Assembly: GCA_030295235.1 (NCBI GenBank)
Contig: AP026126.1
Span: 124,001 to 188,000 of the forward strand
DNA: 64,000 nucleotides
Source: Fistulifera solaris
Taxonomy: Eukaryota > Bacillariophyta > Bacillariophyceae > Naviculales > Stauroneidaceae
Reading direction: 5' to 3'
The position numbers and the translations under genes are program-made. Positions within the stretch are counted from its first letter, which is position 1. Every line of letters starts with the position of its first letter. The notes under the pieces were generated by a model. The model worked only from the letters and a program-made list of their open reading frames with translations. It made no database searches and had not been told where the DNA came from. This document shows, in pieces, positions 1-64,000 of this stretch.

Positions 1-1990
1 GATGTCTTCATCAGTCATGAACTCTTTTAACTCATGTGATGCCTCATTGTCTAAGCGTTGTAGGGCGAGGTCGGAGGCCACCATTTACAAGTCGATTATG
101 GAGCTTTTTGTATGCTGTCAGGAGACTGGCACTTGTCTTAGTGGGATATGGTTGTGCCCAGATAGAATTACTGTCGTAATCATAAAGCACCATGAGATAA
201 TTATTGCCGGTTGTAGAAGGCGTGATGAATTTTCCAGTTTGGTCGGTATAGATCTGACCGGTAGGTTCGATGGCGTTGACATAGCAGTAATGTGTACGAG
301 CCGTAAGCTGTGGTGGTTGGTGATCCTCGGCTGCATCATTGTCGGGAAACAAGATTGCATCCGATGCAGGATGGGGTTGCAGTTTGGTAGACTTCAGGTT
401 TTTACGAATTTGATCCATGTGCCCCTTGTGCATGGCTAAACTGCGTGGTGGGTATTTGCGGAGGCTGCTTAGTGTTAGGCCAGGAAAATTAGTGAGGAAG
501 CCACGTGCAGCCTCCAACGTTGATAATGCTGGCAAAAATAAGGAAGCATGTGCAAAAGCGACCAGTTCGGCGGTGGCAGAAGCACCAATCGCACGGGCTG
601 CGATGGGATGTGGCAGAGGGCATGGTGGCGGCCATGGTGCAGGTGTTACTGGGACATGGGGTACCGGGACATGCCAAAGGCCGGTACAGTGATCGCGGTG
701 ACCAGTGAGCACAATATTGGAGAGACTGTCGTGAACTGTCATGGTTGTGGCGTCAAACCGCACAGTATAGCCCGCATCGCAAAGTTGGCCAATGGAAAGA
801 AGTGAGCACTGGTGGAGTTCAGGGAAAATGTGAACATGCCATGCAGCAGGGGCCAAGCCAGGGAAGTCTAACACGCCTTCATGTGTGGAGGTAAGGGTCG
901 AACCATCTGGAATGGTGATGTGCAGAGGTTTGGTAGTAGGGACAATATTCAGGACGGGAAAATTGCTGCTGACGTAATTGCCGGTACTACCTGAGTCAGC
1001 AATGAGATGAGAGGGGGACCTGGGCTAACATTAGAATCAGATGGCGGAGAAGTTAACAGGTTGTTAAACTTAACATCGTGCTGTAGAATGAGCTCAGGCT
1101 CCCCTCGTCCCTATTCTGCAAGATTAGGTGCAGCTGCTGAATTGGCCGAAGAGGTGTGGCGACGTCCATTACTGTTTGTCTTGCCAGATTTTCCAAATCT
1201 CAACTTTTGCTGCCTCCTTTGCGGTTGGTGGCTGTAGCATCAATGTGGTGGCCTAGCTCGGGGTTCTTGCATGTGTTGCCATTGTGAGTCACAGTAGAGG
1301 AGGGTGGGTTGTTTGCTGCTGCTGCAATAGGATGGGCAAAAGTGGTGACCATGTGTGCGCCATGGTAGCCTGCCGCCCTGAGCAGTGAGGTTATGTTTGC
1401 GATCATTATCAGCTCGTGTGAAATGATCCTTAAAATTAGCCCACGTCTGCTCGGCTGCCGGTTTATCGCGCCAGGTCTGCAAATAGTAGTGGAAGACTCC
1501 AGATTTTGCCAACGCTTCCTGAGTTTTGAGGATGACCGTGGCATCCTGAATGGTAGGATCAATGGCCTTAATTTTTGCAATGTGGGCCCATAAATGCTCG
1601 ATAGGATTAGATGGATCCCATTGATTGGCAAGCTGATCACGATTGTTTTCGTAATCCAATGCCGTCATTTGCCCGTAATTGGTCTCCAAATATGCCAGGA
1701 AATCGCGAATGCTCACAAGATTGTATTCATGGAGGGGGTCAAGAAGTTCCTCGCGGTAGATGGGTGCCACTGCAGCCAAAATTTGTCTTGTATAAGATGG
1801 CAATGAGGGCCGTGTATGTTTCAAATTCGGCCACGGCGGCATCATAGGCTTGTCGCGTGGCTGTAATAACATACTGTGTGTCGCCCTGTTGGGGCACAGG
1901 TGGCGGTCCTGGGCTAGGCGGTGGAATGAAGTGCTGATTGGTTAATGCAAAATATTCGTTGTCGGGCATGACAGCTCAAATGACCATGTG
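1..1990 (-). mobile_element. Ty1/Copia (CoDi-like) retroelement, 5' half, cut by window edge
   Basis: The minus strand carries, in order from about 1990 down to 1, a Copia-type gag region (gag core about 1240-1870), an aspartic protease region and pre-integrase domain (about 400-1010), then the beginning of the integrase core at the left edge, where a short LDNEAS motif typical of diatom Copia integrases is visible. Reverse transcriptase and RNase H would lie outside the window. The coding region is broken in several places (roughly four). I could not identify its 5' LTR with confidence; it should lie somewhere in 2000-2700. Family assignment rests on gag/protease/integrase resemblance; age cannot be judged without both LTRs. 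Confidence 0.8.
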
Positions 1991-3052
1991 CCCCGCCACC
2001 AGCGAACAGAACGGATTGCTTCCCGCATTTGCATACACTTGTCGTTTCAGGATGCTTAAAAGTATAAGGTGTGGGGTGTCCTGGGATGACATCAAGAGCC
2101 CTGTTGGGAAACTGGGGGAAATTGGTGTCGATGGTGGACATTGCACTGGTGGCAAGATCGACAATACAATTTGCGAATTGGTTGCTGGTGACTCGTGAGA
2201 GTGGCGACTGTTGTCGTTGATGCAATGCGAGATAGATAAATGAAAGAAAAAGATAATTGAGATCTATTGATGGGAACCTCTATATGATGATAAGGTGATC
2301 TCAATTATTATGAGTTACGAGGTTGCTATCAAATGGTCGATCCGTATACTGGTGGATGCCGTGATCCGAGAGGGTTACGGGTTGGTCGGTTGACGTGCAG
2401 AAACTGGCTAACAACACTATTTGACTTTTTGGTATCCTGAAGAAAATGTTCGGTATTTTGCAGAAGAAACACACCAAAAGGAATTTTATGGAGTCTCACC
2501 GTCTCCGGGTGATTCTCCTCGAAGTCGTGTTCGAGTACGACTAAACGTCTGACGTTGGATGTACCATGTAATATGGCTTGCCATGCGAATAGGCTGAGCC
2601 AACATCATTGTTCGACACGATGTTTTTGCAGAGTAGACTTAAGCTCTATGTAAACTTTAACTTTTCGCTAAGCTACTATGGATACACACGGAACACATAA
2701 CTGAGCCGGTTTTCTGGGCGGTTCTATTGTTGTCGTCTACGTTTCTGTACCCCCTCTTTTTCGGCATAGTTGGCTGATTGTTCGTGGGCACAGAAAGAAA
2801 TGAGCCTCCTCCCAAAGAATACACCCATTGGCCAACTCATTTCTCCGAACCAATGGCCACAAAATATGATCGTAATGGCTCCATATTTGTTGATCTGCCC
2901 AACGTCGCTTTTCGATAACCACAAGTGTAGGATGATATTTTGGTGCTCGGGGCCAAATATAATGTGAACTAACAGTTTCCTACTCTGTCGCAAACACATT
3001 ACATTGTTTACCGCCTTGCTTTTTGTTGCAAAAAAGATCATTGGTCTCAGTT
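1991..3052. other. Intergenic / possible LTR-containing flank
   Basis: No convincing gene is seen. The left part probably contains the leader and 5' LTR of the Copia element. A minus-strand open stretch of about 110 codons at 2724-3062 has no recognisable domain and is not called. Confidence 0.4.
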
Positions 3053-3695
3053 TTATTTCCAACCAAATTTGCCGCGCCGTTGTGTGCTAGCCCATCTACA
3101 GTAGGAATAGATGGTTTTATCTCCCAATAACTTTTCCACTGTATTGAATTGCAACGCCAAGGTCATATTGTCATGTGTTCGATGAATAGTTGTATGACAC
3201 GGTCGACAAATAGTACACGTCGCTTGCAGGGCTTGTCGGACACGCTGCTTATTGGTGGAGTTCGAATCCGACTGTCCTATCCTATCGAGCAAAGACTCCA
3301 AACCATCCGATGACGGATCAGCGCCTAAAGCTCTTAACAATCTGGGTTCCAACCGACTCCATGTACATCGAGGTACCAAATGGTGTCGCGTCAATCGCAT
3401 AGAACGTTCACAAAGCTCACATTCTCCTTCTCCGAGATAGTCGTCGTCGTCGTCATCGTCGTCCATAATCGACCTCCTCTTCTTCACTTTGCGACGAGTT
3501 GTCATTGTGTTCTGACTCGATTCTATAAACTTTTCGCCAAAGAGACTGGGCCTCAGGCAACGCCATACCAAGATAATCTTGCAATCCTTGTTCGTCCTCT
3601 ACAGCATTAGCAATGGCGTCGGCTTCCTCATACGTCAAACAGTAACCTTCGTCGATGAGAATTTGAATGAAACGAGATAACTCGGGTGCTGTCAT
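3053..3695 (-). CDS. HNH-endonuclease-domain protein (two frames)
   Basis: Two overlapping minus-strand frames appear to be one gene. The N-terminal frame starts at ATG 3695 and gives about 70 residues of helical sequence (motifs LTYEEADAIANAVEDEQGL and LPEAQSLWRKVY). The C-terminal frame carries an Asp8 run followed by CELCERSMRLTRHHLVPR and, later, CTICRPCHTTIHR, the paired Cys and His-His pattern of an HNH/zinc fold. Such HNH proteins are common in algal genomes and their role is mostly unknown; nuclease activity is inferred from the family only. The frames join at the GAC/GAT microsatellite coding the Asp run (about 3445-3475), where one base appears missing. Alternatives are a start at the internal ATG just before the Asp run, or a small intron; I see no good splice pair. 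Confidence 0.65.
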
Positions 3696-4358
3696 TACAT
3701 CAATTTATCAAACAAATGAACAATCATGATGATAATAAACAGGATGATGAGTAGATACGATATCCGAGTGCTTTGACGGTTTGTTTTTCTGTTTGCTTCA
3801 AGCTTAGTTTTACGGACCTTCCAGTTTCTCCTTCGTCGCTCACTCATCATGGTTATAAAAGCGCGCACACGCCATTTTGTGCGTGCGTGGACTGAAAAAT
3901 CATCATCGAGTCAGTCACGCAATGAGTCCCCAGCAACGACCCAGCAAGGCATACAGGTTTTACGGAGTACAATAAAAATCCGAAAGGTCGAAATGCTCTG
4001 CAACAAAATGACCCCAATGCTATTTTTTTTGTTATTGGAAGGTTCGTGACTCATGCATCCAGAAAAGTAGACCCGTGGTTCTATAAAGAAGAGAATACCA
4101 AACCATCTTGAAACAGGTTCTTCTGCTTTGTAGCTGATAGCACCATCGGACGTCGCCGACTGCGTTCACGTTTACTACGTACTTTCGGGAAGAGGGTCGT
4201 ATCGTTGGTCGTTAATTTTGTTACTCTGATGATGATTCTTGAGAACAACAAACACCTCCCTTTTGAAAGGCATCTTCCTGCATTCGAATCCAAATCAGGA
4301 TAGAACACGTTGTTGATGATTCGTTCGACATTGTTTCATCAACAATCCGCAATAAGTA

Positions 4359-4407
<49 letters not shown>

Positions 4408-4482
4408 CAAGGCTTCTGTTACGAGCGACAGTTGCTTTGTTTTGAGAAAGGCATTCATACGCTTCTTTCCAAGTAAGCAACT
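3696..4482. other. Intergenic with no supported gene
   Basis: Only short open stretches occur on either strand, none with a recognisable motif. The region ends in the leader of the next plus-strand gene and contains a tetranucleotide microsatellite. Confidence 0.5.
4358..4407. repeat. (AATC)n microsatellite
   Basis: About twelve uninterrupted copies of AATC occur roughly 80-130 bp upstream of the start codon at 4483, so it may lie in the promoter or 5' leader. Confidence 0.95.
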
Positions 4483-6570
4483 ATGGCCACTGCGTTAATC
4501 ATGAGCAATAAAATGGCATGGGATAAAAATCAATCGACGACTCTTTCGTCGGACAACGCCCATTTATTTGAATCCGAATCATCATTGGTCGCTTCGGTGA
4601 AAGAAGAACCATCCGAAGTTTCCTTATCGTACGAAGATGACTTTGCGATTTTGCGCGCGGCCGATCCGCAAGTGACGGAACAATTTCACATGTCCATGGG
4701 GAAAAATCGTAGCAAAAGTCCGGCGACACGGAAACTACAAGCCGTCGAGTTAATGGCTCCGTTCTCCAAGTCAATGCCGAATTTGGAGCAGGAAGAAGGT
4801 AGCGAAAACATTGCCGCTGCGTTCGTTTCTCCCAAGCCTCCGAAAGAAACACTGTTTTATGGCTCCAAGCAAGATGTTTTTGCGTCGCCGGCGAGTATAG
4901 ATGATAATTCGTCTTGCAATAGTTCCAAAGAAGATGTCTTTTCCTCGCCACAACCTGTTTCGGTCGGCAAACCCAAGAATTTAGTCAAGAATGTGAAACC
5001 GGCTCCGATGCTGACAACAGCGGGGAGTCCAAAGAATAAGCAAAACATGAAAGCTTTGACGCCTCGTCGTCCCAGCGTCAAAGCAGTTGCGAACGGTGTG
5101 TCCCCAAAGTCCGATTCTTCTCCAGGAACAATACGTGTGCCGGTGAACGCCTTGAAAAAGACACAGACAAAGTCCCGATCTTCATCGTTAAAACGCAATA
5201 GACAACCCGAAGCACCAAAGACTAGCAAAAAGGATTTGAAAGAACAATTGTTGCGCACTTTGCTGGCCGATGCGAATCACCAGCAGAAAAACGTGCCGAG
5301 TGGATCCAAAAGCGTTAGCTCGAAAAGTGTCTCGACCACGTTGACTCCCACCGAAGTCGATAGTATCGTTGGAAATGTGAGTCAACATCATCGATCCCGA
5401 ACTCCGACGACGAATCATCGCATCAAAATAACGAAATCCGACTTGTTACAGAAATTGCAACACGACCAGACGGCCGATGGATCGGCAACGACAACCGTCA
5501 CCACTTCGACTTCCACGAAAAGCTCCAAATCTCCTACCAAGCAGAAACGTGTCATTAAGATTCGAAAAAGTGACTTGGAAGACAAAAGAAAGCAAATTTA
5601 GATGATTTGTTGGATAAGGCCGCCAGTGAATGGAAAGCGACACTCCGACGCAGCTCGATGAGCAGCGGAACGAAATGGCAAACGACGTCCGATGATCCGG
5701 CCGTACGAGAGAAGAAAGTCGAAAAGAAACGGCCGTCCTCACGTAGTCGTCGTGAAAAACGCTCCGTCACGGATGCGGAGACAATACTTTCTTCCGACAA
5801 AAGTCAAGCCAAGCGTACCGGAACTGCCCGTGAAGGATCCGAATTAAACAAAGATACTACAGTACCCACCAGTAATGAGGAACAAACTCGAGACTCGTCT
5901 CGCAATCGAAGTCGTCGTCGTAGTCCCCGATCTTACGAGATGTTACGTTCAGTCGATGATCATGCTTCACACGATCCTTCCACAGACGGTCACAGCAGAA
6001 GCCGCAGTCGACGAACAAGTGTGACGCAACCGTCTCCCGCGCGAAGAAAAAAGTCTGTTTGGCGATTTTCGTATGGGAGAACGATCGAGTCGGTCGACAC
6101 GAACCAGTGATGCCACTCGGCGCCCATCTATAATGGCATCTGTCGCCAAGAAATTCAGTTCCGAACGGAAAGAGCGCAGTGTGTCGACTCCCCGAGCCTC
6201 GAGTCCGTCCCTGGTGAAGGTCGACAAGGCAAAAGCCCGTCGATCACTTAGTAACCCACGAAGCCCTCGAAGCCCCGCAACAACTTCTGATGACAATAAG
6301 CGAGGCACTACGTCCAATCCGTTTTCACTGCATGGCTTGCAAAAGATGCTCGGCTTTTCGCCTTCGTCCAACAATGAAAAAATCCAGGTGGAGAGTTCTG
6401 GAAATCCCAAAGGATCATTACCATCGTTTCCCGACCGTGTTGAAAGCTCACGGTCTGAAATGAATAGCAAGTTACTCGCACGTATCCGACAAGCTGGTGT
6501 GACGGATGCCATTTTGCTCGCGTTATCGGAACAAGGTTTAGTGATTGTGGAACGAAAGGCTCTTACTTAG
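4483..6570 (+). CDS. Disordered basic Ser/Lys/Arg-rich protein, paralogue A
   Basis: No known domain family is recognised. ATG 4483 opens about 370 codons of low-complexity sequence rich in Ser, Lys, Pro and Thr, containing recurring short helices of the type K-x-DL-x-x-LL (for example ITKSDLLQKLQHD and IRKSDLEDK). The reading then continues in two further frames to the stop at 6570. The first change is near 5585 in an A-rich run, where one missing A would give a smooth continuation (LDDLLDKAASEWK). The second is in the A6 run at 6047-6052, with one base too many. The middle part is Arg/Ser-rich. The last 35 residues (ARIRQAGVTDAILLALSEQG) match the C-terminal motif of the downstream gene, so the two are paralogues. 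No signal peptide is visible; a nuclear or cytoskeletal location is a guess from composition. Confidence 0.7.
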
Positions 6571-7210
6571 TTAAGATTGAAAGTTAATCACTACTATGCT
6601 GCTGCTCTTCTATTAAACAAGAGGGTACTTTAGAGTTAAACAGTTCATTGACTTGATTATAATGATGGGGATATGGGAAGTATAATGCAACCTAGGATTG
6701 GCCTAGCGTCCACAGGACTCATTGCTCGTGACTGCTATCTACCTCAAGGTCATCATCCTTCCAACAGTCATTGTTGGTGGTCATTAGAAACTTGAAGTGG
6801 GGAGAGGAGCCAGTATGGAAAATGATGTTGTACACCGTAACATGGATCACGAGTGAGGACTCGGTAGTAGAATTCGGCCCCTTCGTCGCTATTGACAAAA
6901 CGCGTTCTTATTGGTCGATTTAGTACATTTCGAATAGATAGGCAAGGTCGTCTAGTTTGGATTGTAATAGTTTCCCGACCAAATCAGGCGCGGTTTTTTT
7001 TTCCCCTAATGGCAAACGAATGAGTTGTTGTATGCGCTGTATGCCTCTTGTGCTTGTTGTTGCTCTTGTTGACAAGTGGTGGATTGAACTCAAAGGGGAA
7101 GCAAGTTGTTGAATTTGAGAGCTTTTGAATATCGCCTTTTCATTAAGAAATCAGAGGGATCGCTTTTTGCGCTATTTTGAAATTTTCGTACAACAAAACT
7201 GTGAAAAAAT
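6571..7210. other. Intergenic between paralogues A and B
   Basis: No open frame with coding character; it should hold the terminator of the upstream gene and the promoter of the downstream one. Confidence 0.5.
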
Positions 7211-9361
7211 ATGGTAGAGGTCACAAAAGAAAACAATGTCAAGTCGATGCGGCGCTTTTGGGGCGGACTGCGCGGTCAGGGCAAGTCTCAAGAATCGGTA
7301 GGGACAGACACAACAACGAGCGGTACGAGTACACCGGCGAATGAAGATGATGCCGTTCCGCTAATTGAACGGATTAAAATGGATATGGCCGCTTCTTCTT
7401 CGTCCCTGGGGAAACGTTCTGAATCGGCCAGTGAGCAGTCATTGACATCCTGGATGAACGAAGAGAGTCACTCGGTGTTGTCTCTGGTCGGCACGCGATC
7501 CATCACCAGCACCCCGTCGACACGTTCAGGCCGACCTGAGCCTACTTCCGAGGAAGCCGAGGCTGCGTCCCGAGTGAACCCTTTGTTGAAAAAGAAACTC
7601 ATCAAAGTCAAACGGACACCCGGAAGTGCAGCCAGTGTTGACGGAAGTGTTGATATTTCGGTTCTTTCGGCAATGAAAAGTGCCGGAAAGACCAAATTCA
7701 CCGCCAAAGAGTTGAAAGAAATGGGGTCGATATTCCCGCACAGCGGGGCCGAGCCGTGACCAAGGTGAAAAGTCGCTCGGAGGAAAGCGATAAGAGCGTG
7801 CGTCGATCTCGCAGCAAGTCGCGGGCGCGTGACGGAGACAGCTCGCGAGGACGAGACAAGTTGCGTTCGAAAAGCAGCGGACGAGCACGCTCGAGAGTTC
7901 GTGCTCGTTCAAGCACCAGTGTTTGTGGCAATGACGAAGAGGAGGCTACACAAGTTGTTCCTATTGAGATTCGTCCCAAGTCACCTTCGCAGGAAAAACT
8001 TTCGGTCAAGGAGCGTGCCAAGAATTTTGAGCAAAAGGTGAAGCGACAAAAGTCAAGGAAAGCAGCGCGTCGCGTTTACCAATCGTCTCGGGGGCTACGT
8101 TACACGACAGTGCATCACGAGGAAAAGATTCGACCGAGAAACTGAGGTCGCGATCGGTGCATCGTAGAAGCATTGAGCCAGAGGACCGCGGAAGCGAGTC
8201 GCCGGAAAAGTCCTCGCGAAGAAAAGACTCGACCGAAAAAACCACACGAAGGTCTAGGTCCGTGCATCGCAGAAGTACAGAAGAAGATGAACAAGATGCT
8301 GGCGAGAAAACTTCCCGAAGATCCCGATCCGTACATCGTAGATCCATCGATCTAGACGACCGTGATGGTGAATCACCCGTAAAGTCATCTAGAGCAAAAG
8401 ACTCGACCGAAAATTCTCCGCGAAGATCCAAGTCAGTGCATCGTAGAAGCATCGAACCAAATGATCGTGATAGTGAATCGCTGGAGAAGTCTTCTCGAGG
8501 AAGAGACGCGACCGAAAAAACGACTCGAAGGTCAAGGTCGGTTCATCGCCGAAGTTTCGAAGATAATACTGAACCACAAGTCGGCGAGAAAACAGTTCGA
8601 AGGTCCCGATCCGTGCATCGTAGATCCATTGATCTAGACAATGTTGATGATGAGTCGCCTGCAAAGTCGTCGCGAGGAAGAGACGCGACTGTGAAATCTC
8701 CGCGAAGTAGGTCCAAGTCGGTGCGTCGTAGAAGTATTGACTTAAACGATAAGGTCGAATCGCCAGGAAAGTCATCTAGAGGAAAAGATGCTACCGAGAA
8801 ATCTCCTCGAAGGTCCAGGTCCGTACGTCGTAAAAGCATTGACCATGAAGATCGTATTAACGATTCACCTGAAAAATCGTTACGGAGTAAAATTGTAACG
8901 GAAAAGTCTCCCCGAAGATCCCAGTCTGTGCATCGTCGAAGTATTGGCCAAGGAGAGTCTTCTGCAGAAGGAACAAGGCGCAAAAGTCTTGCCAGCGATA
9001 AGTCACCTCGCCAGAGATCCATCCCCATGGATGAAAAGGCCGGTCACCCCGACGATCAGTAACATCGTCGGGGAAATCTCCTCATCGGAGGTCGAAGAGC
9101 ATTGGACGAAGAGTGGAGCCGAAACCAAAGCCGCAAGAACACGAAGACGATTCTTCGTCCGAGGAAAGCATGCCTCCAGTTCCTACTCAGATATTAATTC
9201 GACCCGATCAGGAAGACGAAACAGATGAGGAAAGAGAAGCGCCACAGCAAATAAAGGGAAACAACGATGAAATCTACAGCAAAATCAAACATGCAGGTAT
9301 TACCCAGGAGCAATTTTTGGCCTTAACCCAGGCTGGATTAACGATTACGAATGAAGAATGA
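7211..9361 (+). CDS. Arg/Ser-repeat protein, paralogue B
   Basis: The gene starts at ATG 7211 (MVEVTKENNVKSMRRFWGG) and reads through four frames to the stop at 9361. The frame changes lie near the G4 run 7723-7726, the G5 run at about 8089-8094 and near 9040, and each is explained by one missing base. Residues 1-170 are acidic/Ser-rich. A long central part (from about 8150) is built of nine tandem Arg/Ser-rich units sharing SVHRRSI. The tail is acidic and ends in IYSKIKHAGITQEQFLALTQ, homologous to the end of paralogue A. The composition resembles SR-type or other nucleic-acid- or microtubule-binding disordered proteins, but no RRM or other domain is seen, so no function is assigned. No signal peptide is visible. 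Confidence 0.7.
8150..9005 (+). repeat. Intragenic tandem repeat coding SVHRRS units
   Basis: Nine in-tandem coding units begin with SVHRRS or SVRRRS. Long units (about 32-35 residues, with SPxKSSRGKDxTEK) and short units (about 23 residues, with GEKTxRRSR) alternate in the order long-short-long-long-short-long-long-long, followed by a degenerate unit. This suggests duplication of multi-unit blocks. Confidence 0.85.
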
Positions 9362-10384
9362 AAAGATAAAATAATATAGATTGAACAATCGTGCACTCTC
9401 AACGTGTCAACTAGATGGGATACAGATAACAATCGGAGAAATGGAACACCGAACTTGGATTAGAGGATGAAAGAAGTGCGCTACTTGAATAAAATATTAA
9501 AGGTAACGACAATAAACTTATTAAACAGGCCGTTAGCAATTGCTGTAGCTTATAGTGGAATAGAATGACATGTTGACAGTCGACAGTGGTAATGATCAAT
9601 GATAGACTAACATCTGGATGGATTGCTAATACAAGTACCAAGTAAAGGTTGAGCGCGTTTTCAGCAAGCTTGAATAAATCCAAGGTGAAGAATAATTGAT
9701 CATCGAGTTTCGAAATGAGTTTGCAACAGCACGGTGTAGTGTCTAGTTAGTCCAACGTCTAACCGTCTAACCCTGGGCATTTGCTAGTTGGTAGAGATCT
9801 CACCATCTAGCTCCTTCGTTTCCCAATATTTTCAAAATTCAAAACCCTTTTTCTCGTTGCACATCTACATTTCGCTTGAAAACGTGAAGTACACTGCTGT
9901 ACTGGTGTACCGACAAGCAGCGTTTTTACTTATACACTTTGTGAAAGCTTGTAACGACTCGTGATTTGCTGTTATGCTTCTTTATTTAATGTCCAACAGA
10001 ACGTTAGTGATTTGGTCAGAAAGCGAATAAATGAGCCGTACTCAAGTTCCAACAGTAGCGTGCGACTACAGTTATAGTACTTAAGTTGCCTCCACGAGCG
10101 TCTGAGTATTGCCCGAGGATGACAAATGTAGCTCAGAAGGTCAGATAGAGTGAAGGGACAGAAAATCGTGTATGAGGAATACTGTTTATTCAATGGAAAA
10201 ACTTTTTCGCCGAATAGGGCTTAATAAAGAAGCCCATAAATCCTTTAATTAGCCCCAGCGTTTGGAGAGCCTTGTGCAGTCTTGAGCCACCAAAAAAACA
10301 TTCGTCTCCTCTCGCCACAAAACGAACCATCGGATTGCTCCAACATTACCGGTAACTAGTGAAACGGAAGTTATCCAATCGACC
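9362..10384. other. Intergenic, no gene seen
   Basis: About 1 kb without an open frame of coding character on either strand. No RNA gene recognised. Confidence 0.5.
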
Positions 10385-11053
10385 ATGCCACCCATTGTCT
10401 GGAATGACGGCGAATCAGCCGCTTCGGAATCATCATTTGATAGAAGAGATCTGCTGTGCAATAAGCGCGTACGATTTGATGATCGCTGCAATCGTGTCTG
10501 CTGGGTCTACTCGTTCCTTGACTTTCGATTCGACCTATGGTACAGCCGCGCTCAATATGATGATATTATGGACGAAAACTGGGACATTGTGGATCGAAAA
10601 ACAAAAGGAGGCTTCCGAGAAAGTCGGCACGACAGCTACCGTGGACTGGAACCACTGACACAAGAGAAACCCATCTACATGAGTGCCGTCTTTGCTGTGA
10701 TACAAGAACAGGAACGACTGTATCGACAGGGCGCTTACTGTGCCGAGAAAATTGCACAAGCTTCCCAAGTCATGTCACGCGAAGATAAACGCATTGCCTT
10801 GAAACACGCGGAGCAAGATTACCTCAATTTGTACGGCAAGTCGAAAGCCACCCAATCCAAAATAGTTTCGGACGACAAGAGCATCACCTCGACTGTTTCT
10901 TCTTCTTCTTCATCCTTATCTTCCTTGACACATTCGACAAAAGAGACACGAAAAGTATATGTGTCGCCTATCCGACGAGTGCAGCGGTTACTGAACCCCA
11001 AAAAACACTCCGATACCAACAGAGTTATGCCACAAGGCATTCCTACGCTTTAA
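10385..11053 (+). CDS. Small conserved diatom-type protein
   Basis: A complete 222-residue frame starts at ATG 10385. Its first 120 residues follow a layout I associate with a multicopy family of diatom proteins: a VRFD strand, a run of about 12 residues, then an aromatic/Trp-Tyr-Ser element (LWYSRAQYDDI), an RGLEPLTQE segment, and a helix with AVFAVIQEQERLYRQGAYCAE followed by A-x-x-YLNLYG. The C-terminal third is Ser-rich with a basic VYVSPIRRVQRLL segment. The function is unknown and no catalytic motif is visible. A second protein with a related VxF...W motif lies at 27039-27641. The single uninterrupted frame with a clear ATG supports a real gene; family assignment is by recollection of pattern, not a search. 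Confidence 0.7.
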   Translation: MPPIVWNDGESAASESSFDRRDLLCNKRVRFDDRCNRVCWVYSFLDFRFDLWYSRAQYDDIMDENWDIVDRKTKGGFRESRHDSYRGLEPLTQEKPIYMSAVFAVIQEQERLYRQGAYCAEKIAQASQVMSREDKRIALKHAEQDYLNLYGKSKATQSKIVSDDKSITSTVSSSSSSLSSLTHSTKETRKVYVSPIRRVQRLLNPKKHSDTNRVMPQGIPTL

Positions 11054-11408
11054 TCATTTTTCATAGTCGCAGTAGTCTGGTTAAATCAATAAAGATTGCT
11101 CTATGATCCCTTTGATTATATCGCTTGCATCTCACAAAACAATCTATAGCCGGGCCTGCGTTATTTGTACCGCGTTTACGACTTGTCAATATTCATTCGC
11201 AACCGTTGCTTCTTCGCCAGTGCGACATAACGACGAGATGATGCATGACGACAATGATGAATGTGTTGCGATGTGGAGGTTCGCCATAAAACGTTGGCAT
11301 GATGATAACATCTCTTCTTTTCATTTGCAACTGAGCGCTGTTTTGTGCCCTAGTCGTCAAAAGAGGAGATCGGAACGTGCAGGATGTCTCGGTTGAACTG
11401 AATAAGAA

Positions 11409-13019
11409 ATGACAAAGCAAATTCGACTGATTTGGCATCGTCGTGATTTGCGTTTACACGACAATGTACTCTATCACCAGCAAGACGATACCATTCTCTA
11501 TAGTATCTTTATATTCGATCCTGCTTTTACGGAACCCCGACCTTCTACTGTCTGTCGAGAATGGCAGACGGTTTGGATGGGACCGCACGCCCTCAGTGCT
11601 TTAATACATGCGCTGCAGAGTCTCCGTCTATCCTTACGAGAACGGGGCAGTGATTTATGGATTCGGTCCAGCGATCCTGTTGAATGTATTACGAAATTGG
11701 CTCGACAGGTGAAAGCCACGCAAGTTGCATGGCATGTCGAGCCAGGATGGTATGAAGAACAAGTGTCACGACGACTACGTCTGGCGTTGACTCAAATGGG
11801 GATCGAATGGATTGTATACACGGGTTGTACGTTGTATCATCCCGACGATGTACCGCAAACAGCACATGAATGGAAAATCAGTCAGTCTCGGAAATACAAA
11901 AAAGAGACGAGTGGCATGCAACGAGTAAGGCAACACAGCCAAAGGAATGGTTCATCGCTCCTCCAATCGCAAGTTCCACCGATTATGGGGAATTTCCGTA
12001 CCGCGTGTCGTAATTTCGCCTCTGTGCGACGATCCCTGCCTGCACCTGTCACGGTGAATACAGAGCCAACAACAGTGGAGCCGGGTGAAATACCGACACT
12101 GGCACAATTGTTAGAGCCCCTCCTTCTGCAGCAAGATGGGTCCATTCTGGGGTTGCGTCGAGATCAGATTGAACAATTATGCAAGGTAGCCATGAAACGG
12201 CATGAGGAAGATTCGGGTTGTCAAAGGGGCAGTGAGCTTTGGGCTTTGGAACGACTGAACTTCTTTTTACAGCATCATGCGGCGACCGCCGATCGTAGTC
12301 GAGCCGATGTCGAGCTGAATCATTCCTCAAAATTGAGTCTTCCGCTGGCGCTGGGATCCATCTCACCTCGAGTTGTCTACGAACAAGCTGTATTGCACAG
12401 TTGTTCTTGGTTGATCAGTCATTTGGAAATGCGCGATTTCTTTCTCTATACGGCGATGCAGGCGGGTTCTAAAATCTATAGAAAAGAAGGGTTACCGATG
12501 AGAGCATATAAGGGAGAATGGTTCTCTCCTCGGGATCGAAGTGAAGTCTGGGACAAATGGTTATCAGGGACAACCGGATTTCCATTGGTCGACGCGGGGA
12601 TGCGAGAATTGATCGCCACGGGGTATTGTTCGAATCGGGTGCGACAGAACTGTGCGAGCTTTTTGACGAAAGATTTAGAAATCGACTGGAGAGCGGGAGC
12701 CGACTTGTTCCAATTTATGTTAGAGGATCATTGTGTTGGTGCCAATTGGGGGAACTGGATGTATTTTTCGGGTGTAGGAAGTGATCCGAAGAACCGCCAC
12801 TTTCGAAGTATATCACAAGCGTTGCGCTATGATCCGACGGGTGCCTACGTAACGCGATGGATACATGAGCTTAAAGATATTGATGCTAAGGAAGCCAGAT
12901 TTCGGCCTTGGGAACATGTGTCGGGATGGCGAATACCTGTCGTGAATCCCGCGACTCAACTCACCTGGGACGACAGTCGAAAGTTGAACGAACAAGGCTA
13001 TCTTTGTGATAACGAGTGA
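11409..13019 (+). CDS. Cryptochrome-DASH / photolyase-family flavoprotein
   Basis: This uninterrupted 536-residue frame from ATG 11409 is of normal length for DASH cryptochromes. The N-terminal photolyase alpha/beta domain (about residues 4-135) opens with IRLIWHRRDLRLHDN. The C-terminal FAD-binding helical domain (about 270-500) contains HSSKLSLPLALGSISPR, GFPLVDAGMRELIATGYCSN, RVRQNCASFLTKDL, DWRAGADLFQFMLEDH and GANWGNWMYFSGVGSDP, the series that marks the DASH group. Members bind FAD and usually methenyltetrahydrofolate, repair cyclobutane dimers mainly in single-stranded DNA, and may act in blue-light signalling. The stretch at about residues 160-240 is Ser/Arg-rich and less conserved. 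No clear organelle targeting sequence is visible at the N terminus. Confidence 0.93.
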   Translation: MTKQIRLIWHRRDLRLHDNVLYHQQDDTILYSIFIFDPAFTEPRPSTVCREWQTVWMGPHALSALIHALQSLRLSLRERGSDLWIRSSDPVECITKLARQVKATQVAWHVEPGWYEEQVSRRLRLALTQMGIEWIVYTGCTLYHPDDVPQTAHEWKISQSRKYKKETSGMQRVRQHSQRNGSSLLQSQVPPIMGNFRTACRNFASVRRSLPAPVTVNTEPTTVEPGEIPTLAQLLEPLLLQQDGSILGLRRDQIEQLCKVAMKRHEEDSGCQRGSELWALERLNFFLQHHAATADRSRADVELNHSSKLSLPLALGSISPRVVYEQAVLHSCSWLISHLEMRDFFLYTAMQAGSKIYRKEGLPMRAYKGEWFSPRDRSEVWDKWLSGTTGFPLVDAGMRELIATGYCSNRVRQNCASFLTKDLEIDWRAGADLFQFMLEDHCVGANWGNWMYFSGVGSDPKNRHFRSISQALRYDPTGAYVTRWIHELKDIDAKEARFRPWEHVSGWRIPVVNPATQLTWDDSRKLNEQGYLCDNE

Positions 13020-13728
13020 CGGAGCAAAGCAAGCAGATAGAAATCGATTCCCTATTAAATCCTTGTTGAAGAAAGTAATTAATTAGAGCCTCATAGATCA
13101 TTATCTTCTCTTGAGTCGTTCCAAGTTTGCATGGAAATTCTTAGAGACACTAGTACAAAATCCGACTTACAAGGACAAGATTGAGACACGTGTCATGCGC
13201 CATCCGCCGTAGTTCGTACGGTCTTCAACGGATCGGACGTCGTCTATGTATCAGTGGTTGGAAAGAAGTACTTAGGTGTGTTTCTGAGCTTTCTACCATG
13301 GGAGTTGGGAGTGTCAAGGTAAAGTAGGATTCCGTGGAACAGACGGTACAGTCTTATATGAATAGGCGTTTCCTTTGGAAACGTAAATACTCAAATCTTT
13401 AACGTCTCTTGCCCTTCAAAGTTTACAGTATTCTTTGACTCGGTATTCAATCTGCTTTCGTCTCTTATCGAAAAACCAAGGAGACTCTAAGTACAACTCA
13501 GTATAGGTTATATAGTACTTTCACATGGCGACAGAATTCAACGGCTCAAACCGCCGTTGCCTCACACTCCTCCTCGCCTTTTTTCTGTCACAACAATATC
13601 AAACCGAGAACTTGGGTAACTGGTAGAGCCAAAGCAAAGCGAACAACGCAATCTTGCTGATTCATTTCAAGGTTGCTGCAGGCACTTACTTGATACTTTC
13701 TTTTGCGACCAATTGCTTTGCGTAAGGC
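13020..13728. other. Intergenic, upstream of the polyamine fusion gene
   Basis: No coding frame recognised. It should hold the cryptochrome 3' end and the promoter, and perhaps an unrecognised first exon, of the next gene. Confidence 0.45.
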
Positions 13729-16303
13729 GTGCAGGACCGTTTGGGAACGTACCTAAATTGTACGATCGATATCAAAAGATTTTGTTACAAAAAATGGTTG
13801 CACACGATCGTAAAATCAAAACAAAACGATGCCCCTTCGTCTCATTTCCATGTTGACATAACACTTGTCTTGTTTTGGGGAAGCATCATTTTGGCGTCGC
13901 TGGTTGCTTTCGGAATTGGTTATTTTTCTCGTATTTATTTGTTCATTCAATCGTCACCGAAAGTCAATATTTTACCGGCGTCTCATGTGGTGCGGTCGGA
14001 AACGCTGCCACCGCCTCTGTTGGATAAATGCAAAGTGCTACCGCAATTCGTTTACACATCGAAGCATTATGAAACAGGCATTCGAACCACGAGTGATAAT
14101 ATGTTGGTACGTCACCAGGCCGGCTCCGAGGACGTCGAGGCGTGTCCTTCTCCGGATACTCAACAGGGGGACGATGAAGAAGAACATCAACCAGCCGGTC
14201 AGCACATGTTGGTGGATATTAAAAATGTTGACGGCAGTTTCCTCAATTCGGAACTGCGACTGGCGAATGCTATGGTCGAATTGGTGCGACTGAGCGGTTT
14301 AACGATGTTGTCGTATCACTGTCATGGATTGGATCCAGTGGGTGTCAGTTGTATCGGTGTTTTATTGGAAAGTCATGTGTCCTTCCACACGTGGCCTATT
14401 GAAGGCGTTATTACGTTTGACTTGTTTACGTGCGGCCCAAAGTCCTTGATTCCGTATTTAGACACCATCAAAGAACTCTTCGGCGTTCCCCGTCAATTTG
14501 CTCTGACTGGGGGTAGTACGGCGGATCAGCCACACATGAATTGGTCGTACAAGAAGCGAGGCTTCAAACGGGGCAGCAAAAGTAATGCTGATGAAACTAC
14601 GGATATGAATATGTTCTTGTTGGGATGGATGGAGTACGACATGAAGCAGATAGTGGCTGACGTTCAAACCGATTTTCAAACCATTGAAATTTACGACGTT
14701 CTGAACCCTCGATTCCGTGATTTGGATTCGTACAAACGATCACTGGTCAACGATGGCTCGTACGAAGCGACTCATCCCGAGTTTTTTAAACCGGACCGCA
14801 TTGTATACATGGATCATATCATGCAATCTCGTTTGTTTGGTGAAGCGGCGTATCATGAAGCACTCGTTCATCCTGCTCTATTTGCTCACGTTGATCCCAA
14901 GCGCGTTGCTATTATTGGTGGAGGCGAAGGTGCGACGCTTCGTGAAGTATTGAAACACAATACCATTCAGCGCGTCACCATGATTGAAATCGACGAGCAA
15001 ATGGTGCAAACATCGCGCCAATACTTGCCCGAGTGGAGTGACTGCAGCAATTTGGAAGGAAGTGCCGATTCTTGTTTTGACGATCCTCGAGCGGAAGTCT
15101 TTTACACGGATGCCGTTCAGTGGTTCATGAATCACTACGGTGAGGGTAGTACCAACGAGAAATATGACGTGATCATTATGGATGCCTTGTAAGTACCTTC
15201 AAGAGTTTCTACACATCAAGCGTTACGTTTGTTTCATTCCACTAAGTTGCAATTTCGTAATGCTTTTTCGCAATACAGAGACCCTAGTTCTGAAGTGGAA
15301 TTTTCCGATGTTCTCTACAACAACGACAAATTAGCCGCGGCGCTCTCTCGAGCCCTTGGTGATGATGGTATTATCATATCGCAAGTCGGTGAAGATGACT
15401 TTCTGAATGATGCTGGAAGCCATATTTCCAAAAAAGAAATCCGAGCAAAAGTTTATGAAACTATTAAAGAATAATGGATTCACAGCTGTGAAAGAATACT
15501 CGGAAGCCCACGGAAACTTCCATGGGGTTTGGCATTACGTAATTCTCTTCAAGGACCGAAAATCGCTAGCCAATTGGTACTCCAATGAAGCAGAAATTAA
15601 TTTAAAAATGCGGCATAGAAGCATGAAGGTGAAAAATGCTTCTTCGACACCATTCCGATTTTTCGATGGCGCTACGATGATGGGCTACCAGTTTGCTACC
15701 CGTATCAATGAAGAGGTGGCTTGTCGCGGTATGCCCCGGCCTGCGTTTTGCGAGATGCAGCATGGCTTCGATCCTAATAGAGAGAATACGCCAGCGTCTA
15801 CGTTGGAAGTCAAGCCAAGTCTATTATTGAATGGTGAGCAAGGGCTTTTTTCGAAACAAGTCATTCCCGAAGGAAGCTACGTCGCCATTGAAGAAAAGGT
15901 GAATGCTATCTTATTACCACCATCAACCACAAGAATCATTGAAGCACTTCAAAGTCAAAGTAGCTCGCTGCAACCCTTGGCTGCTTACCTTTCTGAGTAC
16001 GGCCAAGGACATAACTTTTACGGAATGTATGGCATGTCGGTCGATCCCAGTCGCATGCATTTTCTGAATTATGGTTGCTACACCAGCGGAATTGCGGCGG
16101 ATGCCACCGAGATCGAATCATCGTTTTACAACCCTTTCATTGACCGTAGTCATCTGTTGTTATTACGGGGGACTGAAACGGTGACACGAGACGTACAAGA
16201 AGGTGAAGAACTACTCGGTAACTTTCTGTCGGTTCTTCTCGACAAGAACACCAAAAGCAGAAGTTATCGTGCCCAATGTCTTGTCGAGACCCCCGTCGCT
16301 TAG
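13729..16303 (+). CDS. AdoMet decarboxylase-aminopropyltransferase-SET-like fusion, membrane-anchored
   Basis: Counting from 13729, residues about 46-70 form one hydrophobic segment. Residues 158-255 are a bacterial-type AdoMet decarboxylase with GVSCIGVLLESHVSFHTWP, where cleavage at Glu-Ser makes the pyruvoyl cofactor. A spermidine/spermine-synthase domain follows, with GGGEGATLREVLKH and YDVIIMDAL. A GT-AG intron at 15189-15278 joins DAL to DPSSEVEFSDVLYNND. One base appears missing near 15465, after which the frame runs to 16303 and adds a SET-like domain (GLFSKQVIPEGSYVAIEE, MHFLNYGC, RDVQEGEELLGNF). Together these would make decarboxylated AdoMet, transfer aminopropyl groups, and perhaps methylate an amine or lysine. 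In diatoms long-chain polyamines serve silica formation, and bacterial-type fusions of this kind are known. The start is unresolved: the open frame has no ATG before 14101, while ATG 13794 is in another frame. Confidence 0.85.
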
Positions 16304-16578
16304 CGACCATACAAAGTATTATGTTTCCGATGAATGGTGGTCACCATTACCCCCTAATAATTAGTTCATAGAGTGGAGTTTGGCTTCAAACGAATAAATA
16401 AATGAAATTTTTTCGAATCAATATGGTTTTTACAGTTAGTCCTGGGGAGGAGAGCGTTTTTCTTTCAAACGGAAAAAGGATAGTAGTGCATTACAAAGAG
16501 ACTTAAGCAAGAGGAATCGTCAATTACCAGTCGACACACACTTAGTTTGAAGACCCCTCGAAGGACTCCTTTATACCA

Positions 16579-17714
16579 TCATGTCCCCATTTCCATACTC
16601 CCCTCCAAAATGCGACTCACCCGCGATCCACTAGCCCGTCCGAGTGGCACAATGTGCGGTTGGACTGGCACATCTTCCATCCCCGCCGTCACGGTGGGTC
16701 CTTCTACTCCTCCTACTCCTCTTCCTTCTTCTTCCGCTATGGTGCCCCATTCCTTGTTGTTCCATTGCACCAGTGACGATCGGACCCCATGCAAATTCGT
16801 GGCGGTGACCGGATTTTGCGCTGCGGACGGTGCCTCCACCACGATAGTCCGGGCAGGCGTGGCCGTCCGTGGCAGGGGCGGATAATAGGATGGTAAATAA
16901 TAATCATAATGTTGCGGCGGAAGATCAAGAACTTTGGATGCCTTGATAGTATTGTCCGTCAATTTGACCTTTTTCGAAACAGATTCTTCCGTTTCGTTTT
17001 CTCGTTTTCGTTTTTGGTTTTCGTGTGGGTGTAGTAGTGATCCCCAGGTTGTTTGAAACAACGTTTCCGGTAGATTGTCCGATACGGGTATTGTTTCAGA
17101 TACCTCGCTCATCACACCGTATTTCTTCGTCTTCTGTTCAATGACAATTGTCTGTAATTCTTCTTTGGGCTGCAATGAATGGGGATTGGCAATGAGGGCT
17201 GGATTGGCGACAATGGGGAAGTAGGGAATTTCTTCGGGATACGGTGCATGCCATCCAGCGTGTGCGGTGGAACGGGGTCCTACTTTCCCTCCTCCTCCTC
17301 CTCCGGTTCTTTCGGAAGATCGTTGTACATTGTTTTCTTCTTGCATCCAATCGGGTCCCAACAAAAGGTTGCCAATCCTTTCCACGATGTATCGCGTGTT
17401 GTTGTTGTATTCGTGACGACGAGATGATCGTCTTTGTGACGAGGTGAAAAATGAATTTGCGTGACGGCAGTTGTTGTACAGAATTCCACCGCCCTTAGCG
17501 CATCCAACACATGCACATGTGCACTGGATCGTCCCGATGCTTCTACCGTGTATCCTATCGATTGTCCGAGACGATTGAGAAATTCCAACAAGATATCACC
17601 CAAAACATCCAAGGCTTCGGCCGTCATGTCCGCAATTCCTAAATGCAAGGCCGCCCGAGCAACGGCGCGTCTGGCGATTAAAGCGCAATAAATATCGTCC
17701 GATGCGTGTTGCAT
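16579..17714 (-). CDS. TAF8: TFIID subunit TAF8-like (histone-fold)
   Basis: ATG 17714 opens a histone-fold domain (residues about 1-77: DDIYCALIARRAVARAALHL, TAEALDVLGDILLEFLNRLG, then HVHVLDALRAVE), the layout of the bromodomain-associated/TAF8-TAF3 family. After residue about 105 the frame changes near the A3 run at 17377-17379 (one base apparently missing) and continues through DWMQEENN to the proline-rich PYPEEIPYFPIV segment, which corresponds to the TAF8 C-terminal domain that follows the histone fold. A Lys/Arg-rich stretch (KRKRENETEE) may be a nuclear signal. TAF8 pairs with TAF10 in TFIID. The last 70 residues are not conserved with anything I recognise. TAF3 is an alternative, but no PHD finger is present. 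Confidence 0.72.
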
Positions 17715-17720
17715 AATTTT

Positions 17721-17789
17721 GAAAGAAAGAAAGAAAAGAAAGAAAAGAAAGAAAAGAAAGAAAAGAAAGAAAAGAAAGAAAAGAAAGAA

Positions 17790-17821
<32 letters not shown>

Positions 17822-17837
17822 CGAAGACGAAGAAGAA
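17721..17837. repeat. Polypurine (GAAAGAAAA)n mirror-repeat microsatellite
   Basis: An almost pure purine tract of GAAA/GAAAA units, ending in GAC/GAA units, lies immediately upstream (on the minus strand) of the TAF8 start codon, so on the mRNA sense it is a CU-rich leader. The GAAAGAAAAGAAAG unit is mirror-symmetric, which is the kind of sequence that can form triplex DNA. Confidence 0.95.
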
Positions 17838-18757
17838 TAGGATGTTATACTTTTGTTATCGGGTTGTTATTGGGTTGCCAACATAAAACGCGGCGGTGTG
17901 GGCGCGTGATGTTGCGGTCTTTGCAGTCACGAAACAACGGGATCCATCAGGAGTCAGGAGTGAGTCAGTCGTCATCAGGAGAGTCCGAAGAAATCATCAA
18001 CAAACCCATTCTCTATCGGATCGGTATTCGACGAAACAACGGGATCCAAAATCGCGGAGAAAAAATAACACAGAGACACCCGTAGGATGAAGAATAGAAA
18101 GAATAATAAGAAGAAGGTCTTTTTGAGATGGGCATAACATAAGGATTTCCTTTCCGTTCCCTCACCACCAGAAGAGTCACATTACCCGTCACAAAAAGGA
18201 AGGCGATTCCTAAGATCATCGCCATCAATACAATGGACTACGTTGGAATTGTTCGGGCAATGTCCCAGATTTTAGCAAACAAATTTTTCATGCAGGCCGG
18301 TGGAACGGTGTTCTGTCATTTCACAGTACGGACTCTGGAGGTAGGTTTGTTCCTTGCGACAGAACCAATCCGTCTCAAGAGCTTTCTGATTAGACTACTG
18401 GTACTGATTCGAAATTGCCATAGCATCATGTGATGACCGCTTTAGCAAAAATTTTCCAAGTCAAATTATTCCAATGTATTGTTGTTTCATTACACCAAAT
18501 GAAAAATCTTAAAGCCTTTTATATGGCTCTAGACCTAGAGCTCCAGAGACAATAGGCCGTTTTCATGACCAATCCATGGTCAGTAGCCTCTTATATAGGT
18601 TAAAGCTTTTGTTGTTATGAGCCTGTTTAGTTGTCTAGCCGGTCAAAACGACACCGGATAGTATGGTAAAAGAATTTTGCTAGTGTCCTAGACATCATTT
18701 TTGCTTTCAAGTGATCGTTATAGTGTTATAGCCAGTGCTACCTTTTATAGAAACAGT
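17838..18757. other. Intergenic with a short direct repeat
   Basis: No gene seen. An 18-bp sequence beginning ACGAAACAACGGG is present at 17929-17946 and again, exactly, at 18031-18048 (spacing 102 bp). Confidence 0.6.
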
Positions 18758-21051
18758 TTATAGCTTACAAAAGTGGGGCAAGGATAACTGGGTGTTCGTC
18801 CCCGGAAGCATGAGACAGGCTGTGATCGAATCATACGCCAGCGAGATATAGCGAAGCATTTGACACGACAGCTCCGTCAAGTAAGGTTGCCAAGAAAGTG
18901 TCCAAGGAACGCTAAACACGGAAAGAGGAAACACTAAGGTGCCCATTGAGCGCAATCCATCGATGACCCAGCACAATAGGATGTGCCCCAAATGGAAGAC
19001 CCACCCCCAAAGCTCGCCCAGAAATACAAAAGGAGAGCGTCGACGCGCATGCTGTTCCAATTGGAGAATTCGAGCTTCTTGGTCACGTCGAATGGATTCC
19101 ATTTCGACCATGAGTTCCATCACGACGCGTTGGTAACAAATGATGGACTCTTTCGCATACATATCATGGATCGACACGCTTGCTTGCAAAGCTTTGATTT
19201 CGTCCGTGAGTTTCTTGAAAATGGGTTCCATGGGGCTATTGACCTGAGCATTTCCGTTACTGGCCGACCCGGCAATTTTGGAATTGACAAATTTCGTCTT
19301 AAAATTGGGAAAATCGAGATCGAGGAGGCAACGGGAACTGGGTAGTCTCTCCAGGGCCTTGGCAAATGCCAGTCCTGTTTCGACAAAATAATCTGCTTTT
19401 TCCGGTACTATTTCCGTAGACAACACAGCATCAGCAACTTCGTGTTTCACTCCATATTTCTCATGTGGTTCCGTCCCTTGTACTGCTTCCTCAAGGCCTT
19501 CCTTTCTGGTTTCGTGTACCACAGGTTTTACAGCCTGTCTTTCATTTAGTGTTCGTTCACTAATAATTTTATCAGGAATCATAGGTTTTGTTTCATCATT
19601 CGTGTCCGTCAACTTCACCACAATATTCTGAACTCTTTTCTCTGATTCAACACCCATACTTGCGAGCAGCTTGCGTATGTTTGTGACACAAGGAGCATCA
19701 CTTCGTTCCACTAAACTCCACTCTCCTCTTTTCATCATTTCTGTGGGTGGAATGACTGCTGCCGTGCACGTTGGTTGTTCCGGTAGCAAACGACGACGTT
19801 GCCACAGCGAATACCGTGGCGGTCGGCTCGTACGAACCTTCACCCGCGATAAAAGACGGATCGAAGCGTCGGGAATTACCGAGGGCGCGTTGGATGACGA
19901 CGCCGCTACGCCCTCGAAATCCAACGCTACCGGACAGGGAGCATTACTCAAAGGTGTGACGCAAATCGTAATTGGATCCAAATCGCTGGTCTCGGGTACA
20001 TCCAGTGCGTCGGCAGCTTTCACATCTAAAGTCTCCACTGCTTCTTGATTTGTTTCTTCCCACTGTTCATGAAATCCCTGCAACATCGTACTCCCATGAA
20101 CACTGATTTGGCTAACGGTGCAATAGTATTCGTTACCATAATGGGTCAAAAACTGAAATTTGAGATAGCGTGCCCAGGCTGGTTTCTGCAGTTCAAATGT
20201 TTGTTTGCCATTGGTCGGTCCTTTCCTCGAAGCCGTGAACGTCCCCAAATCCCTCCAATTCCCCATGGTCATGGAACCTTGCACGCGGAATGTTTTCACG
20301 TGACTGGAATATCGTTCGTAATTGGCCAAAACAACTTGTTTGACTAAAATATCTTCCGACAATCCAATGACGACGGACTTGTTGGGTTCTTCGCAAGGAA
20401 CAATCGCGTACGCATCTTGATCGTTGGTCAATAGGTTGGAAGTCCCTTGAAAATGATCACTGCTTTCCAATACCAAGGCACCCGCGGACTTGCTCGCATA
20501 ATCGACTCGAAATAATGTGGCTTCTTCTTCGACAGGTTGTGGTGTCGGTGGGTCGATTTCGGGTGGTTGTGTTTGATTTTGGACGAACGTATCATTTCGC
20601 AAAAGCGTCGCATCCTTTTCTAAGATCTGCGGATCTTGCCGTCTATCAATGGTATCTTCGGTTATGTAACACCATTCCGTTTTATTATATACAAAAGTCC
20701 GTGGACATGTGTCTTTTCAAAGATTGTTGCGTGAAATAAAAATTCGGACGCTTTCCTGTCGCCGAAAAAGTCATCCTGTAGTCCGTAAGTGTTCCTCCAT
20801 GAACTGTCACGGTCGTCAATTGCCAGAGGACTCGACCAAAGTTTCCGTAATTGCGCTGTTCCGTTGCGTTTTCGATGCGCACGACGCCTTGAAGAAGTAA
20901 TCGGCAGATCTAGCTGTTCCTTCCACGGTTCGTCGACGATTATTGGTGAATTTTTCCGCACATCATCTTGCGCTACCAGCGGTAACGCACTGGCTAAAAG
21001 CCACGCTATTCTCCGCCCTCTCACTCGTGATCTCATAAGATCTAGTGTCAT
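18758..21051 (-). CDS. SUN-domain ER membrane protein (SLP1/OPT type)
   Basis: The long frame ending at 18758 holds a mid-protein SUN domain: FRVDYASKSAGALVLE, YAIVPCEEPNKSVVIGLSED, VLANYERYSSHVKTFRVQGS, WARYLKFQFLTHYGNEYYC. This matches the SLP1/OPT/mid-SUN group, which acts in ER membrane-protein quality control, rather than C-terminal SUN proteins of the nuclear envelope. A coiled coil (EIKALQASVS to RILQLEQHARRR) and a C-terminal hydrophobic segment (WVFHLGHILLCWVIDGL) fit an ER type I protein. Upstream, ATG 21051 opens a signal-peptide-like start (RRIAWLLASALPLVAQ), in a frame that would join the SUN frame if one base is missing near 20690. The join is supported by good sequence on both sides but the segment 20690-20880 is uncertain. 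Confidence 0.78.
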
Positions 21052-21604
21052 TCTATGAACAAGATAGCGTTTGTGCAATTACAATCAATCACCGAAGAAT
21101 GATGGTCGTTTTGTTTGACAGCAACGGGAAGGTGTGGGGTGTGACAGGAAAGAAACAACGTGGAAGAAAATAAATGAACGACACCAGGCGGCGCGACGGC
21201 TATATGATTGACGTGTACCACGGCTGTACTCCGCATGATACAGTCAAAAGGCATACCGAACACCGAACACCGAAGAACATATCCGTCCGTCTGTCCGAAT
21301 GCTCTTTGACCTTTGACCTTCACGTGGAAGCCTTCGTTCGTACTTTGTACGTCATCGATGGAACAACGTCAACAATTCCGGAATTTCTGCTTTCGGACTA
21401 CGCGTTTTGCAGAATTCTGACTTGGTCTACCCTCTTTTCTGTCCAGGTTTCCACAAAACACAGAATGACAGAACACCGAACACCGCGACAGACGATAATA
21501 ACGCCACCCTGCCAAAGTCCAAAGATATCCTCTGATGATTGCCGTAATTGGATTGTAATAGATAGTTGAATGAAGTGGATTTGTACCTCAACATAGTTTG
21601 GAAG
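21052..21604. other. Divergent promoter region
   Basis: Lies between the minus-strand SUN gene and a plus-strand gene. It has no coding frame; a short motif, GAACACCGAACACCG, occurs near 21258 and again at 21471-21485. Confidence 0.5.
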
Positions 21605-22038
21605 ATGCATTCAAAAGACGCCATTGTCATTCTATCAGACTGGCGGCTCTTTTTTGGACGCTTCCAACAATCATTGCTTTGACCAATAATAGCATCAGGA
21701 ATAATCAATTCCTTCAATCAAAATACGCTCACCTTTGGTTGGGTCCATGTTATTTGTCACTCATATTCCTAGGACCAGTCCCATCCGCCGAGGCAATACT
21801 TCCATTAAACAGCCCGCCACCACCATACACGCTAATACAGCAACAAAAGCGACCCATTCCTAAGCTCATACGGCAATTGGAAAATTTAGAAGATGATCGA
21901 TTGGTACAGTGTCGCGACAAAGGATCGAAATGGGAACAATGTTTCTTTTACGGAACCGATACGGTAGGAAGCAATCGACAAGGGGAATTTCTCCGATCAC
22001 GACCATCGTCTCTGAAAAATGGTCCACCGACTTGGTAA
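21605..22038 (+). CDS. Predicted secreted or plastid-targeted small protein
   Basis: The best model starts at ATG 21605 (MHSK) and passes into the main open frame after the A4 run near 21612 with one base apparently missing. The N terminus RRHCHSIRLAALFWTLPTII is a plausible signal peptide, and a second hydrophobic stretch (YLSLIFLGPVPSAEA) ends in an A-x-A-like cleavage site, reminiscent of a thylakoid-lumen presequence. The mature part is short, proline-rich, and has a cluster LEDDRLVQCRDKGSKWEQC FFYGTD with two cysteines. I do not recognise the family; plastid location is inference only. Confidence 0.5.
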
Positions 22039-22559
22039 TTGCTACGCTTGGAATTAGCGCCTAATGTATTCCTTTGTCTCATATCTTTATGGGAGGAGCG
22101 ATTTCCCCTGGTGATCTCAAACATACACACTAATTTTCTCCATCGACAGGAATCATCATTATCATTACTATTATCATCACCATCATTACATCACCAAATC
22201 GAGTTTTATCAATAGTTTTGTACGTTATCATCATTGTGAATGGTTCTTAGTGCCATAACGGTTTTGTTTTTCTACACCGAAGTTCAAATCCCATGTTTTT
22301 TTGTCGGTGATCGACCTAGCTTTTCTTCATTTATTTGCACACGTAAATAATATGACCGACGTCAGACCTGCGTACGTTGCGATTTTGTTGCAACCGCTCT
22401 ACTCGAACGCATCACAAAGTCAAAAGTAGAGTTATATCTCGCGTCGACATGCGAATGTGAAAACCAAAAGAAGGAACAAGCGATAATACATCCAATAGTA
22501 ATCCTTATTTTAAATTCACGACGGATCAGTTGACTAAAAGACGACAAAACTAGGGGATC
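22039..22559. other. Intergenic with ATC-rich microsatellite
   Basis: No gene seen. An ATC/ATT-rich low-complexity stretch lies at about 22146-22192. Confidence 0.5.
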
Positions 22560-23286
22560 ATGTTTATGCCGGGGCGGAACGCCGAGGAAGAGCGACAAGC
22601 GCTACAAAAGGAATACCGTCGCGTTGAAACCATGTGTCTCGAATTATTGCCAGCAGACCCAGCGTTGCGTGAGGCTTGTACGATTTCGGTGCAAGAAGTG
22701 CAATGCGGAGACCCGGAATGTGCTCCCATTGACACAATAGTCACTATGATGTTTCCAAGGTAAGTGAAATAGCGATCCTTTTTCGCTGGATTTCAGGAGG
22801 ACCCTTTTTCGTGGCTGGGCTCTTTCGCGTGTTGATGATGTTACCCCCTTTCCGGAACGTCTCACATGCTTTTATTCGTTGAAGTGGTGGGCAGGGTTTT
22901 TTGCTTTACCCATGGAATGTAAAGAGGCAACGGTAGAACATTTAGAGAAAGCCTTCCCTCCGCCGGATATTGTTACAAAATGGTTTAAGGGCATTGATAC
23001 GGAAGGAGAATGGCCACCTGAACCAGAACCACCCGCATTGCGGTTTCCCCTCGGGACTTTTGTTTTGTGCCGTGTAGGACCTACTGATTGGGCACCGGGA
23101 ACCGTTATACAGCACTGGTATCGAGAAGCCAATTGGCAGCCTGGCATGTTTGCTCCCTATAAGATTCGTTTGGATGACGGTCGAGACATTTTTGCACCGC
23201 AGGATATGGATCAGATTATTCGTCTGAATCCGAATAAGCAGCAGGAAGTCAAAGTGGATGCAGTGGAAACGCTATGGAGCGAATAA
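22560..23286 (+). CDS. Conserved protein of unknown function, two exons
   Basis: Exon 1 begins at ATG 22560 and contains EEERQALQKEYRRVETMCLE and VQEVQCGDPECAPIDTIVTM. A GT-AG intron at 22760-22884 (donor GTAAGTG, acceptor TTGAAG) follows MMFP. Exon 2 resumes with SGGQG and continues as FFALPMECKEATVEHLEKAFP, provided one base is missing in the T6 run 22897-22902. The C-terminal half has TFVLCRVGPTDWAPGTVIQ, WQPGMFAPYKIRLDDG and RDIFAPQDMDQIIR, a pattern I recall from conserved but uncharacterised proteins of algae. The repeated small beta-rich segments suggest a Tudor- or SH3-like fold, which is only a guess. No catalytic residues can be assigned. Confidence 0.72.
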
Positions 23287-23452
23287 TGTTTTGAATGTAG
23301 CAATCGTTTTGTTGATCTAGAGAAGTATCCATAGAGAGTTCGTAGCGTAACAACGAAGAGATCAAGATTTCGCCTCAAAACAAACTCTTTAATTCTGTTA
23401 CAAATTGTCGAGATCGCGAAGAGCAGGAGGTGCAAAACTCGATACATCATTA

Positions 23453-25562
23453 TTATTTATTGTTCGAGGTGTCTTGACTTCCCAGGCCGAGTAGAGCCGC
23501 CAATTGTAGTTGCTCAATACTAAGATTCCCCGCCCCCGTCAGTTGGTTCTGAAGAGCTAATAATCCGTGAGCCGACTGATCTGGTGCCTGCTGTCGCTGC
23601 TGGAGCCGAGAAAGAATATCAACGCCTTGATTAGGCCTGGAGGCGGAACTGCTTTGTCCCGTTATGGACTGAGGCTGAACGAGAAGAGCTTGGAGCTGGG
23701 AAATTTGGCTACCGAGCTGTTGCTGCTGGGAAACCATGTCTTGAACCCCAAGTCTGTTTGACTGACTAAGCTGCTGTCCCATCAATGGAGCCGCATTCGT
23801 GGGAAGCATACTATTGGGCTGCATTTGACCGAGAAGCGATGAAACTGTGGCTGGAACACCATTCGGGGCCTGAGTGCTACTTTGACGAGATTGCGAGGAG
23901 CAATTCGATGGAACGGGCCCATTCAGACTGGGAAAATGAGGCACACTCATCTGTGATTCAATCGGTTGTGGTAGCGAAGAAGCACCAGCTGAACAAGGCT
24001 CGACCCCATTGTCACCGCTTGCTCGCTGGTTTTGAAGAAGCGTAGCTAGATTGGCCAGGACACTTGGACCGCCACTGAGAAGAGAATTGATGTCGATATT
24101 AGAGGAGAGTTGAGGACCATTGTTGCTTCCATTGAAGATGCCTGTGTCGCTATTGCGCCTTGCCTCGCCTGATGGCGCTGTCACAGCAGGACGAAACGAC
24201 AAACCACCATTCTGACCTACATTCGGATCTTGCAATCGAGGGAGGAGGCGGCCTGAGGTAAGGCAGGGCTATCCAGCAAGGTTCCTTGCAGTTGACGGAG
24301 TAGAGCAGTAGCGGCTGGGTGACTAATGAGCTGCTGCAGGTCATGCGCAGTCGCCGGTGCCGGAGATTGCAGGGGAGCATTAGCAGCAGGCTTAAAATGT
24401 TGCTGTCCCTTCTGTTGTAGAAGAAGTGTAAAAATGTCCGGACCGCCTGCCGCTTGACTACTAGAGGTGCCGCCCGTAAGGTGGTGTAGTCCTTGCATGT
24501 TATTACAAGGTGCTGCTGAGGATTGTCTTACAGGAGATGCGTTGGTTCTATTTTGCAATAAGATGGCCAAAAGATCAGCGATGTTTCCTGTCGGGGAAGC
24601 AGAAATGCCTGATTGCTGCTGGGCTGTCAACAAAGACAAAACCGATGATAAAGGATCAGCTCCCCTTGGCTGTGCAGGTGCAAGTGCAAGTCCTTCAGTC
24701 ACTAAGGATGCTAGGCGCTGCATAATTTCATTACGGCGAAGTTCAAGCGCCTGAAGAACTAGTCCTCCTACGACATCTCCACCACTTCCGTTATGACCGA
24801 CAGAGGCCGCTACAGCGGCTGGTGCATTCTGAGAATCAAAGACAGTTCTCCTGAATTCCCGGTCGCGAATCCGTTTCCCCCTCGCCCAATCGCGGCTCGG
24901 CCAGCATCTCCTGTGTTTAATTCAAAACCAACTTGGGCTTCAACTTCATCGTTGTCTTCCGGAAGAGGATTTTGTCTTGAAAGAGCGTAAAAGTCGGGAG
25001 CAGGAGCATCTGAATTTTCTGCATTTTTCTTCTCGTCTTTTCCCGACAAACGCTTCATTTTCTCACAGAGTCGAGGGAGCCCTCTTAGAAACAGTTCGTG
25101 ATAATAGGAATTGTAATCGGGACCGTGAGCGATGCGCTTGAATCCCCATCCGTTCACCTGCCGAGCGAACGAAGAATAGCGACCATGGCGGAAGTAGAGA
25201 GGGATTACCTTCTCTTCGAAGGCTTTATGCTGAAGGATGCGAAAGGCTCGTCCGTGTGGCAACCATGACACTATATTGGAGAACTCAGGATTCGATAAGA
25301 TGGCATGCAGCTTCATCGGAAACGTCTGAACGGACTCTCTTGTCTCGTCCGTTGACAGGAGCATAGCTTTATCTTTCGAGTAGTCATGATAAACGGCTTG
25401 CGAATCCTCGCCCATGGTTTTGGAGTCATGATTACCGGCGTTTGGGGTCTTCCTCGGCTTTTCTGCATTACTACCGGCTGTAGAACCACTAGAGGAAAGG
25501 GAGTCTGTATCCGACTGCTCAGTTATACAGCTAGACTTGCTCGGCTTGCCTTTTTCTGACAT
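23453..25562 (-). CDS. Heat-shock transcription factor, diatom type
   Basis: ATG 25562 (MSEKGKPSKSSC) is chosen because the DNA-binding domain follows an acidic/Ser-rich leader of about 80 residues. The HSF domain spans roughly residues 82-175 with FPMKLHAILSN, IVSWLPHGRAFRI, FARQVNGWGFKRI and YYHELFLRGLPRLCEKM; FARQVNGWGF is the recognition helix. Further on, RTVFDSQNAPAA and a long Gln/Ser/Asn/Leu-rich C terminus (QAALLGLGSQ near the end) make a probable activation domain. The frame changes near 24870 and near 24238, each as if one base is missing. No obvious heptad HR-A/B trimerisation domain of the animal type is visible. HSFs are the most expanded transcription-factor family in diatoms, so the regulated pathway cannot be inferred. 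Confidence 0.88.
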
Positions 25563-27038
25563 GTTTGAAAGAGTCGGTTTGATTAGAAAGTGCGGAATAA
25601 ATAGACAGAGTTCGCTGTGTTGCTGTTTCATCCTCAGGAAAAGCAAGCAACTGAGAAAACGATTCTGTCCGTTTTCTATCCTTTGGAAAACACGTGCGAT
25701 TTGTACCGGCAGATCTGAACCATGAATTACGCAATTCTTCGCATCTGTTATTTCCACAGCTTGATCGTGACGTATGCAAACAAGCTTACACTACAAAGTA
25801 CTTACACAATACAAGTACCGTACTGCAGAGCGATGTTTGCGTCAGACGAGTAGTATCGAGAAGGGCAGGCGTCAGAAACGCCTCTTGATGTTGCACGCTG
25901 TGCGTACCAGGTATTAGTCTCGAAATTCGCCAAGAAACCGGAAGAGCGTTTCTGGTTTCTGGTTTCCACAACCTATTTCACGCTGTCACATGAGGAGTAC
26001 ATTAGACATTAGATGATGTAAATTCGTGACTCGTGACCCACGATGTAGCGAGGAATGAAGCCAGCTAGGAACATAAACAAGTTACCGTAGGTTGACATAC
26101 GCATGATTTTCGTCTTCACGATTCACAACTTGCAGCAAATAGTTCGGTCTAAAAATGTTTTTTCAAACGATGTCGTCTAAGTTTGTTAGGACAACTGTTG
26201 CAAAGCTTACATTGTCAGAAGTCTTTGAAGTAATTGTCGGCATTTCCTAGTCTTGTTTACCGACCCTCTACAGAAAATAGCAACAGACCCAGACACAGTC
26301 CCTACGCTTGATCAATTTCACATGAAACGCGGTGCAATTTCTTTTCCACTAAGCGCAATGCCCATTTTAAGATACTTGACTGTTAGGATGACACAAACAT
26401 TATAATATGCCTCTGATAGCTTAGATCACGCTACCTTTTATTGATTCTTCGAACATGCATAGCCGTTGGAATTTGAAAGCAGTGGCTCATGGAACATATC
26501 TTGGTTGAAGAAAGTAAAAGAAGTATGCCTGAAAAGTGGAGTCCGTTTGAAGTACTACGTTGATTCTTAGTGTTCATAGTCAAGCATACATCTTTCCATG
26601 AAAGTTGCATTCACAAGTCTCAACGGCTTGGCTGCTGTGTAATATGCCGTACACAAGACAGCAGAGATAAATGTGGTCCATCAATCCCGTTTCTTGACTC
26701 GTGATCTACGAAACTATTCTTCCATTCCTTTAACGTCATTAGCCCAAATTAAACAAGCATCGATTCAAAAACTATGCAGAGATTCAATTTGTTGTGACAA
26801 GTTAGAAGTATTTCACGTCCTGAGTGTCTGCAATTACTTTTTACCCTAAACTATTTTTTACTTTTACCACATATATTTTGAATGATTCGCTAATCGGTCC
26901 ACAAGATAGCAGACCAAAAATGATCAAGGGGCTATGTACAAACTGCCCGCCTTTTGCGTGTTAACACAAATAGTACAAGAACGTACGCAAAGGAAATGGT
27001 CATTGCGATAGAGGAGCGCGTGAAACTTCAACCGCTAA
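25563..27038. other. Intergenic, about 1.5 kb, no gene seen
   Basis: Upstream of the HSF gene and downstream of the gene at 27039. No open frame with coding character, no RNA gene recognised. Confidence 0.5.
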
Positions 27039-27641
27039 TCAATGGACAGGGTTACCACGGTCAAGTCCGACGCGTTCCTGTGTAGAAGGTTCTTCTTGAA
27101 CTAAATGCTGCAGGTGAATCGGATGCACTAACTCTCCACTGACACTGCAAATAAACATTCCATCGTCTTCCGTGACCGTCCTCCAGTCCCAGCCTTCCGC
27201 GGCAAACTCGAGGGCATTGCGTTCGGCGTTTTCTTGCAGTTCATGGCGGTTGGACCAAATTCGTGACTTGATGCGGTCACTGTACTCGTATCGAGTGGGA
27301 ATGGGAACGACGTCAACTTCGTCTTGAAAAGCAATCTTCCGGCTTTTCTTTTCGTTCACTGACGTTGTACAATCAATCTTCAAGGGTTCTTGAAAAGACT
27401 GTACCCCACCAAGAGGAGGACGTGCAGCGCTACCATCGGGCGGCGATGGTTGATGGGAATATCCCACACCCATGCCCCGAAGGATTCGTAGACGTCGATG
27501 CTGTGCCGCTGTCATAGGCTGTGCGGTGGAAGATGGGGCATCGTAAATTCCCAGACGGTTCAACAGTTTCGATCTGATTTGCTGATCTTGCGAAGGCGTT
27601 CGCTGATGTCGCGGTGATAGTGATTTAGGAGGAGAGCTCAT
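27039..27641 (-). CDS. Small conserved diatom-type protein
   Basis: An uninterrupted 200-residue frame starts at ATG 27641. The disordered N-terminal half contains a short RSKLLNRLGIYDAP motif, which looks like a helical docking element, and an RRLRILRGMGVG element. The C-terminal half has the segment IAFQDEVDVVPIPTRYEYS, then SRIWSNRHELQENAERN, LEFAAEGWDWRTV, and MFICSVSGELVHPIH. This VxVVPIPxRxEYS...RIWSN...EFAAEGWDWR arrangement is a recurrent pattern in diatom genomes whose function is unknown. A KLLNRLGI-type motif near the N terminus resembles a PP1- or kinase-docking helix, but that is speculation. Confidence 0.75.
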   Translation of the reverse strand: MSSPPKSLSPRHQRTPSQDQQIRSKLLNRLGIYDAPSSTAQPMTAAQHRRLRILRGMGVGYSHQPSPPDGSAARPPLGGVQSFQEPLKIDCTTSVNEKKSRKIAFQDEVDVVPIPTRYEYSDRIKSRIWSNRHELQENAERNALEFAAEGWDWRTVTEDDGMFICSVSGELVHPIHLQHLVQEEPSTQERVGLDRGNPVH

Positions 27642-28539
27642 ACGGTCTTTTGCGATTAAAGGTTATGCTTGCAATGTTGTGATGCGCTCACGTCCAGCTT
27701 TTTTGTGAAATACGAAAGAGAGGAGAGCGGAGAGCTTCACGCTGCTGCTGCGGCAAACACCGCGGCAACCCGCGACGATGCCTCCTCAAAAAAGAAGAAA
27801 AGTCGTCGTCAAGCGTCTCGGACGAGCAATGGTTAATCTACCTGTAAAAGTATGCGTAGAATATGTACCTAAATTTACTGTACAGCAAACGATGAAACGC
27901 AATCCGCAATCCGAGAATGCACAAAAATGGTCTATACTTTATGGGACCGCTATTATCTCAAAAGAAAACATCGGCAGCATTATATCATAATAGTGTACCA
28001 TTGTTTTTCATTGTATGACGCTGCTTGTTGTTTCTTGTTTTACTCCGTATCGTTTATCCCGTGTCTGTGTTTGTTTTTTATGGGTGTGCCTTCGTCCGTT
28101 CTTCAACAAAAGCAAAGATGTACGTCACCGCATCCAAAATCCAACCCACATTCAACGCGGTAGTGGTAAACAGGTTCGTGACTTGTGTCTCGTGTCATTA
28201 CTTGCACTTAGAAGTAGGGTGTCTGATGTCAGAACATTGAGAAGTTCCAGGTTCCAGTGAGATAAGGGAAAACGGTGGTTTCTGTCAGAATGAAGGTAAA
28301 TCTTTAGGAATTTTCTGATCTTTCTCTTTGTTTAAGTTATGACCGTAAAAGTTCAGGATTTTTGACGAACAAAGGAAAGGTATAGTCTAACTGTACCAGG
28401 GAAAGAATTTACTCCGGAGTACTATTTAGTTACTCCCTAAAACTAAAAACAAGTACATAAGACAGCTCAGGGTTGAGGATAGATCCTTGACGGTTGATGG
28501 GCAGATGAACGAATGCGTTGCGCGCGTATCTCTTCGCGT
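27642..28539. other. Intergenic left of the Copia insertion
   Basis: A possible 70-codon frame at 27778-27990 starts with ATG and a basic PPQKRRKVVVKR segment but shows no recognised domain; I do not call it. Nothing else is seen. Confidence 0.4.
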
Positions 28540-28544
28540 GCAAC

Positions 28545-28780
28545 CAAGTTTCCCTTGTCGTTAGGGCTTTACTTACGAGGATAAAGATATCTGAGAAAGA
28601 TAAGAATGCAATAGATGCTAAAGCTCGTAAGGTGTAAAAGCGTCTTAGAGTAATTGTGCGTTTAAGGCTAGCAGCAAGGTGTTGAAGAGGAAACCCCGAA
28701 GGGATGAAAACCTCTCGGACGTGGTGAGGGAATATGCCGTACCATGACAGACATACCCGTATAGACCGCATATTTTACTT
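28545..28780 (-). repeat. 3' LTR of the Copia element
   Basis: 236-bp copy matching 34901-35137 apart from one substitution and one 1-bp indel. Its left neighbour 28540-28544 is GCAAC, matching the base run beyond the other LTR. Confidence 0.93.
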
Positions 28781-31700
28781 GGTCCCCTCAAATCGTTCAT
28801 CATCCCGTGTTGGACGATTTGTTATTCACCTCACGCCAGTTATCGTTAATAGTAAGCAATATCTCCGAAGAGAGTATCGTGTATACTTACTTAACCGTTT
28901 AGGTGAGCGTGTCAGCTAGATTCTTGTGCGTAGGAATCCATATGACCTCGATGATCCCAGCCGCCACATGCCAGCGTGTTAGGTGGTAAGCGACTGAGTT
29001 GTGCTTCTTAGATAGCGTCGATGAAAACTGGGAAGAATTTAACACCACCGAGTTGTTGTCGCAAAAGATTTTACTTGGCTCATTGTCTAACGGTACTCCC
29101 ATCATCCGTAACTTATACCGTAATCCAACAATCATTTCGATGCACGTCTTCATAGCAATAAATTCACTCGCAAATGCACTGGATTCGACCGTCGACTGCT
29201 TCTTGCTAAACCACATCGTCAATGCTCGATTGACGAAGATCTGAATCCCAGTATGCGATTGCCGTGTAACCTGGTTCGCCGCATGCGATGCATCAACATA
29301 TGCAGATATGACCACAGACTTACCCTGTGGCTTCGGCATTCGTGGCGGCAACTCTTCTTTTAGCGTCTCTATAATGTTCTTTGAAATCATCCGCCTGCCT
29401 CGTCATCTGCATTAATTCGAACTTTGGTAACTCCGGCGACATGTAGAGAGAGAATTTCGGATTCCTTTTAATAAACGAAGATACGATAGACCTCCTGTAA
29501 ATGATTCCACCTCGGCATCGCTTGAAAGGATGACAATAGCGAGACCTCGAGCAATATATCGATTCGCCCAAGTTCCGTTGCCCATCGCAAGATGCCGATC
29601 AACTCTTGGAAGTGAGTGATCTCCTCTTCATCAAGCAAACGTGAGTCATCGAGTTCAAATACAATGTTACTGTTCGTTGGTGTACTTAGCGCATTCGGTA
29701 GTTTCAATTTCTTTTGTCCAATTGTCTTTCCAAATTTTCAACTGCCGGCTTTTAGATATTTGTCGCTTGTCACAGACCATCGGGGGAACGCCCGTCCAAT
29801 GTGCGTTGTTTTAATGTCGCCCCGAGGTACATATCTGGTTCCTTTATCTCGTCGTTCTTAAACTGGAAGCTCTGACCCAATTCCTTTAATACCTTAACCG
29901 GGTCATCACTGATGCACATAATGTCGTCAACATAGCAAAGAATATATTCGTAGTATTCATCGCCATTGCCTTTCACTGCTGGTCGCATCCAAACGTCGGG
30001 GTCCGCCACAGAAGGCGCTGAATCCCATTTCTTCCAACCGTAGCAAGGTAGGCACGAAAGGAAGCTCCAGCACCACGTAAGCCATAAAGTGCCCAAACCA
30101 CCAGCATCCAGAGTCCCTCTTCACTTCCAAACTCCGGACCGGCCTTTATATAAATTTTTTCTCGGTTCGGTGCGGTGAGATACGCGTTTTGGATATCGAC
30201 ACACATCACTTTAATTCCGTTGAGAGCCGCGAAGTAATAAACAAATGCGAACAGAGTCACGAGACACAACAGAACTGTACGAAATCGTTGGCGGTGTCTC
30301 TACCTTGTGGCCATCGGCGACAAATCGCGCTTTTCGTCGGAAGCCTTTGCTCAATTTGACATCGAAGATAATATGACAAGTGATCTGATCGTAACCAATG
30401 AGATCTTCTAATTGCCCGTTGTAGACCTCGAACGCCCACGCTGCACGTTTTTCATCTCTTTTTGTATCACGTCGGTACCAGTAAGTATTGCCATTTTCTT
30501 TGTCAAGTTGCAACGCTTCTTTCATCGTCTTAGGAATTCGGATGCCGTACTTATGAGTTCGTTCCCAATACTTTGTTTTTAGCTTTGATAAGATTCGATC
30601 TCGCTTCTTCAACACATGTTTATACCAAAATGCAAATGCTGGCATCTCCTGCAACTCGTGCTTCACTGCATATTCAGCCAGCTCGACCGGATAAGTATTC
30701 TTTAGATCCTTCAATGCAATCCAGTCCGTGAGAGCCGTCCTTCCATTGCACCAGTATTTCCCATCCTTTTGTCGTGATAATGCATCGCCGAGTTCCCGTC
30801 CCCGTCTTTATCCACCCTTTCTCTTTCGGTACCGCTTCGTCGGTCATTCGGTGGTCGAGGATTTCGTCTAACTCGCGGCTGCCATAGCCGTTATCATCGA
30901 CCTGGGATAAAATATTTTGTGCAATGGTGTTAGCAGTAAGCACTTCGCAAACACCGTCAATGTACTCTACCACGTATTGGCTGGTATCGAGGGAGTGGGT
31001 TATCGTCCGGTGTCCCAAGCGGTCTGCCGTCTTTGTCGGTAGCCCTTTTAACTACCCTTGCTGCTACCAGCTTGCCGTCGCGATCACGTTTTAAGCTAAG
31101 CCTCATATCAACATATGAGTCGTTGTTTGGTCCAATCAAATCGTCGGATCCGTGTGGCACAGCTGGGTCATCAATCACTCGTTGGAATTCGTCGAGGAAG
31201 GCTTGGCTCTCCCATTCTAGCACTCCTAAACACAAGTCATCCGGGTATATCGTTCGGTACCTCGAGTGGCTGTCGCCAAGCTCCTTCAGCTTGCATTGAA
31301 GTCGGCCATCCGTGCCTTCCACTCGTCCGTTTGCATCTCGAGCCGCGTTAACCGTTGGACCGTTGTGACTGAAATAGGGATGCCAGACTCCGGTAGGATC
31401 CAATATGCCATTAAGTTGCCAACATGGTGTGAGACTCCTAGCCAGCGCCCCAGACTGTTTTCACCCAGTCCGGCGTTGCTGCGATAAACAACATAATCAT
31501 AGAAACCAAAGTCAGTATACTCACTGATGTCGGGCGTCTCGCCTGTTAGGCATTCCAACGGCGTCCGTCCATCGGAATACTTTGACGAATTGACAGTGAG
31601 GTTGCCAATCTCTGATACCCACTTAAGGCCGTAGTCCCAAAGCCGTCGTGGCACGTTAAAGCTTGTGCATGGCTCGGTAAAGTTTCATCTTTAGCTGTCC

Positions 31701-34700
31701 AATTCCCTGCTCCACCGGGTTCTGGTTGACCCGATCCTTTTCTGTCACGTGAGATAGGATGTCATAGCGTCGCATCATTTGCTGGAAACGCGTGTTAGCT
31801 CGCACTTGGGCCGCTGCACCATCATGTACTAGCCATTCAGGTGCGCCAAACTCATGACAGAAAGAATGCAATGAGCAATGAGTTACCAATTGAGTCACCC
31901 GTCTTATCCTTCATCGGGTACACTGCGGACAAGCCACCTTTCTTCCAATATACCTGGGCGTACTTCATTCCTGTCAAGGACTTAACGTCGGCATGCAATG
32001 TGTCAGTGGACACTTTACCTTTTATGTGAGGCACAATATAGCGTCGGTCGGCACGGTAACGTCGGGGCGAGTGGTAAAATCGCTGATCGTGTGCCGCGTT
32101 GCCATGTGGCCCGCAAGGTTGCCTCAGCCTGCTTCTCTCCTATGTTCCATTGCTCACTTAAATGTATCGGCGTCACCTTTGGATGTCGTTCGGGAAGATT
32201 CAAATGTTCGTCGTGGGTAGATCTTCAAATCCAAGTCTCGGTTCCGGCGCTGAAGTCCCCTCAAATTCGGTCCCCTCAGGCCGAGTCGCGAGTCAAACAT
32301 CTGTAGATGAAACACGAATCTCTTCATCCGATGTAACACTAACAGAAGCAAGAGCATGCTCTTTGAGAGCGACAAGGGCTGGAGAGATGTCAAACAAGCC
32401 GGGCTCCTGGACAATATCAAAGTGCAAAGATGAGGTCACGAGTGACAAACGGAACATCTGGTTGCAGCGCAACGTCGCGTGGGTTCCATTCGTTTTTGTT
32501 TGTGAGATGCAAGTGGCGACAGGTATCCAGTTCAAACCAAGTCATCTATCTGCAATGTCAAGCGGTCTTCTGATGGATCAAAGGGTTGTCATTCACCACA
32601 ACACCGTTATAACGCAATTGATTTGGATTCCAAAGTGTGTGGGGAAGTTTAGAGCCATAATACAAGCATTCGTTCAAAACTAGGATAACTGTTTAGCCAG
32701 TTACCGGATTCGTCCACGCCGTCGCTGGCCGTAACAATCGGCACGCTTCGCACCGGTTCGTATGATGCGTCGTATGGATAAACATTGGCAGTGCGGTTAG
32801 TGTAAGAAAGAACAACAAAGTTCTTACCGGCGCAACACGTGTCGGCATTGGAATCACATTCGTTGGCCGGCCGATACACCTGGTTGCGGAATAGCACTGC
32901 GTGTCGCTTGCACTGATCTGTCGTTGGCAGTGGAGCGTAGTCGATTGGAAATAAGAGATAGAATGATCATCGCCTGTTCGTTTCGTCCACCATGAACTGT
33001 ACCAACGGGGTCGGTGTTAGCTTGTGCGACTGTAATCGTAAAACCTGCATTTGGAGATTGAGAAGCAGCGCCAGTCAATGCTGAAATCAATGTTGCTGCG
33101 TCCATTTGCTGATTTCCTGTGTTAGCCGCATTGATGGAACGGTTGTTTAGTCGCTGCGCTTTATATGCTGCTCGGGCGTCGCAGATCTTCTGCCAATCGT
33201 GGGGCTGCATCTGCCGGATTTCGTCGTCTGAAAAATCATAAGATGGATGGACGTTCAACTTGTTACCATTTTTCAAAGTAATCGTGTACTCGTCGTTGCG
33301 GTTGCGTGTCCCACGTCCTTTCCTGTTTTTGAATCTCGCATTTTTACCTTTGGCTTTGTGAGCGTTCTTTTCGTTGTTCTTTTGCGTTGTTGCTGACCTG
33401 ATGTTGCAATTAGAAACGCCTCCTGGTTTCACATGCTGTTGAACAATTTGACGGGTTAGGGCAAGAGCTTGTTCAAAACTCATGTCAGGAACTGGCTTTG
33501 AAAGGCCAGCCATGATCATGGCATTCATCGCGACAAGAGGTTGGTAAGAGCTTCGTCTTCTTCACCAACAGCTTCGTCATGTCTGTGTCGGAGTAACGGA
33601 CAATACCATCTCCAGCGTTGGAGTTAAGAACATGAAAAGCCGTCACCAATTCTTGCTCAAACTTCGTCCAAGTGTAGCCCGCTTTTTCTCCTGCGAAGAA
33701 CGAACCATCAATGACGCGTTCCGCGTCGAGCAACTCAACCCGGTACACGCCTGTCCCTTCGTATGTCGCCTTTAATGCTGCCCAATCCGTGCGGCCGCAA
33801 GCCTTTGCCGCATGGGTGCTTACCGTCGCCTCCGCCCCGTATTACCTGCAATGAAGCTGGCAATGTAAGTGTGGACCTGCAACGTATCCGCCTTAAACTG
33901 CGGACCGTCAAGAGGAGCAGCCATGACGTAACGGTCGAGCGCGCTCAGGACCAAGAGTCACATCATAAATGGGCTGCTCAATGTCACGAATGACATAGGA
34001 CAAAGGAATGCCCATCGCGTTAGGAACCTGGCGCAAGAAGTTAACCACCAACGGCTTCCCACTTAGCCCACGTGTCGCTCGACTTGAACGGGTTCGGCTT
34101 GGCAGCTGTTGCAGTGATCTTTGCATTAGCAATGAATGCTGCACGGACTCCAGCCAACTTCGATGAGTTCGGTGCCGCCTGCACCGGGAACACCGTCGTT
34201 GCCGGGTCAAAACCACAGATCTCGCACTCCTTCGCCCCATGCAATGAACGCCTTCATGCAGTTGCGTGCGCGAGGAGGAACACAAAACGGTTGCTCAGGG
34301 ATCTGAGCGAGTTTGGCAAGCTCCTTCTCCAACTGCTCGAACTTAATGTTGCGAGCCTGGCGAAAGGAGTCACCAAAAATCTCCAGCGCGATGAAGCGAG
34401 CAGGAGTAACCATGTTCGCATCAACTGGAGGGGCGTTTGGGATGCCACAGAGGGCCATGATCTGGGTCACGGTCTGGGGAATGGCGTCGGGAGGCAACTG
34501 TTCCATGGTATCCTGAAATAATAAAATAGGTAAATGAGTTCGTTAGTCGTTTTCGTAATCGTGTTTCATCACGATCCATTTTGTGTGAGCATCGCATCCG
34601 CGTAATGCATACAACACAAGAGAGAGATAAATACTTCTCCTTTACTTCGTTTCAAGCGGCTTGTTTGAGCCAGCTTCGGACAGCGCATTCTGACCGCATC

Positions 34701-34900
34701 GTTGTCGGTTCATCCCGACCGTCTTGACCATTCCGTTGGTCTGTGACTCGCAAAGCATGCACAACGGCATGTGCTCAAGTATCGAAATACCGGTCACTTT
34801 GCACCTCTATCGGTAGATGCAACGATCGGCACATGCCAGATCGCTTCGCCGTCGTTTTTCGTTTTTGTGCTGCGGCTCGCGGTGGCTGGGTCTGATAAAC

Positions 34901-35137
34901 CAAGTTTCCCTTGTCGTTAGGGCTTTACTTACGAGGATAAAGATATCTGAGAAAGATAAGAATGCAATAGATGCTAAAGCTCATAAGGTCGTAAAAGCGT
35001 CTTAGAGTAATTGTGCGTTTAAGGCTAGCAGCAAGGTGTTGAAGAGGAAACCCCGAAGGGATGAAAACCTCTCGGACGTGGTGAGGGAATATGCCGTACC
35101 ATGACAGACATACCCGTATAGACCGCATATTTTACTT
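34901..35137 (-). repeat. 5' LTR of the Copia element
   Basis: 237-bp copy. On the element strand the LTR runs AAGTAAAATATG...GGGAAACTTG, so the ends are short inverted repeats AAGT/ACTT rather than the usual TG/CA. Followed on the right by the target duplication GCAAC at 35138-35142. Confidence 0.93.
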
Positions 35138-35272
35138 GCAACTTCTCGCCCTCGCTTGCTTCGTCCACTTCTCACTTCTCACCCTCAAAAGTGCTACAGT
35201 AAAAACAACGGATAATCTGAAACTGTAAATAATTCCCAGGCTTTGCTTTGTATCATTATCGCTATTAACCGA

Positions 35273-37636
35273 ATGAGTATGGAAGAGATCGACGACGGAA
35301 CATCACACGTCGAAGGTGATTCAATGGATGAAGCTTCAAGTATTGTCAAGGACTCTCAGGAAGCTGAAAGTGCACCCCAATCGTTTGATTTGCTCGAAAT
35401 TGACGGACCTTTTGAGTCAGTTGCCGAGCCACAAAGCCATTTTAACGGTGATTCAACTCATGTTGACTTATTGAATGACATTCATCCTCTTGATGCTGAG
35501 ATACCGACGCTGCAGGATAACGACGACCCATTTGGCTTGGCCTTGCCTCATTCGACAGACAACTTGACGGAACCTCCATCATTACTCAACGTCGAGCCTG
35601 TTGCTCCCAATCTCTTAGGAAACGAAAATTCGAAGCAACCAAGCACAGAAGATGATGAATTGATGAAGACGTCGGAAGCCGAAAACTCTAACCAGCCGTT
35701 AATTCACGATCCAAGCAGAAATGGTACGGCAGATTCTAGGAATAACTTGGTACCTTCAGAAGATACCAGACCTACTCCACTTGACGGTGAGCAAAGGGAC
35801 GAAACCTTGCCAGAAAAATCACAGTCCACGGTTGCATTGCACGTTGAAGGAAATTTTCTTGCAGAAGTGCCAGCAGAATCTGCCGTATCTATCAATATTT
35901 CAGACGTGACCGGCGACACAGTAGAGGAATCGACCCCCAAAGAACCCTTAACAAGTGCGGACATGAAAGTGAAGCAGCTACAGCGCGAGCTATCCGATGC
36001 AAAGGCAGTGATTGATTTGTTAAAAAGTCAACAAAATGACGCTCTTGTACAAGAACTACAAAGAAAGCTAGAGGAGCAGATGAGCCTCAAGGCAGAGGCA
36101 GAAAATCAAGCGCGTCTGTGCACCAAAGAAATCAATGATCTCAAAGCAATGAATGATAAAATGGTTGCCGAAATCCAAGATTTTCAGGAAGTGAGAGCAA
36201 ATGTTGAGCAACAAATGAGCACGAAAGCTGAAGCAGAGAATGAGGCTCGCCTTGCCAAAAAAACGTGCAGCGGCCTTGGAATCCGAACGCAAAGAACTCC
36301 AACAACGCTTGAACGAACTTGAAAACTTTAAAGAACAAGAAAGTAGTGCAGCGAGTGAGGCTGAAAGCAATGCCAAGCTTGCGTTTGACCGAATCGAGGA
36401 GCTCGAGAAAAACTTGAGAGACCGCGATGGAAGGGTTGACGCTTTGGAAGAGCAGCTTACGCAAGCATGCCAGGAGGTGGAATCGCAACGCCATGAGCTC
36501 CGCAAGTTGCGCGAGGAGCGTGAAGAACTGCTGAGGAAAGAAGTGTCTTTAACTAGCCGTCTTAATGCTGCAAAGATGAAAGAGTCGGATAAATCAAATC
36601 TAGCGGAGCAATTCGAGAGTGAGATTACAGCAATTGAAAACGAATTGAAGTCAACAAAAACAGCATTGGTGGAAATGACTACTTCGAAGCAGAAATTGGA
36701 TCAGCAACTGGAAGCACTGAAAGCCTCTTCCACTGAACGCGTGAAGCACGCGGAGCATGCTTTGGCAGAAGAACGTCGTCTCAACGAAGAGCGGAAGAAG
36801 AAAATGAAAGTTTTTGTTGAAAACAAGGCTGAGGAGCTTCGTCAAGCTAAAGAGGAAAATGACGCGCTTCAGCTTGAAGTTAGTCAAGCGAATAGTTCCC
36901 TTTGGAACTCAACAACAGATGGAAACAGGTACAAGCTCAATACGTCCAGTCTCAAAGTCGAAATCGAGAACTTCAAATGGATTTAAACCGAATCATAAAA
37001 GATTCAGAAAATCTTCATAGAGTTGGTGACACTCTTGAAATGAAGCTTTCTAAATCGGCCACCGAAACGGAAGAACATAAGAATAAGCGTTTGGCTGCAA
37101 AGCATGAGCTCATGACCGTCTTACGTAGCCTAGAGAACGAAAAGAAGTTAACAGCAAGGCTACGGGATACCATTAAGTTCACCTTTACCCCGAAGGCATT
37201 AAGTCAGCAAAAACTGTTGCAAGAGAACCTGGACGATTTCGAATCGCAACTTCAAAAACTCGCCCAACGACTAGGCAAACCAATCCCTCCGCCAACATCT
37301 ACTATTTTAGACTCATCCGAAACGGAAGCAGGCAACGACAACGATACGAGTTCTGACACAGACATTGAACGCCTTATTGCCAAGCTGGACCGAGAAACTC
37401 AGGCTGTAAGCCAATGCATCATGGAACTCTCAGGGAACCTAGAAAGGATGCACCTGGTATTAGATTCCAACGGGGAACGAACATGTGTCTCGGTAATAGC
37501 TGAACTATTACTGACGGGGGGGAATATGACAAGCCCAGCTGCGCTTCAACCGGAAGGAAATATTTTAGGTGGACAGACACGCTTAGGGAGTCGTCACCGG
37601 TATGGATCTGTACCTTCGTCAAATACACATAACTAG
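35273..37636 (+). CDS. Long coiled-coil protein
   Basis: ATG 35273 (MSMEEIDDG) is the first ATG of the frame. Residues about 1-230 are acidic and low in complexity. From SADMKVKQLQRELSDAKAV onward the protein is almost continuous heptad coiled coil rich in Glu, Lys, Leu and Ala, with repeated QMSxKAEAENxARL units. The reading passes into two further frames: at the A7 run 36257-36263 one base seems extra, and near 36900 one is missing. The C-terminal 130 residues contain KLTARLRDTIKFTFTPKALS and ESQLQKLAQRLGKP, then a Ser/Thr-rich tail. It resembles golgin-, TPR- or centrosome-like scaffolds by shape only; no family is assigned. The start codon lies only 136 bp from the outer end of the Copia 5' LTR. 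Confidence 0.75.
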
Positions 37637-37830
37637 CTTTTTTTGTCAAAACTGAGTTGGCGATTTTGCGATGACTTCAAAGGTTTACGGAAAGCTACGG
37701 AAATATATTCTTTGGGGACGTAGCCATTCCAAGAACGTTTCGTTCACTCTTACTTGGGTGCATAAGGCTCTTCCAATGCTTGAGTTGATCAAATACTTTC
37801 AAGCAAAAAGTAGTCGAAGCCACACAGCCG

Positions 37831-38928
37831 TTACTTGTCAAATTTGTGCACTGTCTTCACTGCCAAGCATGCCGACGTGGCTCTTTGAAGACAGGACATC
37901 CATTCCTCTCGACTAAATATATCGTCACTGGCGAGGTGCCAGACCAGTCTTCCACCAAGCGTTTCGACTGCCCAGGCATACTTCTCCCCGTCGTTTACAA
38001 CGGCGTGCATCTGTTTGAGGTCAGTCAGAGCTAAGCGGTGCTTCTTATTTGCAGTGTTCTGTTTCCTTGAGTTATTATCATCGTAATGATGGAGGATATT
38101 AGACGACAAGACAAAGAAACGGCGGTTCCAGTAAGGTCTGCCTCGCGTGGATACCTCTTGTTTCCACAAATAACCTGCTTTCCGCATATGTACAGGATTT
38201 ATTGTGATATTTGTATCACGACTCGCCTGTAAATTGTTTTCTTTCCCTTCCATCACTAATTGGGCTACTTCGTAGGCTATGTGCGCGGTAAGGCCCGTGA
38301 TTCTAAAGATTTCTCGACTGCCTTTCGGTGTAAAATGATATTCTCGCAAGCAAAAGTCTTCTCCAGACCACTTGACTTGATAACTTGAAATGGGGGGCTT
38401 CAAAAATAGATCCAGAGGGACAGCAAAAACTGCTTGTACCTCGCATACATTAGCCTTGCAGTTTCCCACATCGAACAAGCCATCAGCCCATGCAACAACG
38501 GGTGTAACGCATAAGTGATGCAGCGATTCAATGGTCCGCAAACAAGCCATGGGAGTGACAAAATTGGGCTTGAGACCAACCTCCTCATACGCTTCTCTCA
38601 ATGCCGTTGCAATGTCATCCGTGTCCCCTTCATCGCGACGCCCACCAGGAAAACAGCATTCTCCTGGATGTGACCGTAGCGAAAAGGAGCGTTGTGTTAT
38701 AAGCGTTTGTATTTCATTTTCAGCTTCCCACAACAGCACCAGAACACTTGCGCGTTTCAAAGATTGATGATGTGCGCACTCTTTCGTTTCAAGGCCGCAA
38801 GCTTCCAGCCGTTTCCGACAAGCCAAAGACATGACGAATAGAAGGACCAAGCTTGATAAAAGCAACGCTACGGATTTCGTTCCACAGCTTGTACAAAGTA
38901 ATACGGACTCCCGATCATAACGAAACAT
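37831..38928 (-). CDS. Nudix hydrolase fused to a PH domain
   Basis: A single uninterrupted 365-residue frame starts at ATG 38928; an internal ATG at 38832 is the alternative. Residues 18-35 are hydrophobic (SVALLLSSLVLLFVMSL), a possible signal anchor if the upstream ATG is used. A Nudix domain follows (about 60-180) with PGGRRDEGDTDDIATALREA and YEEVGL: the REAYEE core supplies the metal-binding glutamates. The spacing and the LITQRSFSLRSHPGECCFPG lead-in match the CoA-diphosphatase (NUDT7/8-like) group. Residues about 248-355 form a pleckstrin-homology domain: RKAGYLWKQEVSTRGRPYWN, RRFFVLSSNILHHYDD, and a terminal helix with Trp (REEWMSCLQRA). A Nudix-PH fusion is unusual and could place CoA or nucleotide hydrolysis at a phosphoinositide membrane. 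It converges on the coiled-coil gene, with 194 bp between. Confidence 0.88.
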   Translation of the reverse strand: MFRYDRESVLLCTSCGTKSVALLLSSLVLLFVMSLACRKRLEACGLETKECAHHQSLKRASVLVLLWEAENEIQTLITQRSFSLRSHPGECCFPGGRRDEGDTDDIATALREAYEEVGLKPNFVTPMACLRTIESLHHLCVTPVVAWADGLFDVGNCKANVCEVQAVFAVPLDLFLKPPISSYQVKWSGEDFCLREYHFTPKGSREIFRITGLTAHIAYEVAQLVMEGKENNLQASRDTNITINPVHMRKAGYLWKQEVSTRGRPYWNRRFFVLSSNILHHYDDNNSRKQNTANKKHRLALTDLKQMHAVVNDGEKYAWAVETLGGRLVWHLASDDIFSREEWMSCLQRATSACLAVKTVHKFDK

Positions 38929-41095
38929 TCAAAGAAAAAAGGTACCGTACCGGTAGTTGCGTGAGACGTACTCGCGTACAGACATCAAAGTCATTTTTAT
39001 TACTCCGTATTGTTTACGATGTGGTCCAAAAGACAAACGAAGCCACAATTCAACACCACGCTTTCCCTAAGGGCATTGTTCTCTTTTGGAAAGAATAGCA
39101 GTGTCGTCCAGATAGGATTGTTAATGCTTAAACTGGGGAAATGCAGTGCGCCAAACACCGCAACGGACAATTTTCATAGGTCGTTACGAGCTCAGATGGT
39201 GTAGGAGGGCTGCACCGCGAGATCCCGTCAGCTCATGACAACTTCGCTTCGAATGTTCTCTTCTTGCAAAGGCCGAAAACAGACAGATGGACTATATAAA
39301 AAATCTAATAGCATCAGCACAGAAAACAAAGCTCTGAAAAGCCCTTCGAAACTTGATATTGAAATCCAACTTAAGCAAATAAGGGAATAAAATTATAAAG
39401 GATAAGTGAATGTGGACAACAGCTGGCAGGACTGCTCACAGCTTGTCAAGCATTCATTTTTGAGATAGTGCACGCGGAACTATTACAACGAGACCAAATC
39501 TGAAAACGGCGCACCATAAAAAGGGGTCCCCTGGCAGCAAAAATTCAAGTTAAGCCTATAATCAGATCCTTAACCAAAGGCTAAAAAAGTACTGTTACGA
39601 TTCGTAGACAATAAATTTTATAAGCGTTATTAAACAGTTCTGCTCATCGAGCTGCCCCGTGCGCGTCGTAGGACAAGTCTGAAGTAATAAATGGGGTCTC
39701 CTGCCGGCAACAAATGTAGGCTAAAAAGACTATAATCAGATCCCCTATCAGCAATGGCTAATATATGTGTCCTCGACCAGCTTTCAGTCATTTCATCGCA
39801 ATGCCTACAAATGACGTCGGGATTCTGTTCCTTCAGTCCTTACATCTGCGTTCTCCGATGCCATGCAAAGCAACATTATACATTTTCTATTAAAAATACA
39901 TATTATATTTGCATTTGCGTCACTTTGTTTGACTGATGTACTTGATATCGTGACGGCCGAATGAATCGTGTGCAATAGAAGCTCCTTTGTTGGAAGCATT
40001 ATTATTTTTTTAGCAGGACTATTCTATTCTCTTGATATTTCATATTATAAAGGTTAACACCAAGTTGCCCACAGTTGTGAGCATCCTTCGCTGGTATGAA
40101 TTGGGAATTGGGCGTTGGTACCTATAAAAATTTCATATCACGTGTGTTTGGGACTGTAAATTTCGCTAGGTATGATTTTCCGCCGGGAAAATAGAATCTG
40201 AATTTTTTATCGTCGCATCTGTCTTTAGCTGGACTGCAAATCGCAAATGTAATGGTGTTTTGAATCTCCTTCAATGCTTTTGAAACAAGACGGATTTATC
40301 GTAAACACATAACATAATTTTTTCCGCTGTCTTGCCAAAGCCGAATTTTTTACATCTTAGTAATCATCTCATCCTAGTTCCGATGAAGATAAAAACGAGA
40401 TGAAAGAACGGATCATGTATATTTAAGATTCATTGTTCTTTTTTAATGGAGTTTGAGTTATATGCAGGAAGAGTTCACCACCTTAGTCAATTTCTAGATT
40501 TCGAGAAAATCGCGTTGATTTCGTGTTTCTTCAATTCCGAAAACTTACACACAATGATTTTCGGCACTGAAATCGATTCTTTTCGATGACAGCATAAAAA
40601 AAACCATTGCGATTTAATTTGTTTTTTTAAGAAGCTTATATTTCCTGAAAACACAAAGTATATTGATGATAAAGATTATTCAAGAAGCAAGGTACTACGG
40701 TTTACATTTTTAGAAAATGACAACGGCATTCATTGGGACTTGGCTAAGTCTTTCTTCGGTTTAGACATTACGCATTCAACTTTATTCGGAAAAGTGAGTC
40801 TGTGAAGGATAAGCTCAGAATATCAAATTAGATAGAAGATAGGGTAAAGCAATACATATTGCTAACAAGCTTACAAATGATAAAGTCATTAAAACGTCTT
40901 CGATTTATTATTAGTAAAGGGAGAGCAGCAAGAGTAGGCGAGGGGTCGCCGTACAATGACAAATATGGCTGTATAAAATTTTTTTCTCCACAAAGGGTGC
41001 ATAAACCTGTGTCGATAATTTCCATGCATTTCACGCATTTCGTTTTTGTAGTATTAAATAGTCTCAATTATTTACTTAATTTCTTCTTCACAAGT
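38929..41095. other. Gene-poor, A+T-rich interval
   Basis: More than 2 kb without a convincing gene. Short open stretches such as 40859-41101 have no recognisable domain. The interval contains a diverged duplicate (39515-39765) and grades into transposon remains. Confidence 0.5.
39515..39765 (+). repeat. Diverged direct repeat pair
   Basis: Two copies of about 70 bp start near 39517 and 39687, each with ATAAA-x-GGGGTC-x-CCTG-CxGGCA, then CTATAATCAGATCC, then GGCTAA. By eye they are roughly 70 percent alike. Confidence 0.55.
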
Positions 41096-41099
41096 TCGT

Positions 41100-41760
41100 A
41101 AGGCTCCCAGCTTCGAAATGGTAAATGGTGAGGTGATATGCGACAAAACTGTTCTTCCTGGATTATGCTGATGAAAATTGGAAGGAATAAATACAACTGA
41201 ATTAATGTTCCAGAATGGATATTTTACCTGGCTCGTCGTGATTAGGTGGATTGTTTCTGCCTCAACCATTTTGTCAACACGCATTTCACAGTGATCCTTA
41301 CTCCATTTAACAACGGAATGGTAATCTGCAATACTCCATTTTTGGTTGCTTTGGTAACATTTAAAGGAATAACCCTGGGTTTATCTTGAAATATAAAAGC
41401 TTTGGTTAAGTACACTTTCTGCAAATGATTCAATCGCGGCAAAGCCTGGATTGATGAAAAAGTGATACATCAAATCATTAAACAATTAACTTGAGTTCTG
41501 TGTAACTCATTTAAGGATTCCAATGAGCACTTTGAAATGTGTAATTTCATTTTCATCAATATGATCGCTCGTAAGGCTGGTTTAGGTCCTTTTCTTTCAG
41601 TTCTTGTTCCAGAATATTATTCGCTGCCTTCAAGTACTTATCATTTATCACGGATCACCGTTTCAATCGTTGTTTTTCAAAGAGAGACCTGGCAAAACTC
41701 ACTGAGTTGTTGCTTTTGCACATGATGTAACCAAAGTGGCAAAGAATGATCGTATAGCAT
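41100..41760 (-). mobile_element. Old Copia pol fragment (relic)
   Basis: The sequence is collinear with the 3' part of pol (end of reverse transcriptase and RNase H) of the Copia element at about 28960-29790, seen in shared stretches such as GATGAAAA-TGG-A-GAAT and TGCAAATGATTC. It is strongly diverged, A+T-rich and has no LTRs in view, so it looks like a much older, heavily broken fragment of a related element. Confidence 0.6.
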
Positions 41761-42599
41761 TATTTATGTTAATAATTTGAAACAAGGTAAGCCCAATGGT
41801 AAAGCTCCGAGTAACTCCTCATTCTCCGAAATTTTTGGTTTCATCAGAGCTCGCTTTAGTCTTTCCCTGGTCCGGTCAGCTAGCATGCCTCTGCGGAATT
41901 CAAGAGAAGGAATGCCAAGACGGTCAGTCTCTCAGAGAAGTGCCAGATAAGAATGTACTTGAAAAAGTTCAGTCGAATGTCAAGATTTCTGACCTTAGGA
42001 AGTTAGGAATAAATATTTGTATTTAGTGTGTGTCTTAAAAAAATCAATCTTCTGTCTGTTGTTTATTAAGTGAAATCATTTTAAATTCATAGAAGGTCTC
42101 AAAGCATCTTAAGATGGGTGGGAAATGGTGGAGAGAGCACACAGCAAATTAAGGTTGTTGCAAAAGAGTTTGTGAGGGAACTGATGAAAAAGAAAGCCTG
42201 TTCTGTTCCTTTGCCCTGGAGTTTTTCCAGGTGTTCATCTACCCCGCTTTGGTTCTGTTTGAGCCTCTGGATTATGGCCGAAAGCTCTTGTTCAATCAGC
42301 AAATAGGATCGTATTACAAGATGAATAAATGTCACTATCTTTTGCCAGTATCACCAAGACTTCACAGAGCTCCTTTTGCTGCAGGTTTTGGGTGCAAGTC
42401 TTTTTGAGGAAAGCTCACAACCACAGAACACGCACAAACATGCAAACACAGCGGTCTTGTCATCCTTCAACATGATGATGTCAAAAACAAGTTCATGTCT
42501 CTCTGTGCGCAGGCATATGGCCCGAAAGCAGTACACAATGAACAGACGAATCACACATACAGCACCAACAATCAGAATGCACAAAAAGAACACAGGAAC

Positions 42600-43060
42600 T
42601 TTGAGGCGACATTCTACTTACAGATTTTGGAGCAATCGCAAAACAACCATCTTTGATGTCCGTGTTACTGATACAGATGCCCCTTCATACAAGAATTGCG
42701 ATCCAATGAATGTACTTGCTTCTCAAGAGCTGGAGAAACAAAGACTCTCACGGACAGCCTTGCATGGACTGTTATTGGGTTTTCACGCCTCTTGTCTTTT
42801 CTGTCAACGGGCTTATGGGTAAACAAGCTGTTGCAGCCTCTCGCCAGCTTGCAAGAAAGCTGCCAAAGAAATGGAAGAGACTACTGTACTCCAAAATTTG
42901 TGGCTTTATCAGATCCTGTCTGAGGCTCTTGTTGGTTCAATCGATAAGCATGCTATTCGCGAAATCCGAGAGATGGCGTGCCACAGCACTATTCACCGCA
43001 CTGGGAATCTGGTGCAGGTTTGTCACTTTATTAAAAAATGTGGTACAGTGATTAGAAATC
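42600..43060 (+). mobile_element. LINE-type (non-LTR) retrotransposon 3' ORF relic
   Basis: Plus-strand translation in two frames gives DVRVTDTDAPSYKNCDPMNV and LASQELEKQRLSRTALHG, then FTPLVFSVNGLMGKQAVAA, RQLARKLPKKWKRLLYSKIC and GFIRSCLRLLL. This order (VTDTDAxSY...VLxxxExEK...FTPxVxSVxGLxGxxA...KW...YSxxxGFxRxxL) is the C-terminal end of reverse-transcriptase ORFs of LINE-like elements that I recall from diatom and other algal genomes. The frame changes once near 42785. There is no RT core upstream, so only the 3' end remains, as expected of 5'-truncated insertion. The interval 41761-42599 before it holds no recognised gene. Confidence 0.5.
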
Positions 43061-43798
43061 TGAGCTTCTAAGGACCAGAAGCCATCAAAAACAAAAAAGA
43101 AAAATGGAAAATTCAGACGAATGTCAAATTTTGCATTCTGACTGAAGGAATTTAGGAATTCTGATTTAATACTCAACAATCAGAACTTGCTTGACTGTGT
43201 CTACCTTGTGCTGTTTTGGGAAAAAGTGCTTAGCACAATGAGTCTCCAAGTCACAGTTGCGTTGCTGATTGCTTGGTCTGGCTGTTGTGATTGTTAGCTA
43301 TTCTTCAAGCAATTCATTTGCCACCTTTTCAACTGGAATAAAGTAGTCCTTTTCCAGGGAGTCCTGTAGAGTCACACCAAAGGTCACACCTCCATGTCCA
43401 AAAATCTCAAGGCTTAGGTACGTTCTTATCACTGCACATGTGCAGCACATCTGCACACCGCGCGCCGGCCTGCCATCGGATTGCAAAAGCCCCAAAAACT
43501 CACCTTCTTATCAGTGCACATTTCTTGTGCAACTGCACACCATTCTTTATGTCATAGCAGACATAAAATTTCTTAAATAATAATACCGCTTTCATTTCTC
43601 CCCCCGTTGTGCATTTCATCGCAAGTTGCTGCTCTTGTTTTTATTTTTGCCTAATGTTTTTAGCATTGCGCTTGACCATTTATTTAACTTCATGTTCTCT
43701 CATTTGTACACCATGAAGCTCTCTACTCGCGAAGCCTATGAAGGTATTGGAAACGACCAAAACCAGTCGTTTCCTCGAAAACTCTGGAGGAGTGCATA
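43061..43798. other. Interval upstream of the Harbinger transposase
   Basis: No coding frame recognised. A short cluster of TGCACA motifs, including the palindrome TGCACATGTGCA near 43434-43445, precedes the transposase by about 360 bp. Confidence 0.4.
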
Positions 43799-44948
43799 AT
43801 GTTGAAATACGTTGCTCGAAAGAAGCTTCTAAGGAAATTGATGCTAGCCGCCAGTATTGTTTTAAAAGCAAGAGAACCCAAGGTAGTCTATGAACGTATG
43901 GACTGGGATCTCTATGTTCAACGGCTAATGAGACAATCCGAGAAACAGTTTTCCCGAAAGAACAGGATGCAGATCCAGTCATTTTTGTTGTTGGTCGACT
44001 TGATTTCGCCTCACCTTCCCGTTCATTATTTTTCTGGGATAGCAGGAACTAAGCCAATCCCAGTTGAGGTACAGGTTCACATGCTCCTCACGCTGGCTTG
44101 CTGGCGGGTCATACATCGACGTGAGCGATCAAATGGGTCTCAGCATGCAGTCATTTTACCGATTGCTCCATAAAGTGATGCAGGCGATAGTCAGATGTGA
44201 CGCCCTGAAACTACATTTTCCCACGACTCTGACCGAAATAGACGAAGCAGCTAAGAAGTTCAAGAACATTTCCTCGCATGGAATAATGAGTGGATGTGTT
44301 GGGTGCCTCGATGGATACCATTTAGAGACAAGAGCTCCTTATAGTTCGGAAACTAAAACGGCCATGGCTCATTTTTCTGGTCATTACAGTTCGTACGGAG
44401 TCAACATACAAGCTGTGTGCGATGAAAGATCTCGTTTTCTCTTTATAGATACTGGGGGGTTGGGAGTTGCAGTGATAGTCGAGCCTTCAACAGCACCCAG
44501 TTGCCAAAGTTGGTTGCTAACCTACCGTATTGGAAATATATAGTGGCCGGATAGTGCATACACGTGTTCAACAAAGGTTTTGACTCCTTTTACTGGCTCA
44601 CAGAGATCTGATCGATCAAAGAGCGACTTCAATTACTTTCTCAGTCAGCTTCGGATGAAGATCGAATGTGCGTTTGGTATGATGACGCAACGCTGGCGTG
44701 TACTTCGGTCCTTGGTCTTGATCAAACAAACCCGAATTTATACTTTTATTCAGTGTATTGCTCGGCTACATAACTTTTGTATTGACCAAAAGGACATGGC
44801 CCACACCTACTTTGATAGCCCACAAGGTAGGCGCCGACCAGCAGCAAGCGAGCCTGCAAACTTGGAACGCCTAGCGCAGGTCGCCCGCAAAGAAATTCCA
44901 ACCTTGTTCGGCAAGCAATCGTCGACAAGATCATTGAAAAGGGGGTAG
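43799..44948 (+). CDS. PIF/Harbinger-type (DDE_Tnp_4) transposase, frame-broken
   Basis: ATG 43799 opens a helical N-terminal part (QSEKQFSRKNRMQIQSFLLL, PHLPVHYFSG). The following frames give LAGGSYIDVSDQMGLSMQSF, YRLLHKVMQAI, then GCVGCLDGYHLETRAP, containing the first DDE aspartate, and HYSSYGVNIQAVCDERSRF with FLFIDTGG. Later comes VLTPFTGSQRSD and SQLRMKIECAFGMMTQRWRV, containing the catalytic glutamate. These motifs in this order identify a DDE_Tnp_4 nuclease of the PIF/Harbinger group, whether still mobile or domesticated. The reading changes frame near 44095-44105, 44450 and 44550; the second aspartate, expected in the ADSAYxxxxxLLTPF-like region near 44550, lies where the frame is disturbed. 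Terminal inverted repeats were not found by eye. Confidence 0.78.
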
Positions 44949-45031
44949 CCCGAACCGCCCGTAACCTGACTAGAAATGGTGGATACTAATTTGAGTAAGT
45001 TTAACTGTCATTACATAGGTTATGGTATTCT

Positions 45032-45540
45032 TTAAACCGCTTTATGTGTAGGATCGTTATCGGCTTTTGGAAACAGAATAGCTTTAAGCTCCTCTTTCCT
45101 ATTCATATACGTCGTCAAATCGCTTCTGTAATACTCCACACGGTGTTGCGGAGGATCGTTGTCAAGTATGACAAACAATCGTTCAAGACGATTGTCTACG
45201 TCTTTGAGTTCTTCCCATAATGCGGCTCTCTTCTCTTCTTGACGCTCTTCTTCAAGATCGTAAGTTGATTGAGCAAATTGCAACTTTTTGATCTCCAATT
45301 CATGCGACTGCTTGTGAAACTCAACCAGTTCCTTGATTTCCGATGATTCCGGTTCTCGATCGACCAACTCCTTCAAGATATCCGTGAAGGTTAGGGGACG
45401 GGGACTCCTTTTCTTGTCCGCAAACTTCGTCTTTTCGTCGCTCGTCACACCCCTTTGCAAAAATTGTTCGTCCTTCGTGCCACATCTTTCAAATTGCCGC
45501 GCGGCTGAAAACGATACTGGTACATCAAGCTGTTGATAAC
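45032..45540 (-). pseudogene. Coiled-coil ORF, possible Harbinger accessory-protein remnant
   Basis: Minus-strand open frame whose convincing part runs from about 45540 (FSAARQFERCGTKDEQFLQR) through a basic KRSPRPLTFTDILKELVDRE segment into a charged helix (YDLEEERQEEKRAALWEELK). The only upstream ATG (45685) lies inside the RPB1 5' end, so the N terminus is missing or in another exon. Its tail-to-tail position next to the transposase and the charged C-terminal helix resemble the Myb-like second protein of Harbinger elements, but no Myb domain is present here. It could also be an unrelated host gene. Confidence 0.35.
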
Positions 45541-45661
45541 AAGCAACATAAAAGGCATTTGGACTTGAAAAGATTACAATACGACTTGTCTTTACTTGTT
45601 GAAGCTGATCAGGAACGCATTTTCCCGTTGATAAAAAAAGAAAAAGAAAAAACACAACAAA

Positions 45662-48600
45662 ATGTCGTCCGCAGCAGCTCGTCAAGCCGGTGCAACCACG
45701 CTAACGCAAAATTCGGAAAACTTCGGTTACAGCCGTGTTCGCTTGCGTCGTATCGTCAAAATGCAGTTTGGAATTGTAAATCCTCTTGAATTGGTGCGTT
45801 GGGATCGCGATAAAACGTCGTTGAGGAGCTCTTTTATGACGTGCGAGACAGAATGTCAGTATTTTTTCTAACTCTTTTTGACCTTGGTTCTTTCTCTTAT
45901 CGTGTAACAGAAAGAATACAGTGTCACTCAGGCGGTTACGATCAACGGTCGTAAAGTCCCTGCTGGCGTGACTCGTTACGAAACAACAATTCAAGGTCAG
46001 CCTGTTTACGGTGGTGCGAATGACCCGCGGTTGGGTTCGTTGCATGACAAGTCGGACCCTGGTTATTTCGGTCACATTGAGTTAGCTCGCCCTGTCTATC
46101 ACCAAGGCTTCATTGATCGAACGCTTAAAGTCCTCCGATGCATCTGTCACAAGTGCAGCCGTATTCGTATTGCCGAAGATGACTTCAAGTACCAGAAGTG
46201 TGTGCAGATAAACAACAAAAAGCGGCGATTAGATGCCTTGGCAGAGCTTTTGCGCAATAAAAAGAAATGTGATCACTGTCAGGCGCCTTTGCCCAAGTAT
46301 ACGAAGACGGATCTTCATATCACGACAGAGATTCCGGTAGATGCTTTGCAAGGCATCGGGGGAGACTCGAAGCAGTACTTGAGTGGCGAGACGGCTGTCA
46401 AGATCTTGAAGCAGATTCGCGAGCAAGATATCCCCACATTGGGATTGCACCCACAGCACGCGCGACCTGATTGGCTCTTGGTCCAAGTCTTGCCGGTTCC
46501 GCCGTTGCACGTTCGTCCCAGTGTCATGGCAGGTGGGACGGCTTCGGAAGACGACTTGACGCATCAGATTGTGAATGTCGTCAAGTCCAATTTGAGTCTG
46601 AAGCAGGCTCATGAGAGCGGAGAACCTGACATCGTCAAGGAACAGTTCGAGTTGGCATTGCAGCACAATGTCGCGGCTTTTATGAACAACGAGATCCGTG
46701 GACTTCCGCAAATTACCCAGCGCAGTGGACGTCCCTTGAAAACGATTGCGCAGCGCTTGAAAGGCAAAGAAGGCCGCATCCGTGGTAACTTGATGGGGAA
46801 GCGAGTGGATTTCTCTGCCCGTACTGTCATTACTGCTGATCCCAACTTGGGTATTCAGCAAGTTGGTGTTCCTCGAAGTGTCGCCATGAATTTGACGGTA
46901 CCGGTAAGAGTCACCGCTTTCAACATGCACGAACTCAGTCAAGCCGTAGCGAATGGTCCGACGCAACACCCGGGTGCGAAGCATATCATTCGCAGTGATG
47001 GCACACGCATTGATCTGCGTTACGTGAAGAATAAAAGCGAGTTGATCTTGTCTCATGGATGGATTGTGGAACGTCATTTGAAAGATGACGATGTCGTTTT
47101 GTTCAATCGGCAGCCTTCGTTGCACAAAATGAGTATCATGGGGCACCGCGCCAAGGTGCTGGACTGGAGTACGTTCCGTTTGAACCTGAGTTGTACGTCG
47201 CCCTATAATGCCGATTTTGACGGCGATGAAATGAACTTACACGTCCCTCAGAGTTTGACGGCACGAGCGGAAGCCGAATTCATGATGCTGAGTCCACGAG
47301 TGGTGGTGAGTGGCCAGTCCAACCGTCCTGTGATGGGCATTGTGCAAGATTCATTGCTGGCCGTTCAAAAGATGAGTAAACGAAGTGTCTTTATCGAAAA
47401 GGACCTATGTTTCAATCTGTTGATGTGGGTGAAGCAATGGAACGGGAAAGTTCCGATGCCAGCAATCTTAAAACCCAAACCGTTGTGGACCGGAAAGCAA
47501 CTTATCAGCCAAATCTTGCCGCCCATTCACTTGCAAGCTAAGGCCAACACCGGTCCTGGTAAGGATGCGTCGGGCAAAACGATGCCTAATGCCTTCAACA
47601 TGTACGACAGTCAAGTGACTATTATTGAAGGGGAACTTCTACAAGGCATCATCGATAAGAATACGATTGGCAAGAGTATGGGCGGTTTAATTCATACAAT
47701 TTGGTTAGACCAAGGTCATGATGCCACTGCCATGTTCATGAACCAAGTCCAGCAGCTTGTAAATTACTGGATTTTGCAGTACTCTTTCTCGATTGGTGCC
47801 ATCGACGCTGTGTCAGATGAAGCCACTATGCGACAAATTGAAAGCACGATTGACAAAGCGAAGAAACAAGTTCAAGACTTGGTGCGACAAGGCCAGTTAG
47901 GCGAGCTCGAAGTACAACCGGGGCGTACCATGATTGAGTCGTTTGAGCAGTTAGTTAACAAAGTTTTGAACACGGCACGTGACCATGCCGGAAAGTCAGC
48001 TCAATCGTCATTGGATGAGACCAATTCAGTGAAAGCCATGGTTCAAGCGGGTTCGAAGGGTAGCTTCATCAATATTTCTCAGATCATTGCTTGTGTGGGA
48101 CAGCAAAACGTCGAAGGAAAACGTATTCCTTATGGTTTCAAGAAGCGCAGTCTACCTCATTTTTCGAAGGACGACATTGGTAGCGAGTCACGTGGTTTTG
48201 TTGAGAACTCGTATCTGCGCGGATTATCTCCCCAAGAATTCTTCTTTCATGCCATGGGTGGACGAGAAGGTCTTATTGATACGGCCTGTAAAACTGCTGA
48301 GACAGGTTATATTCAGCGCCGACTTGTGAAAGCAATGGAGACTGTCATGGCTAGGTACGACGGAACACTACGAACATCCTCAGGGCAAATCGTTCAGTTT
48401 CTATACGGTGAAGACGGAATGGACGCATGCTGGATTGAGAAGCAAAAATTTGATTCGTTGACGCTTAATAAGGCTGAACTAGAAGCTCGATATCGGATGG
48501 ACACCACCAATCCCGACTTCGGTCTTGACGAACAAGGGTTACCTTTTCTTGAATCCGAGGTGCTAGAGGACTGTCGCCGTGAGCCTGAAGTGCAGATATT

Positions 48601-50905
48601 ATTGGACAGGGAGCTTGAAACGATTCGAGATGATCAAGCGACACTTCGCATTATCATGAAGTATCGCGAGCCCAATCGTGAATCCGATCCATCATCTTAT
48701 GCTCCAGGCAATGTGTTGCGTGTGATCAACAATGCCATTCGACAATTTAGATTAGATCGCAACAAACCCAGCGACTTGCATCCAAAGCAAGTGATTGAAA
48801 CGGTGTCATCGCTACTGGATCGATTAGTAGCTGTAGTCGGTGACGACCCGCTTTCCGTCGAAGCGCAAGCCAACGCCACGACGCTGTACCGTATTTTGAT
48901 CCGCAGTCTTCTCGCCTCGAAGCGTGTACTCAGCGAGTTCCGTCTGACTAAAGCCGCGCTCGAATGGGTTGTGGGAGAAATTGAAACACGCTTCTTTGTG
49001 GCAAAAGTGTCTCCAGGCGAAATGGCCGGTGTCTTGGCTGCCCAATCCATTGGTGAGCCTGCTACCCAGATGACATTGAACACATTTCATTATGCCGGAG
49101 TGTCAGCCAAAAATGTGACGCTTGGAGTTCCGAGATTGAAGGAAATCATCAATGTTGCAAAGGCGCCTAAGACTCCTGGCCTCACTGTTTACTTGCCTGT
49201 AATCGTGTCGTCAGACGAAAAAGTTGCCGAACTCGTAGTCAGTCTCCTGGAGTTTACTGTACTTGGTGATCTTGTCCGAAAGACTGAAATTTATTATGAT
49301 CCCGATGTAAAGAACACTGTCGTCAATGCAGATCAAGAACTTGTAAAAGATTTTTATGCATTCAGTGACATTGTGGAGGAAGAGTTGCGTCGTTTAAGTC
49401 CCTGGGTGTTGCGCATGGAACTCGACAAGGACCTTGTCTTCGTGAAGAAGCTTCAAATGAATGAAATATCGGCTCAAATTGCTGCAGAATACGGTGCCGA
49501 CTTGTTTGTTGAGATTTCCGATGACAATGCCGACATACTGGTCGTGCGAGTCCGCATCGTAAATGACGCACAAGCAGGAGAGGGAACGCAAGACGATGAC
49601 GATGAGGGTATGGTTGGCCAAGAAGATGATGTTTTTCTGAAGCGTCTCGAAAAGAGCATGCTCTCTACTCTCAAGCTAAGAGGAGTTGATCACGTCAAGA
49701 AAGTCTTTATGCGTGGCGGTGCTAAACGCAGCACTTGGAACGATGAGAAAGGCTTTGGTGTGCAAGATGAGTGGGTTCTTGAAACAGACGGCACGAACCT
49801 AATGGCAGTTCTAGGGGTTGACTACGTTGATGCTACACGCACTGTTTCGAACGACATCGTGGAAGTCTTTATGGCCCTTGGTATCGAGGGGTGTGCGCGG
49901 TGCGCTGTTGAGTGAACTTCGCAATGTAATTTCATTTGATGGCTCTTACGTCAATTACCGCCATTTGGCTTGCTTGGTGGATGTGATGACTATGCAAGGA
50001 CACCTTATGGCAATTGATCGGCACGGAATCAATCGCGTTGACAGTGGCCCACTCTTGCGTGCGTCATTCGAAGAAACGGTTGACATGTTGATGGATGCAG
50101 CTGTCTTTGCAGAAAGCGAAATTCTCAAAGGTGTTACTGAAAACATAATGATGGGACAATTGGCGCGAGTAGGTACTGGACAGATTGATTTGCTTTTGGA
50201 TGAAGAGAAGGTGGTTCGTGAAGCTGTCGAGGTGGTTGTCGATGAATTTGCGGCCGAGGATGACTTGGTGTTGCCGGTGCCGGCGGCATTGGTGGAGCCA
50301 CACCTTATGCCACTACACCATTTGCTCGTAGTCCCATGATGGGAGATGGTGGAGGCGCGACCCCATTCGGAGATGGCGCATTTAGTCCTGCGACTGGAGG
50401 AGCCAGTTTCTCACCCAGCTACTTCCCAGGCAGTGACCCATCTTCATCACCTAGCTATAGCGCCACTTCTCCCGCTTACAGCAGCTCTGCAACGAGCCCA
50501 CAGTACAGTCCAACAAGTCCGGCTTATTCTCCTACTTCGCCAGCTTATTCGGCGACTTCCTATGGGCCATCCTCATCGCCAGCATACAGCGCGACTAGTC
50601 CGGCTTATTCTGGCGCACAGTATTCACCAACAAGTCCCGCTTACAGCCCTACGAGCCCCGCATATTCTGTCCAATACAGTCCTACATCACCTGCCTACTC
50701 TCCCACAAGTCCTGCGTACAGTGCAACGCAGTTTTCCGCGACTTCCCCAGCCTATAGTCCGACGTCCCCTTCTTACTCTGTTCAATATTCACCAACAAGT
50801 CCCGCCTACAGCCCTACGAGCCCCGCATATTCCGTCCAATACAGTCCTACATCACCTGCGTACTCTCCAACAAGTCCGGCCTACTCCCCGAATCGCGAGG
50901 AGTGA
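45662..50905 (+). CDS. RPB1: RNA polymerase II largest subunit (RPB1)
   Basis: ATG 45662 opens exon 1 ([19 protein letters not shown]). An intron of about 52 bp (about 45859-45910, acceptor AACAG) leads to [13 protein letters not shown] and then a 1300-codon frame. Landmarks are the clamp zinc site ([18 protein letters not shown]), the active-site loop [17 protein letters not shown] with its three Mg-binding aspartates, the bridge-helix region ([20 protein letters not shown]) and the trigger loop ([19 protein letters not shown]). One base is missing at the G4 run 49888-49891 and another near 50266; beyond each the frame continues as [19 protein letters not shown] and [18 protein letters not shown]. 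The protein ends with a heptad C-terminal domain. The total of about 1730 residues is normal. The end of exon 1 is not fully resolved: one base may also be missing near 45830. Confidence 0.97.
50440..50896 (+). repeat. RPB1 C-terminal-domain heptad array
   Basis: Ten exact YSPTSPA heptads occur as five adjacent pairs, most followed by a four-residue spacer YSVQ, giving an 18-residue unit. A degenerate YSATSPA/FSATSPA set lies among them. Position 7 is Ala in nearly every repeat. Two 100-bp blocks (about 50615-50715 and 50785-50885) are nearly identical in DNA, pointing to recent tandem duplication. Confidence 0.95.
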
Positions 50906-51653
50906 TCGGAGGGGACGAAATAGGTCGAAATTAATTGCAGAATGGACTTGTTTTTAGAGCAACAGTTGATTAATTAGGATTTTTACGGATCGTGGCTGCA
51001 AAATTGCCATTCTAGTTCAAGTAGAGCAGCATCGAACGGATGACGGTTCTACCAAAGATCTCCACTTTATAGTAGCAAAGTGCTGGTTCGTGCGCTCCTT
51101 GACTGAATTTCAGTCACGATCGAAAGAAGTAAAACAGATCACACGGCAACAACAAAGTCCACAATACTAGCACTAAGTGTATGATCAGATGTACGGGCCT
51201 TGACCGTGATGCTACGAGTAACCATCATTATTCTAAACGTAATGTATTGTTTCTTGACTCCGAAAGCTTCGGTGACGGGCAGCCTCACTATACCTGGTAA
51301 GATCAAAGTGTTCACACTCGCCCTGCTTGACTGAATTTCAGCCACGATCGAGATATGGTAACCGTAAGGAACAAAGAACCCAATGTTTTTTAAAAGTCAT
51401 TGCATTTCGTAAAGATTAATCTAGTTAAGATTTTTACAGCTGATTCTAAGGATCATCTAGTTTCATTCTCAGCTTGTTTCATTGAGAAAATCCTCCGCAG
51501 TAAAGCAAAACAGTAGATGCACCATTTAACATTCGGTTCTTCAATTGATAAATGTAGCTTGACATTGAATATTTTTAAAATCCAAGCCCACATAACAGAC
51601 CTATGAGCCTCGGCTGCTTGTTACGTTCCTTCGAGCGGCATTGTACAGGGTTG
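50906..51653. other. Intergenic downstream of RPB1
   Basis: No gene seen. A 20-bp-class motif, TTGACTGAATTTCAG-CACGATCGA, occurs twice (near 51100 and 51328). Confidence 0.5.
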
Positions 51654-52260
51654 TCAAACGTTTACGGTAGAACTTCCTCTCGTCTTGGCCCCGAATGAAT
51701 AGCTCGCAAAATTTGTTGTTTGAGAAAGAACCGATACCGAATGATGGAAGGATACGTAAGCCACGTGCAAATGAAAGCGATCGGCAGTCGTCGCTTCGGG
51801 AAAATTGAAATAGTCCATCGCATGGATGTGTAAAGGAGCGGTCAATATTTGAGCACTCATGGGTATCGCTAACGCCATGGTCAATTCCGCCGTATTTCGT
51901 TCCCAGCCTCGCTCATAATCTAATTACTTGGCTACACTCGGGGCCGCGTAGAATGTAGCATACATGGTAGCCGTGTCGCGTGCGGCAAACAGGCCGAACG
52001 TTCGTAACGGAGTTTTTGCGTTTCGCAGTCTCAGAACAACCCAAAACTTTGGCAAATACGGAATCTCTCCACGCCAATAAAGAAATATTCGCCACAGCCG
52101 ATGCCGCAACCTTTCTTTGCTTGCGTGCTTCGTCGTTGCGTATCTTTTGAACATCTAAAAACATATCGGAAAGATTCGCAACAGCATGTGTACCGAAGTA
52201 GACGGCAAACTTTAAACGGAACGACAAACCTCCGAAGAATACGCGCGGCTTTGCTACCAT
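51654..52260 (-). CDS. Predicted organelle membrane protein, frame-disturbed
   Basis: ATG 52260 gives GGLSFRLKFAVYFGTHAVAN and a basic helix (RNDEARKQRKVAASAV). A second frame continues with KTPLRTFGLFAARDTATMYA and FYAAPSVAK, and after an in-frame TAA (near 51927) with MALAIPMSAQILTAPLHIHA and MDYFNFPEA. The pattern F-x-x-RD-x-x-T, then a small-residue helix, then AQ(I/L)L-x-x-P-x-H-x-x-x-(L/M)D-x-(F/Y)N resembles an uncharacterised eukaryotic family of small predicted mitochondrial membrane proteins. Both the frame change near 52035 and the stop make it either a pseudogene or a gene affected by sequence error. Confidence in a gene is moderate, in the function low. Confidence 0.5.
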
Positions 52261-52670
52261 CTCGTGAGTAGCATTCCTAATCGCGGTGAGAAATATATCT
52301 GGTAAACCGAAACGTCGGCTTCACAAGTTGTTGGCAAATTGTGAAGCGTTCTATTGTGTTTACGTACGATTCTGCTGAAATGAATCACTATTCAATGTTT
52401 TTCTTCATTTTATTTTCTATTTTGGAAATAATGATGATGGACATGGGTGATGGCGAACGGCGAGTGGGGACTTCGATGGTGGAGGACCTGAACCGGTGGT
52501 CACAATGGCACCCGCAAAGTCCATTTTTTTCTCGTTTTTCCCCTTTCAGATCGATGAATGGCCTAGGCATTAGAAGGAAATTAGGGAATAAAAATAATTA
52601 GGATAGTTTCGATTGAAAAAAAAGAACGAAAGAGAATGGTTGCAACAATATCACTTTAAATACAGTCTAC
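52261..52670. other. Intergenic
   Basis: Divergent region between a minus-strand and a plus-strand gene; nothing recognised. Confidence 0.5.
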
Positions 52671-53951
52671 ATGAGAAAGCCGTGTCATTTGTGGTGCCTG
52701 CCATTTGCGGCTGTCCTCGCACTGGCCTACAAACATCCCCAATGTGACCGTGCGCACCGGGCACAATTCCAATTTCCAGACTGCTACGTTCCTGCACACG
52801 CGGACTCTATTCTAATCCACGAAGCATCATTTTTGATGAGTCACGATGCTGCAACGGGATATATTCGTCCGGGCGATCGCTCCAAACAAGGACTGGCGTG
52901 GTCTTACGCCAAAAACCAAGTAGGGTCGGTTTATCAACAACTCAACGATGGCGCACGCGCTTTGGATCTTCGACCGAAGTTACTTGCCAACGGCACAATT
53001 ATCTTTCAGCATGGTTCGCTTATCAATATACCCGTTACTTTCGAGCAGGTGGTATCGGAGGTGGTCCAGTGGTGCGGCGAGAGCAATAATAAAGATGAGC
53101 TGGTATTAATTTTGCCGAGCAATTTCTTGTACGAACATGACCCCTCCTCGTCCGAATCGGCTACGACGTCAATGTACTCTGCAATGAAAAATGTTTACGA
53201 CAAGTTTGGAGTCACCTATCTTCATTGCAACGCGGTATACGGTCTGACAATAGGGCAAGTCAAGGAATTATCCCTTCTAGCTTCTGGGGGCTATTTGCTG
53301 GCGCTGGATGGACAGGATTATGGCGGTACTTTCTGCGGAAAATCCAATTGGATAAGAGAACAAATTGTCACATGCTGGGGAGGGTCCTCAAATTCGCCAA
53401 CAGGGAAATCTTGTCGAACTTCTCAGGCGCCACTGCAAGATTTATTTACCTATGTTCTTGCAAGTTCCAACAACCCTTCTACGGATGACGTGAACACTCT
53501 TGGTCCACCGAATGATCGTTTTAATTATCCCCTGAACGAGATTCAAGCCCTTTGGCAGGTAGACACTCGCTCTGCCGCTAAAGGCCTTGCTCATTTTTCA
53601 TCAATCTTAGAAGACAATCGACAATCTCAGGTCAATCGACACCTGGTGGAGTTGATCCATAGTGGTCAATTTCAAGTTCCAATCTCCATATTTGCCGTGG
53701 ACAATCTTGCGCTACATGGCAATGCACTCTTGTCAGTACTACGAACGGCTTGTGGTCAGTCGGATCTAGATTTTTGTGGCGTAGAGCTAGAAGCTCCTCG
53801 TATCAATTATGTGCATTTGTCGACGCGTCAACTTGTGCGGCTTGGCTTATCTGTTTACTTGGTTTGGTTAGTATTTTGGCTAGGATTGAAACTCAAAAAT
53901 TCTCGTTTACAAAGAACGTTTGTATCAAAGTTCCAGCGGCATCAAAAGTAG
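52671..53951 (+). CDS. Secreted PLC-like phosphodiesterase with C-terminal anchor
   Basis: A complete 426-residue frame starts at ATG 52671. The N-terminal 18 residues (LWCLPFAAVLALAY) form a signal peptide. The body matches the TIM-barrel PLC-like phosphodiesterase group: ASFLMSHDAATGYI supplies the first catalytic-type His, QLNDGARALDLRPKLL the acidic metal site, and IIFQHGSLINIPVTFEQVV the second His. Such proteins cleave or bind phosphodiester lipids or GPI-like substrates; the exact substrate cannot be read. Several cysteine pairs (CWGGSSNSPTGKSC) suggest an extracellular or lumenal location. Residues about 395-413 (GLSVYLVWLVFWLGLKL) form a transmembrane helix followed by a basic tail, so the catalytic domain would face the lumen or outside. 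Related algal genes form families. Confidence 0.85.
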   Translation: MRKPCHLWCLPFAAVLALAYKHPQCDRAHRAQFQFPDCYVPAHADSILIHEASFLMSHDAATGYIRPGDRSKQGLAWSYAKNQVGSVYQQLNDGARALDLRPKLLANGTIIFQHGSLINIPVTFEQVVSEVVQWCGESNNKDELVLILPSNFLYEHDPSSSESATTSMYSAMKNVYDKFGVTYLHCNAVYGLTIGQVKELSLLASGGYLLALDGQDYGGTFCGKSNWIREQIVTCWGGSSNSPTGKSCRTSQAPLQDLFTYVLASSNNPSTDDVNTLGPPNDRFNYPLNEIQALWQVDTRSAAKGLAHFSSILEDNRQSQVNRHLVELIHSGQFQVPISIFAVDNLALHGNALLSVLRTACGQSDLDFCGVELEAPRINYVHLSTRQLVRLGLSVYLVWLVFWLGLKLKNSRLQRTFVSKFQRHQK

Positions 53952-54111
53952 TTAATCATTGCGAACAAAGTCCCGAGACTCCTAAAACAGCTACACTGTC
54001 ATGGAGGTCTTCGAGCGGCCTCTTGACATGATATTCTAGGTGAATATTGATTCGTTCATCGAACACAAATCATAAGGGTCAAATAGAAAAAATCTATAAA
54101 TGCATTATCGA

Positions 54112-54830
54112 TTAAGCTGTCGCCATCTCGATCTCGTGAAATGTCGACAATGCATCTAGAACATTAATGCTCGAACTCCAGCTATTGACGACGGCTTTGA
54201 GACGCTGATAATAACGTGGATCATAAAAATTTCCCTTGTCCATGATGACATAATCACCTCCTCTAGCCTTAACAGCGGCATTGATCTCTTTTGTGTGAAG
54301 TTTCTTGTTGATTTTGTGCGATACCTTAGTCCACGGGCCCAACGGGACTTGTTGAAAGGTCGGGTCATCGACTTCCCAAAATGGTTCGGTACCGTTCTGA
54401 TAGCCACGATAACTCGGATAGAGCAGGCAAAGACCGGCATTGTCTGAGAAAATGTACGCATCATCGTAGACATCAAATGAATAAGGAAGGTTTTCTTTCG
54501 CCGGTCCAATGTTGAAAGCTAGCATGCCGTAACCACATGGAATTGTGAACTCGCGGCGATAGTAACGGCCTTCCCCAGTGTCTTCTGTCAAATACTCAAC
54601 AGTACCGTGATGAAGCTTTTTGGGATGGGGCGGGTGAATTTTCTTTGCAAAGGGACCAAGTGCAGTCTGATAGGTGAGTGGCTACAAGAGCATGATAGGA
54701 GAGACATGCCTAGAGCTGCAGTAATGACAGTCAAGAGAAGCAAACGTCCAACGCGAATCGTTCTAGTTAAAGAGCGCGGAGGCTCGTTCTGCAGCGGTTG
54801 CTTCAAGGGAAGAAAAGATTCGTCGCCCAT
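54112..54830 (-). CDS. Type II membrane protein of unknown function
   Basis: ATG 54830 gives a short basic/acidic cytoplasmic tail, then a transmembrane segment (VGRLLLLTVITAALGMSLL). The frame changes near 54636 (a CCCC run, one base apparently missing) and continues from LTEDTGEGRYYRREFTIPCG through YGMLAFNIGPAKENLPYSF to the stop at 54112. The lumenal part has aromatic-rich beta-type segments (EPFWEVDDPTFQQVPLGPW) and ends with RYYQRLKAVVNSWSSSINVL. I do not recognise the family. The next gene downstream on the right is 57 kb-side ubiquilin-like and unrelated. Confidence 0.62.
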
Positions 54831-55399
54831 GGTTTCTTATTTCGATTAACGGTAAATGAGACACGTAAATATATTACCGTGATGATGTGTGCGCCGTATT
54901 GCAATGTTCTTATAACTTTTCTATAACTCTCACCTCTTAATTTTTGTAACGGACCGCAGTCTTTCATTTTTTGGTGTCAGAAAATCTTCAACGGACGAGC
55001 AGCGCGGAGGGAGGTGCGAGGTGCGCTTTTTGTCGATACTAGTACCGGTAGGAGATTAAACAAAGTTTCATTTATCTGAAAATTCGAAGTTCCGTCATAC
55101 AAAATGCGATGGCGATTTCTCATTCAAATCTCAGTCATCACCGTGGCCCAACATGCGGTCCTTGAGAGTGGCAAGTCCAAAGGGAGAGTCGTACGTCAAC
55201 TACCAGCTATGCATCAAGCATTAGTTTCGACGTACATCTCAGGCTTAGACCTTACTTCAAGCTTATTTCGATGGTTAACTTCCCAAACACCCAGTTGAGC
55301 TCTGTAAAAACGAACATTGATTTAACTAGTGTTCATACATAATACCGAAGCCATTCCGCATCCAAAGGAACGATATTACTCGGAGTTATTAGTTAAAAC
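54831..55399. other. Intergenic
   Basis: A 64-codon plus frame at 55104-55298 has a hydrophobic start (WRFLIQISVITVAQHAV) but no other sign of a gene. Otherwise nothing seen. Confidence 0.45.
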
Positions 55400-56646
55400 C
55401 TAAGATCCATCTTGAAGAGAACGTCGAATAGCTTCAGCGATCATTTCTTCTTCTGTCATTTGCTCATCAGAGGCTCCTTCCTCCTGGTTGGCGGCAGTTC
55501 TATTACGTGCATTGTTTGCAATGAAATTGTTAAAGGAAGGCGGCATGTCACCAAAAAGGCCACCTCCGGCAAAATCCGCTGCTCTTTGTTGCATTTGCTG
55601 CCGCATAGCAGGATCCTGCATCGCCTGACTGACTTGCTGCAAGAGTGCCGGGTTGTTCAACATTTGTTCCATGTACGGATTATTTCTAAAACGTGGATCG
55701 TTTCGAATCATGTTTTGAACCATAGGGTCCTGTAGGTAATTTTCTTATTAAAACAAGCTCAAGCGGGTAATTCGAACAAAAATAAACGTACCTGCAACAT
55801 TGCTTGCAATGCGGCTGGATTTGACATAAAATCAGAAGGTATCTGATCAAAATTGAAGGGCAAGTTCGGACTAGACCCCATAGTCGGAGGCACAGGGGAA
55901 GGAGTCGGAGCCGCTGATAAAGCCTGCGCTTGACGAACCACTGCTTGTAAGGTGCCATGCGTTGCAACTAATTTTGGCCACGCTTCAGCACTCGCTTGCA
56001 GAGCATAATATTCCATTCCATCTCTGAATTCTACAATGAACCCGGCTGCTTTCATGAGCTCATCTCCGCCTCTCTTTCCCCCTAGTTTTCGTTGAAATGC
56101 AACGTTGGACTTTTTCAAAGAGCGATACTTTTCTTCCATGGGTTGTGTTACAATATTAGACACAATCTTTTCTAATGTTTGAACCGCGGTCAAATAATCT
56201 GCCGGAGATAGACCGGCACGTAGCGTTGCTAAGGCGGCTTGAAGAGGATCAGCCGTCGAATCGGGGACTGATACAGACGCCGATGGGAATGCATTGAAGG
56301 AAAGTCTACTGGCTGGTAGCGCCGCTGCTGCAGAAGCTACGTTACTTGTGGTCGCTGTTTGGCTCGATGCTGCGCCTTCCGCAGTAGACGCTGCGGGCGC
56401 CGGTTTACCCATGCAGTGAAGAACGCTACCGTCTTCTAGTTTAAATTCAGAAACAGCAAGTTGCGTGTCGTTATTCGCAATGATGCGGCCTCTGAAGATG
56501 AGTTTGAGCGTTTCAAGAGGGATTTTTGTGGCTTCCGCGACTTGTTGTCGAAGCTGCGTGGATGTAATTGATGGTTCTATTGTGAGAGGAACTTTGGGTG
56601 CGCCATCGGTACCTGTAATGGTTAATTGAATTGTTAAGGCTGACAT
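55400..56646 (-). CDS. UBL-PUB-STI1-UIM protein, ubiquilin-like
   Basis: The chosen start is ATG 56646 (MSALTIQLTITG), where the ubiquitin-like domain begins; an upstream ATG at 56796 would add 50 residues without similarity. Residues about 1-75 are the UBL (LRQQVAEATKIPLETLKLIF and RIIANNDTQL). About 140-235 form a PUB domain (LQTLEKIVSNIVTQ, FQRKLGGKRGGDELMKAAGF). The C-terminal part has STI1-type repeats (PSDFMSNPAALQAMLQ, then PYMEQMLNNPALLQQ and AMQDPAMRQQMQQR). A GT-AG intron at 55730-55791 (62 bp) separates Gln from Asp in phase 0. The last 20 residues (EEEMIAEAIRRSLQDGS) form a ubiquitin-interacting motif in place of the UBA of true ubiquilins. Such a protein would bridge p97/CDC48 (PUB), the proteasome (UBL) and ubiquitin (UIM). 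Confidence 0.9.
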
Positions 56647-57040
56647 TAAGCAAGGTTGGTAGCTTAGAAAGAAAGATAATGCTTTTGTTTGATGCCAATA
56701 GCCTTTTCTACTTGCTGCAATGCTCCGCTGCTCCGCTACGCTACGCTGCTTTATTTGCCGCGTCTGGCCTCTGGCCGCGAATGAATTCGTTCGCAAAAAA
56801 GAAACGTGACGTCAAACGTGTGATTGCAACGGAGAATAGACTTTACCAGATGATATTCTTTACTTTGTACTGTGTGTACTACTTTCGTACAAGCGTGAAC
56901 AGCCACACAAATAGTAGCAGTAGTATGGTCTAGCTAGGTTTTGGAATTACCTCGTTACATCCTTCTGAACACTCGTTTTTGGTTGTAAATTGAAAAACCT
57001 ATCGATCTTCCTCGAAGTTGATGTGATAAAAGACCATAGG
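56647..57040. other. Intergenic
   Basis: Short promoter region between two minus-strand genes; nothing further recognised. Confidence 0.5.
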
Positions 57041-58875
57041 CTAAACAACAAACCCGTATGCGGGGCGAATCTGCGTACTCATATCTGGAAACACACTCGT
57101 CCACGATTCAACCATTTCCCGGGTAAGAGAGGGGTGCTGTGTTTCAACAACTGCCGGCGAATCCGCCCAGCATACTATTAGCGTATTCACCGCTCCCTTT
57201 ATCACATTCATCATCACAGATGACACCCACAACCCAATAATGAGCCCGATCCTTTTAAGTCGAAAACAACCGTTTAGAATTCAACATACACTTTAACTAG
57301 CCAGACCTTAGAAGCTAGGTACTTACCCAAACGTTGCATACTTGTTCAGGCCGAGATAAGAAGGACCAGAGTCGGCGGAATGATTTGTGTCATGATATCG
57401 ACTCGAGACAAGTTGCTCCACCAACATTGCCACAATCCCAGTAAGAACGCCCACGAAAACAGTCGATGCGTTTAATACATATACCACCAAGTTATCCGTG
57501 ATAATCGTTGTCCATCCCCGAGCATGGAAGAGCTCTAACACTCTTCGACCACTTTCTAAGTATGAAAACCCATATATTCCCACAAACACATACGCCCACT
57601 GGTTGAAATAGTTCAAAATATCTTCAAAAAGTCTCGCCAAGCACTCGAGTACGCACAAATAGATGGACCCACAAAAGAATCCTCGGCATTATCTCGCTGG
57701 TTTCGAGCGCTCTCGACAAGGCAGCGGAACACACTAACAATTGCTTGAAGAAGTGACCCGAAACAGATGGACCCGAAAGCGTAGGTCAGAGATCGGAAGA
57801 GCGACCCGAAAACAGCAGAACTGCAGCAATTGCTTGCTTCGTCTTTATCAAAGCACCACGTAGCCATAACTCCAGCTACTGTCACTTGAATTGTGTTCTG
57901 GAAAACGTGTTAGCAAAGATAAGCGAGCAAAATTACGGATGATAGGTTGTCTCTCAAGAATCTTACCATGACGACAGTGCTAGTCCAGTACAGAGACAAT
58001 AAGAAGAGAAAGAAAGCCAGAGATGACGGATCACATGTATCGTCATAGTCATCGGCTGTAATATCGTCAAAGTCTGCCCCCGGATGAGCTACTTGACAAT
58101 TTTGGGTTTGATAGGAAAATACACCTACCACGGTGTAAAACCAAAACACCAACCAAATCAGACCCAATTGTGTAATGAAGCAAGCAACAATGTAGATTCC
58201 CCAATTTTGGCTCATCCCTCTGAGCGCAATTTTTAGATTCACTGCTGCAAACGGCACCATCCGCCAGGCTAAACGAACGTAGTACGTCACCGCCAACATC
58301 GCGACAAACAGCATAAAGGATAAAGCCAGCGACTTGCTCGTGATGATGGAAATGAGTAACAGTACGGCTGATGTGGCAAATGACCCGATCAAGCATCCGT
58401 AAACAACGGTCAGCGGAAAAGGCCGAAGGATAAAGAAAGTTGTTCCAAGAGCGATGACAAACGCAACGAAGCAGCCTGGAACAACCGAATAATGGAGGAT
58501 TCGAGATGGATAAATGTGCATATATTCTGTTGCTTGCTTCACAAACTCTTCGAATTTTTGAATATCTTCTTCCTTGATACCATCATCCCCCTTTCGCATC
58601 TCCTCCTCGAGCGGGGCGAAATCGAACTTCATATCTGCATAGCCACGAGGTGCTACCGAAAGGCCCAGGTAAAGCATCACAGCAATATGGAGCCAAAATA
58701 ATACGCCAAAGAACATATCTTGGAATTGGGGTGGCGAGGGTGCGCTGGCTTCCAGCATGGAGACATGCTCATCAGCTGCATCGATCGTGACAACCGGAAC
58801 TGCGCCGTAACTCGTCATATTCGCCGAAGAAATTACTAAGGGAGGATTTACTTCATCGTCAACTTTGTGATTCAT
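57041..58875 (-). CDS. Choline-transporter-like protein (SLC44/CTL family)
   Basis: ATG 58875 starts exon 1, which has about seven transmembrane helices (first: MFFGVLFWLHIAVMLYLGL) and a large acidic lumenal loop. Intron 57898-57966 (69 bp, donor GTAAGA) leads to exon 2 (NTIQVTVAGVMATWCFDKDE). This includes the family signature near ARLFEDILNYFNQWAYVFVG and SYLESGRRVLELFHARGWTT. One base appears missing near 57655 at the join of two frames. Intron 57252-57326 (75 bp, donor GTAAGT) leads to exon 3, which ends in the last helices (GLIIGLWVSSVMMNVIKGAV). The total of about 570 residues is typical of CTL proteins, which move choline or ethanolamine. Plant and algal members act at the Golgi and plasma membrane; the location here is not visible. 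Confidence 0.9.
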
Positions 58876-59200
58876 TCTTTAGCAAGGGCTGTGGGGAGAA
58901 TAAAACGCCGTTTTCAAAAGAAATGAACGGAGCTTTTTAAAGATTTCATTCGTGAAACGTCATGGTTGCGTTTCATGATGTCGATGTCAAACCAACGTTT
59001 CGTCATGCCCTACCGGTACCCGTTTCGCAATTCCCATCTACGCACTATGCACATAAAACCAAGGAAATCATCATCGCGTCTCATAAGGAATAGATAAATG
59101 ATTTACATTCTTCGTTATGATGGTCAATAGTCGAAAAGCACTCGCATGGTATGGTCACCTTGGCTGACAGCTGAATTGATTGGGCTCGAAAAGTAAATTC
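58876..59200. other. Intergenic
   Basis: No coding feature recognised between two minus-strand genes. Confidence 0.5.
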
Positions 59201-60394
59201 TTATAGAAGAAAAGCGAACAACCAACTGAAAGACAAGACGGTTCCCCAAACGAAGCTCCCTTTATCAGCTGCACTCGACAATACCGAGTCAACCGCTGTT
59301 GGACTGTTGTTACTCGAGGGAGAATTGGTGCTGGTGGACTCGGAAACTGGAGCTGGTGTAGGTAAGGATACAGGAACGGGTGGATTTGTCGGTGCGACGA
59401 ACGGCATGTTTTGAAAGGACAGCCATTGTTGCTCACAAGCGAATTGCGTGGCTGTTTCACTCAAGCATGCAGGTTCATCGGATTCATCAGTGGTCAAAGT
59501 GTTTCCAGAATCTTGCCATTCTCGTACAGACGGTCCTTCGTATAAGTGACTCGCAAAACCGTGCGACCGGAGAACGACGATGGCATTCGCAGCCGATTCA
59601 CCATAAACGACTACCGAACAGCGGAAGCACGGCTCGAAGGATGCTAGCTTTTCTTCTACATTATCGAAGGAAAGAGGACCAACGAGTGTAGCACCGGATA
59701 TGTGTCCTCCCGAAAAGTCTTAATTGCAGTGATCAGATGCGAATGTTGTTTTCCAGAATGCAGAACTGTAGGGCCACTTACCTTCCCGTACGTCCAAAAG
59801 GACACCGACGTCTCCATTTTCTTTAATTCGCATGAGTTGCTCCGCACTCAAGCGACGGGATTCATCAAGCCGACCATAAGTCGGAGAGAGCGACATTGCA
59901 GCTGTTGGCGATGGTGACGGTAAAGCAGGCGTAGTAGGAGCAGGCACACCAGAACAAGCGATAGACTCTACTCCCGTGCATGGTGGAATCACAGAGTCTG
60001 TACCCTCTTCCATCACAAATTGCTGCGACTTCCACGCATCGATTCCTCCTTCGAAAAGATAGAGATTGGTAAATCCAGCTTCCGTAAGAAACTCGAGGGC
60101 AACTCTTGATCGTGCACCGTTGCTGTCATAGACCACGATCGGACAGCTCTCGCATCCAGATAGATCTGCAGGCGTGGCAACTTGAGCAGCATTACCAAGT
60201 GACGCCAAATTTTCTAGAAGCGTACTATTAGGAATGTGCCCGTTCTCGTATTCCCGACTGGTACGAACATCCACTAGGATGTTATAACGACCATCGTTGA
60301 CTCCATCGGCAAACTCTTGGAGCGACAAGTCGACAAAAGTGGCACTAACGCATTGCAGCAGCAAGAAAAGTGACGAAAGGGCATTTCGGAGCAT
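59201..60394 (-). CDS. Secreted tandem rhodanese-like protein, paralogue 1
   Basis: The true start is ATG 60394 (MLRNALSSLFLLLQCVSA), a signal peptide; an upstream GTG is not used. Two rhodanese-like domains follow. The first has ILVDVRTSREYENGHIPNS, then CESCPIVVYDSNGARSRVAL, where the usual active-site Cys is Asp. An intron at 59719-59781 (63 bp) splits the Asp codon of DVREG-D in the second domain. That domain resumes as SGGHISGATLVGPLS, with CFRCSVVVYGESAANA, where the Cys is Gly. Each domain has a C-x-x-C just before the loop and, after it, a P-x-C pair. The C terminus is Ser/Thr/Pro-rich and ends in a hydrophobic tail (GTVLSFSWLFAFLL), so it is probably GPI-anchored. The shared layout with 61163-62301 shows a head-to-head paralogue pair. 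Confidence 0.88.
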
Positions 60395-61162
60395 TGTTAG
60401 CTGCGTTTTCTTCACTTTCACGAGTCAATGGGTCGAACAACCGATGATGATTGTTTGGAGGCAACAATGGATTCGACCGTTTGGAAGGATGACGGCTGGT
60501 GTGCAGTTTTGTCATTTCAAGCTTTGCATTTATTGGCTACCTCATCAACACATACTAATTATCCCACTCTCTGAACGTTTTGATTTTGGCGTATGGAAGA
60601 AAAAAGAATCATCCAAAGGACCGTCGATGTTGACTCTATGTTCTGAAAGTAGCGCGCATTCTTTATTTGGTGACCGTTGCACGATAATGGAAGAAGAACG
60701 TTCTAGTATCAAAAACAAGTGCACGAGTTAGTACGATATTCAAAAACACAAATTCAAAATCTGACCCTTAAGTGGAAAACAAATTTATGTACACATCATC
60801 ACACAGTGACTACGCCGAGTGCCGCGTGCCGCGTGCTGAACGAAGAATAAGTGCGCGACAGAGAAGACCACTCCTAAATCGTTAAGTACTATAGACAAGA
60901 CAACCTATTTATAGAACAAAAATGGCGCTTCAACGGAAATTAATCTTACGATTGATTAAGCAGGTCCCTGCACAGCTTGTTTCCTTTATATGATAAACGA
61001 TGTGCTTGTATGATACAAATTCTGCCACCAACCACGCCGACACAAGACAAAACACGATGCGAGACTTTTTTATGTCAGTCCAGTCGCTTTGCATTTTGAC
61101 CCCCAAAAGACCAAATTATCGATACAACTGTTTATCATTATTGCTGAAGAGTGTCCGCAAAA
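60395..61162. promoter_or_regulatory. Shared divergent promoter region of the rhodanese-like pair
   Basis: The 768 bp between the two start codons has no coding frame with character. Since both genes start outward from it, it must contain both promoters; no specific element could be identified. A short GC-rich repeat (GCCGCGTGCCGCGTGC) lies near 60821-60836. Confidence 0.45.
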
Positions 61163-62301
61163 ATGAAGCTTTTAATTACATCTCTTCTGCCTTTGGCGCA
61201 TGCCGTAGTCACGGAGCTCTCCACGCAGCAATTGTTCGAAGGAATTCAAGAGAACAAATTTCAAGTGATTGTAGATGTTCGGAGTCAAGCCGAGTTCGAT
61301 GCAGGCCACATAGAAGGAGCAACTTTACTCGAGAACTTGTTTTATTTTGGCATGGGAAGTTTAGAATCTGCTACACCAGCCGATCTAGAGGGTTGTGAGA
61401 TGTGCCATATTGCGGTGTATGACCGATCTGGTGGTCGTACTATCAAGGCCATCGAAATACTGGAAGAAGCAGGTTTCGTGAACTTGTACAATGGGCAGGG
61501 AACAAGTCAATGGATGTCTGCTGGATATTCGTTGGTTACAGACGAGAGCGTTTTACCCCCTTGTACCACAGACCCGGCCGCTCAGGAACAGTGTAGCGCG
61601 CTGGAAGAAGCTCCCACAACATCACCAACCGTAAATGATCCTACCGCTATTCGTTCACTGGATGCCGCACAATTTGTTCAACTGCGCAATCAGGGCATGT
61701 TTGATGTTATTTTAGATGTTCGAGAAGGTAGGTTGCGATTTTAGTTTCCGCTGGCGTCCATCGAATCTCGCTGATTTTGTTTTATTTAGATACATCTGGA
61801 GGGCATATTACAGGCGCAACTTTGATTGGACCTTTATCTGAAGACATTTTATCGGATTTGGAGGGATGTGTTTATTGCAACATCGCGATCTATGGTGGAG
61901 GCGCCGAGGACGCAGCAGATTTGTTAGTCGAAAATGGCTTCGGTGGTCGTTTGTATTTTGGACCGAGTGTAGAGGAGTACTCTGATGCTGGGTTTGACCC
62001 AAGCACTGCAGAATCAGTCGAACCTCGTTGTACAACGGATACTGTCATCCAGGAAGCTTGCGAAGCGAGATGGATAGAGGATGGTGGAGATTCAGGAGAA
62101 TCTAGTGGTTCGGAACCGCCATCGGCACCCACTCCATCATCTTCAAAAGAACCTAAGCCCTCTCCAGCAAAAGAGCCTACCGAAGAGATCCCCCCAAAGA
62201 CAAACTCTACCGCTGCTCCGACGGCCCCTACTAGTGATGTTCAGTACATTACTGCGATGTTCTCTTGCTTCGTGGGCTTATTGATAATTGTGCTCCTGTA
62301 A
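61163..62301 (+). CDS. Secreted tandem rhodanese-like protein, paralogue 2
   Basis: ATG 61163 begins a signal peptide (MKLLITSLLPLAHAVV). The first rhodanese-like domain has VIVDVRSQAEFDAGHIEGA and then CEMCHIAVYDRSGGRT, with Asp in place of the catalytic Cys. It is followed by PPCTTDPAAQEQC. An intron at 61728-61789 (62 bp) splits the codon of Asp in DVREG-D, the same place and phase as in paralogue 1. The second domain continues as TSGGHITGATLIGPLS, CVYCNIAIYGGGAED (Gly in place of Cys) and PRCTTDTVIQEAC. A Pro/Ser/Glu-rich linker leads to a hydrophobic C terminus (AMFSCFVGLLIIVLL), consistent with GPI anchoring. Sulfurtransferase activity is unlikely. Confidence 0.9.
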
Positions 62302-62645
62302 AGCTACTACAATATCGCATAAAAATATGTTTATCTCGAACATTGTAGCGTCATCCATTGGCGTACGTTACCCTATATGAGACTGCTGCATAGCTCTAAT
62401 GGGGGACCAGATAATGGTCTAATGTGTTCCGTTTGAGTTTTTGGCATAATGACCCATGTTCGTGTTCGCTACCGCCAGAGCTCATGACTATCCCTTTTTA
62501 GTACATGCAATCGTAATTCTGTGTCTCGAAGTGTCACATCAAAATCCATTGGAATTTTTTTTGGCCCCTTGCTTCCCATTATTGTCAAAAGAATAAACAA
62601 CGCGAAGACCTTTGATTGCAGCGTTCCTCTCATAATGAAACAAAG
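62302..62645. other. Intergenic
   Basis: Contains the end of the rhodanese-like gene and the promoter of the next; nothing else recognised. Confidence 0.5.
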
Positions 62646-64000
62646 ATGAGTTCAATCGAAGAAGCCCGTAAGGCCTTGAAGAAGAGAGATAAGCCCAACA
62701 AGAAAGAGGAAAAATGCACTCCTTTGATCAGTCCTCGAACGAAACGTCCTTCGTTCCTTCGTCGTGAAAGTAGTAAAGACCTCGACAAGCCGGTGGCGAC
62801 TGCCAAGCCCCCGGGCGTGAAGAAAATGATTCAGTCGAAAATTACCAGTTTTTCCGAAAAACCGAAGCAAGTGACGCCATCTCCAAAGAAGCGAAAGAGT
62901 TTGCTAAAGGCAGGTGTCAAATTGGCACCAGCTCCCGCTCTTGACAAGGAAAAGAACAAGAAGGAGACACAAAAGACAACGGGAAAGTCTGTTTGTAAAA
63001 TCAAAGCTTCGAAAATTACCATTAACGGCGAGATCAAAAAGTACATTGATACGTTGAAGCAATATCATGTGCTGGCGGATATCACGACGACACCTCGTGA
63101 CAACGATCTCGTCACAGCGATCATCCAAGCGACCTGTTGCGATCCTGCTGCGGGGTCGATTGTCTGTGATGCCGATCCTCGTCACATCAGTCCTTCTGTG
63201 CTGCTTGATTTCGGAGACGCGTTGCGCTACAATGTATACTTGACGAAGCTACAGCTTTCGCACATGGAGTTGGGCAATGCTTTTTTGAGTGCTGTAGCCG
63301 ATTCTTTGCCCAAAAATTATACCCTACAAAAATTGAACTTGAGTCACAATCAATTCACAAGCGACGCATTGGTAGAGTTCTGCTTGGGTATGAAGAAGAA
63401 CAAAGCATTGACGAGTGTCGATTTGCGGTATCAAAATTCGAAAATCTTTACGCATCACGAAAAGGACGTTTTAGAGGCGTTGTCGGAAAACAATTACATA
63501 CAGGAATTTCACGTCGAATTCTTAACTCCCAAGTGTGAAAAGGTTATCGAATACGTTTTAGATCGAAACCAGAAGAAAGAGAAGAAGTTTCTGTCGCGTG
63601 AGAAGAAGGTGCTCGAATTTTTGAAGAAAGAGAGTTCGGACGCACAAGCTGACGCGAAAGGATCAGAAGAAGAGCAGGAGATTTCTCGTGAGCTACGCGA
63701 ACACGAAACTGAGTACTTCTACGAACTCGAACAAATCGCAAAGAAGCATAAGGTTGATTTGACAACTGACAAGGAGAGTGTTTTTTCGAAACCAGGAAAC
63801 AGTACTTTTGCGTTTGTTGGTTCCCCCGCCGCAGAGGTTTTAAAATTTCCAGCAACGCCCATGACCGCCGACGGTGCTTTTCTAACCGCCGGCTTCATTG
63901 ACAACTTTCTCAAAACGGGAGACGATGGCGTGTTGATATTTGAGTTCACCAATCAGTTCAAGCTCTTTAAACGCTTTGGGACCGACGATCCTGCTCGATC
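62646..64000 (+). CDS. Basic protein with leucine-rich/tropomodulin-like region, truncated by window edge
   Basis: ATG 62646 opens a frame that stays open for 451 codons to the right edge. Residues about 1-120 are very basic and Ser/Pro-rich (RTKRPSFLRRESSKDLDKPV, KKMIQSKITSF), likely disordered. Residues about 160-280 form leucine-rich repeats: DALRYNVYLTKLQLSHMELG, NYTLQKLNLSHNQFTSDAL, NKALTSVDLRYQNS, NNYIQEFHVEFLTPKC, in the style of tropomodulin-type and RNI-type LRRs. A charged helix (KKEKKFLSREKKVLEFLKKE) follows, then YFYELEQIAKKHKVDL. The end of the protein is outside the window. The role is not determined; an actin-related or scaffold function would be inference only. No frame break is present. 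Confidence 0.7.
   Translation, partial: MSSIEEARKALKKRDKPNKKEEKCTPLISPRTKRPSFLRRESSKDLDKPVATAKPPGVKKMIQSKITSFSEKPKQVTPSPKKRKSLLKAGVKLAPAPALDKEKNKKETQKTTGKSVCKIKASKITINGEIKKYIDTLKQYHVLADITTTPRDNDLVTAIIQATCCDPAAGSIVCDADPRHISPSVLLDFGDALRYNVYLTKLQLSHMELGNAFLSAVADSLPKNYTLQKLNLSHNQFTSDALVEFCLGMKKNKALTSVDLRYQNSKIFTHHEKDVLEALSENNYIQEFHVEFLTPKCEKVIEYVLDRNQKKEKKFLSREKKVLEFLKKESSDAQADAKGSEEEQEISRELREHETEYFYELEQIAKKHKVDLTTDKESVFSKPGNSTFAFVGSPAAEVLKFPATPMTADGAFLTAGFIDNFLKTGDDGVLIFEFTNQFKLFKRFGTDDPAR

Follow-up and report, generated by a model that had tools for sequence, protein, structure and literature searches.

In a 64,000-nucleotide stretch of the genome of the diatom Fistulifera solaris (contig AP026126.1, positions 124,001 to 188,000; hereafter the window), two genes, here called A and B, lie head to head, each with two exons (Table 1). 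Their products share a common layout: the N-terminus is hydrophobic, and after it come two rhodanese modules, a stretch rich in Pro, Ser and Thr, and a hydrophobic tail. A protein search matched the product of gene A to FisN_11Lh275 of F. solaris at 100% over its whole length, and it is identical to P0015 among the family members described below. As the introns of A and B fall at the same place in the protein, directly after DVRE, the two appear to be paralogues derived from a single two-module gene. A second contig (C5) carries this divergent pair too, with its A copy at 90-91% protein identity, and this second pair fits the allodiploid genome that has been reported for F. solaris. The exons of A and B are open in both homoeologous copies, while two match rows of the C5 comparison count a stop. 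Neighbouring A and B in the window, with no evident link to them, are a choline-transporter-like membrane protein (57910-58878, minus strand; PF04515, 6.2e-11) and, at 62643-63998 on the plus strand, a protein whose leucine-rich-repeat stretch scores under the Pfam cut-off. A scan against Rfam gave no matches.

Table 1. Features of genes A and B, in window positions (hydropathy values in the last column)
Feature	Position	Strand	Basis and remarks
Gene A (FisN_11Lh275)	59201..60394	-	splice model, stop included; 376 aa
Gene A exon 1	60394..59782	-	splice model
Gene A intron, 63 bases	59781..59719	-	splice model
Gene A exon 2, including stop	59718..59201	-	splice model
Gene A hydrophobic N-terminus, residues 1-18, likely signal peptide	60341..60394	-	hydropathy 2.1
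A module 1 CxxC, C81-E-S-C84	60143..60154	-	sequence
A module 1 catalytic position, Asp for Cys (YDSNGARS)	60125..60127	-	sequence, alignment
A module 1 later Cys pair, C139 and C147 (P-P-C ... C)	59954..59980	-	sequence
A module 2 CxxC, C235-F-R-C238	59618..59629	-	sequence
A module 2 catalytic position, Gly, shortened loop	59600..59602	-	sequence, family profile
A module 2 later Cys pair, C289 and C299	59435..59467	-	sequence
Gene A hydrophobic C-terminal tail, residues 362-376, GPI-signal-like	59204..59248	-	hydropathy 2.3
Region between the start codons of A and B, 768 bases	60395..61162	.	divergent arrangement also on contig C5
Gene B	61163..62301	+	splice model, stop included; 358 aa; Pfam
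Gene B exon 1	61163..61727	+	splice model
Gene B intron, 62 bases	61728..61789	+	splice model
Gene B exon 2, including stop	61790..62301	+	splice model
Gene B hydrophobic N-terminus, residues 1-15, likely signal peptide	61163..61207	+	hydropathy 1.8
B module 1 CxxC, C78-E-M-C81	61394..61405	+	sequence
B module 1 catalytic position, Asp for Cys (YDRSGGRT)	61421..61423	+	sequence, alignment
B module 1 later Cys pair, C134 and C144	61562..61594	+	sequence
B module 2 CxxC, C215-V-Y-C218	61867..61878	+	sequence
B module 2 catalytic position, Gly, shortened loop	61894..61896	+	sequence, family profile
B module 2 later Cys pair, C269 and C279	62029..62061	+	sequence
Gene B hydrophobic C-terminal tail, residues 341-358, GPI-signal-like	62245..62298	+	hydropathy 3.1

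The Pfam Rhodanese profile (PF00581; cut-off 22.2 bits) matches A in two stretches at 84.9 bits (5.9e-24) and B in one stretch at 52.5 bits (7.4e-14). Because exon 2 of A by itself is below the reach of this profile, the second modules were tested with a family profile made from 37 modules, none of them an A- or B-type row, which recovers the second module of A at 1.2e-24 and that of B at 1.6e-24; among 200 shuffled controls a single one was listed, at E 6.9. The first-pass annotation had described a divergent pair with two rhodanese modules in each protein, and the gene models, the Pfam matches of A and B and the family profile for the second modules bear this out.

None of the four modules has the Cys that a sulfurtransferase requires at the catalytic position. 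Asp stands there in both first modules and Gly in both second ones, where the alignment column holds a gap and the Gly was found by direct reading of the sequence. In the first modules the active-site loop is full length apart from the exchange of Cys for Asp; that of the second modules is about three residues shorter than in the family profile, so that part of the loop has gone and not only the Cys. All four modules carry a four-Cys signature, composed of a CxxC before the active-site strand (CESC and CFRC in A, CEMC and CVYC in B) and two further cysteines after the domain. Both the missing catalytic Cys and this pattern of cysteines had been noted at first inspection, and both hold.

The family to which A and B belong was assembled from 39 proteins of three protein searches, with the addition of B and one C22 paralogue, giving 41 proteins and 44 modules. 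It was bounded by E-value: in the largest search, which scored the 7995 candidates with the most shared words, members extend down to 5.8e-38 and the next match stands at 1.2e-23. By this measure 4 of 14, 10 of 15 and 75 of 102 matches, 89 altogether, were left out as ordinary rhodaneses. A CxxC occurs in none of these 89 proteins, 80 of which show the catalytic C-x-x-G loop, and is likewise missing from the 10 bacterial outgroup rows and from six prokaryote loci; one outgroup row, P0057, does show Cys at both later columns. Seven stretches of viral contigs were examined and contained no relatives. The relatives that bear a species name are from F. solaris, together with one transcriptome row labelled Tiarina (P0046), the true source of which is unsure.

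Across the 44 modules, the columns of C85, C88 and C142 (numbering of P0001) are always Cys, and that of C152 is Cys in 42; in P0039 and P0040 the fourth Cys is displaced, lying 18-19 residues after the third. The later pair is spaced by anything from 5 residues (P0006) to 19 (P0039). Every module has a CxxC or, in two rows (P0051 and P0053), a CxxxC, although modules were found by a pattern needing one or the other, which cost the set no protein but would have passed over a module with neither. At the catalytic position there is Cys in 28 modules, Asp in 6, Ser in 6, Gly in 3 and Arg in 1; the residue of P0016-P0018 in the aligned column is Asp.

These counts correct a tempting story, in which the CxxC replaced the active site. 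According to the first-pass annotation, the catalytic Cys had been lost and the four-Cys pattern gained together, and a comparison of homologues had been chosen beforehand as the evidence that could overturn this. That comparison finds the catalytic Cys together with CxxC, both being present in 28 of 44 modules and in a single-domain F. solaris protein encoded on contigs C25 and C26, from which it follows that the four-Cys frame came first. A joint loss of the catalytic Cys and gain of the four-Cys pattern is rejected, as the same four cysteines are present in relatives whose catalytic Cys is intact.

A profile search of the 51.7 Mb genome returned at least 43 rhodanese matches, 10 of the four-Cys family and 33 others in 30 regions. 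Of these others, 29 were readable, one in each of 29 regions, and four were left out; the catalytic Cys is present in 29 of the 29 and a CxxC in none, which rules out that the motif arises by chance or is a habit of the genome at large. In the family itself, one of seven modules per sub-genome (in A, B, the C26 type and two C22-type genes) has kept the catalytic Cys. The C25/C26 protein (L004, L003) has a single domain, a hydrophobic start, four cysteines and an intact active-site loop, VYCSTGARA on C26 and LYCRTGARA on C25; with its intact active-site Cys, it is a putative natural active counterpart of A and B. On C21 and C22 (L027, L026), two neighbouring genes of the family have Ser at the catalytic position. 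The first of these loses its frame after AMIAA in the C21 copy and is open in the C22 copy, which points to either a broken homoeologue or an assembly error.

In a tree with the 10 bacterial rows as outgroup, the family makes up one side of a branch (100/99). At least four changes between the presence and absence of the catalytic Cys are needed on this tree, and the AU test rejects a single clade of all 16 Cys-less modules (p-AU 0.005). It does not reject a tree in which the first modules of A and B are sisters (p-AU 0.146), so these two may share one loss. The exact count of losses is uncertain, since many inner branches are weakly supported, with stars on just 19 of 51, and the tree includes some long rows. 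All 10 outgroup rows have the catalytic Cys, which makes loss and not gain the likely direction, and the Cys was probably lost more than once within the family, in D, G, S and R forms.

The loss of the catalytic residue and of part of the loop could signify that A and B are pseudogenes, or are drifting neutrally now that catalysis is gone. However, dN/dS between homoeologues is 0.12 and 0.10 for the first and second modules of A and 0.07 and 0.09 for those of B (for comparison, 0.04 for the intact paralogue and 0.05 for one Ser paralogue), indicating that the Cys-less modules are under purifying selection. The earlier proposal that the domains are kept by selection is upheld, and with exons open in both copies, neutral decay is scarcely credible. 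Another idea is that catalysis continues with the Asp, for instance as a hydrolase or phosphatase, since the loop of module 1 is otherwise intact (SNGARS in A, RSGGRT in B). We regard this as very unlikely, given that the loop of module 2 is shortened, that other losses within the family show Ser, Gly or Arg, and that the same Asp occupies the catalytic place in the N-terminal half of vertebrate rhodanese, which is inactive.

The ends of A, B and their relatives were judged by hydropathy alone. By this measure, a hydrophobic stretch occurs close to the N-terminus in 38 of 40 family proteins (a peak of P0046 at residue 62 is not counted) and a hydrophobic C-terminal tail in 25 of 40; among the other 15, P0016-P0018 appear to end at the intron. 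The tail is basic and not hydrophobic in the Ser- or Arg-type proteins P0037, P0041 and P0047-P0050, so that anchoring is not a feature of the whole family. A and B, on the character of their two ends, would be secreted and are probably anchored in the membrane. A conserved basic end, NVRRxxRVRG, is found in P0037, which is the first of the two neighbouring Ser-type genes on C22/C21, and in its relatives P0041 and P0047-P0050.

Structure models give a view of where the four cysteines may lie. For the intact relative P0001, the AlphaFold model (mean pLDDT 82) matches rhodanese structures in a Foldseek search and has the alpha/beta rhodanese fold. In it, C88 comes just before the strand formed by residues 89-94 and the catalytic C94 is the last residue of that strand, which places the CxxC and the active site at opposite ends; by ordinary strand geometry, some 15-20 Angstrom would separate them. 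In the C-terminal extension, C142 sits in a short helix (141-144) and C152 in another (146-158), with a mean pLDDT of 90 for residues 141-150, which hold C142, and of 72 for residues 151-160, which hold C152. From the alternation of strands and helices, the extension would be expected to emerge on the CxxC face. Module 1 of A has a pLDDT mostly of 91-97, falling to 69-76 in residues 61-80, and module 2 is modelled poorly (ten-residue means of 27-58); the strand argument rests on the relative P0001.

CxxC is a common redox motif. Its presence, or that of CxxxC, in 44 of 44 modules, 28 of which also have the catalytic Cys, might mean that the family is redox-active, the CxxC performing disulfide exchange at the cell surface or, in intact members, relaying a persulfide from the catalytic Cys. 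We consider this doubtful, because the full length of a six-residue strand separates the two sites in the P0001 model, the profile match is to Rhodanese only, modules that have lost the catalytic Cys retain the frame just as well, and two rows have CxxxC. The same placement in the model makes disulfide exchange, one of the roles offered in the first-pass annotation, unlikely at the active site. As for a thioredoxin fold, Pfam at E 0.1 gives Rhodanese only in A and B, and no title of this kind is among the best 50 of the 527 Foldseek matches of P0001. A metal site at the base of the domain, for zinc or a different metal, is in keeping with four conserved cysteines in two pairs and with very weak zinc-finger matches (MYND at 0.014 in P0001 and 0.011 in P0030, zf-UBP at 0.064 in P0030). 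These matches, however, are under the curated cut-offs, the spacing of the second pair, 5 to 19 residues, is unlike that of a knuckle, and the proteins look secreted, a setting in which disulfides are favoured; a metal site accordingly appears improbable.

The explanation that we favour, as a probable though by no means certain one, is an extracellular rhodanese family with structural disulfides, in which A and B would serve as non-catalytic surface modules. Its signature would be the four cysteines outside the active site, comprising the CxxC before the strand and two in the short C-terminal extension, and these most likely pair up in two structural disulfides, by which the extension would be held against the side of the domain that faces away from the active site. 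For a secreted protein with variable spacing of the second pair, two bracing disulfides are the simplest account, and among the roles offered in the first-pass annotation a structural disulfide on the cell surface is the one that stands, as the most likely. The ancestor was probably an active single-domain sulfurtransferase of the cell surface, like the C25/C26 protein. A and B would then descend from a tandem-domain form in which module 1 lost the catalytic Cys and module 2 lost part of the loop as well, and they may have been retained as modules without catalysis, probably with a binding role at the cell surface, as suggested by constraint in the absence of catalytic residues.

By profile, A and B belong to the rhodanese-like superfamily, as P0001 does by predicted fold; with no catalytic Cys, A and B fail the test for an active sulfurtransferase. 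They share the fold and sequence motifs of PF00581, to which their family adds the four conserved cysteines and the C-terminal extension, and from which A and B depart in having no catalytic Cys. PspE, which is periplasmic, and GlpE are small bacterial thiosulfate sulfurtransferases with a single rhodanese domain and a C-x-x-G-x-R loop, like the intact P0001. However, P0001 is far below the NCBIfam cut-offs for both, with 22.6 of 102 bits for PspE (NF007627/TIGR02981) and 30.6 of 102 for GlpE (NF001195); A reaches 39.2 of 102 bits for GlpE, and no PspE match is listed for it at E 0.01. Among solved structures, the top sequence match is 6mxv, from Francisella tularensis and described as a rhodanese-like family protein (1.1e-9 with A and 1.2e-16 with P0001), which is also the top fold match to P0001 (8.4e-8); two stretches are matched. 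Unlike A, this bacterial protein has Cys at the catalytic place in both aligned stretches and no CxxC ahead of it.

A precedent for a non-catalytic rhodanese domain that serves protein binding is found in TBC1D23, whose domain is reported to have no measured sulfurtransferase or phosphatase activity (PMC7274447). TBC1D23 differs from A and B in that, according to the same source, it is an intracellular trafficking protein with a TBC domain and keeps a buried Cys (PMC7274447). An algal rhodanese-like selenoprotein is mentioned in the portion consulted of another paper, where F. solaris appears only for another family (PMC7539508). No description of a secreted four-Cys rhodanese family was found, by title or abstract start, among the papers listed from the open-access literature searched.

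Rhodaneses are mostly regarded as sulfur enzymes of the cell interior or the periplasm. A family from eukaryotes that is apparently secreted, has a fixed four-Cys frame and has repeatedly lost the catalytic residue provides a natural series of active and dead forms, which allows one to ask what role this fold plays in the extracellular space. A more speculative extension, which we think unlikely to hold as a whole, is a surface system of enzyme and pseudoenzyme in this diatom lineage, in which the braced C25/C26 rhodanese would handle extracellular sulfane sulfur and the dead tandem proteins A and B would bind the same ligand, or that rhodanese itself, as sensors, decoys or regulators. Other architectures are also present among the relatives: P0030 is a tandem member that has kept both catalytic cysteines and has a DUF6174 domain behind them (3.7e-19), and in P0023, which has the catalytic Cys, a second cysteine-rich region comes after it, to which Pfam makes no assignment.
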